The notes under the pieces are model-generated. The model was not told the DNA's origin. It saw nothing but the letters and a program-made list of their open reading frames with translations, and searched no databases. Made by a program: the position numbers and the translations under genes. Shown here one piece after another: positions 1 through 64,000 of a DNA stretch of 64,000 nt. Source of the stretch: Bacteroidetes bacterium MedPE-SWsnd-G1. Lineage in GTDB: Bacteria; Bacteroidota; Bacteroidia; Flavobacteriales; Flavobacteriaceae. Positions within the stretch are counted from its first letter, which is position 1, and the number at the start of each line of letters is the position of its first letter. The stretch is from positions 124,001 to 188,000 of the forward strand of contig MPDD01000001.1 of the NCBI GenBank assembly GCA_001874265.1, written 5' to 3'.

Positions 1-1052
1 GATTCAATTCCTTCAACAATAAATCTGTATGGATACAAGCTTACAATAACATCACCTGTTACCTGTTTCTGGGTGTCTTCTAAAAACACCTCAATATTCC
101 GCATCACTTCATCTAAATACTGCCCTTCGTGCAACATCATTCCATACCAGTTGCCCAACTGCTCTTTCCAATGCTGTTGCCATTTTGTTTGCGTATGTTT
201 TTCTAAAGTGTGGTGTGCTTTTATAATTACCAAAGATGCAGCTGCTTCAAAGCCAACTCTTCCTTTAATTCCGATAATTGTATCACCTACATGCATATCT
301 CTTCCAATGGCGAATTTAGAGGCAATTTCTTCCAATTTTACGATATTGTTTACTGAAGTATCTTTTTCACCATTTAAAGCTACTAATTGTCCTTTATGAA
401 AAGACAATACAACTTTTTCCGTCCCCTCTTTTTCTAATTGACTTGGATATGCTTCTTCGGGTAAGGTTAAGTTAGATGTTAAGGTTTCATCACCGCCAAC
501 ACTAGTTCCCCAAAGCCCTTTGTTAATTGAATATTTTGCTTTTTCCCAAGGTAAATCCAACCCATTTTCTTTTAAGTAATTAATTGAATATTCTCTCGAT
601 AATTTGTTGTCTCTTATCGGTGTGATGATTTCAATTTCGGGAGCCAATGTTTGAAAAATTAAATCGAACCTTACCTGATCATTTCCTGCACCCGTAGAAC
701 CATGAGCAATATATTTTGCATCAATACTTTTTGCATAATTCACAATTTCAATTGCTTGTACAATTCTTTCAGCACTAACAGATAATGGATAGGTGTTGTT
801 TTTTAATACGTTTCCATAAATAAGGTACTTTACAACATTGCTATAAAAAGTTTCAACGGCGTCTATAGATAAGTAGGACGACGCTCCCAATTGAATCGCT
901 CTTTCTTCAATATTCTTGATTTCATCTTTTGAAAAACCACCAGTATTTACACTTACGGCATGTACATCATACCCTTCTTCTTTTGATAAATATTTTGCAC
1001 AATATGAGGTGTCCAACCCTCCGCTATATGCTAAAACTAATTTCTTGCCCAT
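1..1052 (-). CDS. argG: Argininosuccinate synthase, C-terminus cut off by the window edge
   Basis: Joins citrulline and aspartate with ATP to make argininosuccinate, the penultimate step of arginine biosynthesis in the cytoplasm. The reverse-strand frame starts with MGKKLVLAYSGGLDTSYC and stays open to base 1, giving 350 residues. The family is about 400 residues long, so roughly the last 45 lie outside. The N-type ATP pyrophosphatase loop AYSGGLDTS is at residues 8-16, and the citrulline/aspartate-site region HGSTGAGNDQVRFD is present. The ATG lies one base after the stop of the GNAT gene, so the two are surely cotranscribed. Further arg genes probably follow beyond the left edge. Confidence 0.96.
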   Translation of the reverse strand, partial: MGKKLVLAYSGGLDTSYCAKYLSKEEGYDVHAVSVNTGGFSKDEIKNIEERAIQLGASSYLSIDAVETFYSNVVKYLIYGNVLKNNTYPLSVSAERIVQAIEIVNYAKSIDAKYIAHGSTGAGNDQVRFDLIFQTLAPEIEIITPIRDNKLSREYSINYLKENGLDLPWEKAKYSINKGLWGTSVGGDETLTSNLTLPEEAYPSQLEKEGTEKVVLSFHKGQLVALNGEKDTSVNNIVKLEEIASKFAIGRDMHVGDTIIGIKGRVGFEAAASLVIIKAHHTLEKHTQTKWQQHWKEQLGNWYGMMLHEGQYLDEVMRNIEVFLEDTQKQVTGDVIVSLYPYRFIVEGIE

Positions 1053-1053
1053 C

Positions 1054-1695
1054 TTATTTTTTGCCTTTTTTCAAGGACTTTTTTAAAAACAATGCTTGTT
1101 TAATATTCTTTAAACGTGTCCATACTTTTTTATCGTACGGATGTTTATGGATTTCTTTTTGTAAAACTTCTTCTTTTTTTGGATTGTACAGCATGCCTGT
1201 ACATAAGCACATTTTTTGTTCTTTTAATTTAAGAATTTCATAATTGGTACAGGTTTGACATCCAGCCCAAAATTTTTTGTCATCTGTTAATTCTGAAAAT
1301 GGTACGGGTTTGTAACCTAATTCAGAGTTAATTTTCATAACAGCCAATCCAGTTGTGATCCCAAATATTTTTGCATCGGGGAATTTTTCTAGAGAATAAT
1401 CAAAAATCTTCTTTTTGATTTTTTTAGCTAAACCTCTATTCCTAAAATCAGGGTGAACAATTAAACCAGAATGAGCAACATACTTACCGTGATCCCATTT
1501 TTCTATATAGCAAAATCCAGCAAACTTATCGCCTTCGATAGCAATAACGGCGTTGTTGTTCTTCAGTTTTGCAGTAATATATTCAACAGTTCTTCTTGCA
1601 ATCCCTGTTCCTCTTTGAGAGGCAGAATTCTCAATAGTGTCGCAAATATCTTGTGCGTATCTAATATGTGATATATCAGCAATTACAATTTTCAT
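1054..1695 (-). CDS. GNAT-family N-acetyltransferase, first gene of the arginine operon
   Basis: A 213-residue GNAT protein. The acyl-CoA pyrophosphate-binding motif R-x-x-G-x-A is RNRGLA at residues 85-90, after the usual beta-4 strand (HSGLIVHPDF). The C-terminal 65 residues are a less usual extension carrying two cysteine pairs (Cys146/149 and Cys163/165) and a basic tail. It sits one base ahead of argG, with an Arg-rich leader peptide upstream. Bacteroidota often lack a classical ArgA. The position makes this a candidate for the enzyme that acylates glutamate at the start of the pathway (acetyl or succinyl donor), but this is inferred from context only. It could also be an unrelated acetyltransferase. 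Confidence 0.85.
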   Translation of the reverse strand: MKIVIADISHIRYAQDICDTIENSASQRGTGIARRTVEYITAKLKNNNAVIAIEGDKFAGFCYIEKWDHGKYVAHSGLIVHPDFRNRGLAKKIKKKIFDYSLEKFPDAKIFGITTGLAVMKINSELGYKPVPFSELTDDKKFWAGCQTCTNYEILKLKEQKMCLCTGMLYNPKKEEVLQKEIHKHPYDKKVWTRLKNIKQALFLKKSLKKGKK

Positions 1696-1699
1696 TGTA

Positions 1700-1868
1700 A
1701 ATTATGATTAAATTATAAAAAATTTGAAATGTGTCTTTGTCTTGAAAGCGGAATTGGACTCACCTAATTCCATGAAATAGAATAACCCTTACGGGCGACG
1801 ACGTAAGCGAGGGAAAAATGTACGTGTATGTGTGTTTCCTACTTTCACGTGGCAAACGTACAATTATA
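1700..1868 (-). promoter_or_regulatory. Promoter and structured 5' leader of the GNAT-argG operon
   Basis: On the reverse strand, two overlapping -7 boxes fit the Bacteroidota pattern: TACGTTTG (1853-1860, exact TAnnTTTG) and TATAATTG (1861-1868, with TTG at 1891-1893 and a 22-base spacer). The transcript would begin close to the leader peptide start at 1848. Three helices can be drawn: TGTACGT with ACGTACA at the 5' end, the hairpin over the Arg codons, and GGAATT with AATTCC around 1750-1771. None is followed by a U-run, so an intrinsic terminator is not evident. Control could be translational or Rho-dependent. No known riboswitch class was recognised. Confidence 0.5.
1789..1848 (-). CDS. 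Candidate arginine leader peptide (19 aa, GTG start)
   Basis: Short reverse-strand reading frame about 95 bases upstream of the GNAT-argG operon. It reads MKVGNTHTRTFFPRLRRRP if GTG is the start. Five of its 19 codons are Arg: one at position 9 and a cluster at 14, 16, 17 and 18, just before the stop. Such clustering in front of an arginine operon is the hallmark of an amino-acid leader peptide. The Arg codons and the stop lie in the arms and loop of a hairpin with CTTACG pairing to CGTAAG (about 1787-1810). No ATG is available, so the start is uncertain. The start sits within about 10 bases of the likely transcription start. Confidence 0.6.
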   Translation of the reverse strand: MKVGNTHTRTFFPRLRRRP

Positions 1869-1961
1869 TTTTAATATGTAAAACTATTTTCAACAAAAAA
1901 TACATATTGTTAGGGATAATTTAACAATACATAAAAATCAATAAAATAATCATATTTAAAT

Positions 1962-1991
1962 TTGGAGGTAATAAAATAGGTTTTATATTTG
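1962..1991 (+). promoter_or_regulatory. Promoter of the histidine operon
   Basis: TTG at 1962-1964, a 19-base spacer and TATATTTG at 1984-1991. This is an exact match to the Bacteroidota housekeeping promoter (TTG-N19-21-TAnnTTTG). Transcription would begin near 1997, about 15 bases before the His leader peptide. Confidence 0.75.
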
Positions 1992-2011
1992 CAATGTAAA
2001 AATTAATAAAA

Positions 2012-2068
2012 ATGAATTTTAATCGCAGACATCATCATCATTTTACCCTTACTATTCAGGTGAGTTAG
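2012..2068 (+). CDS. hisL: Histidine operon leader peptide (18 aa)
   Basis: A small open frame, MNFNRRHHHHFTLTIQVS, between the his promoter and hisG. Codons 7-10 (2030-2041) are four consecutive CAT His codons, expected by chance very rarely and diagnostic of histidine attenuation. The last codons (ATTCAGGTG, 2054-2062) can pair over nine bases, two of them G-U, with the 5' arm of the terminator that follows (CGTCTGAAT, 2107-2115). A ribosome stalled on the His codons leaves this segment free and favours read-through. A ribosome that reaches the stop codon covers it and allows termination. Confidence 0.88.
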   Translation: MNFNRRHHHHFTLTIQVS

Positions 2069-2100
2069 TGATGTTGTGGATTAAAATCTAAAAATATATC

Positions 2101-2133
2101 AAAACCCGTCTGAATCATTCAGGCGGGTTTTTT
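2101..2133 (+). terminator. Attenuator terminator of the histidine operon
   Basis: A 14-pair stem (2101-2114 with 2118-2131, one T-G pair) around a three-base loop, GC-rich in its core (ACCCGTCTGAA / TTCAGGCGGGT) and followed by T-rich sequence. It stands between the His leader peptide and hisG, with 41 bases left to the hisG start. The 3' arm (ATTCAGGCG) is nearly repeated inside the leader peptide (ATTCAGGTG), which supplies the competing antiterminator. Confidence 0.88.
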
Positions 2134-2174
2134 ATTTCAATCTGTTTAATGGTTCGGTCATAATTAAAAAGAAA

Positions 2175-3032
2175 ATGAATAAATTAAAAATCGCGGTTCA
2201 AAAATCAGGAAGACTCAATACAGATTCAATGCAATTGTTAAAGAATTGTGGAATTTCAATTGAAAATGGAAAGGACCAATTAAAGGCAGATGCAAGAAAT
2301 TTTCCTTTAGAAGTACTGTATTTAAGAAATGGAGATATTCCTCAGTATTTGCGGGATGGTGTGGTTGATATTGCCATCGTCGGAGAAAACACATTGATTG
2401 AAAAAGGTTCGGATTTACCGATAATTGAGAAACTTGGTTTTTCTAAATGCAAGGTTTCTATTGCTGTTCCTAAGGATGTATCATACAATGGTATTTCAGA
2501 CTTAAGAGGAAAAAAAATAGCCACTTCTTACCCGAACACGGTGCAAAAGTATTTTGAAAGTAAAGGTGAAACTGCAGATATACATGTTATTAATGGATCG
2601 GTAGAAATTGCTCCGAATATAGGATTAGCAAATGCAATTGTTGATATTGTTTCTAGTGGTAGTACGCTATTTAAAAACAATTTAAAAGAAGTAGAGGTGA
2701 TGTTGAAATCAGAAGCTGTTTTAACATCTTCTCCAACATTGTCGTCAGAAAAACAAGCAATTTTAGATAAACTGCAATTCCGAATTCAATCTGTTTTAAA
2801 AGGTAGAGAGTCTAAGTATGTTTTAATGAATGTTCCAAATGAAAAAGTGGATGAAATTATCAAAACCTTACCCGGAATGAAAAGTCCAACTGTTTTACCA
2901 TTAGCAGAAAAAGGATGGAGTTCTGTTCATACAGTAATTGCGAAAGACCGTTTTTGGGAAGTGATTGATGAGTTGAAATTGAAAGGGGCTGAAGGAATTT
3001 TAGTATGCCCAATTGAAAAAATGGTATTGTAA
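2175..3032 (+). CDS. hisG: ATP phosphoribosyltransferase, long form
   Basis: First enzyme of histidine biosynthesis. It condenses ATP and PRPP to phosphoribosyl-ATP and is feedback-inhibited by histidine. At 285 residues it has the long form: two substrate-binding lobes (about 1-205) and a C-terminal ACT-like regulatory domain (about 210-285), so no separate HisZ is needed. The PRPP-binding loop DIVSSGSTL is at 157-165. It opens the his operon, 41 bases after the attenuator terminator. The ATG at 2175 gives the usual MNKLKIAVQKSGRL start. hisD begins two bases after its stop. Confidence 0.97.
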   Translation: MNKLKIAVQKSGRLNTDSMQLLKNCGISIENGKDQLKADARNFPLEVLYLRNGDIPQYLRDGVVDIAIVGENTLIEKGSDLPIIEKLGFSKCKVSIAVPKDVSYNGISDLRGKKIATSYPNTVQKYFESKGETADIHVINGSVEIAPNIGLANAIVDIVSSGSTLFKNNLKEVEVMLKSEAVLTSSPTLSSEKQAILDKLQFRIQSVLKGRESKYVLMNVPNEKVDEIIKTLPGMKSPTVLPLAEKGWSSVHTVIAKDRFWEVIDELKLKGAEGILVCPIEKMVL

Positions 3033-3034
3033 TT

Positions 3035-4336
3035 ATGAAACTAATTGCAAATCCATCAAGAGATTCATGGTCTGATATATTGAAAAGGCCCACTTTAGAT
3101 AAATTGGATTTAGATGCCATAGTTCAAGATGTTTTTGATGCTGTGAAATCTAAGGGAGATAAAGCGGTTATCGAATATACTAAGAAGTTTGATAAAGCCT
3201 CGTTGCCAAATATATCTGTTTCTGAGTCTGAAATATCTGAAGGTGTCGCCCTAGTTTCAGATGAATTAAAAGAAGCAATACAATTGGCTAAAAAAAACAT
3301 TGAAACCTTTCACGCTTCTCAAAAGATAGAAAAGCAACTCGTTGAAACGGCACCAGGTGTACAATGCTGGCAAGAATCTAGAGGAATAGAAAAAGTCGGA
3401 ATTTATATTCCGGGTGGTTCTGCTCCATTGTTTTCTACCGTTTTAATGTTGGCTGTTCCTGCTAAACTAGGTGGATGTAAAGAAATTGTGTTGTGCTCAC
3501 CACCAAACAAAGAAGGGAAATTACATCCTGCAATTTTGTATGCTGCTCAACTTTGCGGCGTTACCAATATTTTTAAAGTAGGAGGAATTCAAGCAATTGG
3601 AGCAATGACCTTTGGAACAGAATCGGTGCCGAATGTATTTAAAATTTTTGGTCCAGGGAACCAGTACGTGACTGCTGCAAAACAAGTAGCGCTTTCAGAA
3701 GGAGTTTCAATTGATATGCCAGCAGGACCTTCAGAATTATTGGTGCTTGCAGATGAAACTGCAAATGCTGCCTTTGTAGCCTCAGATTTATTGTCTCAAG
3801 CAGAGCATGGTGGAGATAGTCAAGTAATTTGTGTCTCAAATTCTGAGTCGTTTTTACAAGAAGTTTCAGAAGAGGTGACCAAGCAATTAGCAATTTTACC
3901 GAGAAAAGAAATCGCAGAAAAGGCAATCGAGAATTCTAAATCAATCTTGTTGAAAGACAAACAAGATATCATTGATTTAATTAATGAATACGGTCCGGAG
4001 CACTTTATTTTGGCAGTAGAAAATGAAGATTTTTATTTAGAAAATATTGTAAATGCAGGTTCTGTGTTTATTGGAAATTATACTCCTGAAAGTGCCGGTG
4101 ATTATGCTAGTGGTACAAATCACACGCTGCCAACTGATGGGTTTTCGAAATCTTTTAGTGGTGTAAATTTAGATGCCTTTGTAAAGAAAATCACGTTCCA
4201 GAGAATTTCTAAAAAGGGTATTCAAAATATTGGTAATGCTATTGAATTGATGGCGGAAGCAGAAGGTTTACAGGCACATAAAAATGCGGTAACATTGAGG
4301 TTGAATGAATTAAAAGAAGACGAAGATGGAATTTGA
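3035..4336 (+). CDS. hisD: Histidinol dehydrogenase
   Basis: Oxidises L-histidinol to L-histidine in two NAD-dependent steps, the last reactions of the pathway. The 433 residues match the usual length. By alignment with the E. coli enzyme, the zinc ligands are Gln255, His258 (SQAEHGGD), Asp356 (SAGDYASG) and His415 (GLQAHKN). The catalytic Glu-His pair is 322-323 (GPEHF). The family signature with DMPAGPSELLVLAD is at 227-240. Its 3' end overlaps hisC by 11 bases, which points to translational coupling. Confidence 0.97.
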   Translation: MKLIANPSRDSWSDILKRPTLDKLDLDAIVQDVFDAVKSKGDKAVIEYTKKFDKASLPNISVSESEISEGVALVSDELKEAIQLAKKNIETFHASQKIEKQLVETAPGVQCWQESRGIEKVGIYIPGGSAPLFSTVLMLAVPAKLGGCKEIVLCSPPNKEGKLHPAILYAAQLCGVTNIFKVGGIQAIGAMTFGTESVPNVFKIFGPGNQYVTAAKQVALSEGVSIDMPAGPSELLVLADETANAAFVASDLLSQAEHGGDSQVICVSNSESFLQEVSEEVTKQLAILPRKEIAEKAIENSKSILLKDKQDIIDLINEYGPEHFILAVENEDFYLENIVNAGSVFIGNYTPESAGDYASGTNHTLPTDGFSKSFSGVNLDAFVKKITFQRISKKGIQNIGNAIELMAEAEGLQAHKNAVTLRLNELKEDEDGI

Positions 4337-5375
4337 TTTAAATAAAATTGTTCGTTCAAACGTGGCCAAATTAAAGGCTTATTCTTCTGCTCGTGATGAA
4401 TTTGAGGAGGCAACCGCAAATATGGTTTTTCTAGATGCAAATGAAAACCCTTTTCAAAACGGTGTAAATAGATATCCTGATCCAAAACAGCAATCAGTAA
4501 AGGATTTGCTATCAAAAATTAAAGGTGTTCCTGCCAATCAAATCTTACTAGGCAATGGAAGTGATGAGGTGTTGGATTTAATTTTTAGGGCCTTTTGCGA
4601 GCCTAAGCAGGATAATGTTGTTTTATTACCTCCAACCTATGGCATGTATGGTGTATTGGCTGGATTAAATGATGTTGCTGCTAAAGAGGTATTGTTATCA
4701 GATGATTTTGACATTCGAGTTCCAGAAACATTAGAAATAGTAGATGAGAATTCTAAATTGTTGTTCCTATGTTCTCCTAATAATCCATCAGGAAATTCAT
4801 TTTCATCGGAAAAAATTGAACATATTATAAAGTCTATTAATGGAATAGTAGTTGTTGATGAGGCTTATATTGATTTTTCATCTGATGAAAGTTGGTCTAA
4901 AAGATTGAATGATTTTCCAAATTTAATCGTTACCCAAACGTTATCAAAAGCCTATGGAATGGCTGGAATTAGACTGGGGATTTGTTATGCGTCTAAAGAA
5001 ATTATTGAGATTTTAAATCGCATCAAACCACCGTATAATGTAAATGAGTTAACACAACAAAAAGCAAAAGAGCGATTATTGAAATTTGACGATGTGCAGT
5101 TAGAGATTCAATCAATTTTATCTGAACGAGATAGATTAGAAATGGATATAGGAGAAATTTCATTTATTGAGAAAATCCATACTTCAGATGCCAATTTTCT
5201 ACTCGTAAAAGTGGATAATGCCAACAAGCGATATGACGAACTCATCGAAAAAGGAATTGTAATAAGAAATAGAACCACTCAGCCGCTATGTATAAATACA
5301 CTGCGATTTACTGTGGGTACAAAAGAAGAAAATACAGCATTAATAGAAGCACTTAAATCATTAGATAATGACTAA
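4326..5375 (+). CDS. hisC: Histidinol-phosphate aminotransferase
   Basis: PLP enzyme that converts imidazole-acetol phosphate and glutamate to histidinol phosphate. 349 residues, fold type I class II aminotransferase. The Schiff-base lysine is Lys208 in [16 protein letters not shown]. Asp178 (VVDEAYIDF) should contact the pyridine nitrogen, and Asn153 (SPNNPSG) is conserved. The N-terminus overlaps hisD by 11 bases and the C-terminus overlaps hisB by 8 bases, fitting a tightly coupled operon. This Phe/Tyr-like family can also act on aromatic substrates, but the operon context settles the assignment. Confidence 0.97.
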
Positions 5376-6507
5376 AAAGAAAGTACTTTTTATAGATAGA
5401 GATGGCACCATGATTAAGGAGCCTGCAGATGAACAAACAGATTCGTTTGAAAAATTAGAATTTTACCCAAAGGCTTTGGCCTACTTGCCTAAGATTGCTA
5501 AAGATCTTGACTTTGAATTGGTTATGGTTACCAATCAAGATGGTTTGGGTACCGAGGTTTATCCAGAAGATACTTTTTGGCCTATCCATAATTTTATCAT
5601 GAAAACCTATGAAGGAGAAGGTGTTGTTTTTGATGAAGTGATTATTGATAGAACTTTTGCTAAAGACAATCAGCCTACTCGCAAACCAAATACGGGTTTA
5701 TTGACGGAGTATTTTACTGAAGCATATGATATGGAAAATTCGTTTGTAATTGGAGACCGATTGACAGACATTGAGTTGGCAAAAAATTTAGGCGCAAAAG
5801 GAATTTTTATTAATGATGAGACTAACTTTGGAACTGATGAAATTACTGTAAAACGTGAAGACTTAGACGCTTTTATTGCATTAGAGAGTAATGATTGGGA
5901 GGTCATTTACAAGTTTTTAAAATTAGAAGATCGTGTTGCTGAAATTTCTAGAAAAACAAATGAAACCGATATCTATATTAAATTAAACCTTGACGGAACT
6001 GGTAAGAGTGAAATTAGTACTGGTATTGCCTTTTTTGATCATATGTTAGATCAAATTGCGAGGCACGGTTCTATGGATTTAACAATAAAGGTAAATGGTG
6101 ATTTGGAGGTTGATGAACACCACACCATAGAAGATACGGCTATTGCCTTAGGAGAAGTTTTTTCAAATGCTTTGGGAAATAAATTAGGCATTGAGCGTTA
6201 CGGTTTTTGTCTGCCAATGGATGATTGTTTAGCACAAGTGGCTATCGATTTTGGAGGAAGAAATTGGTTGGTATGGGAAGCCGAATTTAATAGAGAAATG
6301 GTTGGTAAAATGCCAACTGAAATGTTTTTACATTTCTTTAAATCATTTACCGATGGTGCAAAGGCAAATTTAAATGTAAAGGCTGAAGGTCAAAATGAGC
6401 ATCACAAGATTGAAGCCATTTTTAAAGCCTTTGCAAAAGCAATAAAAGTGGCGGTAAAAAGAGATGTTGAGAAAATGATTTTGCCATCAACCAAAGGAAT
6501 GCTCTAA
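5368..6507 (+). CDS. hisB: Bifunctional histidinol-phosphatase / imidazoleglycerol-phosphate dehydratase
   Basis: Fusion of a HAD-type histidinol-phosphate phosphatase (about 1-170) and imidazoleglycerol-phosphate dehydratase (about 190-379), as in enterobacterial HisB. The HAD nucleophile and acid are Asp10 and Asp12 (FIDRDGT). The dehydratase has its paired metal-binding histidine segments ([22 protein letters not shown] and [11 protein letters not shown]). The phosphatase half shows [16 protein letters not shown] where the E. coli enzyme carries a Cys/His zinc loop, so that structural zinc site appears to be missing. An 85-base spacer separates it from hisH, the longest gap in the operon. 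Confidence 0.96.
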
Positions 6508-6592
6508 TAATTACGAGTTATGAATTGCAAATTAGAGAGAAATAGAATGATTGAATTATTCGTAATTCCTAAATAATAATTTAAAATTGAAT
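6508..6592 (+). other. Spacer between hisB and hisH with an inverted repeat
   Basis: The only sizeable gap in the his operon. It contains AATTACGA near its start and TCGTAATT about 50 bases later, an 8-base inverted repeat in AT-rich sequence. Related ATTACGAATT-like words are common between genes in flavobacteria. No promoter or terminator was recognised, so it may simply be a decayed intergenic repeat. Confidence 0.4.
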
Positions 6593-7174
6593 ATGAAGAT
6601 TGTAATTATAGATTACGGTGCTGGTAATGTGAAATCCGTTCAGTTCGCATTAGAGCGATTGGGATATAAGGCAATTTGCTCTAATGATGCAGAAGTCATA
6701 AAATCGGCCGATAAGGTTATTTTTCCTGGAGTAGGAGAAGCCTCTAGTGCTATGCAAGAAATTAAAAAACAAGAACTAGATAAGGTGATTCCGTTTTTAA
6801 AGCAACCAGTACTTGGTATTTGTTTAGGAATGCAATTAATGTGTCAATTTTCAGAAGAGAATAATACAGATTGTTTGGGAATATTTCCGGTAGATGTTTT
6901 GAAGTTTAATAATGATTTAAAGGTGCCTCAAATTGGTTGGAATGTGATAAATAATTTGACTGGACCTCTTTTTAATGACGTAAAAGAAGATGCATACGTT
7001 TACTATGTGCACAGTTATTATATACCCAAAAATGACGATGCAATTGCGCTAACCGATTATGGATTGCAATACGCAGGTGCAATTCAAAAAGATAATTTTT
7101 ATGCATGTCAATTTCATCCAGAAAAGAGCAGTAGTATAGGCGAACAAATTCTAAAGAATTTTATTGAGTTATGA
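6593..7174 (+). CDS. hisH: Imidazole glycerol phosphate synthase, glutaminase subunit
   Basis: Class I glutamine amidotransferase that feeds ammonia to HisF. The ATG at 6593 gives 193 residues starting [12 protein letters not shown], the normal HisH start. A TTG six bases upstream is less likely. The catalytic triad is Cys77 (GICLGMQ), His175 and Glu177 (CQFHPEKSS). The oxyanion-loop motif PGVGEA is at 45-50. The stop overlaps the hisA start in an ATGA junction, so HisH and HisA translation are coupled. Confidence 0.96.
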
Positions 7175-7899
7175 GAATTATACCAGCCATAGATATAATT
7201 GAAGGACAATGTGTAAGATTGTCTAAGGGAGATTATGCTACTAAAAAAGTGTACAATCAAAACCCTTTAGAGGTTGCAAAAGAATTTGAAGATCATGGAA
7301 TTGAATATTTGCATTTAGTGGATTTAGACGGTGCAAAAGCAAGTCATATTGTAAATTACAAAGTACTAGAAAACATTGCTTCTAAAACAAATTTAAAAAT
7401 TGATTTTGGAGGAGGATTAAAATCTGATGAGGATTTAAAAATAGCCTTTGAAAGCGGAGCAAATCAAATTACAGGTGGCAGTATTGCGGTTAAAAATCCA
7501 ACTGTTTTTGAAAATTGGTTAAAGCAATTTGGAACGGATAAAATCATTTTAGGAGCAGATGCACAAAATGAGAAAATTGCTGTTAGTGGATGGTTAGAAG
7601 AATCAGATGAAGAGTTGATTCCTTTTGTAAAAAACTATTTGACTAAGGGAATTTCGTATGTGATTTGTACAGATATTTCTAAAGATGGTATGCTACAAGG
7701 ACCTTCATTTGACTTATACAAAAGAATGCTTGCCGAATTAGAAGGGATTAAACTAATTGCTTCTGGGGGTATTTCTACGTTTGACGAATTGCCAAGATTG
7801 GCTGAGTTAGGTTGCGAAGGAACCATTATTGGAAAGGCAATTTATGAAGGAAGAATTCAGTTAAAGCAATTAGAAAATTTCATTTTAAATCAAGGATAA
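7171..7899 (+). CDS. hisA: ProFAR isomerase
   Basis: TIM-barrel enzyme performing the Amadori rearrangement of ProFAR to PRFAR. 242 residues. The two catalytic aspartates are Asp8 (IPAIDII) and Asp130 (ILGADAQ), in the expected half-barrel positions. Phosphate-binding glycine motifs are FGGGL (79-83) and ASGGIST near residue 200. It begins inside the hisH stop codon (ATGA) and ends one base before hisF. hisA and hisF are related half-barrel duplications, and both are intact here. Confidence 0.97.
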
Positions 7900-7900
7900 A

Positions 7901-8656
7901 ATGGTAACAAAAAGAATCATACCTTGTTTAGATATAAAGGACGGAAGAACTGTTAAAGGTGTAAATTTTGTAGGACTTCGTGATGCAGGAGATCCAGTTG
8001 AATTAGCCGATAGATATTCAAAAGAAGGAGCCGATGAATTGGTTTTTTTAGATATTACAGCAACCAAAGACAAGCGTAAAACCATGATAGATATGGTTGA
8101 GAAAGTCGCGCGAAAAGTCAATATTCCGTTTACCGTGGGTGGTGGAATTTCATCAGTTGAAGATGTAAATGCACTATTGAGAGCAGGAGCCGATAAAGTC
8201 TCCATAAATTCTTCAGCAGTTAAGAATCCGCAACTTATAAATGATTTGGCAAACAAGTTCGGGAGTCAGTGTGTTGTTTTGGCGGTAGATGCTAAAAACA
8301 TAAATGGAGAGTGGAAAGTCTTTTTAGTTGGGGGTAGAGTTGAAACAGAATTGAATTTATTTGATTGGGTAAAAGAAGGAGTTGATCGTGGTGCAGGAGA
8401 GATTTTATTTACCTCAATGAACAATGATGGAACCAAAGATGGTTTTGCTAATGATGCATTAAAGAAATTAAGTGAAATAGTAAATGTCCCGATTATTGCA
8501 AGTGGAGGAGCAGGTTCAGTTCAACATTTTGTTGATACCTTTAAACAAGGGAAGTCAGACGCAGCATTAGCAGCAAGTGTTTTTCACTTTAAAGAAATAG
8601 AAATTGTAGATTTGAAAAATACCTTGGCAGAAGAAGGTTTAAAAGTTAGATTATAA
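7901..8656 (+). CDS. hisF: Imidazole glycerol phosphate synthase, cyclase subunit
   Basis: TIM-barrel cyclase that uses ammonia from HisH to turn PRFAR into imidazoleglycerol phosphate and AICAR. 251 residues. Catalytic aspartates are Asp11 (IPCLDIKDG) and Asp130 (VLAVDAK), the positions known from the Thermotoga enzyme. Phosphate-binding loops VGGGI (79-83) and ASGGAGS are present. The stop overlaps the start of hisIE (TAATG), so the two are translationally coupled. Confidence 0.97.
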
Positions 8657-9252
8657 TGAACATAAATTTTGATAAGACAACAGGCTTAGCTCCGGCGATA
8701 ATTCAAGATGCCCAAACGAAAAATATACTGATGCTTGGATATATGAACCAAGAGGCCTTTGATAAAACCGTTGCAACAAATAAGGTGACTTTTTTTAGCA
8801 GAAGCAAGCAAAGACTTTGGACAAAAGGAGAAGTGAGCGGTAACTTTTTAGAATTGGTAAGTTTAAAAAACGACTGTGATGAGGATACCTTATTAATTCA
8901 AGTACAACCGCACGGGCCAACTTGCCATAAAGGAACGGATACCTGTTGGAAACAAGAGAATACGCAAGATTATGGTTTCTTAACTACTTTAGAAAACACC
9001 ATTGCAGAGCGTGTTGCAAACAAAGATGTTCAAAAATCATATGTTGCTAGTTTGTTTGCAAAAGGAATAAATAAAGTAGCGCAAAAAGTAGGTGAAGAAG
9101 CGGTTGAAACTGTAATCGAAGCCATGGATAATAATGATGAATTATTCTTATATGAAGCGGCAGATTTGCTTTTTCATTACTTAATGCTTCTACAAGCAAA
9201 AGGCTATCGATTAGAAAATATAATTCAAGAATTAAAATCAAGACAAAAGTAA
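8656..9252 (+). CDS. hisIE: Bifunctional PR-AMP cyclohydrolase / PR-ATP pyrophosphohydrolase
   Basis: Fused enzyme for steps two and three of histidine synthesis. The HisI domain (about 1-100) shows the zinc/magnesium site NDCDEDTLL and the cysteines of CHKGTDTCW. The HisE domain (about 105-198) is all-helical with KVGEEAVETVIEA and EAADLLFHYLML, the acidic magnesium-binding motifs of MazG-like pyrophosphohydrolases. 198 residues is normal for the fusion. Overlaps of one base on both sides (TAATG) join it to hisF and to the thioesterase gene. Confidence 0.96.
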   Translation: MNINFDKTTGLAPAIIQDAQTKNILMLGYMNQEAFDKTVATNKVTFFSRSKQRLWTKGEVSGNFLELVSLKNDCDEDTLLIQVQPHGPTCHKGTDTCWKQENTQDYGFLTTLENTIAERVANKDVQKSYVASLFAKGINKVAQKVGEEAVETVIEAMDNNDELFLYEAADLLFHYLMLLQAKGYRLENIIQELKSRQK

Positions 9253-9659
9253 TGAGTTCAATTCCAGATAATACGCCGTCGTATGAATTTGCCATTACTG
9301 TAGAGTCAAAGCATATTGATAATTTAAACCATGTAAACAATGTGGTTTACCTTACTTGGGTGAATATTGCTGCAGAAAAGCATTGGGCTATTTTATCAAA
9401 TGGCGGAATCAACGCTAAATATATATGGTTGTGCATTCGCCATGAAATAGATTATAAAGGAGAAGCATTCTTAGGAGATCAATTAACCGTTAGAACATGG
9501 GTAGGGAAAACGCATGGCGTTAAATCCATACGTCATGTGCAAGTAATTAAAAATGACAAAGTAATTGCGGAAACAGCATCTACGTGGTGTTTGGTTGATG
9601 CGAAAACGCAAAGACCAACTAGAATACGGGAAGATGTTTTAGAATTGTTAAAATTATAA
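9252..9659 (+). CDS. Acyl-CoA thioesterase, hotdog fold
   Basis: A 135-residue single hotdog domain of the 4-hydroxybenzoyl-CoA thioesterase/YbgC/FadM group. The helix segment HIDNLNHVNNVVYLTWVN (residues 16-33) matches the family pattern in which an Asp and His around D-x-x-x-H-V-N-N define the active site. The start codon overlaps the hisIE stop by one base, so it is in the his transcription unit although it has no known role in histidine synthesis. The substrate is unknown; general acyl-CoA housekeeping is the likely job. Confidence 0.82.
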   Translation: MSSIPDNTPSYEFAITVESKHIDNLNHVNNVVYLTWVNIAAEKHWAILSNGGINAKYIWLCIRHEIDYKGEAFLGDQLTVRTWVGKTHGVKSIRHVQVIKNDKVIAETASTWCLVDAKTQRPTRIREDVLELLKL

Positions 9660-9670
9660 GTTCAAGATTT

Positions 9671-11320
9671 ATGAGAGCATTCTTTAATTTATGCTTTTTA
9701 TTAGTGTCAATAGTTGTTTTTAGTCAAGACAAACCGAACATTTTATGGATTGTTGCTGAAGATATTAGCCCTGATTTATCTATGTATGGTGATACTATTG
9801 CGAATACTCCAAACTTGGATAAATTGGCATTAGAAAGTATGATTTATGATAATGCTTTTGCACCCGTTGGGGTTTGTGCGCCTTCAAGATCAGCTTTAAT
9901 AACTGGGATGTATCCAACTTCTATTGGTACCATGCAAATGAGAGCGGGATCAGATGTTGGAGGTTGGGGTAAAAGAGCGTATAATTCAATTCCTAGCCAA
10001 AAACGAATTGATGTTAATGATAATGAGATCCCGGAATATTCTGCTGTTATTCCTTCAGAGGTAAAATGTTTTACTGAATATTTGCGAACAGCTGGGTATT
10101 TCTGTACAAATAATAGTAAAACGGATTATCAATTTGCTGCACCAATTACTTCTTGGGATGAGAATGGAAATCAAGCACATTGGAGAAATAGAAGAAATGA
10201 ACAACCCTTCTTTTCAGTGTTTAATTTTAACGTTACGCACGAGAGTAGATTATGGATGAATGTGGATAAAGAATTGACTGTGTCTCCTAATGATGTAACT
10301 GTGCCTCCTTACCTACAAGATACACAAAAGGCGAGAAATGATATTGCAAGGCATTACAGCAATATAGAATTGATGGATGTTCAAATTGCTAAGATTATCA
10401 ATCAGCTAAAAGAAGATGGATTGTATGATAATACTATTATATTCTTTTATTCGGATCATGGAGGTCCTTTGCCCAGAGAAAAACGTGCTATTTATGATTC
10501 TGGATTAAAAGTTCCATTGTTAATAAAGGACCTAGGCAGTAAAACAAAAGGAAGAACAGATGATTTGATTTCATTTGTAGATTTCGCTCCGACACTTTTG
10601 AGTTTGGCAGGAATAAAACCTCCAAGTTATTTAGATGGGAAACCATTTATGGGCGCATTCAAAAAAGAATTAAACGAGTACGTGTTTGGCAGTTCTGATC
10701 GGTTTGATGAATTTTCAGATCGCTCTAGGGCTATCAGAACTAAAGACTTTTTATATGTAAAGAATTATTATCCTAATAAAGTTAAATATAAAGATGTAGG
10801 ATATAGAAAACAGATTCCAATGATGGTTGAGTTTTTAGAGTCTAAAGAAAATGGTGAACTAAATGAGGAACAAGAAATATGGTTTACAACGAAGACAGAG
10901 GAGGAATTATATAACGTTAAGGAAGATCCTTATCAGATTAATAATTTAATTTCAGATCCAAATTTTAAGAAGCAATTAAAGGAATTGCAAAAAATGTATG
11001 ATAAACACCAAAAGAAGCATGAAGATTTTGGAGAGGTTCCAGAATTGGAAATGGTTCAAAAAATGTGGCCAAACTTAAAGCAACCAATTACAGCATTGCC
11101 AAGAGTTAAGCAAACTGGAAATTCCATTAGAATTTCTTGTGAAACAAAAGGGGCTTCTATCGCCTATATTATTTCAGATAGTTTAATGGAGAATTATGAT
11201 TATGATAGTGATTGGCAATTGTATTCCGAGCCATTCAATGCAACTTCTGGTAAATATTTATATTTAGTTTCTGAAAGAATTGGTTATAAGGCCAGCGATA
11301 TTGTTATCCATAGGTTATAA
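9671..11320 (+). CDS. Secreted type I sulfatase
   Basis: 549 residues with a Sec signal peptide (about 1-19, ending VVFSQ). Sulfatase motif Cys69-A-P-S-Arg73 is where cysteine is converted to formylglycine. Metal ligands start at Asp31 (VAEDISPD, with a Glu where the more common AspAsp occurs) and include the DHGG segment around residue 262. The last 60 residues (RISCETKGASIAYIISD onward) resemble the small beta domain found at the C-terminus of chitobiases. It probably removes sulfate from a polysaccharide or oligosaccharide. Only 11 bases and no terminator separate it from the thioesterase, so his-operon read-through is possible. Confidence 0.88.
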   Translation: MRAFFNLCFLLVSIVVFSQDKPNILWIVAEDISPDLSMYGDTIANTPNLDKLALESMIYDNAFAPVGVCAPSRSALITGMYPTSIGTMQMRAGSDVGGWGKRAYNSIPSQKRIDVNDNEIPEYSAVIPSEVKCFTEYLRTAGYFCTNNSKTDYQFAAPITSWDENGNQAHWRNRRNEQPFFSVFNFNVTHESRLWMNVDKELTVSPNDVTVPPYLQDTQKARNDIARHYSNIELMDVQIAKIINQLKEDGLYDNTIIFFYSDHGGPLPREKRAIYDSGLKVPLLIKDLGSKTKGRTDDLISFVDFAPTLLSLAGIKPPSYLDGKPFMGAFKKELNEYVFGSSDRFDEFSDRSRAIRTKDFLYVKNYYPNKVKYKDVGYRKQIPMMVEFLESKENGELNEEQEIWFTTKTEEELYNVKEDPYQINNLISDPNFKKQLKELQKMYDKHQKKHEDFGEVPELEMVQKMWPNLKQPITALPRVKQTGNSIRISCETKGASIAYIISDSLMENYDYDSDWQLYSEPFNATSGKYLYLVSERIGYKASDIVIHRL

Positions 11321-11335
11321 ATTTCAGCCGTATTT

Positions 11336-13108
11336 ATGAAAAGTATTAAAATTTTTGTTCTGTTCTTATGTGTTGTTATTCTTTTGAATGCATGTAATGA
11401 TAATAAAGAAGTAGAAGATAAAAAACCAAACATTGTTGTTTTTCTTGCGGATGATCAAGGTTGGGGAGATATTAGTTTTAATGGAAATACGAATGTAGCG
11501 ACACCAAATATTGATAAAATTGGAAATGAGGGTGCTAGTTTTGATAATTTTTATGTTCAAGCAGTTTGTTCACCGACCCGATCGGAATTTTTAACAGGAC
11601 GATATGCATCTAGAAGTGGTGTGTATTCTACTTCTGCAGGAGGGGAACGAATTGATTTGGATGAAACCACCATTGCAAATATTTTTCAAGAAGCCGGATA
11701 TGCAACTGGTGCGTTTGGGAAATGGCATAGTGGTATGCAGTTCCCATACCATCCAAATGCTAGAGGATTTGAAGAGTTTTACGGGTTTTGTTCTGGGCAT
11801 TGGGGAAATTATTTTGACCCCATGTTAGAGCAAAATGGAGAAATTGTTAAAGGTTCTGGCTTTTTGGCTGATGATATTGCTTCTGAAGCGATTAATTTTA
11901 TTGAAGAAAATAAAGAAGAACTGTTTTTGGTTTATGTGCCATTTAATACTCCGCATTCTCCAATGCAGGTGCCAGAAGAATATTGGAGCAAATTTGAAAA
12001 TAAGGATTTAGAATTGAAATCAAGGCCTGGAGATAAAGAGGATGTGACCTTTACAAAGGCTGCCTTAGCAATGACCGAAAATTTGGATTGGAACATAGGA
12101 AGAGTATTGCAAAAGTTAAAAGAGTTACAATTAGATGAAAACACTATAGTTATTTACTTTACGGATAATGGCCCAAATGGTAATAGGTGGAATGGCGAAA
12201 TGAAGGGTAGGAAAGGAAGTACTGACGAAGGAGGGGTGCGCTCTCCTTTATTGGTAAAATGGCCTAATAAAATTAAAAAAGGATTAAAAATTAATCAGAT
12301 TTCAGGAGCTATAGATTTATTGCCAACCTTAACTTCATTGGCTGATATTGAATATTCAGCTACTAAAAAATTGGATGGAATTGATTTGTCTCATGCCTTA
12401 TTTGATATTAATTCTGAGAAACCTAATAGGTTAATTTTTAACTACTGGAGAGACAAGCTAAGTGTTCGTAATCAACAATATCGATTAGATAATGCTAATG
12501 GGTTATATGATATGACGGTTGATCGTGGGCAGAATAAAGATTTAGGCGATGAGTTTCCAAGCATAAAATCTGAACTTTTAAAAGCGAAAGAAACATATTT
12601 AAACACCGTAGTAGGTGAATTACCCGTAAAGGATTTGAGAACATTTCCTTTAGGACATCCAGAAGAGAAAATTACACAAATACCGGCTAGAGATGGAGTA
12701 GGGCATGGAAATATTGTTAGATCTAATAAATATCCCAACTGCTCATTTTACACCAATTGGATAGATATTGAAGATAGCATTACCTGGGATGTTGAGGTAT
12801 TGGAATCTGGAAATTTTGAAGTCATGTTATACTATACTTGCGCTGAAGGAGATGAAGGCTCTGAGATAGAATTGTCTTTTGGGGATTCAAAAGTTGTTAC
12901 CAAAATAGAAGAGGTATTCGATACGCCTTTAACAGGAATGGAGCATGACAGAATAAAGAGAATTGAGTCCTATGTAAAAGAATTTAAACCAGTATCAATG
13001 GGAGTAATTAATTTGGAGAAAGGGGAAGGACAGTTAAAATTAAAAGCACTTAAGAAGCCCGGTGAAAAAGTTATCGATGTCCGACTTTTGTTATTCAAAA
13101 GGGTATAA
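11336..13108 (+). CDS. Lipoprotein arylsulfatase with C-terminal beta domain
   Basis: 590 residues. The lipobox LLNAC ends at Cys20, so it is membrane-anchored. The sulfatase signature is Cys78-S-P-T-Arg82, with the metal-binding Asp39-Asp40 pair (FLADDQGWGD) and the TDNGPNG segment supplying further ligands. The catalytic part ends near residue 430. The remaining 160 residues look like a jelly-roll module, possibly carbohydrate-binding. It lies 15 bases after the first sulfatase and ends before a strong bidirectional terminator. Substrate class cannot be fixed by reading alone; a sulfated glycan is expected. Confidence 0.88.
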   Translation: MKSIKIFVLFLCVVILLNACNDNKEVEDKKPNIVVFLADDQGWGDISFNGNTNVATPNIDKIGNEGASFDNFYVQAVCSPTRSEFLTGRYASRSGVYSTSAGGERIDLDETTIANIFQEAGYATGAFGKWHSGMQFPYHPNARGFEEFYGFCSGHWGNYFDPMLEQNGEIVKGSGFLADDIASEAINFIEENKEELFLVYVPFNTPHSPMQVPEEYWSKFENKDLELKSRPGDKEDVTFTKAALAMTENLDWNIGRVLQKLKELQLDENTIVIYFTDNGPNGNRWNGEMKGRKGSTDEGGVRSPLLVKWPNKIKKGLKINQISGAIDLLPTLTSLADIEYSATKKLDGIDLSHALFDINSEKPNRLIFNYWRDKLSVRNQQYRLDNANGLYDMTVDRGQNKDLGDEFPSIKSELLKAKETYLNTVVGELPVKDLRTFPLGHPEEKITQIPARDGVGHGNIVRSNKYPNCSFYTNWIDIEDSITWDVEVLESGNFEVMLYYTCAEGDEGSEIELSFGDSKVVTKIEEVFDTPLTGMEHDRIKRIESYVKEFKPVSMGVINLEKGEGQLKLKALKKPGEKVIDVRLLLFKRV

Positions 13109-13111
13109 ATT

Positions 13112-13149
13112 AAAAAAGGTCAAAATGAAATTTCATTTTGACCTTTTTT
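13112..13149. terminator. Bidirectional terminator between converging genes
   Basis: A perfect 19-base inverted repeat (13112-13130 with 13131-13149) flanked by an A-run and a T-run. It ends the sulfatase transcript on the plus strand and the small secreted-protein transcript on the minus strand. Confidence 0.9.
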
Positions 13150-13165
13150 AAAATATTGGAAGCGT

Positions 13166-13519
13166 TTAATAGCCTTTCCGTTTTTGCGATTGTTGTTCTC
13201 TAATTAAAGAGTTTATAGTTTGAATCTCATTTTGAGTAAACTTTTCTGAAAGTTTCTCATTCATCATTCTACTTGTTTCTGCATAGATCTCTGATTTTTG
13301 ATCTTCAGTTAATTCTTGATCTTTTAATCGTGCTAAATTTTGTTTTTGCTTATCTAAAATTGCCTCGTATAAAAACGTTTTACGCTCCTTCTTAAGATTC
13401 ATTTTGTCCGCTATTGCATTGGAACTTCTTTTAGCTCTTTTTTCGAAATCAGATTTTTTTTGGGCGACCCCATTTAAAGAAAATCCGATGATAGCTATAA
13501 GTAAAATTAGTTTTTTCAT
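13166..13519 (-). CDS. Small secreted helical protein, function unknown
   Basis: 117 residues. A signal peptide (about 1-19, ending GVAQ) is followed by a highly charged, predicted all-helical region rich in Lys, Glu, Gln and Arg and without cysteines. It probably folds as a periplasmic helical hairpin; small helical periplasmic proteins of the Spy/CpxP type look similar, but no LTxxQ motif stands out. It is a single gene facing the sulfatases and downstream of the uronate genes on the same strand, with a 50-base gap to uxaC. Function not recognised. Confidence 0.75.
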   Translation of the reverse strand: MKKLILLIAIIGFSLNGVAQKKSDFEKRAKRSSNAIADKMNLKKERKTFLYEAILDKQKQNLARLKDQELTEDQKSEIYAETSRMMNEKLSEKFTQNEIQTINSLIREQQSQKRKGY

Positions 13520-13569
13520 TTCATAAATGTTTTGTCAAACAAAAGTAAGAAAACTAAAATTGGATTGTT

Positions 13570-14985
13570 CTAATTATCAAAATTAAAATACGCCTTAGCA
13601 TTGTTGTAACAGATGTCTTGGACTAATTTTCCGATAAACTCAATATCATTTGGAATCAATCCTTTTTCAATATCATTTGCCAATAAGTTGCAAAGAATTC
13701 TTCTAAAGTATTCGTGTCTTGGAAATGATAATAAACTTCTGCTATCGGTCAGCATACCTATGAACCTACTAAGAAGTCCAATGTTTGATAGGATATTTAG
13801 TTGCGATTCAATTCCATCTTTTTGATCTAAAAACCACCAAGCTGCTCCCCATTGCATTTTACCAGGAACCTTTCCAGTATTGAAATTACCCATCATAGTG
13901 GCAAAAACTTCGTTGTGTGCTGGATTTAGATTATAGGTAATGGTTTTTGCCAGTTGGTCGGTTGCATCTAGTTTGTTGAATAGAGTTGACATAAATTCGG
14001 CAAATGAATAGTCTCCGATAGAATCGCAACCTGCATCTGCACCAACAAGTTTTAGTAAACGACTATTGTTGTTTCTAATGGGGCCTAAGTGATATTGTTG
14101 TACCCAGCCCTTTTCATGATACTTTTTGCCAAGATGTAAAAAAAGCGCTGATCTATATTTTGAAACCTCTATTTCTGATATGTTCGCTTCTTTAATTCCC
14201 TTTTGAAAAATAATATCAACTTCAGCATTGGTAAACTCAATAAACTCATTTTTACCACTGATTCCAAAGTCAGAAAGTTTACAACCGTGTTTGTCAAAAA
14301 AATCTATTCGTAAATCAATGGCTTTTACGAATGTTTCGAAATTTGTGATTTCGAATGGTATCATTTCCTTTAACTTTTCGATATAACCAATAAAATTACC
14401 TTGACCTATTAGAAAGAAGTTGTCTGGTCTAAATGTTGGGTAAACTTTGGTATTGTATTCTTTCTGGGCAATTATGGCATGGTACTTTAAATCATCCAAA
14501 GGATCATCGGTTGTACAGACAACTTCAACCTTCATTAGGTCTAATAAATCTGTTGGTGTCTTAGTTTCAAGAATTTGGTTCGTTTGATGATAGATTTTAT
14601 CAGCGTTGCTCGGTTGTAAAATTTCATCAATATTAAAATACCGTTTTAGTTCTAATTGTGTCCAATGAAATAGGGGATTACGAACTGTATATGGAACTGT
14701 ATCTGCCCATTTTTGAAACTTCTTCTGTTTAGAGGCATTACCAGTAATAAATTCTTCATCAATACCATTAGCACGCATTCCACGCCATTTGTAATGATCT
14801 TCACTTAACCAAGTGTCTGTTATGTTTTTTAGTGGTTCATTTTCGGCAATTTGTTTTGCAGATAAGTGATTGTGGTAATCGATTATAGGCATATTTAGAG
14901 CATACTCGAAAAACAGTGTTTTTGCAATTTCAGATTCTAGCAAAAAATCGTCGGTTATAAATGATGATGAATTTATTATGCTCAT
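13570..14985 (-). CDS. uxaC: Glucuronate (uronate) isomerase
   Basis: Converts D-glucuronate to D-fructuronate, or D-galacturonate to D-tagaturonate. 471 residues, typical of UxaC, an amidohydrolase-fold enzyme. The metal-binding HxH is His38/His40 in PIIDYHNHLSAKQIAEN, the standard N-terminal signature. Other conserved segments are VVCTTDDPLDDL and WWFLDQKDGIESQL. It is the third gene of a minus-strand operon. Its ATG overlaps the uxuA stop (ATGA), so the isomerase and dehydratase are translated together. Confidence 0.95.
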   Translation of the reverse strand: MSIINSSSFITDDFLLESEIAKTLFFEYALNMPIIDYHNHLSAKQIAENEPLKNITDTWLSEDHYKWRGMRANGIDEEFITGNASKQKKFQKWADTVPYTVRNPLFHWTQLELKRYFNIDEILQPSNADKIYHQTNQILETKTPTDLLDLMKVEVVCTTDDPLDDLKYHAIIAQKEYNTKVYPTFRPDNFFLIGQGNFIGYIEKLKEMIPFEITNFETFVKAIDLRIDFFDKHGCKLSDFGISGKNEFIEFTNAEVDIIFQKGIKEANISEIEVSKYRSALFLHLGKKYHEKGWVQQYHLGPIRNNNSRLLKLVGADAGCDSIGDYSFAEFMSTLFNKLDATDQLAKTITYNLNPAHNEVFATMMGNFNTGKVPGKMQWGAAWWFLDQKDGIESQLNILSNIGLLSRFIGMLTDSRSLLSFPRHEYFRRILCNLLANDIEKGLIPNDIEFIGKLVQDICYNNAKAYFNFDN

Positions 14986-16148
14986 AAAATAAATGATTTT
15001 TTGATTCCTAATTCGAGTCCTCGTAATTCTGCAAGGCCCTTTAAACGACCAATTGCAGTATAACCAGCGTAGGCATTTTTATTTTTTAAGTCGTAAAGCA
15101 TTTGATGACCGTGGTCCGGTCTCATTGGAATTTGAATCCCTTTTTTGTCTTCAATTTCTAATATTGCCTTTACAATTGAATACATATCACTGGAACCATC
15201 CAAATGATTGTCTTCGAAAAAACTTCCATCTGGTTCGCGTTTCACATTTCTTAAATGCAAGAAATGGATTTTATCTGCAAACTTATATATCATTTTTTGC
15301 AAGTCATTGTTTGGGTTTGCGCCTAAAGAACCCGTACAAAAAGTGATTCCATTTGAAGGGCTGTCAAAAAAATTCACCAAATCTTCTAAGTCAGATTCTG
15401 ACTTTATTATTCTTGGTAAGCCCATGATATCTATAGGTGGATCATCTGGGTGTATTGCCATTTTTACGCCTAATTCTTCTGCTATAGGAATTACTTGGTT
15501 TAAGAAATAAGATAAGTTTGATTTAAGGTCTGCATGTGTTAACCCGTCATAAGCACTTAACATGGAGCGGAAATCATTCAAAGATAAATCATCAACAGTT
15601 CCTGGAAGACCTTTAAGAATATTATCTTTAAGCGTTTCAATTTCATTAATGGTCATTACATTGAATTTTGACTTGGCTGAATCCATTATTTCAGCGGAAA
15701 AATCAAAGCTTGCATTCGTTCGTTTAAGAATAAAACAATCAAAAATAGCCATATCAACCATATCAAACCTTAGAGCCGTACTTCCATTGGAAAGAGGCCA
15801 ATATAAGTTTGTTCTTGTCCAATCTAGAACAGGCATAAAATTATAGCAGATATTTTTAATACCGCAATGAGCAATATTTCTGATACTTTGTTTATAATTC
15901 TCAATTCGTTTTAAATAGTCACCCGTTTTGAGTTTTATATTTTCATGAATTGGAATACTTTCTATAAAAGACCAGGTTAGTCCTGAAGATTTAATTTGAT
16001 GTTGAACTTTGTTAATTTCATCAATTTCCCAAATTTCTCCATTAGGTATATGATGTAAAGCAGTAACAACTCCTGTGGCGCCTGCTTGTTTTATATCTGA
16101 TAATTTTACGGTGTCAGTAACACCAAACCATCTAAATGTCTGTTCCAT
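14982..16148 (-). CDS. uxuA: Mannonate dehydratase
   Basis: Dehydrates D-mannonate to 2-keto-3-deoxygluconate (KDG). 388 residues, TIM-barrel UxuA type. The N-terminus MEQTFRWFGVTDTVKLSDIK is characteristic, as are HPDDPP, FCTGSLGANPNNDL and the late RPDHGHQM, which carry metal and catalytic residues. It follows the mannonate oxidoreductase by 11 bases and overlaps uxaC by four. KDG kinase and aldolase, needed to finish the route, are not in the window. Confidence 0.96.
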   Translation of the reverse strand: MEQTFRWFGVTDTVKLSDIKQAGATGVVTALHHIPNGEIWEIDEINKVQHQIKSSGLTWSFIESIPIHENIKLKTGDYLKRIENYKQSIRNIAHCGIKNICYNFMPVLDWTRTNLYWPLSNGSTALRFDMVDMAIFDCFILKRTNASFDFSAEIMDSAKSKFNVMTINEIETLKDNILKGLPGTVDDLSLNDFRSMLSAYDGLTHADLKSNLSYFLNQVIPIAEELGVKMAIHPDDPPIDIMGLPRIIKSESDLEDLVNFFDSPSNGITFCTGSLGANPNNDLQKMIYKFADKIHFLHLRNVKREPDGSFFEDNHLDGSSDMYSIVKAILEIEDKKGIQIPMRPDHGHQMLYDLKNKNAYAGYTAIGRLKGLAELRGLELGIKKSFIL

Positions 16149-16159
16149 AAAAATTATTT

Positions 16160-16975
16160 TTACACACCGCTAAATGCACTAAAGCCTCCATCAATTGGTA
16201 TAATGGTTCCTGTTACAAATGACGCGGCATCACTCATTAACCAATGCACTGTGCCATTTAATTCATCGGCGTTACCAAATCTGTTCATTGGTGTGTTTTT
16301 AATAATTGTGTTTCCTCTATCCGTATAAGAACCATCATCATTGGTTAATAATGCTCTGTTTTGATTACCTATAAAAAACCCAGGTGCAATGGCGTTTACT
16401 CTAATTTTTCCATCGAATTTTTGCGCCATTTCTGTCGCCATCCACTTTGTAAAATTATCGATAGCTGCTTTCGAAGCAGAATATCCAACAACACGCGTAA
16501 TGGCGCTTATTGCCGCCATAGACGAAACATTAATTATGTTACCAAACCCTTGCTTACTCATTACTTTTCCAAAAACAAGCGATGGTAAAACCGACCCATC
16601 TAGATTTAATTTAGAAACTGTTCTAAAGTCGTCCATTTTTAAGTCGAATATCGTTTGATGTTCTCCAATGGTTGCTCCGGGCAAATTTCCTCCAGCTGCA
16701 TTAATTAGTACATCAATAGTGCCCCATTTATCAAGGATGCTATTTTTTGCTGAATTTAAATTGTCTTCATTTAGCACATCACAGGGGATACCAATTACAT
16801 TTGATGTAATTTCTAATAATTCTTTTATCTTATTATTTACTGAGTTTTCGTTTCTGCTAATTATTGCAATGTTTGCTCCTTGCTTGGCTAAGTAGTTAGC
16901 CATACTGCCTCCTAGAACACCGGCTCCTCCAGTAATAATCACTGTTTTATTAGAAATGTTGAATAATGAATTCAT
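16160..16975 (-). CDS. SDR-family D-mannonate oxidoreductase (fructuronate reductase)
   Basis: 271 residues, classical short-chain dehydrogenase. The dinucleotide-binding motif TGGAGVLG is at 15-22, NAAGG at 92-96, catalytic Ser151 or 152 and Tyr165-x-x-x-Lys169. In E. coli the fructuronate-to-mannonate step is done by UxuB of a different family. Its place directly ahead of uxuA and uxaC indicates that this SDR fills that role here, as in many Bacteroidota. First gene of the operon, controlled from the palindrome at 17035-17048. Confidence 0.88.
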   Translation of the reverse strand: MNSLFNISNKTVIITGGAGVLGGSMANYLAKQGANIAIISRNENSVNNKIKELLEITSNVIGIPCDVLNEDNLNSAKNSILDKWGTIDVLINAAGGNLPGATIGEHQTIFDLKMDDFRTVSKLNLDGSVLPSLVFGKVMSKQGFGNIINVSSMAAISAITRVVGYSASKAAIDNFTKWMATEMAQKFDGKIRVNAIAPGFFIGNQNRALLTNDDGSYTDRGNTIIKNTPMNRFGNADELNGTVHWLMSDAASFVTGTIIPIDGGFSAFSGV

Positions 16976-17034
16976 TGTGGTAAATAAGATTTTTTAGATT
17001 ATTACAAATAATTTCCATAATTATTTTGTAGTTT

Positions 17035-17056
17035 CGTGTGCGCACACGCAAATATA
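17035..17056 (-). promoter_or_regulatory. Probable LacI-type operator with the uxu operon -7 box
   Basis: CGTGTGCGCACACG at 17035-17048 is a perfect 14-base palindrome with a central CG step, the form typical of LacI-family operators. On the minus strand the box TATATTTG (17049-17056) abuts it, so the palindrome would cover the start point of the uxu transcript. A good -33 element was not found (a TTG 15 bases upstream is the best). The LacI gene starts 62 bases away on the other strand, so one site could control both directions. Confidence 0.65.
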
Positions 17057-17109
17057 TAAAAAATCGAATGCCAAGGCGAATAAAGCCCATTTAATATTTC
17101 TAAAAGTCA

Positions 17110-18141
17110 ATGATTACAATAAGCGATATTGCTACGAAAGCAAATGTTTCAGCAGGAACAGTTGATAGGGTTTTACATAATCGTGGAGGTGTTTCTGAAA
17201 AGACTGCGGAACGGGTTCGGAAAATAGTAAAGGAGCATGATTTTAAAATTAACGCGGTTGCAAGTTCTTTGGCAAACAAGAAATCTAGAACAATTGCAGT
17301 TCTAATTCCGGATTATTCTGAAACGAATACTTTCTGGAAGGACACTAGGCTAGGGGTTGAAAAAGCATTGGAAGAGTTTTTGAAATTTGGCGTAAAATTG
17401 GAAGTTTTCATCTTTCAACAATTTGATGCGTCTAGTTATGAAGCGGAATTTCAAAAATTGATTGAATCCAATCCGGATGGAGCCATTATTGCACCAACAT
17501 TTCGAAATGAAACTGCGAAACATATTCCTAAAATAGAAGCAAATAAGATTCCTTATATATTTATCAATATAGACTTAGATGGATTTAAAAATATTTCTTT
17601 TCTTGGACAGCAATCTTATAAAAGTGGCTACTTAGCGGGTAAATTAATGCATGTTAGTTTGAGTAAACCAGCGGTAATTGCTGTTATTCAAACAAAGTTG
17701 AATGTAGAAAACAATCAAGCATTGTCAAGAAGAATACAAGGGTTTTCAGAATATTTTATCAAAAAGGATCATCCTTTAGAATTGATAATGGTAAACATTG
17801 ATGATGTGCTTGATGCCGAGATGGTAAAGAATACTTTAAACTTAGAATTAAGTAAAATTAATGGGTTGTCAGGTCTTTTTGTGCCAAGTAGTCGTGCATC
17901 GGTTTTTGTTAATGCATTAAATTCCGATTTGCTAAGCAAACTTGAAGTTGTAGGTTTTGATGGAACCGAACAGAACTTAAATAGTTTAAAAGAGGATAGA
18001 ATCTCTTTTTTAATTTCTCAACAATCCTTTAATCAAGGTTATAATGCTATAAAATTGATGGTGGATTTTTTAATAGAGAAAAAACTTCCAACTTCTAAAA
18101 TGTATTCTCCAATAGAAATTTTAACCAAAGAAAATATTTAA
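17110..18141 (+). CDS. LacI-family transcriptional regulator of the uronate genes
   Basis: 343 residues. N-terminal LacI helix-turn-helix (residues 3-23, ISDIATKANVSAGTVDRVLH) with hinge region to about 60, followed by a periplasmic-binding-protein-like sensor domain (AVLIPDYSETNTFW onward). Divergent from the uxu operon, with a 14-base palindrome in the shared spacer, which suggests local control in response to a uronate or its breakdown product. The ligand is inferred from position only. The DUF1080 gene begins 14 bases after its stop, so the regulator may be cotranscribed with the genes at 18156-20884. Confidence 0.9.
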   Translation: MITISDIATKANVSAGTVDRVLHNRGGVSEKTAERVRKIVKEHDFKINAVASSLANKKSRTIAVLIPDYSETNTFWKDTRLGVEKALEEFLKFGVKLEVFIFQQFDASSYEAEFQKLIESNPDGAIIAPTFRNETAKHIPKIEANKIPYIFINIDLDGFKNISFLGQQSYKSGYLAGKLMHVSLSKPAVIAVIQTKLNVENNQALSRRIQGFSEYFIKKDHPLELIMVNIDDVLDAEMVKNTLNLELSKINGLSGLFVPSSRASVFVNALNSDLLSKLEVVGFDGTEQNLNSLKEDRISFLISQQSFNQGYNAIKLMVDFLIEKKLPTSKMYSPIEILTKENI

Positions 18142-18155
18142 TTAAAGCTACTTAC

Positions 18156-19529
18156 ATGAATTTAAACAAAATTTACAAATTATTTACAGCAATTATTGTT
18201 TCCTCCATTTTAATGGGATGCGAAAGTAAAGATCAAACTCCTTGGGAGCAGATTTTTGATGGGAAGACCTTTGATGGTTGGAATATTAAAGGGGGAGAGG
18301 CTTCTTACGAAATTGTTGATGGAAACATTGTCGGAACATCAACCCTAAATACTCCAAACACATTTCTTTGTTCAAATGAGATGTATGGTGATTTTATACT
18401 GGAATTAGAATATAAAGTAGACTCATTATTGAATTCTGGAATTCAAATAAGAAGTAATAGTATTCCAAATTATTACAATGGAACTGTACATGGATATCAA
18501 ATTGAGATAGATCCATCGGAAAGGGCTTGGAGTGCTGGAATATATGATGAATCTAGAAGAGGGTGGTTAAATCCGCTTAGTGGAAACCCTGAGGCGCAAA
18601 AAGCCTTTAAGCAAAATGACTGGAATCATTATAGGATAGAGGCGATTGGTGATACTATAAAAACATGGATAAATGGAGTTGCTGCTTCTTATTTAATCGA
18701 TGACATGACCGCAGAAGGATTCATTGGTCTACAAGTACATAGTATTGGAAAAGACACCTCGAAAGATGGAACCCAAGTAATTTGGAGGAACATTAATATT
18801 TTAACAAAAGATGTCCAAAAGTATGCTCGTAAATCTGTTCTAGAACCGATTCTAACTAAGAATAGTTTAGTTGGAAATGAGATAAAGGACGGCTGGAAAT
18901 TGTTGTGGGATGGAGAAACTACAAATGGATGGCGAGGTGCAAAATTACCAGAATTTCCAAAACAAGGTTGGGAAATTGAAAATGGTGAACTAACAGTGTT
19001 GGCTTCTGGTGGCGGCGAATCTGAAGCTGGAGGAGACATTGTAACTGAAAAAAAGTTTGGAGATTTTGATTTAAAATTGGAATTTAAAATTACCGAAGGT
19101 GCTAATAGCGGTATCAAATATTATGTAGATACAGAACTTAACAAAGGAACAGGATCTTCTATTGGGTTGGAATTTCAAATTTTGGATGATGCAAAACACC
19201 CAGATGCAAAATTAGGAAATCATGAAGGCAGTAGAACAATCTCTTCTTTATATGATTTAATTCAAGCAAAACCATCAAAATATGTAAAACCAATCGGTCA
19301 ATGGAATAGAGCAAGAATTCGTTCAAGAAACAATCATGTAGAGCATTGGTTAAATGGACAGAAAGTATTGGAATATGAAAGAAAGAGCCCTGAATATAGA
19401 AAGCTAGTAAGTGAAAGCAAATATGTAAAATGGCCTGATTTTGGAGAAGCGGACAGAGGTCGAATATTATTACAAGATCACGGAGATAGAGTCTCTTTTA
19501 GAAATATTAAAATTAAATCTTTAAACTAA
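18156..19529 (+). CDS. Lipoprotein with two DUF1080 (3-keto-disaccharide hydrolase) domains
   Basis: 457 residues. The lipobox LMGC ends at Cys22. Two concanavalin-like DUF1080 domains follow: about 30-215 (WEQIFDGKTFDGW start) and about 245-456 (WKLLWDGETTNGW start). This family includes hydrolases that cleave glycosides already oxidised at C3 of the sugar. The next gene is a Tat-exported Gfo/Idh oxidoreductase six bases downstream, the usual partner. The two halves are clearly duplicated but divergent, so one may serve binding rather than catalysis. Role in a 3-keto-glycoside route is inferred from family and neighbours. Confidence 0.85.
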   Translation: MNLNKIYKLFTAIIVSSILMGCESKDQTPWEQIFDGKTFDGWNIKGGEASYEIVDGNIVGTSTLNTPNTFLCSNEMYGDFILELEYKVDSLLNSGIQIRSNSIPNYYNGTVHGYQIEIDPSERAWSAGIYDESRRGWLNPLSGNPEAQKAFKQNDWNHYRIEAIGDTIKTWINGVAASYLIDDMTAEGFIGLQVHSIGKDTSKDGTQVIWRNINILTKDVQKYARKSVLEPILTKNSLVGNEIKDGWKLLWDGETTNGWRGAKLPEFPKQGWEIENGELTVLASGGGESEAGGDIVTEKKFGDFDLKLEFKITEGANSGIKYYVDTELNKGTGSSIGLEFQILDDAKHPDAKLGNHEGSRTISSLYDLIQAKPSKYVKPIGQWNRARIRSRNNHVEHWLNGQKVLEYERKSPEYRKLVSESKYVKWPDFGEADRGRILLQDHGDRVSFRNIKIKSLN

Positions 19530-19534
19530 TTAGT

Positions 19535-20884
19535 ATGAGTACGAGTAGAAGAAATTTTATAAAAAAGGCAGCTGTTGGTGCTGTAGGAGTTACACTAGGA
19601 AGTAAAGTGAATGCTATGTCGGCAAAAAGTTACTCAAATATCATCGGTGCCAATGACAGAATTAATGTTGCCATTCAAGGGTTAGGTAGAAGAGGAGGTG
19701 GATTTAAGGAGCCTATTGTGACTAAAGAAAACAATGTAAGATTGTTGTATTTATGCGATGTTATGAAAAGTCAAATGGATAAGGCTAATCAATATTTTGG
19801 TAAAGACTTAGACTATAAGATTAAGTTAGAAGGAGATATTAGAAAAGTGTTAGATGATAAAGATTTAGATGCTGTTTTTATGTCAACTCCAGATCACTGG
19901 CATACTCCAGGAGCAATAATGGCAATGAGTGCTGGAAAGCATGTATATCTAGAAAAGCCATGCTCGCATAATATGTTTGAGAATGGATTGATTGTCGATG
20001 CTCAAAAAAAGTACAACAAAGTTGTTCAAATGGGAAATCAACAACGTTCCTCTGGAGATTCTGCAGCAATTATTAAAGAGATTCACGATGGATTAATCGG
20101 TAAAACATATAAGTCTACAGCCTTTTATATTAACACTAGAGGTCGCGTACCTAATCAAACAAAAGCTCCCGTTTTAGACGGTTTGGATTGGGATTTATTT
20201 CAAGGGCCTGCCCCAAGAAGGGAGTACACTCATAATACTTGGGATTACAATTGGCATTGGTACGGTTGGGATTTTGGAACTGCTGAAATGGGTAATAATG
20301 CTACTCATGAATTAGATATAGCTCGTTGGGCATTAAATGTAGAATTACCACAGCAAGTAAATGTGAGAGCAGCTAAAAATCAGTTTTTGGATGATGGCTG
20401 GGAAATGTACGATGCTATGGAAGCTAGATTTACTTTTGCAGATGGACAAGTAATTGAATGGGATGGTCAAAGTAGAAACGGCTATAAAAAATATAACGGA
20501 ATAGGCAGAGGTACTGTTGTTTATGGTTCTGAAGGTTCTATATTTATTGATAGAAGCGGTTATGAAGTGTTTGATTTGACCGGGAAATCAATTAGAAATA
20601 GTCAAAACGAAGAAACAGAAAGTGGATTGGCTTTAGGTGGAGGTGGAAGTTTGACCACAAGGCATGCGGTAAACTTTTTTGAAACAATACGTGGAAAGCA
20701 AGAGTTAACTTCTCCAATAACTGAAGGAGCAACAAGTCAGGCCATGACGCATTATGCGAATATTGCTTATAGAGCTGGTAAGTCAACCTTAGAAATAGAT
20801 GATAAATCTGGTGTTATTTATGATAGAAAAGCCATGGAGTATTGGTCGAGAGAATACGAACAAGGTTGGAAGCCTAAATTGTAA
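19535..20884 (+). CDS. Tat-exported Gfo/Idh/MocA-family oxidoreductase
   Basis: 449 residues. The N-terminus STSRRNFIKKAAVGAVGVTL is a twin-arginine signal (Arg5-Arg6), so the protein is exported folded with its nucleotide cofactor. A Rossmann domain follows (VAIQGLGRRGGG, then YLCDV) with the family motif EKPCSH, and a C-terminal alpha/beta substrate domain (GWDFGTAEMGNNATHELDIARW). Such proteins act on sugars, for instance oxidising or reducing the C3 hydroxyl. It is paired with the DUF1080 lipoprotein and faces a heme lipoprotein that might accept electrons. Confidence 0.87.
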   Translation: MSTSRRNFIKKAAVGAVGVTLGSKVNAMSAKSYSNIIGANDRINVAIQGLGRRGGGFKEPIVTKENNVRLLYLCDVMKSQMDKANQYFGKDLDYKIKLEGDIRKVLDDKDLDAVFMSTPDHWHTPGAIMAMSAGKHVYLEKPCSHNMFENGLIVDAQKKYNKVVQMGNQQRSSGDSAAIIKEIHDGLIGKTYKSTAFYINTRGRVPNQTKAPVLDGLDWDLFQGPAPRREYTHNTWDYNWHWYGWDFGTAEMGNNATHELDIARWALNVELPQQVNVRAAKNQFLDDGWEMYDAMEARFTFADGQVIEWDGQSRNGYKKYNGIGRGTVVYGSEGSIFIDRSGYEVFDLTGKSIRNSQNEETESGLALGGGGSLTTRHAVNFFETIRGKQELTSPITEGATSQAMTHYANIAYRAGKSTLEIDDKSGVIYDRKAMEYWSREYEQGWKPKL

Positions 20885-20895
20885 AATAAACTATT

Positions 20896-20921
20896 AAACT
20901 CCCTAATTTTTAAGGGAGTTT
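20896..20921. terminator. Terminator shared by converging genes, overlapping a stop codon
   Basis: AAACTCCCT (20896-20904) pairs with AAGGGAGTTT (20912-20921). It follows the oxidoreductase on the plus strand. On the minus strand it overlaps the last codons and TAG stop of the heme lipoprotein gene at 20903-20905. Both sides have A/T runs. Confidence 0.75.
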
Positions 20922-23140
20922 ATTTCTTCTTGAGTATAAGAATTTCCATCTTTTGGAGTTTCATTTCTTATCGACTCGATTTCATCTAGAGTAATTTTTT
21001 TAGATTTTGTAGTAAAGGCATTTCGCAAATAACTAATGATGTCAGAAACATCTTTATTGGTAATTGTTGGGTTGTTAACCAAACCTGGCATTTCTCCGTT
21101 AAACTCATAGTCAATCCCATTGACAGTAATAGGGCCATGCAAACCATGTAAAATAATTCTTGCTAAGGTTTCATCACTACCAGTTACAAACTCTGAGTTT
21201 GATAATGGAGGAGCAACGCCAGAAATACCATCTCCACCGCTACCATGACAAGTAGCACAAGTATTCTTAAACAAATAATAACCAGAAGTTCTAGAATCTG
21301 TACTTACGGATTCATTTACAAATATGGAATTCTTTTTATCCGTTTCCTTATTAGTAATTACTTGAATTAATTCCTCTTTAATTGAATTATTTGGATTTTC
21401 AATTGCCATTAAAAAGGACTCCTCCTTATTACTTAAACTAGAAATAATAGCGTCATTGAAACGCTCATTATTCAGATGTTTTTTATTGATTGTTTTTAGG
21501 ATCGGTAAAAATAATTTAGGAGAAATATTAGTCCATTTTCCTAAAGACAAAGCAACATATAAGTCTAACTGAATATCATTTTTTTCTAATGCAGAATTAA
21601 TTAATTCTATCATTTTAGAGTCATTTTCTTTAAAGGCATATTTTTCTAAAAGAACTAGGCAGTGTGACATGAAATCTATATCTGATATACTAGAAGCATA
21701 TTCATATAAAAGATTAAAACTCAATTGATCTAAACCTTCTAATGCGTACAATGCATGTGTTTTGGCTAATTCGTTTTTACTTATTTCAATCAGTTCTTTT
21801 AGCATTGGAGCTGCATCCAAATTATGCTGGTACACAAGCATATGCTGTACTCGGTCTCGTATCCATCCATCCTTGCTTTCTAATTTATTAACCAGTTCTT
21901 TGCTGGTTAAGGCTTCTAGATTCGGTAATGGAGTTTCCTTAAAATTAGATGGAGAAACCTTTAAGATTCTCCCCATACCAATAATGGTATCTAATTGCTT
22001 TATGGCTAATTGTTCTTTTAAATATGGAGACATATAGGCTTTATCTTGAATAATACCTCTATGCATGTCAACAATATACATATTACCGTCAGGGCCATTA
22101 AAAAGGTTTACTGGTCTAAAGCCTTCATCAGTAGAAGCTAAGAATTCACGATCATCCCAAGCATATTTGGCATTTGTAATATCACCATTGAAGGTCAAAA
22201 TATTACGCTTTATCAAATTAGCTTCAGGTGCACATACAAAAGCATTTTGACTGTGGCTATGCGGAAAAGTACTACCTCTATAAATTAACGGACCACACGC
22301 AGAAGTTACATCTACCAAAATACTGTCTTTATCTAAAACACCTTTCATATAGCCTCTGTTTACAGAGGTTGCATGTAATGGATAAACCCGCTGACTTTCT
22401 GTAAGTGTTTTGTTTATTAATTTTCTTGGAGTGTGATATGGATTGCCAATTGCTGTATTTGGTAACACATGATCTCCCATTAATTGAATGGCGTTGTTGT
22501 TAACATATAAACGGCCAAAATTATCTTTTGTAATTCCCCATTGCCCTCGATATGAGGTTGGTTCTTTATGCCATATTCCGTTTTTTCTCTGGTATCTAAA
22601 ATTTGATTTAGCGTTGTAGATCCAGTTGTCCGTATGCATCATTAAGCCGTTTGGTTGATGTTCTACATTTCCGCCATCGGCATATAAAGAATCTACTAAA
22701 ACTTTGTTTTTAGGTTTGTCATTTTCAATATTTACAAACCACAAATTTGGTGGTTCTGCATATAATAAGCCGCCATAAACGTGCGCCAATGCTCTCGGTA
22801 GCACCAGATCTTTCATGAAAAGTTTAGAGTGGTCAGCAACACCATCCTTGTCCAAATCTTCTAAAATGGAAATCGTTCCATTGGGCATTTCTTGAGATAA
22901 ACCTTCAATAGTCTGCATGTACCCTTTCATTTCAACAACCCACATTCTCCCCTCATTATCAAAATCCATGGCAACAGGTGCTTCAATAAAAGGTTCAGAA
23001 GCAATGGCTTCAACTTTAAACCCTTCTTCAATTACATAGTTTTCTAAAGAGATTTTGGTTTCGTTAAATTCATCATTTTTACAACTTGATACAATGGAGC
23101 AAAGCAGTATTAAAAGGACAAAAATTCTGTTGAGATTCAT
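20903..23140 (-). CDS. PVC-type heme-binding lipoprotein with beta-propeller, HEAT-like and cytochrome c domains
   Basis: 745 residues. Lipoprotein signal with lipobox ending SSC near residue 20. The first 400 residues form a sugar-dehydrogenase-like beta-propeller (PVAMDFDNEGRMWVVEM, NGLMMHTDNWIYN). A helical repeat region follows, and then a cytochrome c domain with heme motif CATCH at 628-632 and a likely axial Met in GEMPG. This architecture is widespread in Planctomycetota and Bacteroidota. The enzyme reaction is not established by sequence. Placement next to Gfo/Idh and DUF1080 genes suggests periplasmic sugar oxidation with electrons passed to heme. It has its own promoter in the gap shared with the nucleotidyltransferase gene. 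Confidence 0.82.
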   Translation of the reverse strand: MNLNRIFVLLILLCSIVSSCKNDEFNETKISLENYVIEEGFKVEAIASEPFIEAPVAMDFDNEGRMWVVEMKGYMQTIEGLSQEMPNGTISILEDLDKDGVADHSKLFMKDLVLPRALAHVYGGLLYAEPPNLWFVNIENDKPKNKVLVDSLYADGGNVEHQPNGLMMHTDNWIYNAKSNFRYQRKNGIWHKEPTSYRGQWGITKDNFGRLYVNNNAIQLMGDHVLPNTAIGNPYHTPRKLINKTLTESQRVYPLHATSVNRGYMKGVLDKDSILVDVTSACGPLIYRGSTFPHSHSQNAFVCAPEANLIKRNILTFNGDITNAKYAWDDREFLASTDEGFRPVNLFNGPDGNMYIVDMHRGIIQDKAYMSPYLKEQLAIKQLDTIIGMGRILKVSPSNFKETPLPNLEALTSKELVNKLESKDGWIRDRVQHMLVYQHNLDAAPMLKELIEISKNELAKTHALYALEGLDQLSFNLLYEYASSISDIDFMSHCLVLLEKYAFKENDSKMIELINSALEKNDIQLDLYVALSLGKWTNISPKLFLPILKTINKKHLNNERFNDAIISSLSNKEESFLMAIENPNNSIKEELIQVITNKETDKKNSIFVNESVSTDSRTSGYYLFKNTCATCHGSGGDGISGVAPPLSNSEFVTGSDETLARIILHGLHGPITVNGIDYEFNGEMPGLVNNPTITNKDVSDIISYLRNAFTTKSKKITLDEIESIRNETPKDGNSYTQEEINSLKN

Positions 23141-23322
23141 ATTTGATATTAAATTGTTGAAATTGTGAACAATTCAGCGAATATATGTAAAATATCAATT
23201 GGATTTCTTCAGGGCTTATCAATCTAAATTTTTAAGGTGAAACCCTTTTAATTTATTATGTTTGTGTTCGTTTTTTAAAGAAAAGAAAAAACAAATATTA
23301 AAATATAATAATAGAAACTTTT

Positions 23323-24234
23323 ATGAGTAAAAATAAACCAACTTTGGTAATCCTAGCGGCAGGAATGGGTAGTAGATATGGAGGGTTAAAACAAATGGAT
23401 TCATTCACTCCAGAAGGAGATGCAATTATGGATTTTTCAATTTACGATGCCTTAAAAGCAGGCTTCGGAAAATTTGTATTTATTATTAGAAAAAGTTTTG
23501 AAGCTGATTTTCGTGCAGTAATTGATAAAAAGTTAGAAGGTAAGGCAGAAGTTGCATATGTTTTTCAAGAGTTAGACAATGTGCCAGAAAAGTATGTGAA
23601 TCCTGATAGGGTAAAACCATGGGGGACGGGACATGCTATGATGGTTGCAAAAGATGAAGTAAAAGAAAATTTTGCAATTATTAATGCGGATGATTTTTAT
23701 GGTCAGGAAGCTTTTGAAGTTATGGCAAGGTCTTTAGAAAGTAAATCGACAGATTCATATGAATTTAATATGATGGCATACGCATTAATTAATACCATTT
23801 CTGAGCATGGTTTTGTGTCGAGAGGTGAATGTACTGTTGATGAAAATGGATTTTTGACCGACGTTACTGAAAGAACTCATATCGAAATGATTGATGGGGA
23901 ATTGAAACGTAAAGATGATGAAGGTCAATTTGTTCCTATTGCAGAAAACACGGTGGTTTCAATGAATTTCTGGGGATTCACTCGAAAATGTTTTGAGTTT
24001 GGAGGCAAATTATTCGAAACTTTTTTAGAAGACAATAAAGAAAATTTAAAAGCAGAATTTTATTTGCCAACCATTGTAAATGAAATAATCAATTCTGATA
24101 TTGCTTCGGTTGAGGTATTGAAATCGGATGCAAAATGGTTTGGAGTTACTTATAAAGAAGATAAAGAAATTGTAGTAAATGCTATTCAGAAATTAAGAGA
24201 CACTAAGGTATATCCTACAAAACTTTGGGAATAG
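23323..24234 (+). CDS. Sugar-phosphate nucleotidyltransferase
   Basis: 303 residues, GT-A-like nucleotidyltransferase. The N-terminal nucleotide loop is LAAGMGSRYGGLKQMDSF (residues 11-28), and the metal-binding aspartates are in IINADDFYG near 125. It should couple a sugar 1-phosphate to a nucleotide with release of pyrophosphate. The gene ends two bases before a NahK-like sugar kinase, so the pair could convert free N-acetylhexosamine to its 1-phosphate and then to a UDP-sugar. A -7 box TATGTTTG lies at 23257-23264 but no convincing -33 was seen. The exact sugar is unknown. Confidence 0.82.
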   Translation: MSKNKPTLVILAAGMGSRYGGLKQMDSFTPEGDAIMDFSIYDALKAGFGKFVFIIRKSFEADFRAVIDKKLEGKAEVAYVFQELDNVPEKYVNPDRVKPWGTGHAMMVAKDEVKENFAIINADDFYGQEAFEVMARSLESKSTDSYEFNMMAYALINTISEHGFVSRGECTVDENGFLTDVTERTHIEMIDGELKRKDDEGQFVPIAENTVVSMNFWGFTRKCFEFGGKLFETFLEDNKENLKAEFYLPTIVNEIINSDIASVEVLKSDAKWFGVTYKEDKEIVVNAIQKLRDTKVYPTKLWE

Positions 24235-24236
24235 AG

Positions 24237-25304
24237 ATGAAAAATGAACTGTTAAATTCAATTTTCAGATATTTTCAACACGATTCAGAATATGATTCCT
24301 ACTCTGAGTTGGCATCAGGACATATTAATGACACCTATTTAGTACATACAAAAACGAATAATAAATTTGTGTTGCAAAGAATCAATCATGGTGTTTTTAA
24401 AGATGTACCAGGGTTAATTTCTAACAAAGTTTTAGTAAGTGAACATTTACGTAAAAAAATGAGTCATTTACCAGAACATCAGTTGCAACGTAATGTATTG
24501 ACTTTTGTAAAAACAAAAGAAGGCGCTTTTTATCATAAAGATACAGAAGGTAATTTTTGGAATCTTATGATTTTCATTGACAATAGTCAAACCTTTGAAT
24601 TAGTGACTGATAAGGAAATAGCCTATGAAGGAGGGAAACTCTCGGGAGAATTCTTGAATTTAACGAGCGATTTTGACGCATCCAAATTAATCGATGTCAT
24701 TCCAAAATTTCATGACATGTCATTTAGATACTGGCAATTTGACGAAGCGATGAAAACCGCTTCAGATGAAAGAAAAGAAAAGGCAAATGACTGCATTCAA
24801 AAAGTTGAAGAACTGAGAGAAGAAATGCACATTATTCAGAATTTAAAGTATGCTGGTGAGATTAGAACGCGAGTTACACATAACGATACAAAAATTTCGA
24901 ATGCTTTATTTGATATGGAGAACAAAGGTCTCTGTGTTATTGATACCGATACCGTAATGGCAGGAATTGTGCACTACGATTTTGGAGATGCTATTAGAAC
25001 TATTTGTAATACAGCAGCCGAAGATGAACAGGATCTAGATAAGGTTACTTTCAATGAATCTTTTTATCATGCCTATGTAAAAGGATTTATGGAGAAAGTA
25101 GAAAGTTCTTTAACTCCGACCGAAATCAAGTATTTGCCTTTAGGAGCAAAGTCCATGATTTTTATAATGGCTATTCGTTTTTTAACAGATTTCTTAAATA
25201 ACGATGTGTACTATAAAACGATATATGTCGAGCATAATTTAGTACGTGCTAAAAACCAATTGAAACTTATTGAGAGTTTTTCAGAAAAGATAAACTTGAA
25301 TTAA
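24237..25304 (+). CDS. NahK-like sugar 1-kinase, aminoglycoside phosphotransferase fold
   Basis: 355 residues from the ATG at 24237. A TTG 12 bases upstream would overlap the previous gene and is less likely. The length and order of motifs agree with N-acetylhexosamine 1-kinases: THNDTKISNALFD (catalytic loop with Asp) and CVIDTDTVMAG followed by YDFGDAIR (metal-binding Asp). Two bases separate it from the nucleotidyltransferase stop. Together they form a salvage module that bypasses the glucosamine 6-phosphate route. Choline- or aminoglycoside-kinase activity is possible for the fold but less likely here. Confidence 0.82.
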   Translation: MKNELLNSIFRYFQHDSEYDSYSELASGHINDTYLVHTKTNNKFVLQRINHGVFKDVPGLISNKVLVSEHLRKKMSHLPEHQLQRNVLTFVKTKEGAFYHKDTEGNFWNLMIFIDNSQTFELVTDKEIAYEGGKLSGEFLNLTSDFDASKLIDVIPKFHDMSFRYWQFDEAMKTASDERKEKANDCIQKVEELREEMHIIQNLKYAGEIRTRVTHNDTKISNALFDMENKGLCVIDTDTVMAGIVHYDFGDAIRTICNTAAEDEQDLDKVTFNESFYHAYVKGFMEKVESSLTPTEIKYLPLGAKSMIFIMAIRFLTDFLNNDVYYKTIYVEHNLVRAKNQLKLIESFSEKINLN

Positions 25305-25331
25305 AATCTATTTTAATAGTAGAAGATTTAG

Positions 25332-25364
25332 AAGAACCGCTCAAAATGAGTGGTTCTTTTTTTT
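25332..25364 (+). terminator. Intrinsic terminator after the kinase gene
   Basis: 12-pair stem (25332-25343 with 25347-25358, one G-T pair) with a three-base loop and an eight-base T-run. It ends the nucleotidyltransferase-kinase transcript. Confidence 0.92.
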
Positions 25365-25640
25365 GATAATATCAGATTTTAGAGTGATTTTTAGGTTAAA
25401 ATAGTATAGATGAATGTGCTCTAGGTAGTTGAGGTTGTTTAAATTTCTAACTAATTTAGAAATCGAAAAATATCAATAGAAATTCAAAGTATTCATTTTT
25501 GTCATTGAATTTAGTACATTTAATGGTTTGCTTTAGAAAGTGTTTAAATTTTGATGATATGTGTATTTATTCTTTAGCAGAATTAGTAGTAAGACTTACG
25601 AATATTAATATTGTAAAAACCAAAATAGAATTATCCTTGT
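25365..25640. other. Intergenic region before the TRAP operon
   Basis: About 275 bases of AT-rich sequence between the terminator and the TRAP binding-protein gene. I saw no gene, leader peptide with repeated codons, strong hairpin or clear palindrome. TAGTACATTT and TATCCTTG-like words could be weak promoter parts, but none has a convincing partner. Confidence 0.5.
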
Positions 25641-26618
25641 ATGAAAAAACATGAATTTGTGGCGCTGGTTTTAGTGCTATTAACCTTATTTTCTTGCAGT
25701 TCAGTACGTCAAGAAAAAACCATAAAACTAGGGCATGGCTTAGATATGAGTCATTCTGTTCATAAAGCGATGGTAATGATGCAGGCGGAATTGGAAAAGA
25801 TATCTGATGGTGAATTAAAAATTGAAATTTATCCAAATCAACAATTGGGGTCTGAAAGGCAATGCTTGGAGTTATTGCAAATAGGTAGTTTAGGAATGAC
25901 AAAAGTATCTGCTGCAGTTATGGAAAACTTTTCACCAGATATGAAAGTGTTCGGATTGCCATTTTTATTCAGAAATAAAGAGCATGCTTTTAAGGTTTTA
26001 GATGGTGAGATTGGAAAGGGATTATTAAATGGCGCTGAAAAATATTGGCTAAAAGGTTTGGGGTATTATGATTCTGGAAGCCGTAGTTTTTATACAAAAG
26101 AAAAACCTGTACAAACACCCGCAGATCTTGAAGGTTTAAAAATTAGAGTAATGGAAAGCGTTACTGCTATGAATATGGTAAGCAAATTAGGAGGCTCTCC
26201 AACGCCTATCTCTTGGGGAGAATTGTACACCTCATTGCAACAAGGAGTTGTAGATGGCGCAGAAAACAACCCTCCAAGTTTTTATTTGTCGAGACATTAC
26301 GAAGTGTGTAAATATTACGCATTAGATGAGCATACCACCATTCCGGATGTTTTAATAGTAAGTACCCATTTATGGGATTCATTAAATATTCAGGAACAAG
26401 AGTGGTTGCAAAAAGCAGTAGATGCATCCGTTGTTTATCAAAGGGAATTATGGGCCTTGGCTGAACAAGAGGCTTTAGATGCAGTTGTAAAGGCTGGGGT
26501 AAAAGTGATTCGACCAGATAAGAATCCATTTATGGAAAAAGTTTCATCCATTTATGAAGAGTACAAAGATGATGTGAAAGTATATGAGTTGTTAAAAGAA
26601 ATTCAACAAATAAAATAA
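25641..26618 (+). CDS. TRAP transporter substrate-binding lipoprotein (DctP family)
   Basis: 325 residues. The lipobox LFSC ends at Cys19, so the binding protein is tethered to the membrane. The DctP fold is clear from MVMMQAELEKISDGELKIEIYPNQQLGSERQ and from LKIRVMESVTAMNM, where the Arg should bind the carboxylate of the substrate. WGELYTSLQQGVVDGAENN is the usual signature. First gene of a complete TRAP operon with DctQ and DctM. A hexuronate is a reasonable cargo because uxaC-uxuA lie 9 kb away, but the window does not prove it. Confidence 0.92.
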   Translation: MKKHEFVALVLVLLTLFSCSSVRQEKTIKLGHGLDMSHSVHKAMVMMQAELEKISDGELKIEIYPNQQLGSERQCLELLQIGSLGMTKVSAAVMENFSPDMKVFGLPFLFRNKEHAFKVLDGEIGKGLLNGAEKYWLKGLGYYDSGSRSFYTKEKPVQTPADLEGLKIRVMESVTAMNMVSKLGGSPTPISWGELYTSLQQGVVDGAENNPPSFYLSRHYEVCKYYALDEHTTIPDVLIVSTHLWDSLNIQEQEWLQKAVDASVVYQRELWALAEQEALDAVVKAGVKVIRPDKNPFMEKVSSIYEEYKDDVKVYELLKEIQQIK

Positions 26619-26624
26619 ATTGGG

Positions 26625-27086
26625 ATGTTGAAAGAAAAAATAGATGCCGTTTTAGGTAGAGTTCTAGTGGTAATTATGGCTGTAATGGTTTTAAATGTGC
26701 TTTGGCAAGTGTTTGCAAGATTTGTTTTGGGGACTCCAAGTTCTTTTACTGATGAGTTGGCGAGGTATTTAATGATTTGGGTTGGTGTTTTAGGTGCGGC
26801 TTATATTTCGGGTAAAAATATGCATGTAGCCATAGATTTAATACCTTCAAAATTGAATAAAAATAATCAGTTGTTCTTAAAGAAGATTGTAAGTGTTGTT
26901 ATTATTCTGTTTTGCTTTTTTGCTTTAATTATTGGTGGTGGTCGCTTGGTTTATATTACGTATACTTTAGAACAATTTTCTCCAGCGTTACAAATTCCTT
27001 TGGCCCTGGTATATTTGGTTATTCCTATAAGTGGAGCCTTAATTATTTTCTATAAAGTTTCTGATATTTTAAACAAGCAATCGTAA
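26625..27086 (+). CDS. TRAP transporter small permease (DctQ)
   Basis: 153 residues with four hydrophobic segments (about 9-30, 45-62, 85-105, 125-145), the normal DctQ layout. RFVLGTPSSFTDELARYLMIWVG is the recognised family region. It is separated by six bases from the binding-protein gene and its stop overlaps the DctM start by one base. It works with DctM in the inner membrane to drive uptake by a sodium gradient. Confidence 0.93.
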   Translation: MLKEKIDAVLGRVLVVIMAVMVLNVLWQVFARFVLGTPSSFTDELARYLMIWVGVLGAAYISGKNMHVAIDLIPSKLNKNNQLFLKKIVSVVIILFCFFALIIGGGRLVYITYTLEQFSPALQIPLALVYLVIPISGALIIFYKVSDILNKQS

Positions 27087-28381
27087 TGGAGTATTTACCA
27101 ATTTTAGTTTTAATCGTAAGTTTTATTGGGTTACTGATAATCGGTGTTCCCGTTGCATGGAGTATTGCAATTTCGTCATTACTAACAATGATGGTGAGTA
27201 TTTCTGCTGTGGCATCATTCACAACGGTATCACAACGAATAGCCACTGGATTAGATAGTTTTGCCTTATTGGCTATTCCGTTTTTTGTCCTCTCGGGACA
27301 ATTGATGAATAAAGGAGGAATTGCGCATCGGCTTATAGATTTTGCCAAAACATTGGTTGGTGCGCTACCTGGTGGTTTGGCATTGATCAATATCATATCG
27401 GCTATGTTGATGGGCGCTATTGCCGGTTCAGCAATGGCTTCTGCTTCTGCTATGGGGAGTATTTTAGGTCCAGAAATGGAAAAAGAGGGCTACTCAAAAG
27501 AGTTTGGTGCAGCGGTTAATATTACTTCGTCTACAACAGGTTTAATCATACCTCCAAGTAATGTACTAATCGTTTATTCATTAGCAAGTGGAGGTGTATC
27601 AATTGCGGCGTTGTTTTTGGCAGGATATATTCCTGGAATTTTAACAGGGTTGTTTTTAATGATTGTAGCATCCTTATGGGCGAAGAAAAAAGGTTATAAT
27701 GTAGGTAAAAGAAGTACGTTAAAAGAAGTGGGGAAAACTTTTGTGCGTGCATTTCCAAGTTTAATGTTGCTAGTGGTTGTTATTGGTGGTATAGTAGCGG
27801 GAGTATTTACTGCTACGGAAGCATCAGCAATTGCAGTTTTATATACGCTACTTTTAGGTTTTTGGTATAAAGAGATTAGTGTTAAAAATTTACCTCAGAT
27901 ATTATTAGAATCTTGTGGTACTACGGCAATAGTAATGCTATTAATCGGAGCTTCCATGAGCATGTCTTGGGTAATGTCTTATGAAAACATTCCGCAAGAT
28001 ATTAGCTCGGCCTTATTGGGGATAAGTGAGAATCCGATTATAATTCTTCTTTTGATAAATTTAATCTTGCTTTTTGTTGGGATTTTTATGGACATGACAC
28101 CTGCGGTGTTAATTTTTACACCAATATTTTTACCGATAATTACAAAATTAGGGATGGATCCTGTGCAGTTTGGGATTGTAATGGTTCTAAATCTTTCTAT
28201 TGGGCTCTGCACGCCACCGGTCGGTTCCGTATTGTTTGTTGGGGTTGGAATTGCAAATACCACTATAGAAAAGGTAGTAAAACCCTTGTTGCCCTTGTTT
28301 CTCGCAATGATTGTTTCTTTATTTTTAGTGACCTACTTCTCGGAATTAAGTCTTTGGTTGCCAAGTTTGTTTGGATTGTAA
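27086..28381 (+). CDS. TRAP transporter large permease (DctM)
   Basis: 431 residues with about 12 hydrophobic segments. Conserved DctM parts include AIPFFVLSGQLMNKGGIAHRLIDFAKTLVG, GSAMASASAMGSILGPEM, and SSTTGLIIPPSNVLIVYSLASGG, which form the sodium and substrate sites. The C-terminal repeat has FVGIFMDMTPAVLIFTPIFLPI and LNLSIGLCTPPVGSVLFVG. It starts on the last base of dctQ and ends before a bidirectional terminator, so the three TRAP genes form one operon. Confidence 0.95.
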   Translation: MEYLPILVLIVSFIGLLIIGVPVAWSIAISSLLTMMVSISAVASFTTVSQRIATGLDSFALLAIPFFVLSGQLMNKGGIAHRLIDFAKTLVGALPGGLALINIISAMLMGAIAGSAMASASAMGSILGPEMEKEGYSKEFGAAVNITSSTTGLIIPPSNVLIVYSLASGGVSIAALFLAGYIPGILTGLFLMIVASLWAKKKGYNVGKRSTLKEVGKTFVRAFPSLMLLVVVIGGIVAGVFTATEASAIAVLYTLLLGFWYKEISVKNLPQILLESCGTTAIVMLLIGASMSMSWVMSYENIPQDISSALLGISENPIIILLLINLILLFVGIFMDMTPAVLIFTPIFLPIITKLGMDPVQFGIVMVLNLSIGLCTPPVGSVLFVGVGIANTTIEKVVKPLLPLFLAMIVSLFLVTYFSELSLWLPSLFGL

Positions 28382-28407
28382 ATAGCGTCTGAATTTGATA
28401 AAAAACA

Positions 28408-28440
28408 AAAAAGCCTTAAGAAAAATCTTAAGGCTTTTTA
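28408..28440. terminator. Bidirectional terminator between dctM and tRNA-Phe
   Basis: AAGCCTTAAG pairs with CTTAAGGCTT around a six-base loop, with A-run and T-run on the two sides. It serves the TRAP operon on the plus strand and the tRNA on the minus strand. Confidence 0.9.
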
Positions 28441-28442
28441 AG

Positions 28443-28515
28443 TGGTACCTCCAGGAATCGAACCAGGGACACAAGGATTTTCAGTCCTTTGCTCTACCAA
28501 CTGAGCTAAGGTACC
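28443..28515 (-). tRNA. tRNA-Phe (GAA)
   Basis: 73 bases on the minus strand. The acceptor stem GGTACCT/AGGTACC closes a full cloverleaf with D arm (GCTCAGTTGGTAGAGC) and T arm (CCTGG-TTCGATT-CCAGG). The anticodon arm AAGGA-CTGAAAA-TCCTT has GAA at positions 34-36, which reads Phe codons. The 3' CCA is not encoded; the discriminator base is A. Confidence 0.97.
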
Positions 28516-28552
28516 AGTTGCATGTTGCAGGCTAACCTGCCGTAAGCGGGTG

Positions 28553-28583
28553 CAAATATAAATGGTTTTTTTAGATTTATCAA
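28553..28583 (-). promoter_or_regulatory. Promoter of tRNA-Phe
   Basis: On the minus strand, TTG (28581-28583), a 20-base spacer and TATATTTG (28553-28560). It is an exact Bacteroidota housekeeping promoter, about 37 bases upstream of the mature tRNA. Confidence 0.75.
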
Positions 28584-28634
28584 AACAAAAACTAAAAAAT
28601 CATTCGTATTTTTGAACTTTATTTTTTTGCACGA

Positions 28635-29366
28635 ATGAATTTAGTAATTGATGTTGGAAATACCTTTGCCAAAGTGGCTCTTTTTGAGGATGCTAACATC
28701 ATTTATCAAGATATGTTTAGTATAAAAGAAATTATACTAGAGCTTCAGAAAATTGATGAATTATACGAAATAACGCATGCCATTATTTCTTCGGTAACCA
28801 ATTTATCTAAAAATAAAATAGATGAAATAGGGTTGATGTATTCTTTACATGTGTTAAGTGCAAATTCAAGAGTTCCGTTTGAAAATGCTTATAATACTCC
28901 AGAAACATTAGGTGTAGATAGAATTGCCTTAGCCGCTGCCGCATTTGATCAATACCCTAAAGAAAATGTGTTGGTTATTGACGCTGGTACTTGTATCACT
29001 TACGATTTTATGGATACGAATGGTAGTTATATAGGAGGTGCTATTTCACCAGGATTAGAAATGCGTTTTAAAGCCATGCATGGATTTACAGATAAATTAC
29101 CGCTTCTTAAGAAATCAGAAAATGTAAAACTGATTGGTGATTCTACAGAGACGTCAATGCAGAGTGGTGTGGTAAATGGGGTTACGGCTGAGATAAATGG
29201 AATAATACAAAGGTATAAATCGGAATATCAAAAATTAACAGTTGTTTTAACAGGAGGAGATACATATTTCTTGGCGAATCAATTAAAAAATAGCATATTT
29301 GCCAATCCAAATTTTTTATTGGAAGGATTGAATAGTATTTTGATACATAATTGTAAGGATGATTAA
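28635..29366 (+). CDS. coaX: Type III pantothenate kinase
   Basis: First enzyme of coenzyme A synthesis: phosphorylates pantothenate with ATP. 243 residues, ASKHA fold. Motifs: DVGNTFAKVALFED (residues 5-18, phosphate loop), ETLGVDRIALAAAAF near 92-107, and VIDAGTCITYDF near 115-126. Type III kinases are insensitive to CoA feedback and need a monovalent cation. The stop overlaps the next gene by eight bases. Downstream is a chain of envelope genes, an arrangement I expect to be conserved in related flavobacteria. Confidence 0.95.
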   Translation: MNLVIDVGNTFAKVALFEDANIIYQDMFSIKEIILELQKIDELYEITHAIISSVTNLSKNKIDEIGLMYSLHVLSANSRVPFENAYNTPETLGVDRIALAAAAFDQYPKENVLVIDAGTCITYDFMDTNGSYIGGAISPGLEMRFKAMHGFTDKLPLLKKSENVKLIGDSTETSMQSGVVNGVTAEINGIIQRYKSEYQKLTVVLTGGDTYFLANQLKNSIFANPNFLLEGLNSILIHNCKDD

Positions 29367-30642
29367 AAGAATTTTAGTACTAATTGTGGTACTTTTTAGC
29401 ATACAAAGTTTTTCTCAACAGACGAGTTCGTCTCCCTATTCTGGATTAGGAATTGGTGATGATTCACCTCAAAAGACCGTTGAAGAAATGAGTATGGGTG
29501 GGGTAGGAGTTTCTAGTAATAATAGATTCAATTTAAATTTTAACAACCCGGCTTCTTTTGCGGCGTTAAATTTTACTACATATACTTTAGCCGGAGAGAA
29601 TAGAGCCTATTCGTTTGAGGATGATAACGGCAAGGATAAATCTTCTAACGCATACTTATCTTATATTGCTGTAGGAATTCCTATGGGACCTAAAGGAGGG
29701 TTTGCTTTTGGATTTCAACCAAAAACAACTACAGGATATAATATTTCAAACACCGTATATAACGATGATAATGATCCATTACAAGCGTCGTTATACGAAG
29801 GAAAGGGTGGAGCCAATAGTGTGTTTTTAGGAGCGGGATACGAAGTGTTTAAAGGTTTAAGTATTGGTTTGGAAGGAGAGTACATTTTTGGTAGTGTAGA
29901 AAACAGTATATTAAACCAAATAAAAGATGTGCAATTAGCTACTAAATATAGATCAATTTCAGATATTGAAGGATTTGAATTTGAATTAGGAGCTATTTAT
30001 CATAAAAAGTTAGAGAAGAACCTATATTTTAATGTTGGTGCGAAATTAGAATTAGAGTCTAATTTAGATTCTAAGGGAAATGAATACTTGTATTCTGTTA
30101 ACGTAACAAGTGTTGAGATTCCAAGAGATACAATTTGGAGCGATACATCGAGAGGTGTTTTTACCACGCCTTTAAAGACATCAGTTGGATTTAATGTTGG
30201 TAAAACAAATAAGTGGTCTGCTGGGATAGATTATAGTTTTAGAAATGCAATTAACGCTACAGGAAATTTAGAAAGTTATAATCCTCAGGTAGCCTATCAA
30301 GAAGCTAATAATTTAGCAGTAGGTGGATTTTATATTCCAAGATACAACTCAATTTCAAGTTATTGGCATCGTGTTATTTACCGTTGGGGATTCAATTTAG
30401 AGAAAACAGGATTGATGGTTGATGCAATTGGAGATGGTGCTAATTATGAGCCTGTAGATAAAGTTGGCATGTCTTTTGGTGTAGGAATACCAGTAGGTGG
30501 CGAACTGTCTAGATTAAATTTAGGATTTGAATTAGGTCAACGCGGAAGTACAAATAATGGCTTGGTAAAAGAAAATTACTTTAATTTCAGATTAGGGTTA
30601 ACTTTGCAAAACAAATGGTTTAAACCAAAACAAATATATTAA
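29359..30642 (+). CDS. Outer-membrane beta-barrel protein
   Basis: 427 residues with a signal peptide (about 1-20, ending SFSQ). The mature part is rich in alternating aromatic and glycine residues, and it opens with SSPYSGLGIGDDSPQKTVEEMSMGG and NLNFNNPASFAAL, a start typical of flavobacterial outer-membrane proteins related to the FadL/OmpP1 transport group. It ends with an aromatic-containing strand, as barrels often do. It overlaps coaX by eight bases and precedes a TPR protein. Its cargo or partner is not known. Confidence 0.78.
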   Translation: MIKRILVLIVVLFSIQSFSQQTSSSPYSGLGIGDDSPQKTVEEMSMGGVGVSSNNRFNLNFNNPASFAALNFTTYTLAGENRAYSFEDDNGKDKSSNAYLSYIAVGIPMGPKGGFAFGFQPKTTTGYNISNTVYNDDNDPLQASLYEGKGGANSVFLGAGYEVFKGLSIGLEGEYIFGSVENSILNQIKDVQLATKYRSISDIEGFEFELGAIYHKKLEKNLYFNVGAKLELESNLDSKGNEYLYSVNVTSVEIPRDTIWSDTSRGVFTTPLKTSVGFNVGKTNKWSAGIDYSFRNAINATGNLESYNPQVAYQEANNLAVGGFYIPRYNSISSYWHRVIYRWGFNLEKTGLMVDAIGDGANYEPVDKVGMSFGVGIPVGGELSRLNLGFELGQRGSTNNGLVKENYFNFRLGLTLQNKWFKPKQIY

Positions 30643-30662
30643 TACTAAATACAACAGTTAAA

Positions 30663-32027
30663 ATGAAAAAAATAACTTACATAATCGCGGGATTATTTTT
30701 TATGGTAGGGAGTTTAAATGCTTCAGCATTTAACAATGGATGGTCTAATCAAGAATGTACCGTAGAATATAATTTGTATAAAGGAGATATTCAGGCTAAG
30801 AATTTTACAGAGGCCTTAACTCGTTTAAATAATTTAATGGAAAATTGCCCAACACTTTCCGTAAACATTTATAAGTATGGGTATAAGATTGCTGAAGATA
30901 TGTTGGCCAAAGGTCAAAAGGAGGAAGCAGTGAGATTGTACAGTAAAATTATGGATACGAGAATTATTCACTTTCCTAAAGATTTAGGAAAAGTATTCGA
31001 TAGTTTGGTAAACTTCTTAAAGAAAAGTGGTTATACGCACGAGGAGTTATTTCAACATTTAGATAGAGCTTATAAAGAAGATCCATCGGCAATGTCTGCT
31101 AAAAACATTTACTTGTATTTTGAAATGGTAATGTTAAGAAACAAGGACATTGATGTGCAGTTGATTTTAGATACTTATGATAATATCAATGACGCTTTGG
31201 ATGAAAAAGCAGGTAGATACCAAACAAGATTGAGTAAATTAATAGCGAAGGAAGATGGTGGAGCAACTTTAAGTTCTAAAGATGCAAAATCAAAGAGAAT
31301 TGCTGAAGGTACTTTAAAGAATATTGGAATTGTAAAGGCTGGATTAGAGCAGAGAATTGAAGAATTAATGACGTGTGAGCGTTTAGTGCCTTTATATAGA
31401 AGAGATTTTGCTGCAAACATGTCTAATGGCCAATGGTTAAAGCGTGCAGTTTCTAGAATGTTTAATAAAGAATGTACGGAAGATCCATTATATGAGGAAT
31501 TAGCAAAAGCATACGCTGAAGCAGATCCATCTTCTGATGCTTATATTTTCTTATCTGGTATTTTAGAAAAGAAAGGAAAGAAAGACGAGGCTTTAGAAAT
31601 GCGTAAGAAAGCAATTGAGTTAGAAATTGATCCTGTTAGAAAGGCAAGACACCTTTTAACTATTGCACGTGATATGGCTAAGAAAGGTCAGAAAAGTAGT
31701 GCAAGGAAATATGCAAACCAAGCATTAGCAAGTAACCCAAGTTACGGTAAAGCATATTTATTAATTGCTTCTTTATATGCTAGTAGTGCAAATTCTTGTG
31801 GAACTAATGAGTTCTCTAAGCGTATGGTTTATGTAGCGGCATTAAATAAAGCGCAAAGAGCTGCTTCAGTAGATCCGAGTATTGCTTCTACGGCTAGGAA
31901 ATACATTAAGAATTATCAATCTAATATTCCTTCTAAGCAGATGGCGTTTGCTGATGGTATTAAAGAAGGTGATCCGTTTAAAATTGGATGTTGGATTGGT
32001 GAAAATGTAAAGGTGAAATTGAAATAA
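30663..32027 (+). CDS. Periplasmic tetratricopeptide-repeat protein
   Basis: 454 residues. Signal peptide (about 1-22, ending ASA) followed by helical TPR-like repeats. Clear units include EDMLAKGQKEEAVRLYSKIMD, AEADPSSDAYIFLSGILEKKGKKDEALEMRKKAIEL and AKKGQKSSARKYANQALASNPSYGKAYLLIASLY. Eight or more cysteines are scattered in the sequence, some of which may form disulfides. It lies between the barrel protein and lptC, so a role as scaffold in envelope assembly is likely, but this is inference from position. Confidence 0.82.
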   Translation: MKKITYIIAGLFFMVGSLNASAFNNGWSNQECTVEYNLYKGDIQAKNFTEALTRLNNLMENCPTLSVNIYKYGYKIAEDMLAKGQKEEAVRLYSKIMDTRIIHFPKDLGKVFDSLVNFLKKSGYTHEELFQHLDRAYKEDPSAMSAKNIYLYFEMVMLRNKDIDVQLILDTYDNINDALDEKAGRYQTRLSKLIAKEDGGATLSSKDAKSKRIAEGTLKNIGIVKAGLEQRIEELMTCERLVPLYRRDFAANMSNGQWLKRAVSRMFNKECTEDPLYEELAKAYAEADPSSDAYIFLSGILEKKGKKDEALEMRKKAIELEIDPVRKARHLLTIARDMAKKGQKSSARKYANQALASNPSYGKAYLLIASLYASSANSCGTNEFSKRMVYVAALNKAQRAASVDPSIASTARKYIKNYQSNIPSKQMAFADGIKEGDPFKIGCWIGENVKVKLK

Positions 32028-32056
32028 ATAGATTTTTAATTTAGTACTTTTGCTAA

Positions 32057-32623
32057 ATGCATAAATCATTTAAGAATATATTAAAAAGCATTGCTGTTGT
32101 AGTTTCAACAGCAATGCTTTTTTCTTGTGGTAATGATATTCAAGAGGTGCGCGATTTCTTGGCGGACAAGAATTTGCCAATTGGTGTCGCTAAAAATGTT
32201 TATACAGTGCATACAGATTCTGGCCGCGTAGATTTGAAATTTACCGCTCCCTTATTACATGATTTTAGTAATAGAAAAGAGCACCCGTATTCCGAGTTTC
32301 CAGAAGGTGTAAGAATTGTAACCTTTGATGAAAATAATGATTCCTTAGTTGTTGTTGGTAATTATGCTGTTTCTTGGTCTAAAACTAGTATTTCAGAAAT
32401 AACAGGAAATGTTATCATTAATAATTTTAGTCAACGCAAAAAATTAACAACAGAGCAACTTTTTTGGGATCAGAAAACAAAATACTTTTATACCGAAAAA
32501 GCGTTTACCTTATACACGGCAACAGATACAATTTATGGAGTTGGATTCGATGCAAGCGAAGATTTGGACAAATTTGTCGCTAAGAGTCAGCGGGGTAATA
32601 TTTATATAAACGAAAATAATTAA
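32057..32623 (+). CDS. lptC: LPS export periplasmic lipoprotein LptC
   Basis: 188 residues. Lipobox FSC near residue 24, then a beta-rich OstA-like domain (GVAKNVYTVHTDSGRVDLKFTAPLLHDFSN through GVGFDASEDLDKFVAKSQRGNIY). LptC links the LptBFG pump to the LptA bridge that carries lipopolysaccharide across the periplasm. In Bacteroidota it is usually a lipoprotein like this one. Three bases later a 60-residue membrane protein begins. Confidence 0.88.
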   Translation: MHKSFKNILKSIAVVVSTAMLFSCGNDIQEVRDFLADKNLPIGVAKNVYTVHTDSGRVDLKFTAPLLHDFSNRKEHPYSEFPEGVRIVTFDENNDSLVVVGNYAVSWSKTSISEITGNVIINNFSQRKKLTTEQLFWDQKTKYFYTEKAFTLYTATDTIYGVGFDASEDLDKFVAKSQRGNIYINENN

Positions 32624-32625
32624 AC

Positions 32626-32808
32626 ATGAATAAAGCAGGAAGATTTTTTGAAATTGCATATTTGGCGGTTGCCGTAATCTTTGGTTATGAAGCCTATTTA
32701 GTTTGGGGGGATCAAAAAGCGTATATTTATCTTTTAATGGCTGCAATGGCAGTTTTTATGTTTTTCTTTAGACGTAGGTTTAGAAAAAACAGAGAAAATA
32801 AAAAATAA
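32626..32808 (+). CDS. Small two-helix membrane protein
   Basis: 60 residues. Two hydrophobic segments (about 8-26 and 32-48) with a very basic tail (FFRRRFRKNRENKK) that should sit in the cytoplasm. It lies three bases after lptC and 12 bases before the CNNM gene, so it is surely cotranscribed and real. No family function known to me; conservation in this exact slot would suggest a helper in envelope transport. Confidence 0.78.
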   Translation: MNKAGRFFEIAYLAVAVIFGYEAYLVWGDQKAYIYLLMAAMAVFMFFFRRRFRKNRENKK

Positions 32809-32820
32809 TAAACCCACTTA

Positions 32821-34086
32821 ATGGAATTACAGTTTGTTGTAATTATCATATCAATATTACTATCGGCCTTTTTCTCAGGGATGGAAATTGCGTTTGTTTC
32901 TGCAAACAAAATGCATATTGAACTAGAGAAGAAAAAGGAAGGGTTTAGAGCAAAAATTCTTGCGAAACTCACCCAAAAATCATCAAAATTTATTGCCACC
33001 ATGCTTGTTGGAAACAATATTGCATTGGTGGTTTATAGTTTCTATATGGGAGAATTATTAGTGCAGCAATTGCCTATTGATGTATTGGGCAATTTTGGAA
33101 CCTTATTAATTCATACGCTTTTATCAACTATTGTTATTCTAGTTACTGCCGAGTTTATACCAAAGGCAATTTTTAGGATCTATGCCGATGAATTTTTAAA
33201 AATATTCACCTATCCGGCCTATTTCTTTTTCATCATTTTTCATTTTTTATCTGATTTTGTAAATGCCATTTCTGATTTCTGTTTAAGGGTTTTGTTTAAT
33301 ACGAGTAAAGACGTGGAACAAACCGAGTTTAGTAAGGCAGAATTAGAATTGTATATTTCTGAACAGGTAGAAAAGTCGGACGAGAACGATGAATTGGATG
33401 CTGAGATTCAAATTTTTCAAAACGCTTTAGAGTTTAACGATGTAAAGGCTCGGGAAGTTATGATTCCGAGAACGGAAATTTTAGCAGTAGACATTAGTGA
33501 ATCAGTGCCGAATATTAAGAAGTTGTTTATTGATACAGGTTATTCTAAAATCATTGTTTACAAAAATTCGCTCGATGAGATTGTAGGGTATGTGCATGCT
33601 TTTGACATGTTTAAAAAACCTAAAAGTTTGCGTTCTATTTTAATGCCGGTAGAATTTATTCCGGAGAGTATGATGATTAATGAAATACTAAATGTGCTTA
33701 CCAAAAAGAAGAAGAGTGTTGCAGTGGTTCTTGATGAATATGGTGGTACATCCGGCTTATTAACGGTAGAGGATATTGTAGAGGAGTTGTTTGGTGAGAT
33801 TGAAGATGAACATGACTCCATTGCTTTAAAAGAAGAAAAGATAAACGATAGAGCATTTAAGTTTTCGGCACGTATAGAGGTAGATTATATAAACGAAACA
33901 TTCGACTTGAAATTGCCAGAAGATGAGTCCTACGAAACCCTAGGTGGCCTTGTAGTATATCATTCCGAAACCATTCCGGCAGAAAAAGAAATTATAACAA
34001 TTGATAATTTTCAGTTCACAATTTTAACCGCTTCATCTGCAAAAATTGAAGAGATTTATTTAAAAGTTTTAGACAAAGAAGAATAG
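32821..34086 (+). CDS. CNNM/CorC-type membrane protein with CBS domains
   Basis: 421 residues, often called hemolysin-like. N-terminal CNNM (DUF21) membrane domain with four hydrophobic segments (about 1-190, including SAFFSGMEIAFVSANKMHIE and ATMLVGNNIALVVYSF), a CBS pair (about 205-330, including REVMIPRTEILAVD and VVLDEYGGTSGLLTVEDIVEELFGEI), and a C-terminal CorC domain (about 345-421). The family is linked to magnesium or sodium-coupled ion export, and flavobacterial relatives include gliding protein GldE. No toxin function should be assumed from the old name. Confidence 0.88.
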   Translation: MELQFVVIIISILLSAFFSGMEIAFVSANKMHIELEKKKEGFRAKILAKLTQKSSKFIATMLVGNNIALVVYSFYMGELLVQQLPIDVLGNFGTLLIHTLLSTIVILVTAEFIPKAIFRIYADEFLKIFTYPAYFFFIIFHFLSDFVNAISDFCLRVLFNTSKDVEQTEFSKAELELYISEQVEKSDENDELDAEIQIFQNALEFNDVKAREVMIPRTEILAVDISESVPNIKKLFIDTGYSKIIVYKNSLDEIVGYVHAFDMFKKPKSLRSILMPVEFIPESMMINEILNVLTKKKKSVAVVLDEYGGTSGLLTVEDIVEELFGEIEDEHDSIALKEEKINDRAFKFSARIEVDYINETFDLKLPEDESYETLGGLVVYHSETIPAEKEIITIDNFQFTILTASSAKIEEIYLKVLDKEE

Positions 34087-34212
34087 GATAAATATCCTCC
34101 GTAATCTCCACCCAATCAATTGCTTTAAATCCACGTTTTTATTGAAATATTCACTTTTATATTTCAATTGTAAATTGTACATTCGCACACTAAATTAAAA
34201 GAATAGTACAGT

Positions 34213-36348
34213 ATGGCGATTTTATCGAAAATTAGAGAAAAAACTTTTGCTTTAATATTAATTATAGGGTTAGCATTATTTTCTTTTGTTATTGGAGACG
34301 CATTCAATAATAATGGAGGAGGGGCTAAGGTTAATACTATTGGAGAAGTAGATGGAGAGGATATAAGCAGAGAAGAATTTGCTAATTTGGTTGAAGCTTA
34401 TAAAGCAAACACAGGAAGTTCATCAAACACACAAGCAATGAACTATGCTTGGAATCAAATGGTGAGCGATAAAATATATAACGATCAGTTAGAAAAGGCT
34501 GGAGTTGTTGTTGGTGAAGAAGATGTTTGGAATTCAATAATCAGTTTACCATTTTTTAATCAAAACCCACAATTTCAAAACGAAGGTGGTTTATTTGATG
34601 CTGAAAGAGCAAAAGAGTACATCGCAAATATGAAAGATGATGCTATTGGTGCTGCACCTGGTACTGCTCCGTATAACGCTTGGCAAAATTGGTTAAGAAC
34701 AGAAGCAGATATTAGACAAAACTTAAAGCGTACAGCTTATAATAATTTAGTTGGTGCTGGATTAAGTGCTTCATTAAAAGAAGGAGAAAACGATTACAGT
34801 TTCAATAACAATAAAGTAACTTCAAAGTTTGTGTATGTTCCTTACACTTCAATTGCTGATAGTTTAATAGTAATTACAGATGCAGAGAAGAATGCATACA
34901 TTAAAGAAAACGCAAAGAAATACCAAGTAGAAGCTTCTAGAGATATTAACTATGTTAGTTTTAATGTAGTTGCTTCAGAGGAAGATAAAAACGCAATCAA
35001 AGAAACTGTTGCAAGTTTTATTGAAGATGATGAAAACTACGGTATCAAAGGATTAAAAAACAGTACAAATGCACAGGAGTTTTTAGATGAGTCTAAATCT
35101 GATTTACCAAACGATACTAGTTTTAATTTCCAAAATGCAACGCCAGCAGTAATTGCAGAGGATATATTTAACGGAAAAGTAGGAGATGTATTTGGGCCAT
35201 ACGAGCACAATGGATTCTTTAAGATTTCTAAAATTAATGCATTTAAGCAAATGCCAGATTCTGTAAAGTCTCGTCATATTATTATTCCTTTTGCAGGAAC
35301 AAATAGGTCTACATCTACATTGACAAAAGAAGCGGCGAAGAAAAAAGCAGACAGCGTTTATAATTTAGTAAGAAGAAGCAGTACTAAGTTTGCAGAAGTT
35401 GCAGATGAAATTAATACTGACGGCACTAAAGGAAAAGGTGGAGACATTGGATGGGTTACAAAAGCACAGGCTTTTTCTCCTAATTTTGATATAGACTTTG
35501 CTGAATACTTATTCAATAATAAAAAAGGAACGGTAAAGGTTGTTGAAACGAAGTTTGGTTTCCATGTAATTAAAATTGATGACCAGACTACGTATCAGAA
35601 AGCAGTTCAATTAACAACTTTAGCAAGAGAAATTACACCTTCTGAACAAACAGAAAGTGAGTTTTATTTAGAGGCAGAAACATTTGCATCTGATATTGCT
35701 AATGGAGCTGATGTATACACTTTAGTAAAAGATAAAGGGTATGTTTTAGCACCGGCAATTGGATTAAAGATTCTAGACGAGTTCGTTCCTGGTATTTTAG
35801 GAAATCAAAGACCAATTGTAAATTGGACATTCAATTCTGAGACTTCTGTTGGAGACGTAAGACGTTTTGATGTAGAAAGAGGGTATGTTGTTGCTGTTTT
35901 AGCGGCAAAGACTCCAAAAGGTTTAGTACCAGCTGCAAATGTAATTACAGAAATCAGACCTATTCTTGTAAATAGAAAAAAGGCTGAAATGATTGCTGAC
36001 AAAATGAACGGATCTACATTAGAAGAGATTGCTTCTAATGCAGGAACGAATGTTAGAACAGCAGCGTCTGTTACATTGGCAAGTCCAACTATTTCTGGAG
36101 TAGGTGCAGAACCATCTATTGTAGGAGCTATGATGGGAGCAAAAGAAGGTGAAGTTCATAACAATTTAGCAGGTGCTAAGGGAGTATTTGCAATACAAGT
36201 AACATCGGTAGAAGAAGCGCCAGCTTTACCAAATTACGATGTTGCTAGAACAAGAATTCAGAACTCTTTAAAATTAAGAACAAATCAGATTTTTAATTCT
36301 TTAAAATCGGCTTACGAAATTGAAGATTATAGAGGCGAAACTTACTAA
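34213..36348 (+). CDS. Membrane-anchored peptidyl-prolyl isomerase (PpiD-like)
   Basis: 711 residues. One N-terminal membrane helix (about 11-29), a SurA-N-like chaperone domain (about 30-250) and a parvulin domain (about 345-455: SVKSRHIIIPFAG, FAEVADEINTDGTKGKGGDIGWV, KFGFHVIKIDD), with a second more degenerate unit to the end. PpiD acts at the outer face of the inner membrane as a folding helper for secreted proteins. This gene ends the coaX-to-PpiD series and is closed by a strong terminator. Confidence 0.9.
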   Translation: MAILSKIREKTFALILIIGLALFSFVIGDAFNNNGGGAKVNTIGEVDGEDISREEFANLVEAYKANTGSSSNTQAMNYAWNQMVSDKIYNDQLEKAGVVVGEEDVWNSIISLPFFNQNPQFQNEGGLFDAERAKEYIANMKDDAIGAAPGTAPYNAWQNWLRTEADIRQNLKRTAYNNLVGAGLSASLKEGENDYSFNNNKVTSKFVYVPYTSIADSLIVITDAEKNAYIKENAKKYQVEASRDINYVSFNVVASEEDKNAIKETVASFIEDDENYGIKGLKNSTNAQEFLDESKSDLPNDTSFNFQNATPAVIAEDIFNGKVGDVFGPYEHNGFFKISKINAFKQMPDSVKSRHIIIPFAGTNRSTSTLTKEAAKKKADSVYNLVRRSSTKFAEVADEINTDGTKGKGGDIGWVTKAQAFSPNFDIDFAEYLFNNKKGTVKVVETKFGFHVIKIDDQTTYQKAVQLTTLAREITPSEQTESEFYLEAETFASDIANGADVYTLVKDKGYVLAPAIGLKILDEFVPGILGNQRPIVNWTFNSETSVGDVRRFDVERGYVVAVLAAKTPKGLVPAANVITEIRPILVNRKKAEMIADKMNGSTLEEIASNAGTNVRTAASVTLASPTISGVGAEPSIVGAMMGAKEGEVHNNLAGAKGVFAIQVTSVEEAPALPNYDVARTRIQNSLKLRTNQIFNSLKSAYEIEDYRGETY

Positions 36349-36367
36349 GAGAAGTTTTATAAAAACT

Positions 36368-36401
36368 AAAAAAGAGGCACAGTTACTGTGCCTCTTTTTT
36401 T
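36368..36401 (+). terminator. Intrinsic terminator after the PpiD gene
   Basis: Perfect 15-pair stem (36368-36382 with 36386-36400) with a three-base loop (TTA) and long T-run. The A-run on the other side could let it work in both directions. Confidence 0.95.
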
Positions 36402-36467
36402 ATGCCTTATTTGTTGTGCGCCAATAAATGAAACGTAGTATAGAAACAATTTAACTCTAAAGATTAA

Positions 36468-36540
36468 GTGTCACACTGAGCGCCTCGAAGTGTTCAGAGG
36501 AGGTGTGTTTTTGTCAGCTTAGACAGGCTCAGCTTGATAA
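36468..36540. repeat. Flavobacterial intergenic palindromic repeat, degenerate copies
   Basis: Contains TCACACTGAGCGCCTCGAAG and, 50 bases on, CAGCTTAGACAGGCTCAGCT. Both are versions of the word CACTGAGC-n-TCGAAGTG that recurs at 49012-49034 in this window, and a related GAGCGCAGTCGA form occurs at 47955-48006. They lie in non-coding DNA between converging genes and have no open frame. Confidence 0.6.
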
Positions 36541-36571
36541 AAAACAAGAACATCTTAAATCAAATTAAATC

Positions 36572-36606
36572 AAAAAATCCAGTAAGTTGCCTTACTGGAT
36601 TTTTTT
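36572..36606. terminator. Terminator of rho, bidirectional
   Basis: AAATCCAGTAAG pairs with CTTACTGGATTT across a four-base loop, extended on both sides by A-run and T-run. It lies 25 bases after the rho stop on the minus strand. Confidence 0.92.
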
Positions 36607-36630
36607 AGTTATGTTTAAAAATACTATGAA

Positions 36631-38319
36631 TTATCTGTTCATAGACATTAAAAATTCTTGATTGTTTAAGGTGCCTTTCATACGATCGTTTAAGAACTCC
36701 ATCGCTTCAATAGGGTTCATATCTGCAAGGTATTTACGCATTACCCACATACGTTGCATAGTAGCCTCATCTAACAATAGATCATCTCTACGTGTACTAG
36801 ATTTAACCAAATCAACAGCAGGGTAAATTCTACGGTTGGCAATATTTCTATCTAACTGTAATTCCATATTACCAGTTCCTTTAAACTCTTCGAAAATTAC
36901 TTCGTCCATTTTAGAACCAGTATCAGTTAATGCAGTTGCAATAATAGATAAAGAACCACCACCTTCAATATTACGAGCAGCACCAAAGAAACGTTTTGGT
37001 TTGTGTAATGCATTGGCATCAATACCACCCGATAGTATTTTTCCAGAAGCCGGAGCAACCGTGTTATAGGCTCTTGCCAAACGCGTAATAGAATCTAGAA
37101 GAATTACAACATCATGTCCACATTCTACCAAACGTTTTGCTTTTTCCAAAACAATATTTGCAACTCTAACGTGTTTGTCTGCAGGCTCATCAAAAGTAGA
37201 AGCAACAACTTCACCTTTAACATTACGTTGCATGTCTGTAACCTCTTCAGGTCTTTCATCAATTAATAAAATAATTTGATATACCTCTGGATGGTTTGCA
37301 GAAATAGCGTTTGCAATATCCTTTAACAAAATGGTCTTACCCGTTTTAGGTTGCGAAACGATCATACCACGTTGTCCTTTTCCAATAGGAGAGAAAATAT
37401 CGATAATTCTAGTAGAAAGCGTTTTACCTTCTAAGTTTAATTTTTCATCAGGAAACAAAGGCTTTAAATGCTCAAATGCTACACGATCGCGCACAACATT
37501 AGGATTCAATCCGTTTATTTTAGACACTCTAATTAATGGAAAATACTTTTCACCTTCTTTTGGCGGGCGTACATTTCCTTTAACAGTATCTCCGGTTTTT
37601 AACCCGAATAATTTTATTTGCGATTGTGATACGTAGATATCGTCCGGAGACGATAAATAGTTATAGTCAGATGAACGCAAGAATCCGTATCCATCAGGCA
37701 TAATTTCTAAAACGCCTTCACTTTCTATAATACCATCAAATTCATAATCTGGGTCTCTGTATTTGTTCCCATTTTTCTTTTGATGTTGATTCTTTTGGTC
37801 TTTATGCTGTGGCTTTCTGTTTTTAGAATGCTCTTGCTTTTGACCTGAGTTCTCTTGTCTTTGACCAGAATTCTCTTGTTTTTTATGCTGCGGTTTTTTC
37901 TCCTGTTTTTGATGTTGAGGCTTTTTGTTTGTATCCTCTTTCTTTTCAGTAGTGTTTTCCTTTGCAGCAACAGGTTCTTTTTTCTCAGTAGCCTCTACCT
38001 TTTTTGGTTTTGCAGCTCTCTGAGGTTTTGGAGTTGCTTTCTTCGCTTCCACTGGTGCTTTAACTTCAGCCTTAACTTCCGTTTTAGCAGCTGTGCTTGC
38101 TTCTGCAGTTTTGTTTTCTGTTTTAGGTTTAGAAATACGTTTACGCTTAGGCTTTTCTGTAGGTTTTGCTGGCCCCGTAGGATTGGCTGCCTGATGATCT
38201 AATATTTGATATACTAGATCTAATTTTTTTAATTGACTGAACTTAGGTAAACCAATTTCTTTTGCAATTTTCTGCAAATCAACAAGAGATTTCTCCTTGA
38301 GTTGTGAAATGTCTAACAT
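36631..38319 (-). CDS. rho: Transcription termination factor Rho with long disordered insert
   Basis: 562 residues, against about 420 in E. coli. Order: Rho-N SAP-like helical domain (1-45, [20 protein letters not shown]); a low-complexity insert (about 48-195) first Lys/Pro/Ala-Glu rich and then Gln/His/Lys/Asn rich; cold-shock RNA-binding domain (about 200-270, [20 protein letters not shown]); RecA-like ATPase with Walker A QPKTGKT and Walker [14 protein letters not shown], plus Q-loop and R-loop regions. It releases RNA polymerase from untranslated transcripts. A similar insert in a gut Bacteroides Rho has been reported to drive phase separation. Confidence 0.97.
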
Positions 38320-38432
38320 TATGTAGATTTATGATTAATTATATTTTCTGACGTAGAAAATGAAATATGTTTTGTTTGAATATTTTTTTGAATATAAATC
38401 GCTGTAACGCAATTTGCTATATGAATAGATGA

Positions 38433-38460
38433 CAAATATAGTAAATAAAATTAAAAGCAA
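38433..38460 (-). promoter_or_regulatory. Possible rho promoter
   Basis: On the minus strand, TATATTTG (38433-38440) with TTG (38458-38460) at a 17-base spacing, shorter than the usual 19-21. It would give rho a 5' leader of about 105 bases, long enough for autoregulation by Rho itself. Confidence 0.4.
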
Positions 38461-38512
38461 AATTTTTATACCATAAAAGATTAGTTTACATTTGGCATCT
38501 CTAAAAAATAGA

Positions 38513-38947
38513 ATGTTACAACGTATTCAGTCCATATATTTATTGTTAGCAGCACTGGTTTCAGCGGTGTTACCTTTTGTATTAAATTTATGGGTAAGTG
38601 TAGATGGGTATGTGGTATATGCACATGAATTATTAAAGTATGATAGTGTAACTGTTAGCAGTATACCAGTTTTATTTTATGCTTCTGCATTTGTATCATT
38701 CATTACTATTTTTAAATACAAGAATAGACAATCTCAGTTTGTTCTTGGACGAGTTAACATTTTGATCAACCTTTTTATATTGGGGTTATTGGTGTATCAT
38801 TTACAAAGTTTATCTGGAGAAGTTTTTGCTTCTGAGAAAGGTATTGGGGCTGCGCTTCCTTTAATTGCTATTGTATTGCTAGTCATGGCAAACCGTGCAA
38901 TTAAGAAAGATGAAGACCTTGTAAAATCTGTAGATCGATTGCGATAA
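38513..38947 (+). CDS. DUF4293 four-helix membrane protein
   Basis: 144 residues from the ATG at 38513. The start MLQRIQSIYLLLAALVSAVLPF is the normal DUF4293 beginning. A TTG 21 bases upstream would lie inside a TACATTTG promoter box (38487-38494) and is rejected. Four hydrophobic segments (about 5-25, 45-65, 78-98, 108-128) and a charged C-tail. The family is found in Bacteroidota and here sits divergently beside rho. Function unknown. Confidence 0.85.
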   Translation: MLQRIQSIYLLLAALVSAVLPFVLNLWVSVDGYVVYAHELLKYDSVTVSSIPVLFYASAFVSFITIFKYKNRQSQFVLGRVNILINLFILGLLVYHLQSLSGEVFASEKGIGAALPLIAIVLLVMANRAIKKDEDLVKSVDRLR

Positions 38948-38973
38948 TTCTAGTATCTTAGTATATTTAGTGG

Positions 38974-39004
38974 AAAAATCCATCCTTTTTAGGGTGGATT
39001 TTTT
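38974..39004 (+). terminator. Intrinsic terminator after the DUF4293 gene
   Basis: AAATCCATCC pairs with GGGTGGATTT (one G-T pair) around a short T-rich loop and is followed by a T-run. Confidence 0.85.
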
Positions 39005-39044
39005 GTATATTTAAACCATTGAAAATCAATTGCAGACAAAATCG

Positions 39045-39091
39045 AGCTCACGGAAAACCGTGAGCTAAAAAAATCACGGTTTTCCGTGATT
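39045..39091. promoter_or_regulatory. Two palindromic operators sharing a 14-base core
   Basis: Copy 1 (39045-39066) has the 9-base arms AGCTCACGG/CCGTGAGCT around AAAA. Copy 2 (39072-39091) has the 8-base arms AATCACGG/CCGTGATT around TTTT. The cores CACGGAAAACCGTG and CACGGTTTTCCGTG are exact reverse complements. Copy 2 touches the -33 TTG (39090-39092) of the following promoter. They may be binding sites of the LuxR-type regulator encoded next, giving autoregulation. The two cores can also pair with each other in DNA or RNA. Confidence 0.7.
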
Positions 39092-39120
39092 GTTTGGTAT
39101 TAGTAATTAAAATATCTTTG
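39090..39120 (+). promoter_or_regulatory. Promoter of the two-component operon
   Basis: TTG (39090-39092), 20-base spacer, TATCTTTG (39113-39120): exact Bacteroidota pattern. The start point would fall near 39126, leaving almost no 5' untranslated region before the TTG start codon at 39132. Confidence 0.65.
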
Positions 39121-39131
39121 ACTTGGGAAAA

Positions 39132-39788
39132 TTGAAAAAGATAAAAGTCCATATTGCAGATGACCACATGGTGCTTATAGATGGCATTAAGGCGGTGCTT
39201 AAAACGGATGAGGAAATTGATGTTGTAGGAAGTTCTTTAAACGGCGAAGACGTTATAGAATGGTACAAATCAAACAAATCTGATGTGTTAGTACTCGACA
39301 TTAATATGCCAAAAGTAGACGGTATTGGTGTTTTGCAGGAATTTAGTAACCAGACTTCAAGACCTCGTATAGTAGTCTTATCTAGCTACGACGATATTAA
39401 GTTAGTTAAGGAGGTCTTGAAAATTGGTGCTGATGGATTTTTAGCAAAAAAATGCGCTGGTGAACAAATTGTACAAGCAATTAAAACAGTGTATAACGGT
39501 GAGCAGTATTTTAGCGAGGGCGTACAACAAAAAATCGTTTCGTTATTTTCTGGTGCCGACAGTGAATCTAAACAAGCCCAAGATGGTGTGTTTGTAAGTT
39601 CTATTACAGACAGAGAATTATCAATATTAAAATTAATTGCCAAGGAATTTAATACCAAAGAAATTGGCAACCAACTTCATATCAGCGTTAATACCGTCGA
39701 AACGCATCGCAAAAATTTAATTCGAAAATTGAAAGTAAAAAATGCCGTAGGATTGGCTATTTACGCACATAAAAATCAATTAGTTTAA
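39132..39788 (+). CDS. NarL/LuxR-type response regulator
   Basis: 218 residues from a TTG at 39132, which gives the standard start MKKIKVHIADDHMVLIDGI. Another TTG nine bases upstream is possible but lies next to the promoter box. Receiver domain (about 1-120) with acidic pair in ADDH, phospho-acceptor Asp in DVLVLDINMPKVDG (near residue 54) and a switch Lys in FLAKK. C-terminal LuxR helix-turn-helix (about 150-212: LTxRE-like TDRELSILKLIAKEFNTKEIGNQLHISVNTVETHRKNL). Partner of the histidine kinase two genes on. It may bind the duplicated palindrome in its own promoter. Confidence 0.92.
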   Translation: MKKIKVHIADDHMVLIDGIKAVLKTDEEIDVVGSSLNGEDVIEWYKSNKSDVLVLDINMPKVDGIGVLQEFSNQTSRPRIVVLSSYDDIKLVKEVLKIGADGFLAKKCAGEQIVQAIKTVYNGEQYFSEGVQQKIVSLFSGADSESKQAQDGVFVSSITDRELSILKLIAKEFNTKEIGNQLHISVNTVETHRKNLIRKLKVKNAVGLAIYAHKNQLV

Positions 39789-39810
39789 TTTTTTAAAACC
39801 CCAAAATGTT

Positions 39811-40101
39811 ATGTCAAACATGTTAGAATCGTATTCTTTAGACTTTAAAGGTAAAAAGAATGGAGAAAAAGAGTATCAGTTAAAATTTAAAGTTGCCAAC
39901 GGTGTTGGTGTTACTTTTGAGCAAGATGGAGACATCAATAAAATTCAATTACGCTGGGGAACCGGAGGTAATGATAGCCAAAAAAACTACAATGTAAAAG
40001 GACCTTTAAACGTACAATTTTTTCAACACCCACAAGAACTGACTAAAAGTGGAGACCCAGGGCCAGTTGGGCCGGATCCTGATATCACTATTCATCCATA
40101 A
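39811..40101 (+). CDS. Unknown 96-residue protein in the two-component operon
   Basis: No family recognised. It has no signal peptide or membrane helix. The first 75 residues are rich in alternating polar and hydrophobic residues, probably a small beta domain (YQLKFKVANGVGVTFEQDG, KIQLRWGTGG). The last 20 residues are Pro/Gly/Asp-rich (SGDPGPVGPDPDITIHP), probably unstructured. Spaces of 22 and 19 bases to the regulator and kinase make cotranscription very likely. It could be a third component, such as an output or a modulator, but this is speculation. Confidence 0.75.
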   Translation: MSNMLESYSLDFKGKKNGEKEYQLKFKVANGVGVTFEQDGDINKIQLRWGTGGNDSQKNYNVKGPLNVQFFQHPQELTKSGDPGPVGPDPDITIHP

Positions 40102-40120
40102 TAAAGTGTATATTTAAGGA

Positions 40121-41995
40121 ATGAAAAACTTCTTTAAAAAAGTAATAATAGTAGCATTGGTGGCAACCAATGCTACACTTGTTTTTGGACAAGAAATGTT
40201 CTTAGATTCTATTCTTTCAAAAATTAAGTCTGACTCGAAGTTTGAGAGTTATGAAAATGCTCAAATAGTACTTGACTCTTTAAAAAATAGTGCTAGTTAT
40301 ACCAAACAATCTTTGATTTTAAAAATTGACTTAGCACAGGTTGAATTATTTCGAATTCAAAATAAGAATGAAGAAGCCATAAAAATTTTGTTAAATGGAT
40401 TACAAAAAAGTGAGATAGAAAATTACTTTGGTTATGCATCGGATTATTCTTTCGAATTAGGCCGTTATTTTTCACGGGCTAAAAATGAACCGAAAACAAT
40501 AGAGTATTACAGAAAATCGTTAAAGTTTGCTATAAAAGATAATGACTCTTTAAGACTGAGTTATAGTTATTTAGCGAATGGTTCTATTCATTTAAAAGAT
40601 TATCAAAAATACAATCAGGGCTATTTGAAAATGGATAGTGTACAAATGTATAAATCTAGAGATAGCGCTTTGTTTTATCATCTAAGGACGTTAAAATTCT
40701 TTCCGAAATTAGAAAGAAATAGAACATATTTTGGAGTTGCCAATAGAAATTTGATGATTCTTTATTATTACAATAATGAATTTGAACGAGCAAAGAAATA
40801 TGGTGAACCGACCCTTATTTATTTTAGAAAAAAACGTGATACAATAAATCTATCTTCAACTTTAAATGTTATGGGAGCAGTTAGTTTAGGGTTGTTAGAT
40901 TATGAACAGTCTGAGGCTTATTATAAACAAAGTTTAGAGTTTGTTAAGAATAAAAGAGATCTTGAATCTAATGGAGCAAGAGAGTCTGTTTATCAAAATT
41001 TATCTCACATATATAGTCTTCAGAAAAATTTTGAAAAGGCATATGAATATAGGAGAAGAGCACATTTTTTAACGGATTCTATTTATAACCAGTCAGATAA
41101 CACTGAAGTGTCGGAGTTTGAGGTCAAATTCAATTTGTCCGAAACAGAGAAAATAGCTGAGCAAGAAAAAAGCAGGCGGCAGCGTACTGAATTGTGGTTG
41201 TATATCATTAGTATTATTTCGGTTTTAGTTTTGCTGTTACTATTTACAGTATTTAGAAGTAGGCGTTTAAAAAGAGAAAAACAATTATTGGTGTTAGAGC
41301 AAGAAACCTTGGTAAAGGAGCGCGCATTAGAGAAGATACAAAACGAAGCACAAATAAAAATTCTAAACGCTACCATAGACGGTAAAGAAACCGAGCGTAG
41401 GCATATAGCAGAAATTTTACACAACAGCGTAAGTGCTTTATTGTCATCGGCAGGTTTGCATTTACAAGCGGCTAAGATGACTTTAAAAGAGCAAGCTCCA
41501 GAAGAAATTGCGAAGACCCAAGATATTGTTTCCGAGGCAGGTGAGAAAATCCGCGATTTATCACACACTTTAATTTCATCGGTTTTACTAAAGTTCGGGT
41601 TGGCCTTTGCCATGGATGATTTATGTGAAAAATATTCTAATTCTAAAATTACATTTAAAGCGGAATCGAATAACATAAAACGTTTTGAATCGGAATTCGA
41701 AATTAAAATGCACAGTATTATTGAAGAATTGATCAATAATATTTTAAAACATAGCAACGCTTCATATGCCAATATTTTGTTGAAACAATATGATGGTAAA
41801 TTAGAAGTGCGAATTTTTGATAATGGAACTGGTTTTGATGTGGCTCAGATGAAGAAAAAGAAAAAAGTAGGCTTGGGTTTAACTCAAATAGAGGCGCGTA
41901 TTAAAATGATGAATGGTGTATTCGATATTAAATCATCTGAAGAAACTGGAACACGCATTTATATCAATGTACCAGTGCCAGTTAAAAAAGCCTAA
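40121..41995 (+). CDS. Sensor histidine kinase with periplasmic TPR domain
   Basis: 624 residues. Signal peptide (about 1-23, LVFGQ), periplasmic TPR-like helices (about 30-340), one membrane helix (about 352-372, WLYIISIISVLVLLLLFTVF), coiled coil, HisKA_3 dimerisation domain and HATPase. The phospho-acceptor is the His of ERRHIAEILHNSVSALL. An Asn follows where the family nearly always has Asp or Glu. ATP-binding boxes: IIEELINNILKHSNA, DNGTGFD and VGLGLTQIEARI. The stop overlaps by four bases the 3' end of the converging phosphodiesterase gene. Confidence 0.92.
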   Translation: MKNFFKKVIIVALVATNATLVFGQEMFLDSILSKIKSDSKFESYENAQIVLDSLKNSASYTKQSLILKIDLAQVELFRIQNKNEEAIKILLNGLQKSEIENYFGYASDYSFELGRYFSRAKNEPKTIEYYRKSLKFAIKDNDSLRLSYSYLANGSIHLKDYQKYNQGYLKMDSVQMYKSRDSALFYHLRTLKFFPKLERNRTYFGVANRNLMILYYYNNEFERAKKYGEPTLIYFRKKRDTINLSSTLNVMGAVSLGLLDYEQSEAYYKQSLEFVKNKRDLESNGARESVYQNLSHIYSLQKNFEKAYEYRRRAHFLTDSIYNQSDNTEVSEFEVKFNLSETEKIAEQEKSRRQRTELWLYIISIISVLVLLLLFTVFRSRRLKREKQLLVLEQETLVKERALEKIQNEAQIKILNATIDGKETERRHIAEILHNSVSALLSSAGLHLQAAKMTLKEQAPEEIAKTQDIVSEAGEKIRDLSHTLISSVLLKFGLAFAMDDLCEKYSNSKITFKAESNNIKRFESEFEIKMHSIIEELINNILKHSNASYANILLKQYDGKLEVRIFDNGTGFDVAQMKKKKKVGLGLTQIEARIKMMNGVFDIKSSEETGTRIYINVPVPVKKA

Positions 41996-42489
41996 TGTCT
42001 TTTTTCTAACTCAACAATTTCTAAATTCTTAATATCGGAACCATCAATGGTAAAGCGTAACATGGTTCTAACTTTATGAAATCCGTGTTTACCCACAGCA
42101 CCAGGATTAAGGTGTAATAAGTTTAGTTTTTTATCGAATTGTACTTTTAAAATATGCGAATGCCCACTAATAAATATTTTAGGTGGATTTTGTTTTATTT
42201 CTTCACGAACACGAAGATCATATCTATTGGGGTAACCGCCAATGTGCGTAATCCAAACATCAACTTCTTCGCATAAAAATCGATTGTTCAAAGGGAATTC
42301 TGATCTAATTTCCGTTCCGTCTATATTGCCATAAACAGCACGTAAGGGTTTTAAAGCCTTAATGGTATCGGTAACTTTTATGGAACCAATATCACCGGCA
42401 TGCCAAACTTCATCGGCTTGTTTTACGTATTTTAAAATCTGATCATCTATAAACCCATGGGTATCGGAAAGCAATAAGATTTTTTTCAT
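41992..42489 (-). CDS. YfcE/MJ0936-type metallophosphoesterase
   Basis: 165 residues. Calcineurin-like motifs in order: LLLSDTHGF (Asp8, His10), WHAGDIG, YGNIDGTE, WITHIGG and GHSHILK, supplying ligands for two metals. Relatives are manganese-dependent phosphodiesterases with broad activity on cyclic nucleotides and model substrates; the physiological one is unknown. It is a lone gene, divergent from truA and convergent with the histidine kinase gene, with the last four bases shared. Confidence 0.9.
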   Translation of the reverse strand: MKKILLLSDTHGFIDDQILKYVKQADEVWHAGDIGSIKVTDTIKALKPLRAVYGNIDGTEIRSEFPLNNRFLCEEVDVWITHIGGYPNRYDLRVREEIKQNPPKIFISGHSHILKVQFDKKLNLLHLNPGAVGKHGFHKVRTMLRFTIDGSDIKNLEIVELEKRH

Positions 42490-42594
42490 TCAGTTAAAAA
42501 GTTTAGTACAATTTTTAAGATTTCTATTAACTGAATTGGCTGTGCTGCCTTCAAATAGGTTCAGTATATTTGTAAGCACAAAAATAAACCATTC

Positions 42595-43347
42595 TTGAGA
42601 TATTTTATAGAACTTTCATATAAAGGAACGGAGTACCATGGTTGGCAATATCAGCCAAATGCCATATCTGTTCAAGAAAAACTAAATGATGGTTTGTCTA
42701 AAATTTTAAAGGAATCCATCAATGTTATGGGGGCGGGTAGAACTGATGCTGGGGTGCATGCCACACAAATGTTTGCACATTTTGATACAACTGCAGCGTT
42801 CGATTTTGACCAGACCTTATTTAAATTAAATTCTTATTTACCTGATGATATTGTAGTATATCGATTTATACAAGTGAGCGATAAAGCACATACCCGTTTT
42901 GATGCAACTGACCGAAGTTATGAGTACAGAATAGTACTGGGTAGAAATCCATTTTTACTAGACACCACTTGGCAATTTTTTCATAGAACTTTAGATATAG
43001 AAAAAATGAATGGAGCAGCGAAACTGTTGATGAATTATAAAGATTTTAAATGTTTTTCAAAATCGAAAACAGATGTAAAGACCTATAATTGTAATGTTAC
43101 TGAAGCCATATGGAAATTAGATGGAGCAATGTTGGTGTTTCATATTTCTGCAGATCGATTTTTAAGAAACATGGTAAGAGCCATAGTTGGTACGTTGGTA
43201 GATGTTGGATTGGGAAAAACAAGCTTAGAAGAATTTGCAAATATTATAGAAAGTAGAGATAGAACAAAGGCAGGTTTATCAGTTCCGGCAAAAGGTTTAT
43301 TTTTGACAAAGATAGTCTACCCAAAAGCAGTTTTAGAAAATGAGTAA
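42595..43347 (+). CDS. truA: tRNA pseudouridine synthase A
   Basis: Makes pseudouridine at positions 38-40 of tRNA anticodon arms. 250 residues. The start is TTG at 42595, because MRYFIELSYKGTEYHGWQ is the canonical TruA beginning and no ATG is near. The catalytic aspartate is Asp51 in GAGRTDAGVHA. A -7 box TATATTTG stands at 42565-42572, leaving a 5' leader of only about 15-20 bases. The last eight bases overlap the ABC transporter gene. Confidence 0.95.
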   Translation: MRYFIELSYKGTEYHGWQYQPNAISVQEKLNDGLSKILKESINVMGAGRTDAGVHATQMFAHFDTTAAFDFDQTLFKLNSYLPDDIVVYRFIQVSDKAHTRFDATDRSYEYRIVLGRNPFLLDTTWQFFHRTLDIEKMNGAAKLLMNYKDFKCFSKSKTDVKTYNCNVTEAIWKLDGAMLVFHISADRFLRNMVRAIVGTLVDVGLGKTSLEEFANIIESRDRTKAGLSVPAKGLFLTKIVYPKAVLENE

Positions 43348-45103
43348 TACCACCGGAAAAGCATTTGATGCCAAAATATTTAAGCGTTTAATGGGTTTTG
43401 CAAAAAATTACAGAACGCAGTTTTTAGTGGCATCTGTATCTGCTATTCTATTGGCACTTTTGGCCGTGGCAAGACCAAAACTGTTGCAATATATTATAGA
43501 TACCTTTTTTGAATCGAAAGATAAAACAGGGCTGTTAAACTATGTGCTAATTATGGCAGCGGTGCTCTTAGGTGAGGTGCTAGTTCGGTTTTTATTTATT
43601 TTCGTTGCCAATAAATTAGGGTATAGTATTATTAAAGATATGCGTATGAAGTTGTACAAGCATATGCTTAACTTTAAAATGTCTTATTTCGATACTTCAT
43701 CCGTGGGTAAATTAGTTACAAGAGCAGTTACTGATATTGAACAAATCGCGAACTTTTTTGGGCAAGGGTTCTTTATGATAATAGCCGATTTATTAACCAT
43801 GTTGGCTGTTATTATTATGATGCTATTTATGAATTGGAAAATGGCCTTGATTACCCTAACTGTATTACCTGTTATTGTGTATGCAACAAAGTTATTCCAA
43901 TTAAAAATGAAGGCTTCGTTTAAAGAAATACGTGAACAAGCAGCCAATTTAAATGGTTTTGTACAAGAGCGCGTATCTGGAATGAAAATAGTGCAGTTGT
44001 TTAATAGAGAAAAAATTGAGTACAAAAACTTTAAAGAGATCAATAACAAACATAAAAAAGCATGGGTAAATACGGTTATGTATTATTCCATCTTTTTTCC
44101 AGTAGTAGAAATTATTACTTCTGTAACGGTTGGGTTGATAGTTTGGTTCGGTGGATTTCAGATTATTGCCGAAGGTTCTACAACAACGGCTGGTGAAGTA
44201 ATCGCCTTTGTAATGATGTCTGAAATGTTGTTTAGACCCTTACGTCAAATTGCAGATAAATTCAACACCTTGCAAATGGGTATGGTTGCAGGTACACGTG
44301 TTTTTGAAGTGTTTGACACCGAAAGTCATATAGATGCGACAGGTACTATTGATGCCAAAGGATTTAACGGGCATATTCAATTTGAGAATGTACATTTTAG
44401 TTATATCGAATACGAGGAAGTTTTAAAAGGAATTTCATTTAAGGTAAACCCTGGAGAAACCGTGGCGATTGTTGGAGCCACAGGAGCGGGTAAATCAACG
44501 ATCATAAATTTAATCAACCGTTTTTATGAAATAGATTCAGGTACTATTTCTGTAGATAATAAATCTATTAACGAATACACCTTAGATAGTTTGCGAGCCA
44601 ATGTAGCGGTTGTATTGCAAGATGTGTTTTTGTTCTCAGAGTCGATTTACAAGAATATTGTATTGAATAAAGAAGTGAGTTTAGACGAGGTGCAAAAGGC
44701 AGCCAAAGAAATAGGGATTCATGATTTTATTATGAGTTTACCAGAAGGTTATAACTACAACGTAAAAGAACGTGGAGTTATGTTGTCGTCTGGGCAGCGC
44801 CAATTAATCGCCTTTTTAAGAGCGTATGTAAGCAACCCAAGTGTGCTGATTTTAGATGAAGCAACATCGTCTATCGATTCGTATTCAGAACAGTTGATTC
44901 AGAATGCTACGGATAAGATTACTCAAAACCAGACTTCTATTATAATTGCGCACAGATTGACAACGATTAAAAAAGCCGATACAATTATTGTTATGGATAA
45001 AGGACTAATTGTTGAACAAGGATCGCACGCCCAATTATTGAAAAATAAAGGCTATTATCATAACCTATATGAAATGCAATTTAAGCACGCAGAGGCGAGT
45101 TAA
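43340..45103 (+). CDS. ABC exporter, fused permease-ATPase (MsbA-like)
   Basis: 587 residues. Six-helix transmembrane domain (about 20-320) joined to an ATPase domain (about 345-587) with Walker A GATGAGKST, Q-loop LQDVFLFS, signature LSSGQRQL (first residue atypical but common in this group), Walker B VLILDEATSSID and switch His IIAHRL. Works as a homodimer or with a partner; candidates for the substrate are lipids, lipid A or drugs. It overlaps truA by eight bases, and its stop is 21 bases from the converging cdaA gene. Confidence 0.92.
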   Translation: MSNTTGKAFDAKIFKRLMGFAKNYRTQFLVASVSAILLALLAVARPKLLQYIIDTFFESKDKTGLLNYVLIMAAVLLGEVLVRFLFIFVANKLGYSIIKDMRMKLYKHMLNFKMSYFDTSSVGKLVTRAVTDIEQIANFFGQGFFMIIADLLTMLAVIIMMLFMNWKMALITLTVLPVIVYATKLFQLKMKASFKEIREQAANLNGFVQERVSGMKIVQLFNREKIEYKNFKEINNKHKKAWVNTVMYYSIFFPVVEIITSVTVGLIVWFGGFQIIAEGSTTTAGEVIAFVMMSEMLFRPLRQIADKFNTLQMGMVAGTRVFEVFDTESHIDATGTIDAKGFNGHIQFENVHFSYIEYEEVLKGISFKVNPGETVAIVGATGAGKSTIINLINRFYEIDSGTISVDNKSINEYTLDSLRANVAVVLQDVFLFSESIYKNIVLNKEVSLDEVQKAAKEIGIHDFIMSLPEGYNYNVKERGVMLSSGQRQLIAFLRAYVSNPSVLILDEATSSIDSYSEQLIQNATDKITQNQTSIIIAHRLTTIKKADTIIVMDKGLIVEQGSHAQLLKNKGYYHNLYEMQFKHAEAS

Positions 45104-45124
45104 TTGTTGGTGTTTTCAGAAGAA

Positions 45125-45898
45125 CTAAGCTAAGTCGCTTTTTATTGTTTCAATAAGTCCAAACTCATTTTCATATAGCATAAACTCACCATCTTTTATA
45201 TAAGAAATCATTCCTGTTTCTTCAGAGACTACCAAGCAAATGGCGTCCGATTTTTCAGTAATACCAATTGCAGCCCTATGGCGCAATCCAAATCGTGTTG
45301 GAATGGTTTTATCAGAAAGCGGTAGTATAATTCTAGTAGCCGTAATCATATTGTCTTTAATAATAATGGCGCCATCGTGTAAAGGACTATTTTTATAAAA
45401 AATACTTTCCAAAATAGGTTTGTTTACCTGAGCGTTCATGGCGTCTCCAGTTGTTTTTACAAAATCTAACTTTTGATCGCGCTCCAACACAATTAAGGCT
45501 CCAGTTTTAGCCTTTGACATGGCTTCACAGGCATGCACAATGATTTCTACATCGGTCGTAATTTGTGCCTCAGATTTCATAAAGTTCAATTGCTTTAAAA
45601 AATTTCGTTTCGATGTAAAATTGGTCGTTCCAAGCATCAATAAAAATTTCCGGATCTCTTGCTGAAATACCACAATCAATGCAATAACTCCGCCGCCAGT
45701 TAAAGTGCCTAAAATACCACTTAGCATTTCCATTTTAAGCGCTTCTGTAACCTTCCAAATTAGAAATATAATAGTAATACCAATAAATATATTAATGGCT
45801 GCAGTACCACGAAGTAATTTGTATATATAAAATAACAAAGTAGCGACTAAAAGGACATCAATTACATCAAGGATAGAAAATTCTAGAAAGTCGAGCAT
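45125..45898 (-). CDS. cdaA: Membrane diadenylate cyclase CdaA
   Basis: Makes cyclic di-AMP from two ATP. 257 residues: three N-terminal membrane helices (about 8-80), then the DAC domain (about 100-240) with the signature motifs SPLHDGAIII (DGA) and FGLRHRAAIGI (RHR). No CdaR-like regulator is adjacent. The upstream neighbour on the same strand is folP, 41 bases away. In Bacteroidota c-di-AMP is tied to osmotic balance and cell-wall stability. Confidence 0.95.
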   Translation of the reverse strand: MLDFLEFSILDVIDVLLVATLLFYIYKLLRGTAAINIFIGITIIFLIWKVTEALKMEMLSGILGTLTGGGVIALIVVFQQEIRKFLLMLGTTNFTSKRNFLKQLNFMKSEAQITTDVEIIVHACEAMSKAKTGALIVLERDQKLDFVKTTGDAMNAQVNKPILESIFYKNSPLHDGAIIIKDNMITATRIILPLSDKTIPTRFGLRHRAAIGITEKSDAICLVVSEETGMISYIKDGEFMLYENEFGLIETIKSDLA

Positions 45899-45939
45899 GG
45901 ATTGTTTTTTGTAAATGTACTAAATTTTATGAAAGGCAT

Positions 45940-46761
45940 TTATTGGATTTGTTCAAGGATTTTGACGCATTCCACGGCTTCTTTAACATCGTGCACCCGA
46001 AGTATATTCGAGCCTTTCTGCAAGGCAATAGTATTGACAATAGAAGTCGCATTTAAGGCATTTTTGGCATCAGAATCTAAAAGTTTATACAACATAGATT
46101 TTCTAGATACCCCAGTTAGCATGGGTAATTCTAATTTTTGAAACAAATCCATGTTTTTTAATAGTTCATAATTATGCGCTGTCGTTTTTCCAAATCCAAA
46201 TCCAAGATCAATGATAACGTCGTTCACTTTTTCTTTTCTAAGGGCTGCAATTTTTTCTGAGAAATAATACAATACCTCAGAAATTACATCCGAATAACTC
46301 GGGTTCTGTTGCATGTTCTGTGGTGTCCCTTTTATATGCATTAATATATATGGTACTTTAAGTTTACCAATGGTTGCAAACATATTGGTATCCATACTGC
46401 CACCAGAAATATCATTGATAAGGCTTGCCCCAGTTTCAATACTTTTTTTTGCAATGACACTTCTAAACGTGTCTACTGAAATAAGTGTTGTTGGAAATTT
46501 TGCAAGAATTAATTCTAAAATGGGAAGTAGTCTTTGCAACTCCATTTCTTCAGAAATATGCGCTGCACCGGGTCTAGAAGAGTAGGCGCCGACATCTATA
46601 AAAGTGGCACCTTCGGTCAGCATTTTTTCTACCTGAGTTAGAATAGCATGATCTGATTTGTATTTGCCTCCATCAAAAAATGAATCTGGAGTTACGTTTA
46701 AAATCCCCATCACTTTTGGACTCGATAAATCGATCAATTCTCCCTTGCAGTTAATTGTCAT
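45940..46761 (-). CDS. folP: Dihydropteroate synthase
   Basis: Joins p-aminobenzoate to the pterin in folate synthesis; the sulfonamide target. 273 residues, TIM barrel. Motifs: MGILNVTPDSFFDGG (18-32), FIDVGAYSSRPGA (55-67), ISVDTFR, LINDISGG and GVSRKSMLYKL. The N-terminus overlaps the 3' end of the LOG-family gene by four bases, so the two are translationally coupled, and cdaA follows. Confidence 0.95.
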   Translation of the reverse strand: MTINCKGELIDLSSPKVMGILNVTPDSFFDGGKYKSDHAILTQVEKMLTEGATFIDVGAYSSRPGAAHISEEMELQRLLPILELILAKFPTTLISVDTFRSVIAKKSIETGASLINDISGGSMDTNMFATIGKLKVPYILMHIKGTPQNMQQNPSYSDVISEVLYYFSEKIAALRKEKVNDVIIDLGFGFGKTTAHNYELLKNMDLFQKLELPMLTGVSRKSMLYKLLDSDAKNALNATSIVNTIALQKGSNILRVHDVKEAVECVKILEQIQ

Positions 46762-47342
46762 TTCTTTACTACGGTATTAACAATTTTAGTCATTTTGGGT
46801 GCTTTGTATAGGTACATTAGTTCAATTAGTTCCTCAATGTTATCACTTACCAACACCATATCTCTGTTTGCTTTTTTAAGAAACCCTTCTTCAACCATTA
46901 AATCTAATTGTGCTAACATAGGGCTAAAAAAACCTTGCGTATTTAGCAATCCAATCGGCTTGCTCTCAATACCTAGCTGACCTAAGGTTAGAGCCTCAAA
47001 TATTTCGTCTAAAGTTCCAAATCCACCAGCCAAAGCAATATAGCCATCTACAAGTTTGCTGATTTTTACTTTACGCGTACTCATAGTTTTGGTTTCAATA
47101 AGTTGCGATAATTCAGAATGCACCACTTCTTCATTCTTTAATAAATGCGGAATGATTCCAATAACTTCTCCTTTGTGTTTTAGCAACTCATCGGCAAGGG
47201 CGCCCATCATTCCAATTTTACCACCGCCATAAACCAAGCCAATATTATTCTTTCCAAAGAAAGCGCCAACACGTTGTGCTTCGTCTTTATAAATAGGGTT
47301 GAAACCAATGCTTGCACCACAAAAAACAGCGATTTTTTTCAT
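46758..47342 (-). CDS. LOG-family nucleotide phosphoribohydrolase
   Basis: 194 residues, Rossmann-like LOG/TIGR00730 family. Relatives hydrolyse nucleoside 5'-monophosphates (cytokinin riboside monophosphate, AMP) to the free base. The motif usually written PGGxGTxxE is here AGGFGTLDE, so the leading Pro is replaced by Ala while the catalytic Gly-rich loop and Glu remain. VYGGGKIGMMGALAD and MSTRKVKI are typical. First gene of a set with folP and cdaA, divergent from the DUF1599 gene. Confidence 0.9.
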   Translation of the reverse strand: MKKIAVFCGASIGFNPIYKDEAQRVGAFFGKNNIGLVYGGGKIGMMGALADELLKHKGEVIGIIPHLLKNEEVVHSELSQLIETKTMSTRKVKISKLVDGYIALAGGFGTLDEIFEALTLGQLGIESKPIGLLNTQGFFSPMLAQLDLMVEEGFLKKANRDMVLVSDNIEELIELMYLYKAPKMTKIVNTVVKK

Positions 47343-47406
47343 CTGGAAAACTAAATTTTTTAAATCGTTAAATTTATCCGAAATTTACACAAAATAAATC
47401 ATCTGT

Positions 47407-47940
47407 ATGCAAAATACCTCCAAACAATATGACGACGTAATCGAAAAATGTCGCTCATTGTTTATTAATAAAATGAAGGATTACGGAAGTGCTTGGCGCA
47501 TTTTAAGATTGCCGTCGCTTACCGATCAAATTTTTATCAAAGCACAAAGAATTCGGCAGTTACAAGAAAATTCTACGCGTAAAGTAGATGAAGGTGAAGT
47601 GTCTGAATTCATTGGAATTATCAATTATTCATTGATGGCGCTGATTCAGTTAGAAAAGGGAATTGTAGAGCAGCCAGATTTAAATACTGATGAGGCTACA
47701 GCATTATACGACAAGCATATTTTAGAAACGAAAACATTAATGGAGAATAAGAACCATGATTATGGTGAGGCGTGGAGAGATATGCGCGTAAGTTCTTTAA
47801 CCGATTTAATTTTGCAGAAGTTACTTCGTGTAAAGCAAATTGAAGACAATCAAGGAAAAACGATTGTTTCTGAAGGTATTGATGCCAATTACCAAGACAT
47901 GATAAACTATGCAGTTTTTGCATTAATTCACATGAAATAA
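47407..47940 (+). CDS. DUF1599 protein (internal duplication)
   Basis: 177 residues made of two similar halves: VIEKCRSLFINKMKDYGSAW, LPSLTDQIFIKAQRI (about 11-80) and ETKTLMENKNHDYGEAWRDM, VSSLTDLILQKLLRV (about 105-177). Each half carries the K-x-x-D-Y-G-x-A-W pattern of this family. Relatives are grouped with nucleotide-modification or MazG-like proteins, but no activity is established here. Next gene is the DoxX-like protein after an inverted repeat. Confidence 0.85.
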   Translation: MQNTSKQYDDVIEKCRSLFINKMKDYGSAWRILRLPSLTDQIFIKAQRIRQLQENSTRKVDEGEVSEFIGIINYSLMALIQLEKGIVEQPDLNTDEATALYDKHILETKTLMENKNHDYGEAWRDMRVSSLTDLILQKLLRVKQIEDNQGKTIVSEGIDANYQDMINYAVFALIHMK

Positions 47941-47954
47941 AGATATAAATTCCC

Positions 47955-48006
47955 TCGAGCGCAGTCGAGTGGAATTTTAAAATAATTAGTTTTCGACTGC
48001 GCTCGA
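47955..48006. repeat. Inverted repeat of the flavobacterial intergenic type
   Basis: TCGAGCGCAGTCGA (47955-47968) and its exact reverse complement TCGACTGCGCTCGA (47993-48006), 24 bases apart. The pair could form a hairpin in the transcript 13 bases before the DoxX/MauE start codon. It has no T-run, so it is not a classical terminator. Confidence 0.8.
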
Positions 48007-48019
48007 ATATTTTGAAGAA

Positions 48020-48985
48020 ATGAAATTACTTGTACTTATTGCACGCCTTTTTGTTGCCGCTACTTTTTTATTTTCTGGATTTGTAAAATTGGTTGACCCA
48101 TTGGGTTCCGCATATAAATTCCAAGAATATTTTAGTGCAGATGTTTTGAATTTGGAATCTTTTATTCCTTATGCTTTACCGTTTTCTATCGTTTTAATTT
48201 TAATAGAAATCATGTTGGGTGTAATGCTTTTAATAGGCTTTAAACCAAAACTAACAACATGGAGTTTGTTTTTAATAACACTTGTATTTCTGTTTTTAAC
48301 ATGGTACTCGGCGTATTATGATAAGGTGACAGATTGTGGTTGTTTTGGTGATGCTATCAAGCTGACACCATGGGAAACATTCAATAAAAATGTTGTACTT
48401 ATAATCGTAATTGCATTTTTAATTTTAGCACGTAAGTACATTACGCCAATTATGAACAATAAGGCCTTAAATTGGATTTCATTAGGTTCGTTAATGTTGT
48501 TTATGTATATATCATATCATGTATTAGTGCATTTGCCGTTAATTGATTTTAGACCTTATGCGGTTGGAAAAAACATTCAACAAGGTATGACTGAAATTGC
48601 GGTTGATGGATTGCCTAAAGTACATGATTTCTATTTAGAAACCAATGATGGAGATGATTTAACGGATGAATTATTGAATAAAGATAAGGTGATGTTTGTG
48701 GTGATATATGATTTGGATGTTGCGGATAGAAATGGATTTGCTCAGGTTAAGACTACAACGGATTTAGCCATGGCAAATGGATATACCGTTTATGGATTGT
48801 CTGCATCATATATTGATGATTTACTAGAATTGAATGCAAACGCTGGATTGAATATGGAATGGTTATTTGTAGATGCCACTGTCTTAAAAACCATTATTAG
48901 AGCAAATCCAGGGATTATTACAATGGATAAAGGAACGGTAACCGGTAAATGGAACTGGATCGATGCTGAAGATTTTAAACCGTAA
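48020..48985 (+). CDS. DoxX/MauE-like membrane protein with C-terminal domain
   Basis: 321 residues. Four to five hydrophobic segments (about 5-160) of the DoxX/MauE type, with SGFVKLVDPLGSAYKFQEYF and a cysteine pair in TDCGCFGDAIKLTPWETFNKN, which resembles the redox site of MauE-like proteins. The last 130 residues form a soluble domain that looks thioredoxin-like in layout (KVMFVVIYDLDVADRNGFAQV, ANGYTVYGLSASY) but lacks a CxxC. Probably linked to thiol redox or to quinones. The same pairing with a DUF1599 gene is common in flavobacteria as far as I know. Confidence 0.85.
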   Translation: MKLLVLIARLFVAATFLFSGFVKLVDPLGSAYKFQEYFSADVLNLESFIPYALPFSIVLILIEIMLGVMLLIGFKPKLTTWSLFLITLVFLFLTWYSAYYDKVTDCGCFGDAIKLTPWETFNKNVVLIIVIAFLILARKYITPIMNNKALNWISLGSLMLFMYISYHVLVHLPLIDFRPYAVGKNIQQGMTEIAVDGLPKVHDFYLETNDGDDLTDELLNKDKVMFVVIYDLDVADRNGFAQVKTTTDLAMANGYTVYGLSASYIDDLLELNANAGLNMEWLFVDATVLKTIIRANPGIITMDKGTVTGKWNWIDAEDFKP

Positions 48986-49011
48986 ATTCAAATTGGTTTA
49001 ATTGATTGTTA

Positions 49012-49034
49012 CACTGAGCCTGTCGAAGTGTATT
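49012..49034. repeat. Flavobacterial intergenic palindromic repeat
   Basis: GTTACACTGAGCCTGTCGAAGTG: CACT and AGTG close an imperfect palindrome. Same family as the degenerate copies at 36468-36540. It lies in the 71-base gap before crcB. Confidence 0.6.
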
Positions 49035-49056
49035 TATTATGAAATCTTAATGTTTT

Positions 49057-49431
49057 ATGAAACAAGCCTTGTTGGTTTTTATAGGAGGAGGATTTGGAAG
49101 TGTTGCTCGTTTCTTATTGGGTAAGGCGCTGAATAATTCTGGAGACGGAATTCCATACGGAACCTTTTTAGCCAATATCTTGGGGAGTTTACTTATTGGA
49201 TTAATTTTAGGCTTGGCCTTGAAACATGAAGCATTAACGCAAAATCATACCTTGTTGTTAGCAACAGGATTTTGTGGAGGTTTTACCACCTTTTCTACCT
49301 TTGCTTATGAAAACCACGTGTTTTTAAAATCAGGTGATTTTATGAGCTTTGCCGTTTATACAATAGCTAGTTTTATAGTTGGGTTCCTTGCTGTTTTTGC
49401 AGGTATCTATGCCGTTAGATTTTTTGTTTAA
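49057..49431 (+). CDS. crcB: Fluoride channel CrcB/Fluc
   Basis: 124 residues with four membrane helices. Conserved GGGFGSVARFLLG near the N-terminus and the pore-lining GFCGGFTTFSTFAYE near 73-87, with the Asn of the first half present (GTFLANILGS). Works as a dual-topology dimer that exports fluoride. No fluoride riboswitch was found ahead of it. Its last four bases overlap the converging DUF1684 gene. Confidence 0.93.
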   Translation: MKQALLVFIGGGFGSVARFLLGKALNNSGDGIPYGTFLANILGSLLIGLILGLALKHEALTQNHTLLLATGFCGGFTTFSTFAYENHVFLKSGDFMSFAVYTIASFIVGFLAVFAGIYAVRFFV

Positions 49432-50039
49432 TGCTTTTTAAAAGCAAGCACGCCCGCTTTTATTGCTAAATCTAAGTCGTTTTCTCTAGGAGGTATCGGA
49501 CACGAATATTCATCGTTATAAGCGCAATAAGGGTTATACGATTTATTAAAATCTATTACAATAATTTCGCCTTTCGGAATATCAACATCAATATATCTGC
49601 CGCCGTCATAGGTTTCGGCTCCATTTGTTAAGTCGTTAAAAGGAATGAATAAATGATCTGCATATTCTGGGTCTAAAATTAATTCTTGATTTTGATAAAC
49701 TCTTAGTGTATGTTCCTTTCCGCTGTGTGTAAAAGTTGCAATTCCATATTGCGTATATAATGGTTTCCTATCTGTTGTTGTTTGCATTTCAAAAATAGGT
49801 TCGTCTGGGGTTCTCTCAAATGAGGCTTCAATTTTAAAAGATGCATCAATTTCAAAGAATGCCAATTCCTTAAACTTTTTAAAGTCTTTTTTCTTAAGTG
49901 GAGTTGTTTTTAAATCAGAAAATTCAACATTCATCTTGTACCTAAATTGTTCAATTTCTTCTTTGTGAGTCATTGGAGTTTCTTGATTACATCCTGTTAA
50001 TGTTACTAAAAATAAAAGAAGATATATTGTTTTTCTCAT
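49428..50039 (-). CDS. DUF1684 lipoprotein
   Basis: 203 residues. Lipobox LTGC near residue 17. The DUF1684 core is recognised from LFIPFNDLTNGAETYDGGRYIDVD and from FNKSYNPYCAYNDEYSCPIPPREN close to the C-terminus, with conserved Asn, Tyr and Cys residues. Role unknown; relatives are small secreted beta-rich proteins. It is a single gene between crcB and the MFS leader region. Confidence 0.85.
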   Translation of the reverse strand: MRKTIYLLLFLVTLTGCNQETPMTHKEEIEQFRYKMNVEFSDLKTTPLKKKDFKKFKELAFFEIDASFKIEASFERTPDEPIFEMQTTTDRKPLYTQYGIATFTHSGKEHTLRVYQNQELILDPEYADHLFIPFNDLTNGAETYDGGRYIDVDIPKGEIIVIDFNKSYNPYCAYNDEYSCPIPPRENDLDLAIKAGVLAFKKH

Positions 50040-50079
50040 GGGTTGTTCTGATTTGCGTTAAAGGTATTATTTTATTTTG

Positions 50080-50087
50080 TAGTTTTG
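50080..50087 (+). promoter_or_regulatory. -7 box of the MFS leader transcript
   Basis: TAGTTTTG fits TAnnTTTG exactly. The -33 is weak: TTA at 50058-50060 with a 19-base spacer, or TTG at 50053-50055 with 24 bases. Transcription would begin near 50093, 18 bases ahead of the leader peptide. Confidence 0.5.
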
Positions 50088-50110
50088 AAACTTCATAAAA
50101 CAGAATAAGC

Positions 50111-50188
50111 ATGATGCTTTGTACAACCTATAAGAATGTCCATAAGTCGAGTATTAAAAATACTTGCCGGATTTTGTATGTGTTGTAG
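50111..50188 (+). CDS. Candidate leader peptide of the MFS exporter (25 aa)
   Basis: Short frame starting ATG ATG and ending TAG at 50186-50188. It begins MMLCTTYKNVHKSS and ends IKNTCRILYVL. No amino acid is over-represented, unlike the His and Arg leaders. Codons 19-22 contain GCCGGATTT (50166-50174), identical to the 3' arm of the terminator that follows, so the segment can pair over nine bases with the terminator's 5' arm (50220-50228). The layout matches the His attenuator at 2012-2133 and implies that ribosome progress on this frame decides whether the exporter gene is transcribed. Confidence 0.65.
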   Translation: MMLCTTYKNVHKSSIKNTCRILYVL

Positions 50189-50219
50189 TTATTTAAAAAT
50201 AAGATAAATCAATATAATC

Positions 50220-50245
50220 AAATCCGGCCTTGCGCCGGATTTTTT
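50220..50245 (+). terminator. Terminator directly in front of the MFS gene (attenuator)
   Basis: AAATCCGGC (50220-50228) and GCCGGATTT (50234-50242) form a nine-pair perfect stem with a five-base loop and a T-run (50240-50245). It ends 11 bases before the MFS start codon, so without an antitermination event the exporter would hardly be expressed. Confidence 0.88.
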
Positions 50246-50256
50246 AATTTTAGACT

Positions 50257-51453
50257 ATGTTAAAAAGAATGACCGTTTCGTATAGCGATTCATTTAAAGG
50301 ACTTTCGACCGAAGTTTGGTGGTTGGCCTTGATTACGTTAATAAATAGAGCAGGAACAATGGTAATCCCTTTTTTGTCTCTGTATTTGACTGAGCATTTA
50401 AACTTTACACTTGTAGATGTGGGTTGGATCATGTCTGCTTTTGGTGTAGGCTCATTGGTTGGAACTTGGTTTGGCGGATTTTTAACGGATAAGTTCGGTT
50501 ATTATAAAGTGATGGTGTACAGTATTATTGCTACTGGAGTCCTATTTATTGGTTTGCAATACTTAGAAACGTTTGCCATGTTCTGTTTGGGAATATTCAC
50601 GGTTATTTTGGCCGCAGATGTATTTAGACCAGCCATGTTTGTGGCTTTAAGTGCTTATAGCAAACCCGAAAATAAAACTCGGTCTGTAACTTTAATCCGT
50701 TTGGCTATTAATCTTGGGTTTTCTGCAGGGCCGGCTATTGGCGGTATTATTATAACTTCTATGGGGTATGATAAATTATTTTGGATTGATGGAGTGACGT
50801 GTATCTTAGCAGGGATTTTATTGCTTAACGTTTTACATCCTAAAAAGGCACGTATTCTGGATGAGGTGGTGGTAAAGAATCCGGTTTCTGCCTATTCTGA
50901 TGGGAAATTTTGGGTGTTGTTTGTGGCGTTGTGTTTATTCGGAATTGTGTTTTTGCAATACTTTTCTACCATTCCAATTTTTTACAAGCAGTCTCATTTT
51001 TTATCTGAATTTGATATTGGTTTATTGCTTGGAATGAATGGGTTTGTCATATTTATTTTTGAAATGCCACTGATTAAATGGTTAGAGAAATTGAAATACT
51101 CTAAAGTCGATTATATGATTTTTGGAACGGTGTTGTTGGGATTGAGTTTAGTCATTTTAAATGTTAGCGCTTGGACAGGTGTTTTGGTAATTGGTATGTT
51201 ATTGATGTCTTTAGGAGAAATGATAACATTTCCGTTTTCAAACTCCTACGCATTAGACAGAGCAAAGAATGGTAAGCAAGGCCAATATATGGCTTTGTAT
51301 AGCATGTCTTTTTCTGTTTCTCATATTATTGCCCACAATGCCGGAATGCGTTTGGTAGATGGTTATGGTTTTGAAAGTGCCTGGTACATTTTTACAATAA
51401 TTTCAGTAGTTTGTATCTTGTGTTTTATGTATTTATTAAGGCGCTCTAACTAA
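50257..51453 (+). CDS. MFS exporter, drug:proton antiporter type
   Basis: 398 residues with 12 hydrophobic segments. The loop between helices 2 and 3 is GTWFGGFLTDKFGYYKVMV, the MFS signature (G-x-x-x-D-x-x-G-x-K). Helix 5 has GFSAGPAIGGIIITSMGY, similar to the antiporter motif C of exporters. This places it nearest to DHA1-type efflux proteins. It is expressed from behind a terminator and leader peptide (50111-50245), which would fit induction by compounds that slow ribosomes. The substrate is unknown. Confidence 0.88.
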   Translation: MLKRMTVSYSDSFKGLSTEVWWLALITLINRAGTMVIPFLSLYLTEHLNFTLVDVGWIMSAFGVGSLVGTWFGGFLTDKFGYYKVMVYSIIATGVLFIGLQYLETFAMFCLGIFTVILAADVFRPAMFVALSAYSKPENKTRSVTLIRLAINLGFSAGPAIGGIIITSMGYDKLFWIDGVTCILAGILLLNVLHPKKARILDEVVVKNPVSAYSDGKFWVLFVALCLFGIVFLQYFSTIPIFYKQSHFLSEFDIGLLLGMNGFVIFIFEMPLIKWLEKLKYSKVDYMIFGTVLLGLSLVILNVSAWTGVLVIGMLLMSLGEMITFPFSNSYALDRAKNGKQGQYMALYSMSFSVSHIIAHNAGMRLVDGYGFESAWYIFTIISVVCILCFMYLLRRSN

Positions 51454-51471
51454 TGGGAATAGGTGTTTAGG

Positions 51472-52011
51472 TTAGCGACAAATTTTGCATTCGTCGCGAT
51501 TTTTCATTTCACCGACCAAAACTCCTTTTTCATTCAGTTCATAGCCACAACAGTCCATATAGCCTTCGGCTACTTTTTTACGAGCGCGTTGTATGCGAGA
51601 TTTTACAGTTGGTAAAGCGAGGTTTAATTGATTTGCTATTTCTTGTTGTTTAATCCCTTTTACATCTGCTAGAAAAAGAGGAGTTCTATATTTTTTATCG
51701 AGGTTCATGATATGGCTTAGTAAGCAATCTTTCTCGGTGTGCTCTAACTCTTCGGAATCATCTTCTATTTCAAAAATAGGAGTGTCGCTTTCTAGTTTCG
51801 AGTTTCTGAAATGGTCCAATACGGTATTTCTCGCAATTGAAAACACCCAAGATTTCAATTTAGAAGCATCTTTTAAAGTGTCTAGTTTGGTGTGAACTTT
51901 TAGAAAAGTTTCTTGCGTTAAATCATCTGACAAGGTACGATTTTTAACCTTGCTATAAATAAAGGAAAAGACATCTTTGGAGTACGTATTCCAAACGTGC
52001 TGTGTAGTCAT
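51472..52011 (-). CDS. sigZ: SigZ-type sigma-70 family factor
   Basis: 179 residues from the ATG at 52011 (MTTQHVWNTYSKDVFSFI). A longer frame from 52053 would read through a 12-base hairpin and is less likely. Region 2 (about 8-75, DDLTQETFLKVH, KLKSWVFSIARNTVLDHFR) and region 4 (about 105-155, PLFLADVKGIKQQEIANQLNLALPTVKSRIQRARKKV) are both present. The tail has Cys residues in DCCGYEL and DECKIC, which might bind metal or respond to thiol oxidation. No anti-sigma factor gene is adjacent. Upstream lies a Cys-rich peptide gene on the same strand. Confidence 0.88.
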   Translation of the reverse strand: MTTQHVWNTYSKDVFSFIYSKVKNRTLSDDLTQETFLKVHTKLDTLKDASKLKSWVFSIARNTVLDHFRNSKLESDTPIFEIEDDSEELEHTEKDCLLSHIMNLDKKYRTPLFLADVKGIKQQEIANQLNLALPTVKSRIQRARKKVAEGYMDCCGYELNEKGVLVGEMKNRDECKICR

Positions 52012-52023
52012 AAATAAAATATT

Positions 52024-52060
52024 TTGACAGGTGAATATTGCTTGAATTTTCACCTGTCAA
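52024..52060 (-). promoter_or_regulatory. Hairpin between the Cys-rich peptide gene and sigZ
   Basis: TTGACAGGTGAA (52024-52035) and TTCACCTGTCAA (52049-52060) form a perfect 12-base inverted repeat with a 13-base loop, 12 bases upstream of the sigZ ATG. In the minus-strand transcript it is followed by AT-rich sequence without a clean U-run. It could be a weak terminator, an mRNA processing or stabilising element, or a protein-binding site. Confidence 0.75.
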
Positions 52061-52078
52061 GTTTAACTAAATAGCTCT

Positions 52079-52180
52079 TTAACAGTTGCAATTAGAACAT
52101 GAACAATTTTCACAAGTACAGTTTTGACACTGTCCGGTTTTACAAGGTTCACAATTGCATGTACAATTTGTATTTTTCAT
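52079..52180 (-). CDS. Cysteine-rich metallothionein-like peptide (33 aa)
   Basis: Small minus-strand gene starting ATG at 52180 and ending TAA at 52079. Eleven of 33 residues are Cys (6, 8, 10, 13, 18, 21, 23, 26, 28, 31, 33), in C-x-C and C-x-x-C spacings separated by Asn, Thr, Ser, Glu and Gln. It begins MKNTNCTCNCEPCKTG and ends ENCSCSNCNC. This is the pattern of a metal-binding peptide such as a metallothionein, although it does not match a bacterial SmtA sequence. It has no export signal. It lies 67 bases upstream of sigZ on the same strand. Confidence 0.72.
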   Translation of the reverse strand: MKNTNCTCNCEPCKTGQCQNCTCENCSCSNCNC

Positions 52181-52408
52181 GGGTTTTCCTTTTAAATTCA
52201 TACAATAGACGTACAAATTACAAAAAAGATGCATTTAAATATTACTTTTTACTCAATTAAGTAAATATTTGAATTGCAGTTAATAGGTTGAATAGTGCTG
52301 TTCGTTTTTTTATTGAAGTAATCGAACTATAAAAGGTGAAATAGACGCATTTTATCCTTAAAAATTATGGAAAAGTTGCTAATTTGGGAACATCTAAATT
52401 ACTCAAAT

Positions 52409-53086
52409 ATGGATTTTAAAAAGACTTTTCTAATTGTTAGTTTCATACTGTTTAGTACAGCGTTAATAGCGCAAAAAAAGATATCAAAACAAGAACGGAA
52501 AGATGGGTTTGTTTCCTTGTTGAAAGATGGGAATTTAGATCAATGGGTTGGGAATAAAACAGATTATTTTTTAGAAAAAGGAATTTTAAAGGTTCGACCT
52601 GAAAATGGTGGGAGTGGAAATTTATATACTGCAGAAGAGTATGCTAGTTTTATATTAAGATTTGAATTTAAACTAACACCTGGTGCAAATAATGGATTAG
52701 GAGTACATGCGCCGTTAGAAGGGGATGCTGCATATGTGGGAAAAGAATTACAAATTTTAGATAATTCAGCAAAAAAATATGCTGACCTTAAACCGCATCA
52801 ATATCATGGTTCTGTGTATGGAGTTGTTGCAGCAAAAAGAGGGCGTCAAAAGTCAGTAGGGCAATGGAACACACAAGAAGTTGAGGTGCGAGGAAATCAT
52901 TTTAAAATAACATTAAATGGTGAGGTTATAGTTGATGCTGATGTATTAGAGGCGTCAAAAAATGGAACTGTAGATGGGAAAAAGCATCCAGGATTGAAAA
53001 AAAATAAGGGCCATATTGGCTTTTTAGGTCATGGTTCGCCTTTAGAGTTTAGAAATATTAGAATTAAACAATTAACAGATAAATAA
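52409..53086 (+). CDS. Secreted DUF1080 protein
   Basis: 225 residues from the ATG at 52409 (MDFKKTFLIVSFILFSTALIAQ is a good signal peptide). An ATG 42 bases upstream would put a charged stretch before it and is rejected. A single DUF1080 domain follows (FVSLLKDGNLDQWVGN, EEYASFILRFEFKLTPGANNGLGVHAP, ELQILDN, GQWNTQEVEVRGNHFKITLNGEVIVDA). The family hydrolyses 3-keto-glycosides. Nine bases separate it from a second DUF1080 gene, so the two proteins should act together, perhaps on different linkages. Confidence 0.85.
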   Translation: MDFKKTFLIVSFILFSTALIAQKKISKQERKDGFVSLLKDGNLDQWVGNKTDYFLEKGILKVRPENGGSGNLYTAEEYASFILRFEFKLTPGANNGLGVHAPLEGDAAYVGKELQILDNSAKKYADLKPHQYHGSVYGVVAAKRGRQKSVGQWNTQEVEVRGNHFKITLNGEVIVDADVLEASKNGTVDGKKHPGLKKNKGHIGFLGHGSPLEFRNIRIKQLTDK

Positions 53087-53095
53087 AGATTTAAA

Positions 53096-53695
53096 ATGAA
53101 GAAATTAGCCTTAGGAATTGTGTCAATATTACTTTTAATGAGTTGTGCTTCAGACGGAACAACTTCATTGTTTAACGGTGAAAACTTAGATGGTTGGACT
53201 AACTATGGGACAGAGAAATGGTATGTAGAAGATGGATTGTTAGTATGTGAAAGCGGGCCAGATGAGGCATATGGGTATTTGGCAACAAATGAACACTACA
53301 AAGACTTTGTTTTAACCTTGAAATTTAAGCAAGAAGCAAACGGAAATAGTGGAGTTTTTATTCGTTCTACAGTTGAAGGAACAAAAGTTTCTGGATGGCA
53401 AGTGGAAGTTGCTCCAAAAGGAAAACATACAGGAGGCGTATACGAATCCTATGGAAGAGGATGGTTAATTAAGCCAGAAGCAGAAAAAGAAGAGGCTTTA
53501 AAAGTTGGAGAATGGAATGAGATGAAAATCAGAGTAGTGGGTAACGACTTAACATCTTGGTTAAATGGTACAGAAATGGTACATATTTCAGATGAAAAAA
53601 TTGGAGCAGGTGTTGGTTCTATTGCGTTACAAATTCATGATGGTGGAGGAATTAAAGTGAGATGGAAGGATTTAAAAATTAAAGAGATTAAATAA
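53096..53695 (+). CDS. Lipoprotein with DUF1080 domain
   Basis: 199 residues. Lipobox LMSC ends near Cys17. DUF1080 domain covers about 22-198 (TSLFNGENLDGWTNYG, NEHYKDFVLTLKFKQEANGNSGVFIRS, GEWNEMKIRVVGNDLTSWLNG). Second gene of the DUF1080 pair; closer in layout to the first domain of the tandem protein at 18156-19529 than to its neighbour, judging by the GWQVEVAPKGKHTGGVYESYGRGWL segment. No oxidoreductase is adjacent, so C3 oxidation would come from elsewhere. Confidence 0.86.
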   Translation: MKKLALGIVSILLLMSCASDGTTSLFNGENLDGWTNYGTEKWYVEDGLLVCESGPDEAYGYLATNEHYKDFVLTLKFKQEANGNSGVFIRSTVEGTKVSGWQVEVAPKGKHTGGVYESYGRGWLIKPEAEKEEALKVGEWNEMKIRVVGNDLTSWLNGTEMVHISDEKIGAGVGSIALQIHDGGGIKVRWKDLKIKEIK

Positions 53696-53714
53696 GGTTT
53701 CTTATCCTCTAATT

Positions 53715-53808
53715 GAAATGTCATTTTGAGCAAAATGAGATGAAGTCGAAAAATCTCAAGTAATTTGAGAAAAATGATTTCTCCACTTTGAGCGAAATGA
53801 CATTTTTT
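53715..53808. repeat. Inverted repeat between converging genes, TCATTTTGAGC type
   Basis: AAATGTCATTT at the left end and AAATGACATTT at the right end can close a large hairpin. Inside are degenerate words AGATGAAGTCGAAAAATCT and TTGAGCGAAATGA, close to the TTGAGCGAAGTCGAA words typical of flavobacterial intergenic repeats. It may also end transcription for the DUF1080 pair and icmF. Confidence 0.6.
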
Positions 53809-53821
53809 ATTTAAAAACCGT

Positions 53822-56800
53822 CTACATATTTCTTCTATATTGGCCTCCAACATTAAATAAGGTGTTGGTAATTTGACCTAAAGAACAAACCTTTGTTGCT
53901 TCCATTAATACTTCAAAAAGATTGGCGTTATTTACAGCTGCATCTTGTAAATTAGTCAATTGGTTTTCAACTTTGTCTAGTTGCGTTTTGTGTAAGTTTT
54001 CAATAACCTTAATTTGATATTGTTTTTCCGTTTCCGTAGCTCTAATAACTTCTCCAGGAATATTTGTAGGAGAACCTTTACTGCTTAGAAATGTATTCAC
54101 ACCAATTATTGGAAATTCACCAGTATGCTTTAGGGTTTCGTAGTACAAACTTTCTTCTTGAATTTTACTGCGTTGATACATTGTTTCCATAGCCCCTAAA
54201 ACACCGCCACGTTCTGTTATACGCTCAAATTCTAACAATACTGCTTCCTCTACTAAATCGGTTAATTCTTCTGTTATAAATGCGCCTTGAATTGGATTTT
54301 CATTTTTAGCTAATCCCAATTCTTTATTGATAATTAATTGAATGGCCATGGCCCTACGAACACTTTCTTCGGTTGGCGTTGTTATAGCTTCATCATAAGC
54401 GTTGGTGTGCAATGAATTGCAGTTGTCATAGATGGCATAAAGCGCTTGTAAAGTTGTTCTAATATCATTAAAATCTATCTCTTGAGCATGCAAACTACGC
54501 CCAGATGTTTGAATATGATACTTTAACATTTGTGCTCTTGGATTTGCGCCATATTTATTTTTCATGGCTTTAGCCCAAATTTTACGAGCTACACGACCAA
54601 TTACAGCATATTCTGGATCAATTCCATTAGAGAAGAAGAATGATAAGTTTGGACCAAATTTATTAATATCCATTCCTCTGCTTAAATAATACTCAACATA
54701 AGTAAAGCCATTGGCAAGCGTAAAAGCCAATTGAGAAATAGGATTCGCACCTGCCTCTGCAATATGATACCCAGAAATAGAAACTGAATAAAAATTACGA
54801 ATGTTATTTTCAATAAAATACTCTTGAACATCTCCCATTAATCGCAATGCAAATTCCGTTGAAAAAATACAGGTGTTCTGTGCCTGATCTTCTTTCAGTA
54901 TATCTGCCTGCACCGTTCCTCTTACCTTTGCAATCGTGTCTTTTTTAATTTTATCATAGACATCTTTCGGTAAAACTTGATCTCCTGTTATACCCAAGAG
55001 GAATAATCCAAGGCCGTCATTTCCGTCTGGCAACTTGCCTTGATATGAGGGTCTTTCTGTTTTACTTTTTGAGTAGAAGTCGTTAATTTTTTGTTCGATC
55101 TCCTTTGTAATTCCTTGCTCATGAATGTATTTTTCACATTCTTGATCTATGGCAGCATTCATGTAAAATCCTAATAGCATGGGTGCCGGACCATTAATGG
55201 TCATAGAAACGGATGTCATTGGGTTGGTTAATTCAAAACCTGAGTACAACTTTTTTGCGTCGTCTAAGCAGCAAATTGATACACCCGCATTTCCAATTTT
55301 ACCATAGATATCTGGTCTAAGGTCGGGGTCGTTCCCGTATAAAGTTACACTATCAAAGGCTGTAGATAATCTTTTGGCTGGCATAGCCGCACTTACGTAA
55401 TGAAAACGCCTGTTGGTTCTTTCCGGTCCACCTTCCCCTGCAAACATTCTCGTTGGGTCTTCACCTTGTCTTTTAAAAGGATAAATACCTCCAGCATACG
55501 GGAATTCACCTGGAACATTTTCTTGTAAGGTCCAATACAAGATATCTCCCCATGCTTCATATTTTGGTAAGGAAATTTTAGGAATGTCTATATGAGACAA
55601 GGATTTAGTATGTGTTTCAATTTTAATTTCCTTTTCTCGGACTTTAAATTTGAATATTGGGTCCGAATAATTAGATTTTAATGTTTCCCAATTGCAAATA
55701 ATTTCCCAGTTGTATGGGTTTAAATCTTTTTTAACACGATTAAATTCAGAAAGTAGAAGAGAAACAAAATCTTTGTTTTCTGAATTGCATTGCTCTAATA
55801 TTTCGGAAGTAATCAATCCAGAAGCATGTATACTTGGAACAAATCCAATAACAGATTCTAATGTTTTATATATTCCAAAAAGTTTTTGAGCTGTTTGTTT
55901 TTCTTGCTTGCAAAATTCGCTATAACCTCGGTTGTCGTCTGCAATTTCTGCTAAATAACGAACTCTTTTAGGTGGGATTATAAATTGTTTTTTACTGTCG
56001 CCTAAATCAAAATTAATAGAACTTTTAAAATTAACTGCTGTTTTAGTATTTAGTTTATTTACGATGGCAGCATATAATTGATTCGTGCCTGGATCGTTAA
56101 ATTGTGATGCAATTGTTCCGAAAACCGGCATGTCTTCAAAGGATGTCTCCCAAAGATTATGATTGCGTTGGTATTGTTTTTTTACATCACGTAAAGCGTC
56201 CTCTGCACCGCGTTTGTCAAATTTATTTATGGCAATAATATCGGCAAAATCGATCATGTCAATTTTCTCGAGTTGAGTTGCAGCGCCATATTCTGGAGTC
56301 ATAATGTATAATGAAACATCAGAGTGTTCCAAGATTTCAGTATCGCTTTGACCAATACCGGATGTTTCTAAAATGATCAGATCAAATTCAGCAGATTTTA
56401 AAATATTTAAGGCATCATTGATATGTTTGGATAAGGCGAGGTTTGATTGTCTTGTGGCTAAAGAACGCATGTAAACTCTATTGTTGTTTATGGAGTTCAT
56501 ACGAATTCTATCACCTAACAATGCTCCGCCAGTTCTTCGCTTTGATGGGTCTACCGAAACAATGGCAATGTTTTTATCATCAAAATCAGTTAAAAAACGC
56601 CTTACAATTTCATCAATAGATGAAGATTTACCAGAACCACCAGTACCCGTTATTCCCAAAACTGGAATTGTGGATGCATCCGCTTCTTTTCTTATAGCAG
56701 TAATAAATTGCGCATGTTTTTCAGAGAAATTTTCAACTCCTGATATTGCTGCTGAAAGTTGAGCAGGGATTTTGTGTTTTAGGTCTTTAACTTCAAAATT

Positions 56801-57253
56801 AATTTGTTCACCAGTTGGGAAATCACATTTGGAAACTAAGTCGTTAATCATGCCCTGCAAGCCCATTTCTCTACCATCATCCGGAGCATAAATCCGCGTA
56901 ATTCCATAATCCATTAAATCTTTAATTTCATGCGGTAAGATTACGCCGCCTCCGCCACCAAATATTCTAATTTGTGTTGCTCCTTTTTCCTGAAGCAGGT
57001 CGAACATGTATTTAAAATACTCGTTATGACCCCCTTGATAAGAGGTTAGTGCAATGGCATTAGCATCTTCATGAATTGCTGTATTTACAACCTCTTCAAC
57101 ACTTCTGTCATGGCCAAGATGAATTACTTCTACTCCAGTTGCCTGAATGATACGACGCATTATATTGATGGCAGCATCGTGCCCATCAAACAAAGATGCA
57201 GCAGTAACAATACGTATTTTGTTTTTTGGCTTATAAGGCGCAATTTGTTCCAT
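53822..57253 (-). CDS. icmF: Fused isobutyryl-CoA mutase IcmF
   Basis: 1143 residues. Order: B12-binding domain (about 12-140, DGHD at 23-26 with lower-axial His25 and GGGGGV loop), MeaB-type G-protein chaperone (about 190-470, P-loop [12 protein letters not shown] at 200-211, NKFDKRG base motif), linker, and mutase barrel (about 560-1100). This is the order of IcmF, which interconverts isobutyryl-CoA and butyryl-CoA using adenosylcobalamin with built-in GTPase quality control. [20 protein letters not shown] matches IcmF rather than methylmalonyl-CoA mutase, which has a Tyr-containing segment here. Single gene, convergent with the DUF1080 pair. Confidence 0.93.
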
Positions 57254-57508
57254 AGAATGATGATTGATAGGCTCGCAAGTTAGTCAAAAATTAAACGCTT
57301 TCGAGTAGATTTATCTGTTGGCACTTAATTATTATTAATAATTTAATAGAATGATTGTAGATAGTAAAAAATAATAATGTAATTCCTTTCTTTTATTGCG
57401 AAAATTGTAATTTTATATTGGTGGCTTTTGGTATGGTTGTTGATGTACTATTTTCGATTTTATTCTATGCAGTGTGCTAGGATTAATTCTTAATTAAAAT
57501 TGATTAAA

Positions 57509-58075
57509 ATGAAATTTGTAAAACTACTTTCCTTTCTATTTGTAATGGCTGTTTTATTTTCGTGTTCTACTATAAGGGTAGCTGCTGATTATGATACGAT
57601 GGCCGACTTTACGCAGTATAAATCATATGCTTTTTATAAAAAAGGAATTGATAAGGTAGAAATATCTGATATTGATAAAAAGAGGATTTTAAGAGCAATT
57701 GAAGCTGAATTCTCGGCTAGAGGAATGGTGAAATCTGAGAATCCAGATTTAGTTGTTAGTATTTTCGCCAAGTCCACAAAGAAAGTGGATATCTACGGAG
57801 GATACAATAATTTTTACCCTTATGGATACGGATATTGGAGTCCGTGGTATTATGGACCTAATTATGGACAACAGGTTTCTGTGCACGAAGAGGGAACATT
57901 ATTTGTAGATTTTATTGATAACAAAAAGAAAGAATTAGTTTGGCAAGGAATAGGAAAAGGAGCACTTATTATTGATAACGCTGCTAAAAAGGAGGCAAGA
58001 ATTAAAGAGTTTATAAAAAGAATACTAGAGAAATATCCCCCTTTTATGGAAGAGGAAAAAAGGGGTAAAAAATAA
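57509..58075 (+). CDS. DUF4136 lipoprotein
   Basis: 188 residues from the ATG at 57509 (MKFVKLLSFLFVMAVLFSCST, lipobox FSC). A TTG nine bases upstream is not needed. The DUF4136 domain starts at VAADYDTMADFTQYKSYAF and has KKRILRAIEAEFSARGMVKSENPDLVVSIFAK and LFVDFIDNKKKELVWQGIGKG. The Tyr/Gly/Trp-rich stretch NNFYPYGYGYWSPWYYGPNYG is common in this family. Likely anchored in an outer or inner membrane leaflet; function unknown. Confidence 0.87.
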   Translation: MKFVKLLSFLFVMAVLFSCSTIRVAADYDTMADFTQYKSYAFYKKGIDKVEISDIDKKRILRAIEAEFSARGMVKSENPDLVVSIFAKSTKKVDIYGGYNNFYPYGYGYWSPWYYGPNYGQQVSVHEEGTLFVDFIDNKKKELVWQGIGKGALIIDNAAKKEARIKEFIKRILEKYPPFMEEEKRGKK

Positions 58076-58098
58076 TTTGAATTAATACTTAGTTAAAA

Positions 58099-58133
58099 TG
58101 TGCGGTGAAGAAATTCATCGCATTCTTTTTTTT
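58099..58133 (+). terminator. Intrinsic terminator after the DUF4136 gene
   Basis: TGCGGTGA (58101-58108) pairs with TCATCGCA (58115-58122, one G-T pair) and is followed by TTCTTTTTTTT. It runs up to the stop of the converging serine hydrolase gene. Confidence 0.78.
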
Positions 58134-59376
58134 AATTGGAGATAGATGTTCCAGAATCCGCATAAATCATATCATCTATATCTGGTTTAAAATTATTTAA
58201 TACAATTTTTTTGACAGATTTGTTTAGATAGGTCATGGACCTAAAACTTGAATGGTCTAATGCAATTACAACAAGGTCGTCATCCGTATATTGGGTAAGT
58301 GCTGTACTAAATCCATTCCAACGACCATAGTGATAAATTCGTTTTTCATTATTTTTAAAATCGAGTCTAAAACCAAATCCGTAAGGTATTTTTCTACCAT
58401 ATCGGGTTTCACCATTACTGTACATTAGATTTAGAGATTCCTCCGAAATAAGATTACCTGAGTTTAACCCAATTATCCATTTGTATAAATCTTCTGCGGT
58501 AGAATAGATGTTTTTGTCTCCGACAACACCATCGTTTACCGTTCCTCTAATTTTGGCATGACGCCAACCACGGTATAAACGATACCCATCTAATTGATTT
58601 GTATGCACTGCATCGTGCTCAAAACTATAAGCATATGAATTGTGCATTTGCAATGGATTAAAGATATTTTCTCTTAAAAAAGTGGCATAACTTTGTTTGC
58701 TCACCTTTTCTATAATAGAAGCCAAAACAAAATAGGCGCTGTTCGAATAATCGAATTTTCGACCTGGTCTAAAAAAACGATTTACATCTGCTGTATTCAT
58801 TAATTCCAACATTTCTGAATTTGTCGGAGCTAGGTCTTTCTTCCATTTGTGTTCTGCAATCCAAAAATAATTTGGTAAACCTGCAGTATGATTTAAAAGG
58901 TGCCTTACAGTGACCTCTTTGTAGGGGAAGTCTGGGAAATATTCCGTTATAGTATCGCTTAATTTTAGCATTTCACGATCTCTTAAAATCAGGATTGCGC
59001 CTGCTGTGAATTGCTTGCTTACAGATGCTAACTGAAAAATAGAATTGGAGTCTATTTTTGTTTTTTTACTAAAATTTGCATAGCCATAATTTCCTTTAAA
59101 AATAACCTTTCCTTGTTGAGCTACCAGAACACTTCCATGAAAATCGTGTCTTTTATGAATTCTTTTAAATAAAGAATCTAATTTATGGTTTACTTTTTTT
59201 GTTTTTTCTTCTGGGTAATACTTCAGGTCGATAGAAAAATATTCATTCTTCTCTTCAACTGGTTTGACGTTAGATTCTTCCGAATCATCCGATATTTGAT
59301 TGTTAGAGGTAGCAATTATAAACCCACTTAAGAATACAATGAGACCAATTACAGTAAATTTTAAATACTTATTCAT
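58132..59376 (-). CDS. Serine hydrolase of the class C beta-lactamase fold
   Basis: 414 residues. N-terminal membrane anchor (about 6-24) and a linker, then the beta-lactamase/penicillin-binding fold. The catalytic SxxK is Ser118-V-S-Lys121 in FQLASVSKQFTAG, and the YxN is Tyr210-S-Asn212 in KFDYSNSAYFV. A late HYGRWNG takes the place of the KTG box. Relatives are esterases, D-aminopeptidases and peptidoglycan peptidases; antibiotic hydrolysis is unlikely to be the main role. Single gene. Confidence 0.88.
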   Translation of the reverse strand: MNKYLKFTVIGLIVFLSGFIIATSNNQISDDSEESNVKPVEEKNEYFSIDLKYYPEEKTKKVNHKLDSLFKRIHKRHDFHGSVLVAQQGKVIFKGNYGYANFSKKTKIDSNSIFQLASVSKQFTAGAILILRDREMLKLSDTITEYFPDFPYKEVTVRHLLNHTAGLPNYFWIAEHKWKKDLAPTNSEMLELMNTADVNRFFRPGRKFDYSNSAYFVLASIIEKVSKQSYATFLRENIFNPLQMHNSYAYSFEHDAVHTNQLDGYRLYRGWRHAKIRGTVNDGVVGDKNIYSTAEDLYKWIIGLNSGNLISEESLNLMYSNGETRYGRKIPYGFGFRLDFKNNEKRIYHYGRWNGFSTALTQYTDDDLVVIALDHSSFRSMTYLNKSVKKIVLNNFKPDIDDMIYADSGTSISN

Positions 59377-59507
59377 TTATTAAATCAAACCCAGTTTTTT
59401 TGAAGGAGTTGCAAATTACCAAACTATGGAAAAATATCAAAACGCTATCTATTAATTAACATAAAAATACATATGTTTTAACAAGGTTGTTTTAGTATTT
59501 TTGTGCC

Positions 59508-59678
59508 ATGGATTATAACAATTTGCCTGCTATTGAGCCAGATGATTTTTATTGGAATGAACAGGGCTATCGGGTGTTTACAGAAAAATACCATTTAAAA
59601 CGAGGCTATTGTTGTAAGAGTGGATGTAAACATTGCCCGTTTGGATATGATAAGAAAACAGATACTTTTATAAAATAA
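59508..59678 (+). CDS. DUF5522 small cysteine protein (56 aa)
   Basis: 56 residues. It contains RGYCCKSGCKHCPFGY at 36-51, the DUF5522 signature, with four cysteines (Cys39, Cys40, Cys44, Cys47) and a His that could bind a metal. The ATG at 59508 comes four bases after an exact -7 box TATTTTTG (59496-59503), so the mRNA may be leaderless. The stop lies in the stem of the terminator it shares with the metalloprotease gene. Function unknown. Confidence 0.82.
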   Translation: MDYNNLPAIEPDDFYWNEQGYRVFTEKYHLKRGYCCKSGCKHCPFGYDKKTDTFIK

Positions 59679-59710
59679 AGAGGTTGCCAATTAATTGACA
59701 ACCTCTTTTA
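59677..59710. terminator. Bidirectional terminator between DUF5522 and the metalloprotease
   Basis: AAAGAGGTTG (59677-59686) pairs with CAACCTCTTT (59699-59708), plus an inner CAAT/ATTG stem. A-run and T-run on both sides. Confidence 0.9.
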
Positions 59711-59732
59711 AGTTTAATGCTTTTAAGAAACC

Positions 59733-62228
59733 TTATTTAGGATCTAAAACACCATCAATTCTAGCAGCGATATCTTGTAAATGATAACGAGTAATTGTGT
59801 TTGGTGCGCTTCCAGCAGCACGAGTTGCATCACGCTTAATTCTGTTTAATTCTCCTCTAATAACAGGAATCATATCAGATTGGTTAACGGTAACTGCAGT
59901 TGTTTTAACATATGGAGATGAAGATCTACCACTAACATTTTTAGCGTTCATAAGACTTGCTAAATGCTCTACGTGAGCACGTTGTAAACTTCTTGCGTAA
60001 GCATCACTTGCGCCGTTAGCCCAAATTCCTTGACGGATATCGTACATTAGGGTAGTTAAGGTGTATGCATTTGAACTACCGTTAATGGCTTCATTTTCTA
60101 CCATACGCATCATACGTTGCATATTCAATAAATTACGTAATCCTCTTTTTTGAATAGAAGTAATTCTTTCAATATTTCCAGCATATTCAGTTCTTCCAAT
60201 AATTTCATTGTCAATTAACCATGTTGGTGTAGCAAATAAATGCTCGTTCAAAAACTTTACAGAATTACGCTGTTTGTCTTTGTCAACATGCGTGTAAACA
60301 GCTCCGTCTTGGTCGCTAGTTTTGTAAAATTCGTAAACGCCACCAACGTTAGATGAAACATGTCCAATATATCTTCCGAATTGAGAAACTACATGACCAT
60401 ACATAGCGCTTAAATCGCTATAATTTTCACCGTCCTTAGTTGTCCATTCCATTAGATTAGGAACAATTCTCTTTAAGTTAGCAATTCCATATTCACTTGC
60501 TTTGATAGCATCATCACCTAAATCTTCAGTTTGAGAACTTGGATCTACCACACCACCTGCTTGTTGATGACCAAATCTATATCTAGCATCACCAGCATGT
60601 TCTAAAATCCAAGCATTTAATGTTGCTTTTTCATCAGCAGCATTTTCAGCATCTAAAATAGGACGGTATCCCCAAGAAATAGCATATTTATCATATACAC
60701 CAATATTAGGCATTAAAGAAACGCCTTCATCACCTGGTTGTGCAACATAATTGAAACGTGCATAATCCATAATAGATGGCGCCGTTCCATATTTTTGAGT
60801 GAATGAAGCAGAACGTAAAGAATCTACTGGCACTGCAGAAGAACTTCCCATATTATGAGGTAATCCAATTGTGTGACCAACTTCGTGAGAAGAAACAAAC
60901 TTGATTAATTCGCCCATAACTTCATCTTTAAATCCAACTTTTTGAGCATCTTGATTGATTGCAGCTGTTTGAACAAAGAACCAACCTTGTAATAAACTCA
61001 TTACATTATGATACCAGTTAATGTCAGATTCTAAAATTTCTCCAGATCTTGGGTCACTTACGTGAGGTCCATTTGCATTTGGAATTGGAGAAGCTAAATA
61101 ACGTACAACAGAATAACGAACATCTTCTGGACTCCAATCTGGGTCTTCTTCAGGTGAAGGTGGGTCTTTTGCAATAATTGCATTTTTGAAACCTGCCGCT
61201 TCAAATGCAACTTGCCAATCGTTAATTCCTTGCTTAATATAAGAACGCCATTTTTCTGGAGTGGCTCTATCTACATAATAAACAATTTGTTTCTTTGGTT
61301 CTACTAGTTCACCTCTTTTGAATTTTTCGATATCCTCATCCTTTACTTCCAATCTCCATCTATCTAAATAGGTCTTAGTTTTGGTTTTTTGAGCTTCATC
61401 TCCATAATCTTGTGTGCTAGATGTAAACCAACCAACGCGCTCATCAAAATACCTTCTTTGCATTGGTACTTTTGGTAATAAGATCATAGAATTACTCATT
61501 TCTAAAGAAATGGTTCCTAAGTTTGAATTTGAAGGTGCAGCACTGGCTGCATATGTTTTTACATGTCTTAATTCAATGTTCAATGGATAACTACTAATTC
61601 TTTCAATATAAGATTTGTCAGCTTCCATACGCGTTACTTTGTAGCGTTTTCTAGATCTTACAGGCATTCCTAAAGACTTTACATCTTTAGCTAATAAGTC
61701 AGTTGCTTCAATAACTGTAGAGGTAGAATCTTTACCAAATGCCTTAATAGCAAACGTAAATAATACAGGCTCAAAATTAGAATTTACAACGGCTTCATGA
61801 ACAGGTAGAGAATCGGCTGCAATTATATCATGAGATACAACGCGCAATACTATTTTATTGTCCTTTTTTTGCCAGCGTAAAACTTGTTCGTTTTGCTTAC
61901 CACCACCAAAACCAATTCCGGTTGCAGTTTTTGCAATTCTTGTAACCATTAACATTTCTCGCTCTAAAAGTGAATCTGGAATTTCGAAGAAATATTTTTG
62001 ATCTATTTTGTGAACTTTAAAAAGACCTTCATCAGTCTTAGCATCTTTGGTAATAACCTTTCCATAAGGCTGAATTGCACCTTTTTTAGGTTTTGGTTCA
62101 GGTTTTTTCGCTTCTGTAGCGGGAGCATTTTTGTCGTTCTTTTTTTTCTTTCTTTGTGCAGAAATATCCAAAGTGAACGTGGTTATTAGCGCAAATGCCA
62201 AAAACCCTGGGAGTAATTTTTTGATCAT
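59733..62228 (-). CDS. Secreted metzincin-like zinc metalloprotease (DUF5117/DUF5118 family)
   Basis: 831 residues. Signal peptide (about 1-25, DISAQ), a Lys-rich mature start, DUF5118-like strand region (about 55-90), DUF5117 domain (about 100-290), then a catalytic domain with H448-E-V-G-H452-T-I-G-L-P-H458. This is the complete HExxHxxGxxH zinc motif, followed by a likely Met-turn in SIMDYARFNY. A helical DUF4953-like tail closes the protein. Such large proteases are common in Bacteroidota; natural targets are unknown. It has its own promoter region shared with the small membrane protein on the other strand. Confidence 0.92.
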   Translation of the reverse strand: MIKKLLPGFLAFALITTFTLDISAQRKKKKNDKNAPATEAKKPEPKPKKGAIQPYGKVITKDAKTDEGLFKVHKIDQKYFFEIPDSLLEREMLMVTRIAKTATGIGFGGGKQNEQVLRWQKKDNKIVLRVVSHDIIAADSLPVHEAVVNSNFEPVLFTFAIKAFGKDSTSTVIEATDLLAKDVKSLGMPVRSRKRYKVTRMEADKSYIERISSYPLNIELRHVKTYAASAAPSNSNLGTISLEMSNSMILLPKVPMQRRYFDERVGWFTSSTQDYGDEAQKTKTKTYLDRWRLEVKDEDIEKFKRGELVEPKKQIVYYVDRATPEKWRSYIKQGINDWQVAFEAAGFKNAIIAKDPPSPEEDPDWSPEDVRYSVVRYLASPIPNANGPHVSDPRSGEILESDINWYHNVMSLLQGWFFVQTAAINQDAQKVGFKDEVMGELIKFVSSHEVGHTIGLPHNMGSSSAVPVDSLRSASFTQKYGTAPSIMDYARFNYVAQPGDEGVSLMPNIGVYDKYAISWGYRPILDAENAADEKATLNAWILEHAGDARYRFGHQQAGGVVDPSSQTEDLGDDAIKASEYGIANLKRIVPNLMEWTTKDGENYSDLSAMYGHVVSQFGRYIGHVSSNVGGVYEFYKTSDQDGAVYTHVDKDKQRNSVKFLNEHLFATPTWLIDNEIIGRTEYAGNIERITSIQKRGLRNLLNMQRMMRMVENEAINGSSNAYTLTTLMYDIRQGIWANGASDAYARSLQRAHVEHLASLMNAKNVSGRSSSPYVKTTAVTVNQSDMIPVIRGELNRIKRDATRAAGSAPNTITRYHLQDIAARIDGVLDPK

Positions 62229-62347
62229 AATTTATATTTGAATTATTGTTAAATAATGAGTGAACGAATGTATTAAACTAAATGTTAAAATTTCTTAAAA
62301 AAGTGTTAAAGAGAAATTGTAATTGTTAATGAATCTCTTGTAAGTAA

Positions 62348-62378
62348 TTGATAAAGAGTCGTAATTGTATTATATTTG
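62348..62378 (+). promoter_or_regulatory. Promoter of the small membrane protein gene
   Basis: TTG (62348-62350), exactly 20 bases, TATATTTG (62371-62378). The gene starts at 62404, giving a leader of about 20 bases. Confidence 0.75.
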
Positions 62379-62403
62379 AAAGTAACTTAAATTTAAGAAA
62401 ATA

Positions 62404-62655
62404 ATGGAAAATTTATCTCATCAAGAAAAAGTAATGTCATTTAAAGAATGGGCATTGACAATTTTTATTGCATCACTACCTTTAATCGGATTGATAATGG
62501 TTTTGGTTTGGGCCTTTGATAGTAATACCAATATTCATAAAAAGAATTGGGCAAAAGGAAATCTTTTAATTATGGTGTTAGGATTTGTTTTAGCATTCTT
62601 TTTCTTGTTCGTTTTTGGTGGGATGGCGCTCTTGGCTGGCTTGGCGAATAACTAA
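62404..62655 (+). CDS. Small two-helix membrane protein
   Basis: 83 residues with two hydrophobic segments (about 15-38 and 55-79) joined by a polar loop (DSNTNIHKKNWAKGN). The layout resembles small flavobacterial membrane proteins with a conserved W-A-K-x-x-L between the helices, but I cannot assign a function. It has a good promoter and its own terminator, so it is a real single gene. Confidence 0.8.
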   Translation: MENLSHQEKVMSFKEWALTIFIASLPLIGLIMVLVWAFDSNTNIHKKNWAKGNLLIMVLGFVLAFFFLFVFGGMALLAGLANN

Positions 62656-62668
62656 AAATAATGTAAAT

Positions 62669-62713
62669 AAAAAACGGATTGTATTTAGAATTTCTAAATA
62701 CAATCCGTTTTTT
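62669..62713. terminator. Very strong bidirectional terminator
   Basis: Perfect 21-pair inverted repeat (62669-62689 with 62693-62713) around a three-base loop, with A-run and T-run at its ends. It serves the small membrane protein and the converging amidohydrolase. Confidence 0.95.
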
Positions 62714-62729
62714 ATTGAATTTTAAATAT

Positions 62730-64000
62730 TTATTCCTTCATTCCTGGAATGTTTTCTGGCTTTTTTGTTTGCCAATGAAATTCTTCGGCCTTTTTTTCAA
62801 TTGGTAAAACCTCATTTAAATTATTAGCATCATATACAATTCCATTTTTAACAACATGTGTGATGGTATTTGTATTTCTTAAATTGTCCAGTGGGTTTTT
62901 ATCCATTATTACAATGTCAGCCATTTTTCCCACTTCTAATGAACCGAGTTCTTTTTCAAGACCTATTGCTTCGGCTCCAATTATAGTCGCAGTTCTTAAA
63001 GCATCTAAATTTTTCATATTTGCACTTGCAACAGACCATAGTTCCCAATGATAACCGAGTCCTTGCAATTGACCATGACTTCCAACACCACCAATTCCAT
63101 TAGCTTCAATTAAATCAGTCATAAAAGCGGCATGTTTCTTAAATACATGTTCTTCATCCATAAACCATCCTGGTCGGCGTCTAGATTTACCAGCCAATTC
63201 TTGGTAAGGAGTAAAGTATTGCATTTTGGCATCATGGTATGGGTTTTCTCTAGAATAATAATAGTTTTCAGCCCATGGGCCACCATATGAAACTAGAAGC
63301 GTTGGGGTAACTGCCATTTTTGATTCTGCAACGGTTTGGATAACATCTTTATAAATTGGAGCAACAGGGAACGAGTGCTCGTGTCCTGGATATCCATCAA
63401 TTAAATTAACCATATTCATTTTAAACTGCAAGCCACCTTCTGTTGTGGGCATTAATTCTAATTCTTTACAGGCCTTGATAATCCATTGGCGTTGTTGCCT
63501 GTTTCCAGCCATGTACATTTTAATAGTTTTGGTATGATAGTATTCGCTGTATTGTTTTAAAACTTCTTTCGCATGTTCTTGATTTTTAATGTTGTATGCC
63601 CAAAAACCTACTCCTGGACCTGTGCTATACACACGTGGGCCATGGATCATTCCTGCATCAACCATATCGGCATATGTCAAAACATCGGTTGTTGCGGTTT
63701 GAGGGTCTCTTGTCGTAGTAACACCATAGGCTAAATTTGCACTATACATCCAAACCTGATTCTTATGAAGATTCCAATGAGGCCACATATGCGCATGGGT
63801 GTCAACAAAACCAGGAGTTAAAGTTTTACCAGAAACATCCATTGTTTTTGCGTTTCTTGGTACCGTCAAACTGCCTGATGCACCAACGGCTTTAATTCGA
63901 TTATTTTCAATTAAAATATCTCCATTTTCAATAACTTCTGCACCATTCATGGTGATTATTCTTCCACCTTTTAACAGAATTGTTCCTTGCGGAGTTGCAC
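62730..64000 (-). CDS. Amidohydrolase-family protein, N-terminus beyond the window
   Basis: 423 residues visible. The frame stays open past the first internal Met (63950): residues ATPQGTILLKGGRIITMNGAEV are continuous to the window end, so the gene starts outside. The metal-binding HxH is in VDTHAHMWPHWN, with later His residues in HEHSF and GSHGQLQG, and the C-terminal ELGSLEVGKMADIVIMDKNPLDNLRNT is typical. In Bacteroidota such domains often follow a TolB/PD40 beta-propeller in proteins above 1000 residues. That part, if present, lies to the right. Probably secreted; substrate unknown. Confidence 0.9.
   Translation of the reverse strand, partial: ATPQGTILLKGGRIITMNGAEVIENGDILIENNRIKAVGASGSLTVPRNAKTMDVSGKTLTPGFVDTHAHMWPHWNLHKNQVWMYSANLAYGVTTTRDPQTATTDVLTYADMVDAGMIHGPRVYSTGPGVGFWAYNIKNQEHAKEVLKQYSEYYHTKTIKMYMAGNRQQRQWIIKACKELELMPTTEGGLQFKMNMVNLIDGYPGHEHSFPVAPIYKDVIQTVAESKMAVTPTLLVSYGGPWAENYYYSRENPYHDAKMQYFTPYQELAGKSRRRPGWFMDEEHVFKKHAAFMTDLIEANGIGGVGSHGQLQGLGYHWELWSVASANMKNLDALRTATIIGAEAIGLEKELGSLEVGKMADIVIMDKNPLDNLRNTNTITHVVKNGIVYDANNLNEVLPIEKKAEEFHWQTKKPENIPGMKE

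Follow-up and report, generated by a model that had tools for sequence, protein, structure and literature searches.

A probable ribosome-mediated transcription attenuator preceding an MFS exporter-type gene in Flavobacteriaceae

In a 64,000-nucleotide stretch of flavobacterial DNA (hereafter, the window), a short leader frame, an intrinsic terminator and a competing antiterminator precede a gene of the major facilitator superfamily (MFS). We consider it very likely that they form a ribosome-mediated transcription attenuator of this exporter-type gene. The frame, the terminator, the two-part antiterminator, a promoter-like box and the conservation of these parts are all read from the DNA sequence. 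Stalling of a ribosome within the early half of the frame is the probable inducing event; the nature of the inducer, a translation inhibitor or similar compound that the exporter removes, is inferred, with no function data to support it. The kind of system is known from mef and bmrCD, and this member appears to be new as far as the literature was searched.

Layout of the element

All parts of the element lie on the forward strand. The leader frame (50111–50188) spans 25 codons, encodes the peptide MMLCTTYKNVHKSSIKNTCRILYVL followed by a stop codon, contains a second in-frame ATG at 50114 and has equivalents in relatives. A promoter-like box, TAGTTTTG (50080–50087), is found 23 nt 5′ of the leader start codon and matches TAnnTTTG, which we take to be the consensus of the Bacteroidota −7 promoter box; no further TAnnTTTG occurs on the forward strand of 49900–50300. 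Within the frame, TAT AAG (Tyr7-Lys8, 50129–50134) occupies a site at which the aligned leaders encode Tyr or Cys and the next codon begins with A, and the stall region is proposed here by inference. Local folding predicts a small hairpin inside the frame (50149–50165), directly 5′ of the motif GCCGGATTT (50166–50174), a second copy of the 3′ arm of the terminator that would serve as the outer antiterminator strand. The inner antiterminator helix would be formed by GTGTTG (50180–50185), which ends at the stop codon, and CAATAT (50210–50215). The terminator begins 31 nt past the leader stop codon: its 5′ arm, AAATCCGGC (50220–50228), is common to terminator and antiterminator, and its 3′ arm, again GCCGGATTT (50234–50242), continues into a T run that ends at 50245. 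The T run and the ATG at 50257 of the exporter-type gene (50257–51453, 398 aa) are just 11 bases apart.

The first-pass annotation of this DNA had placed the frame, the copy, both arms and the T run exactly where we find them, and its statement that the terminator ends 11 bases before the exporter start is borne out. It had also named a promoter downstream of 50245 as an observation that would refute regulation by the leader; none fits into the 11 nt available. Upstream of the element lies a divergently oriented gene for a DUF1684 lipoprotein (49428–50039, minus strand). An overlapping frame at 50136–50207 (MSISRVLKILAGFCMCCSYLKIR) was considered and rejected, since over the leader length just 13 of 82 relatives keep one of the two other reading frames open and 5 the other (the first is open by construction).

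The exporter-type gene

The protein matches PF07690 with an E-value of 4e-61, and none of the best 25 of 29 NCBIfam models reaches its cut-off. All seven PDB sequence matches at E ≤ 1e-5 are to NorA. The window protein carries motif C in the form GFSAGPAIGG, and motif C is present in 80 of the 80 best relatives; its pattern, GxxxGPxxGG, presumably marks DHA1-type drug:H+ antiporters. The two features expected of that type, an MFS fold and motif C, are thus both present. A predicted model (pLDDT 86.6) has NorA as its best Foldseek match, and G6PT, DgoT, VMAT, MdfA, LmrP and peptide transporters match as well. Because the fold is thus shared with transporters of sugar phosphates, amines and peptides, neither substrate nor direction of transport is established, and the label ‘exporter’ rests on motif C and the similarity to NorA, with export itself inferred from sequence and a predicted model.

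Conservation in relatives

Searching named genomes with the exporter protein gave 127 relatives, the best 80 of which (61–69% identical) were kept, and the 14 genomes of the window’s genus provided eight full-length homologues, the window included; the remaining matches in those 14 genomes are fragments or distant paralogues. Judging by the names of the 80 relatives, the window belongs in or close to Flavobacteriaceae. A short frame and a terminator are found upstream of the exporter in all 88 members of the combined set. This is the arrangement expected of an attenuator, with a short frame between promoter and structural gene (88/88, the transcription start being unmapped) and an intrinsic terminator between frame and exporter gene. 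The frames measure 23–28 codons save one of 18, and two start with GTG and TTG instead of ATG. One leader (L079) has a longer frame that ends nearer the terminator, and matches the covariance model of the element described below at E 3.2e-12. Two loci under names of other phyla (L016 and L040) are, by inference, probably mis-binned contigs. Of the 88 leaders, 81 have a TAnnTTTG box 17–28 nt ahead of the start codon; among 1672 background windows of 60 nt, 63 contain one.

The frame appears to be maintained as a frame. In the 82 leaders counted (L072 was excluded), the distance from start codon to copy equals 1 modulo 3 in 80, over seven spacings from 49 to 64 nt, and both leaders out of register have a distance of 56; a spacing of 20 or 23 nt from copy to stop codon is found in 77. 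Codons 2–13 display no excess of silent changes (342 silent, 555 replacing), and their mismatch rates by codon position are 0.12, 0.26 and 0.24, so that the whole peptide is not strongly held, and the frame and a few sites are held more so. We take the register as sufficient evidence of selection on the frame, despite the absent silent-change excess. In two further loci (L142 and L161) the frame is cut to 16 codons and stops before the usual copy; a possible pairing copy was seen by eye in a shifted register.

Pairing of terminator and antiterminator

The sequence GCCGGATTT occurs three times on the two strands of the 64 kb, always in the element, and two of these occurrences are the terminator’s own arms. 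The expected number is 0.37, and three occurrences were reached in none of 100 shuffles. Sixteen intrinsic-terminator candidates in the window (12 on the plus and 4 on the minus strand, one place being seen on both) were scored for a pairing copy within 105 nt upstream; the terminator of the exporter leader has the strongest, with a score of 23, followed by 19 for the next. None of 200 shuffles of the upstream region reached the window’s score (p 0.005). Calculated energies are −13.1 kcal/mol for the duplex of copy and 5′ arm and −12.6 kcal/mol for the terminator hairpin, values that are only roughly comparable because one describes a duplex and the other a hairpin.

The copy could be scored in 109 of 126 upstream regions, the other 17 failing a stricter T-run rule. 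It beats shuffles at p ≤ 0.05 in 64 of the 109 and at p ≤ 0.01 in 48. Within the genus, the copy is strong in the window, L082 and L088, and not above shuffles in the other five of eight members (L083, L084, L085, L086 and L087). A mutually exclusive antiterminator overlapping the frame is, hence, supported by pair counts and by shuffles in 64 of 109 regions, and not in those five genus members.

A first alignment comprised 83 leaders, 82 of them distinct. In it, 98.5% of terminator cells are paired, eight of the ten terminator pairs have changes on both sides, and cells with a double change number 53, compared to 8.0 in shuffles. The outer helix, formed by the copy and the terminator 5′ arm, is paired in 88.6% of cells, and the inner helix in 77.3%. 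Taken together, the antiterminator helices are 84.1% paired, against 82.2 ± 0.4% when shuffled and 30–48% when slid out of place; they contain 30 double-change cells versus 8.8 ± 3.3 shuffled (13–40 in slid versions), and their covariation score of 0.187 compares with 0.158 in shuffles and no more than 0.075 in slid versions. The small in-frame hairpin has a mean z of −1.52 over the 83 leaders, 72% of which fall below −1.

A second, more divergent set of 90 loci (89 distinct rows) was aligned with a model that contained only the terminator pairs, after 28 further, weaker matches on the same loci were dropped. This set overlaps the first, since 46 of the 90 loci come from L001–L080, and those rows fit the model by construction. 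Here the outer helix is paired in 75.7% of cells (70.5 ± 0.7% shuffled, 27–51% slid) and has 49 double-change cells (22.9 ± 3.8 shuffled, 13–46 slid), each value being reached by 0 of 300 shuffles; 54 of the 300 attain the observed number of pairs and 102 that of pair types. The inner helix, at 69.7% against 67.3 ± 1.1% shuffled and 32–64% slid, is barely above its background. As slid versions reach 40 and, for the divergent outer helix, 46 double-change cells, that measure alone does not separate the antiterminator. Covariation is strong in the terminator and more modest in the antiterminator. Conservation of frame and copy in relatives had been proposed as the check on the attenuator reading, and both are conserved, as judged by register and pair counts in the flavobacterial leaders; what is kept of the copy is its pairing and not its identity to the terminator arm, relatives often using G-U pairs.

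Folding model and proposed mechanism

Folding was modeled for the RNA up to the terminator loop, and a ribosome was assumed to cover −12 to +16 relative to its P-site codon. When the ribosome sits on codon 8, 95% of 82 leaders have a predicted outer antiterminator helix above 0.5. When it sits at the stop codon, the predicted inner helix drops to 0 and the outer one has a mean of 0.46, exceeding 0.5 in half of the leaders. For the window, the model gives 0.87 (codon 8), 0.86 (free RNA) and 0.55 (stop codon) for the outer helix, and 0.99, 0.99 and 0 for the inner helix. When the full terminator is present it wins in 82 of 82 leaders, so the decision must fall during transcription. The folding model is compatible with stall-induced read-through, though the difference between the states is modest.

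The first-pass annotation held that a ribosome at the stop codon would mask the copy. This is correct only in part: about the last four bases of the copy are covered, together with all of the inner antiterminator strand (50180–50185), which that annotation had overlooked. It was also considered whether a hairpin of the trp type hides the copy when the leader is not translated; such a hairpin is locally predicted, but the antiterminator out-competes it in most leaders and fully in the window, leaving it as a possibility during transcription only.

The proposed switch would operate as follows. Transcription would start just upstream of the short frame. A ribosome moving at normal speed would reach the stop codon, where it would mask the inner strand of the antiterminator along with some of the copy; the terminator hairpin would then form, and RNA polymerase would halt before the exporter. 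A ribosome that stalls before the middle of the frame, as proposed near the conserved Tyr/Cys codon, would leave the copy and the inner strand free to pair with the terminator 5′ arm and the bases before it, allowing the polymerase to continue into the exporter. What is inferred is that the frame is translated, that a ribosome stalls on it, that the response runs in this direction and that read-through depends on both translation and stall.

Leader peptide and alternative explanations

A Tyr or Cys codon is present at the aligned site in 78 of 83 leaders (TAT in 44, TGT in 31, TAC in 2, TGC in 1), and the base that follows it is A in 75. This is the best-conserved site of the frame outside the named helices. 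Inhibition by phenicols and oxazolidinones depends on the preceding residue, and it is a matter of speculation that a Thr or Ile residue preceding Tyr/Cys could favour inhibitors of this sort. A more specific form of the attenuator can be imagined, in which the leader encodes an undescribed, Flavobacteriaceae-wide arrest peptide for sensing a drug or metabolite: a specific ribosome-targeting compound would arrest ribosomes whose nascent chain ends near [T/I]-[Y/C], and a dedicated, old chromosomal exporter would be switched on by antitermination. We put this forward tentatively, as a possibility not far short of an even chance.

An attenuator could also work without any arrest motif or specific drug, as a peptide-independent sensor of translation speed or initiation in which any slowing or absence of ribosomes causes read-through. 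This is a version of the attenuator reading, not exclusive of it, and we regard it as plausible if somewhat doubtful. With no ribosome on the RNA, the antiterminator is predicted above 0.5 in 73% of 82 leaders; the untranslated leader is thus modeled to favour the antiterminator, in the window too, and blocked initiation or a lack of ribosomes may also give read-through. The lack of a silent-change excess in the leader codons points the same way, and a precedent exists in toiL of Escherichia coli, which, according to the part of the report available, answers at least five antibiotic classes (PMC12121999). What a pure speed sensor leaves unexplained is the conserved [T/I][Y/C][K/R]-like site, outside the named helices.

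Less of the evidence accommodates an amino-acid starvation attenuator, in which the ribosome would wait at the Tyr/Cys or Lys/Arg codons when charged tRNA is short. The layout is that of amino-acid attenuators, and 78 of 83 leaders share the Tyr/Cys codon; yet the key codon alternates between TAT and TGT, two different amino acids, and the peptides share no residue run (83 of 88 have none longer than two, and the other five differ, with QQQ, RRR or RRRR). The controlled gene is also of the exporter type and not a biosynthetic operon, and we consider this explanation unlikely.

A protein- or ligand-binding, riboswitch-like RNA in which the frame is incidental would account for a structured, conserved 5′ region without an Rfam match: in the window Rfam matched tRNA only, and a permissive search of seven loci gave six matches, all under the gathering score. 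An incidental frame would not be expected to stay in register with the copy in 80 of 82 leaders across such different spacings, or to end at nearly fixed distances past it, and this makes the riboswitch-like explanation very improbable. Lastly, an ordinary terminator with a chance repeat, conceivable because terminators are common and 7 of 40 mid-strength model matches precede unrelated genes, is contradicted by the conserved frame register, pairing, covariation and shuffle tests and can be dismissed with near certainty.

Distribution of the element

A covariance model of the element, built with terminator pairs only, has matches at E ≤ 0.01 in 160 of 299 genomes of the family (141 of the 248 good ones) and at E ≤ 2.9e-5, by hand count, in 111 of the 299 sampled. 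All 59 strong matches retrieved (E ≤ 2.9e-5) stand before the same exporter, and the best 30 adjoin it in the correct order. In a mid-strength group, 33 of 40 matches precede the exporter: 29 of 29 with E ≤ 2.9e-5, but only 4 of 11 weaker ones. Weak matches to the model are unreliable, as 7 of these 11 precede unrelated genes. Two distant exporters (L112 and L126), each 48% identical to that of the window, have leaders that match the model excellently (E 1.6e-21 and 4.8e-19), so similarity of leader and of exporter do not run in parallel.

In a sample of 345 genomes of the phylum there are 10 matches at E ≤ 0.001, and the seven strongest (E ≤ 4.4e-6) all belong to the family; no match outside the family in these genomes is below E 3.4e-4, and none of six weak matches of the phylum scan (L209–L214) has the exporter beside it. 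An exporter homologue (E ≤ 1e-50) exists in 80 of 296 genomes of the class. Twenty-one loci from other families were examined, restricted to the best matches of the class. Two of them, L182 and L184, from two other families, carry an equally arranged leader of unrelated sequence in front of this exporter (p 0.005 and 0.025); in a third, L176, the layout is seen by eye only (p 0.45), and in the other 18 it was not seen by eye over 270 nt. If the first two are true attenuators of the same layout, the regulatory logic has outlived its sequence. In one genus (g127; loci L190 and L192–L195), the exporter homologue is 44–47% identical and no leader was seen by eye in the preceding 270 nt.

Relation to known attenuators

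In amino-acid attenuators of the trp/his type, the ribosome reads a competing antiterminator and terminator, and the flavobacterial element is alike in this respect. It differs from that type in that its leaders lack the shared run of cognate codons and the gene is an exporter.

A close resemblance in gene and logic is offered by mef(E)/mel of Streptococcus, in which, as far as the accessible part of the source describes it, an MFS exporter is preceded by a short leader peptide, an intrinsic terminator and an anti-attenuator freed by a stalled ribosome (PMC4335068). The leader Mef(E)L has 8 residues (MTASMRLR) and the 5′ region 327 nt (PMC4335068). Judged from the same partial source, a distal repeat past the leader frame and its pairing over a terminator with a U tract are features of mef(E)/mel only, whereas the flavobacterial frames are 23–28 codons long (one of 18) and contain the copy (PMC4335068). 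Furthermore, mef(E)/mel is described there on Gram-positive mobile elements, and the flavobacterial element precedes an orthologous gene across a Bacteroidota family (PMC4335068). No peptide resembling MTASMRLR was found by inspection of the 88 leader peptides.

In the bmrB-bmrCD system of Bacillus subtilis, the source, available in part, similarly reports that translation of a small frame sets read-through into a drug exporter via alternative stem-loops (PMC4191407). However, bmrCD encodes an ABC exporter and its terminator is described inside the bmrB coding region (PMC4191407). The flavobacterial element precedes an MFS gene and its terminator lies beyond the leader stop codon, so the defining BmrB arrangement is not met.

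The first-pass annotation knew of no described Bacteroidota case, which, as far as the literature was searched, holds for attenuators before MFS exporters and not more broadly. The tetQ leader of Bacteroides CTnDOT is a drug-linked translational attenuator (Wang et al. 2005, cited in PMC5418344), alike in its Bacteroidota host and its link to a drug; from the excerpt available, it differs in acting on translation, and on a gene for ribosome protection, where the flavobacterial element would act on the transcription of an exporter (PMC5418344). In Flavobacterium psychrophilum, leader-peptide attenuation has been proposed before amino-acid operons, again according to a partially available source (PMC9723704). 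The literature matches listed included no Bacteroidota attenuator in front of an MFS exporter, most subscription journals being outside the scope of the search.

The element suggests that exporters in Bacteroidota may be switched by transcription attenuation, in more than a third of the family genomes sampled, and genome annotation would gain a new RNA family from it. As the element is short and cis-acting, a single reporter could ask which compounds are sensed through ribosomes, and these compounds could help find the substrate of an otherwise anonymous exporter.

Neighbouring frames

Two features downstream of the exporter gene were seen in passing. A small cysteine-rich frame on the minus strand (52079–52234), ending in MKNTNCTCNCEPCKTGQCQNCTCENCSCSNCNC and metallothionein-like to the eye, immediately precedes the gene for a SigZ-like ECF sigma factor (51472–52053), also on that strand. 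On the plus strand (52367–53695), two adjoining frames of 239 and 199 residues contain the similar stretches DGNLDQW and GENLDGW and, judging by these sequences, are possibly related by duplication.
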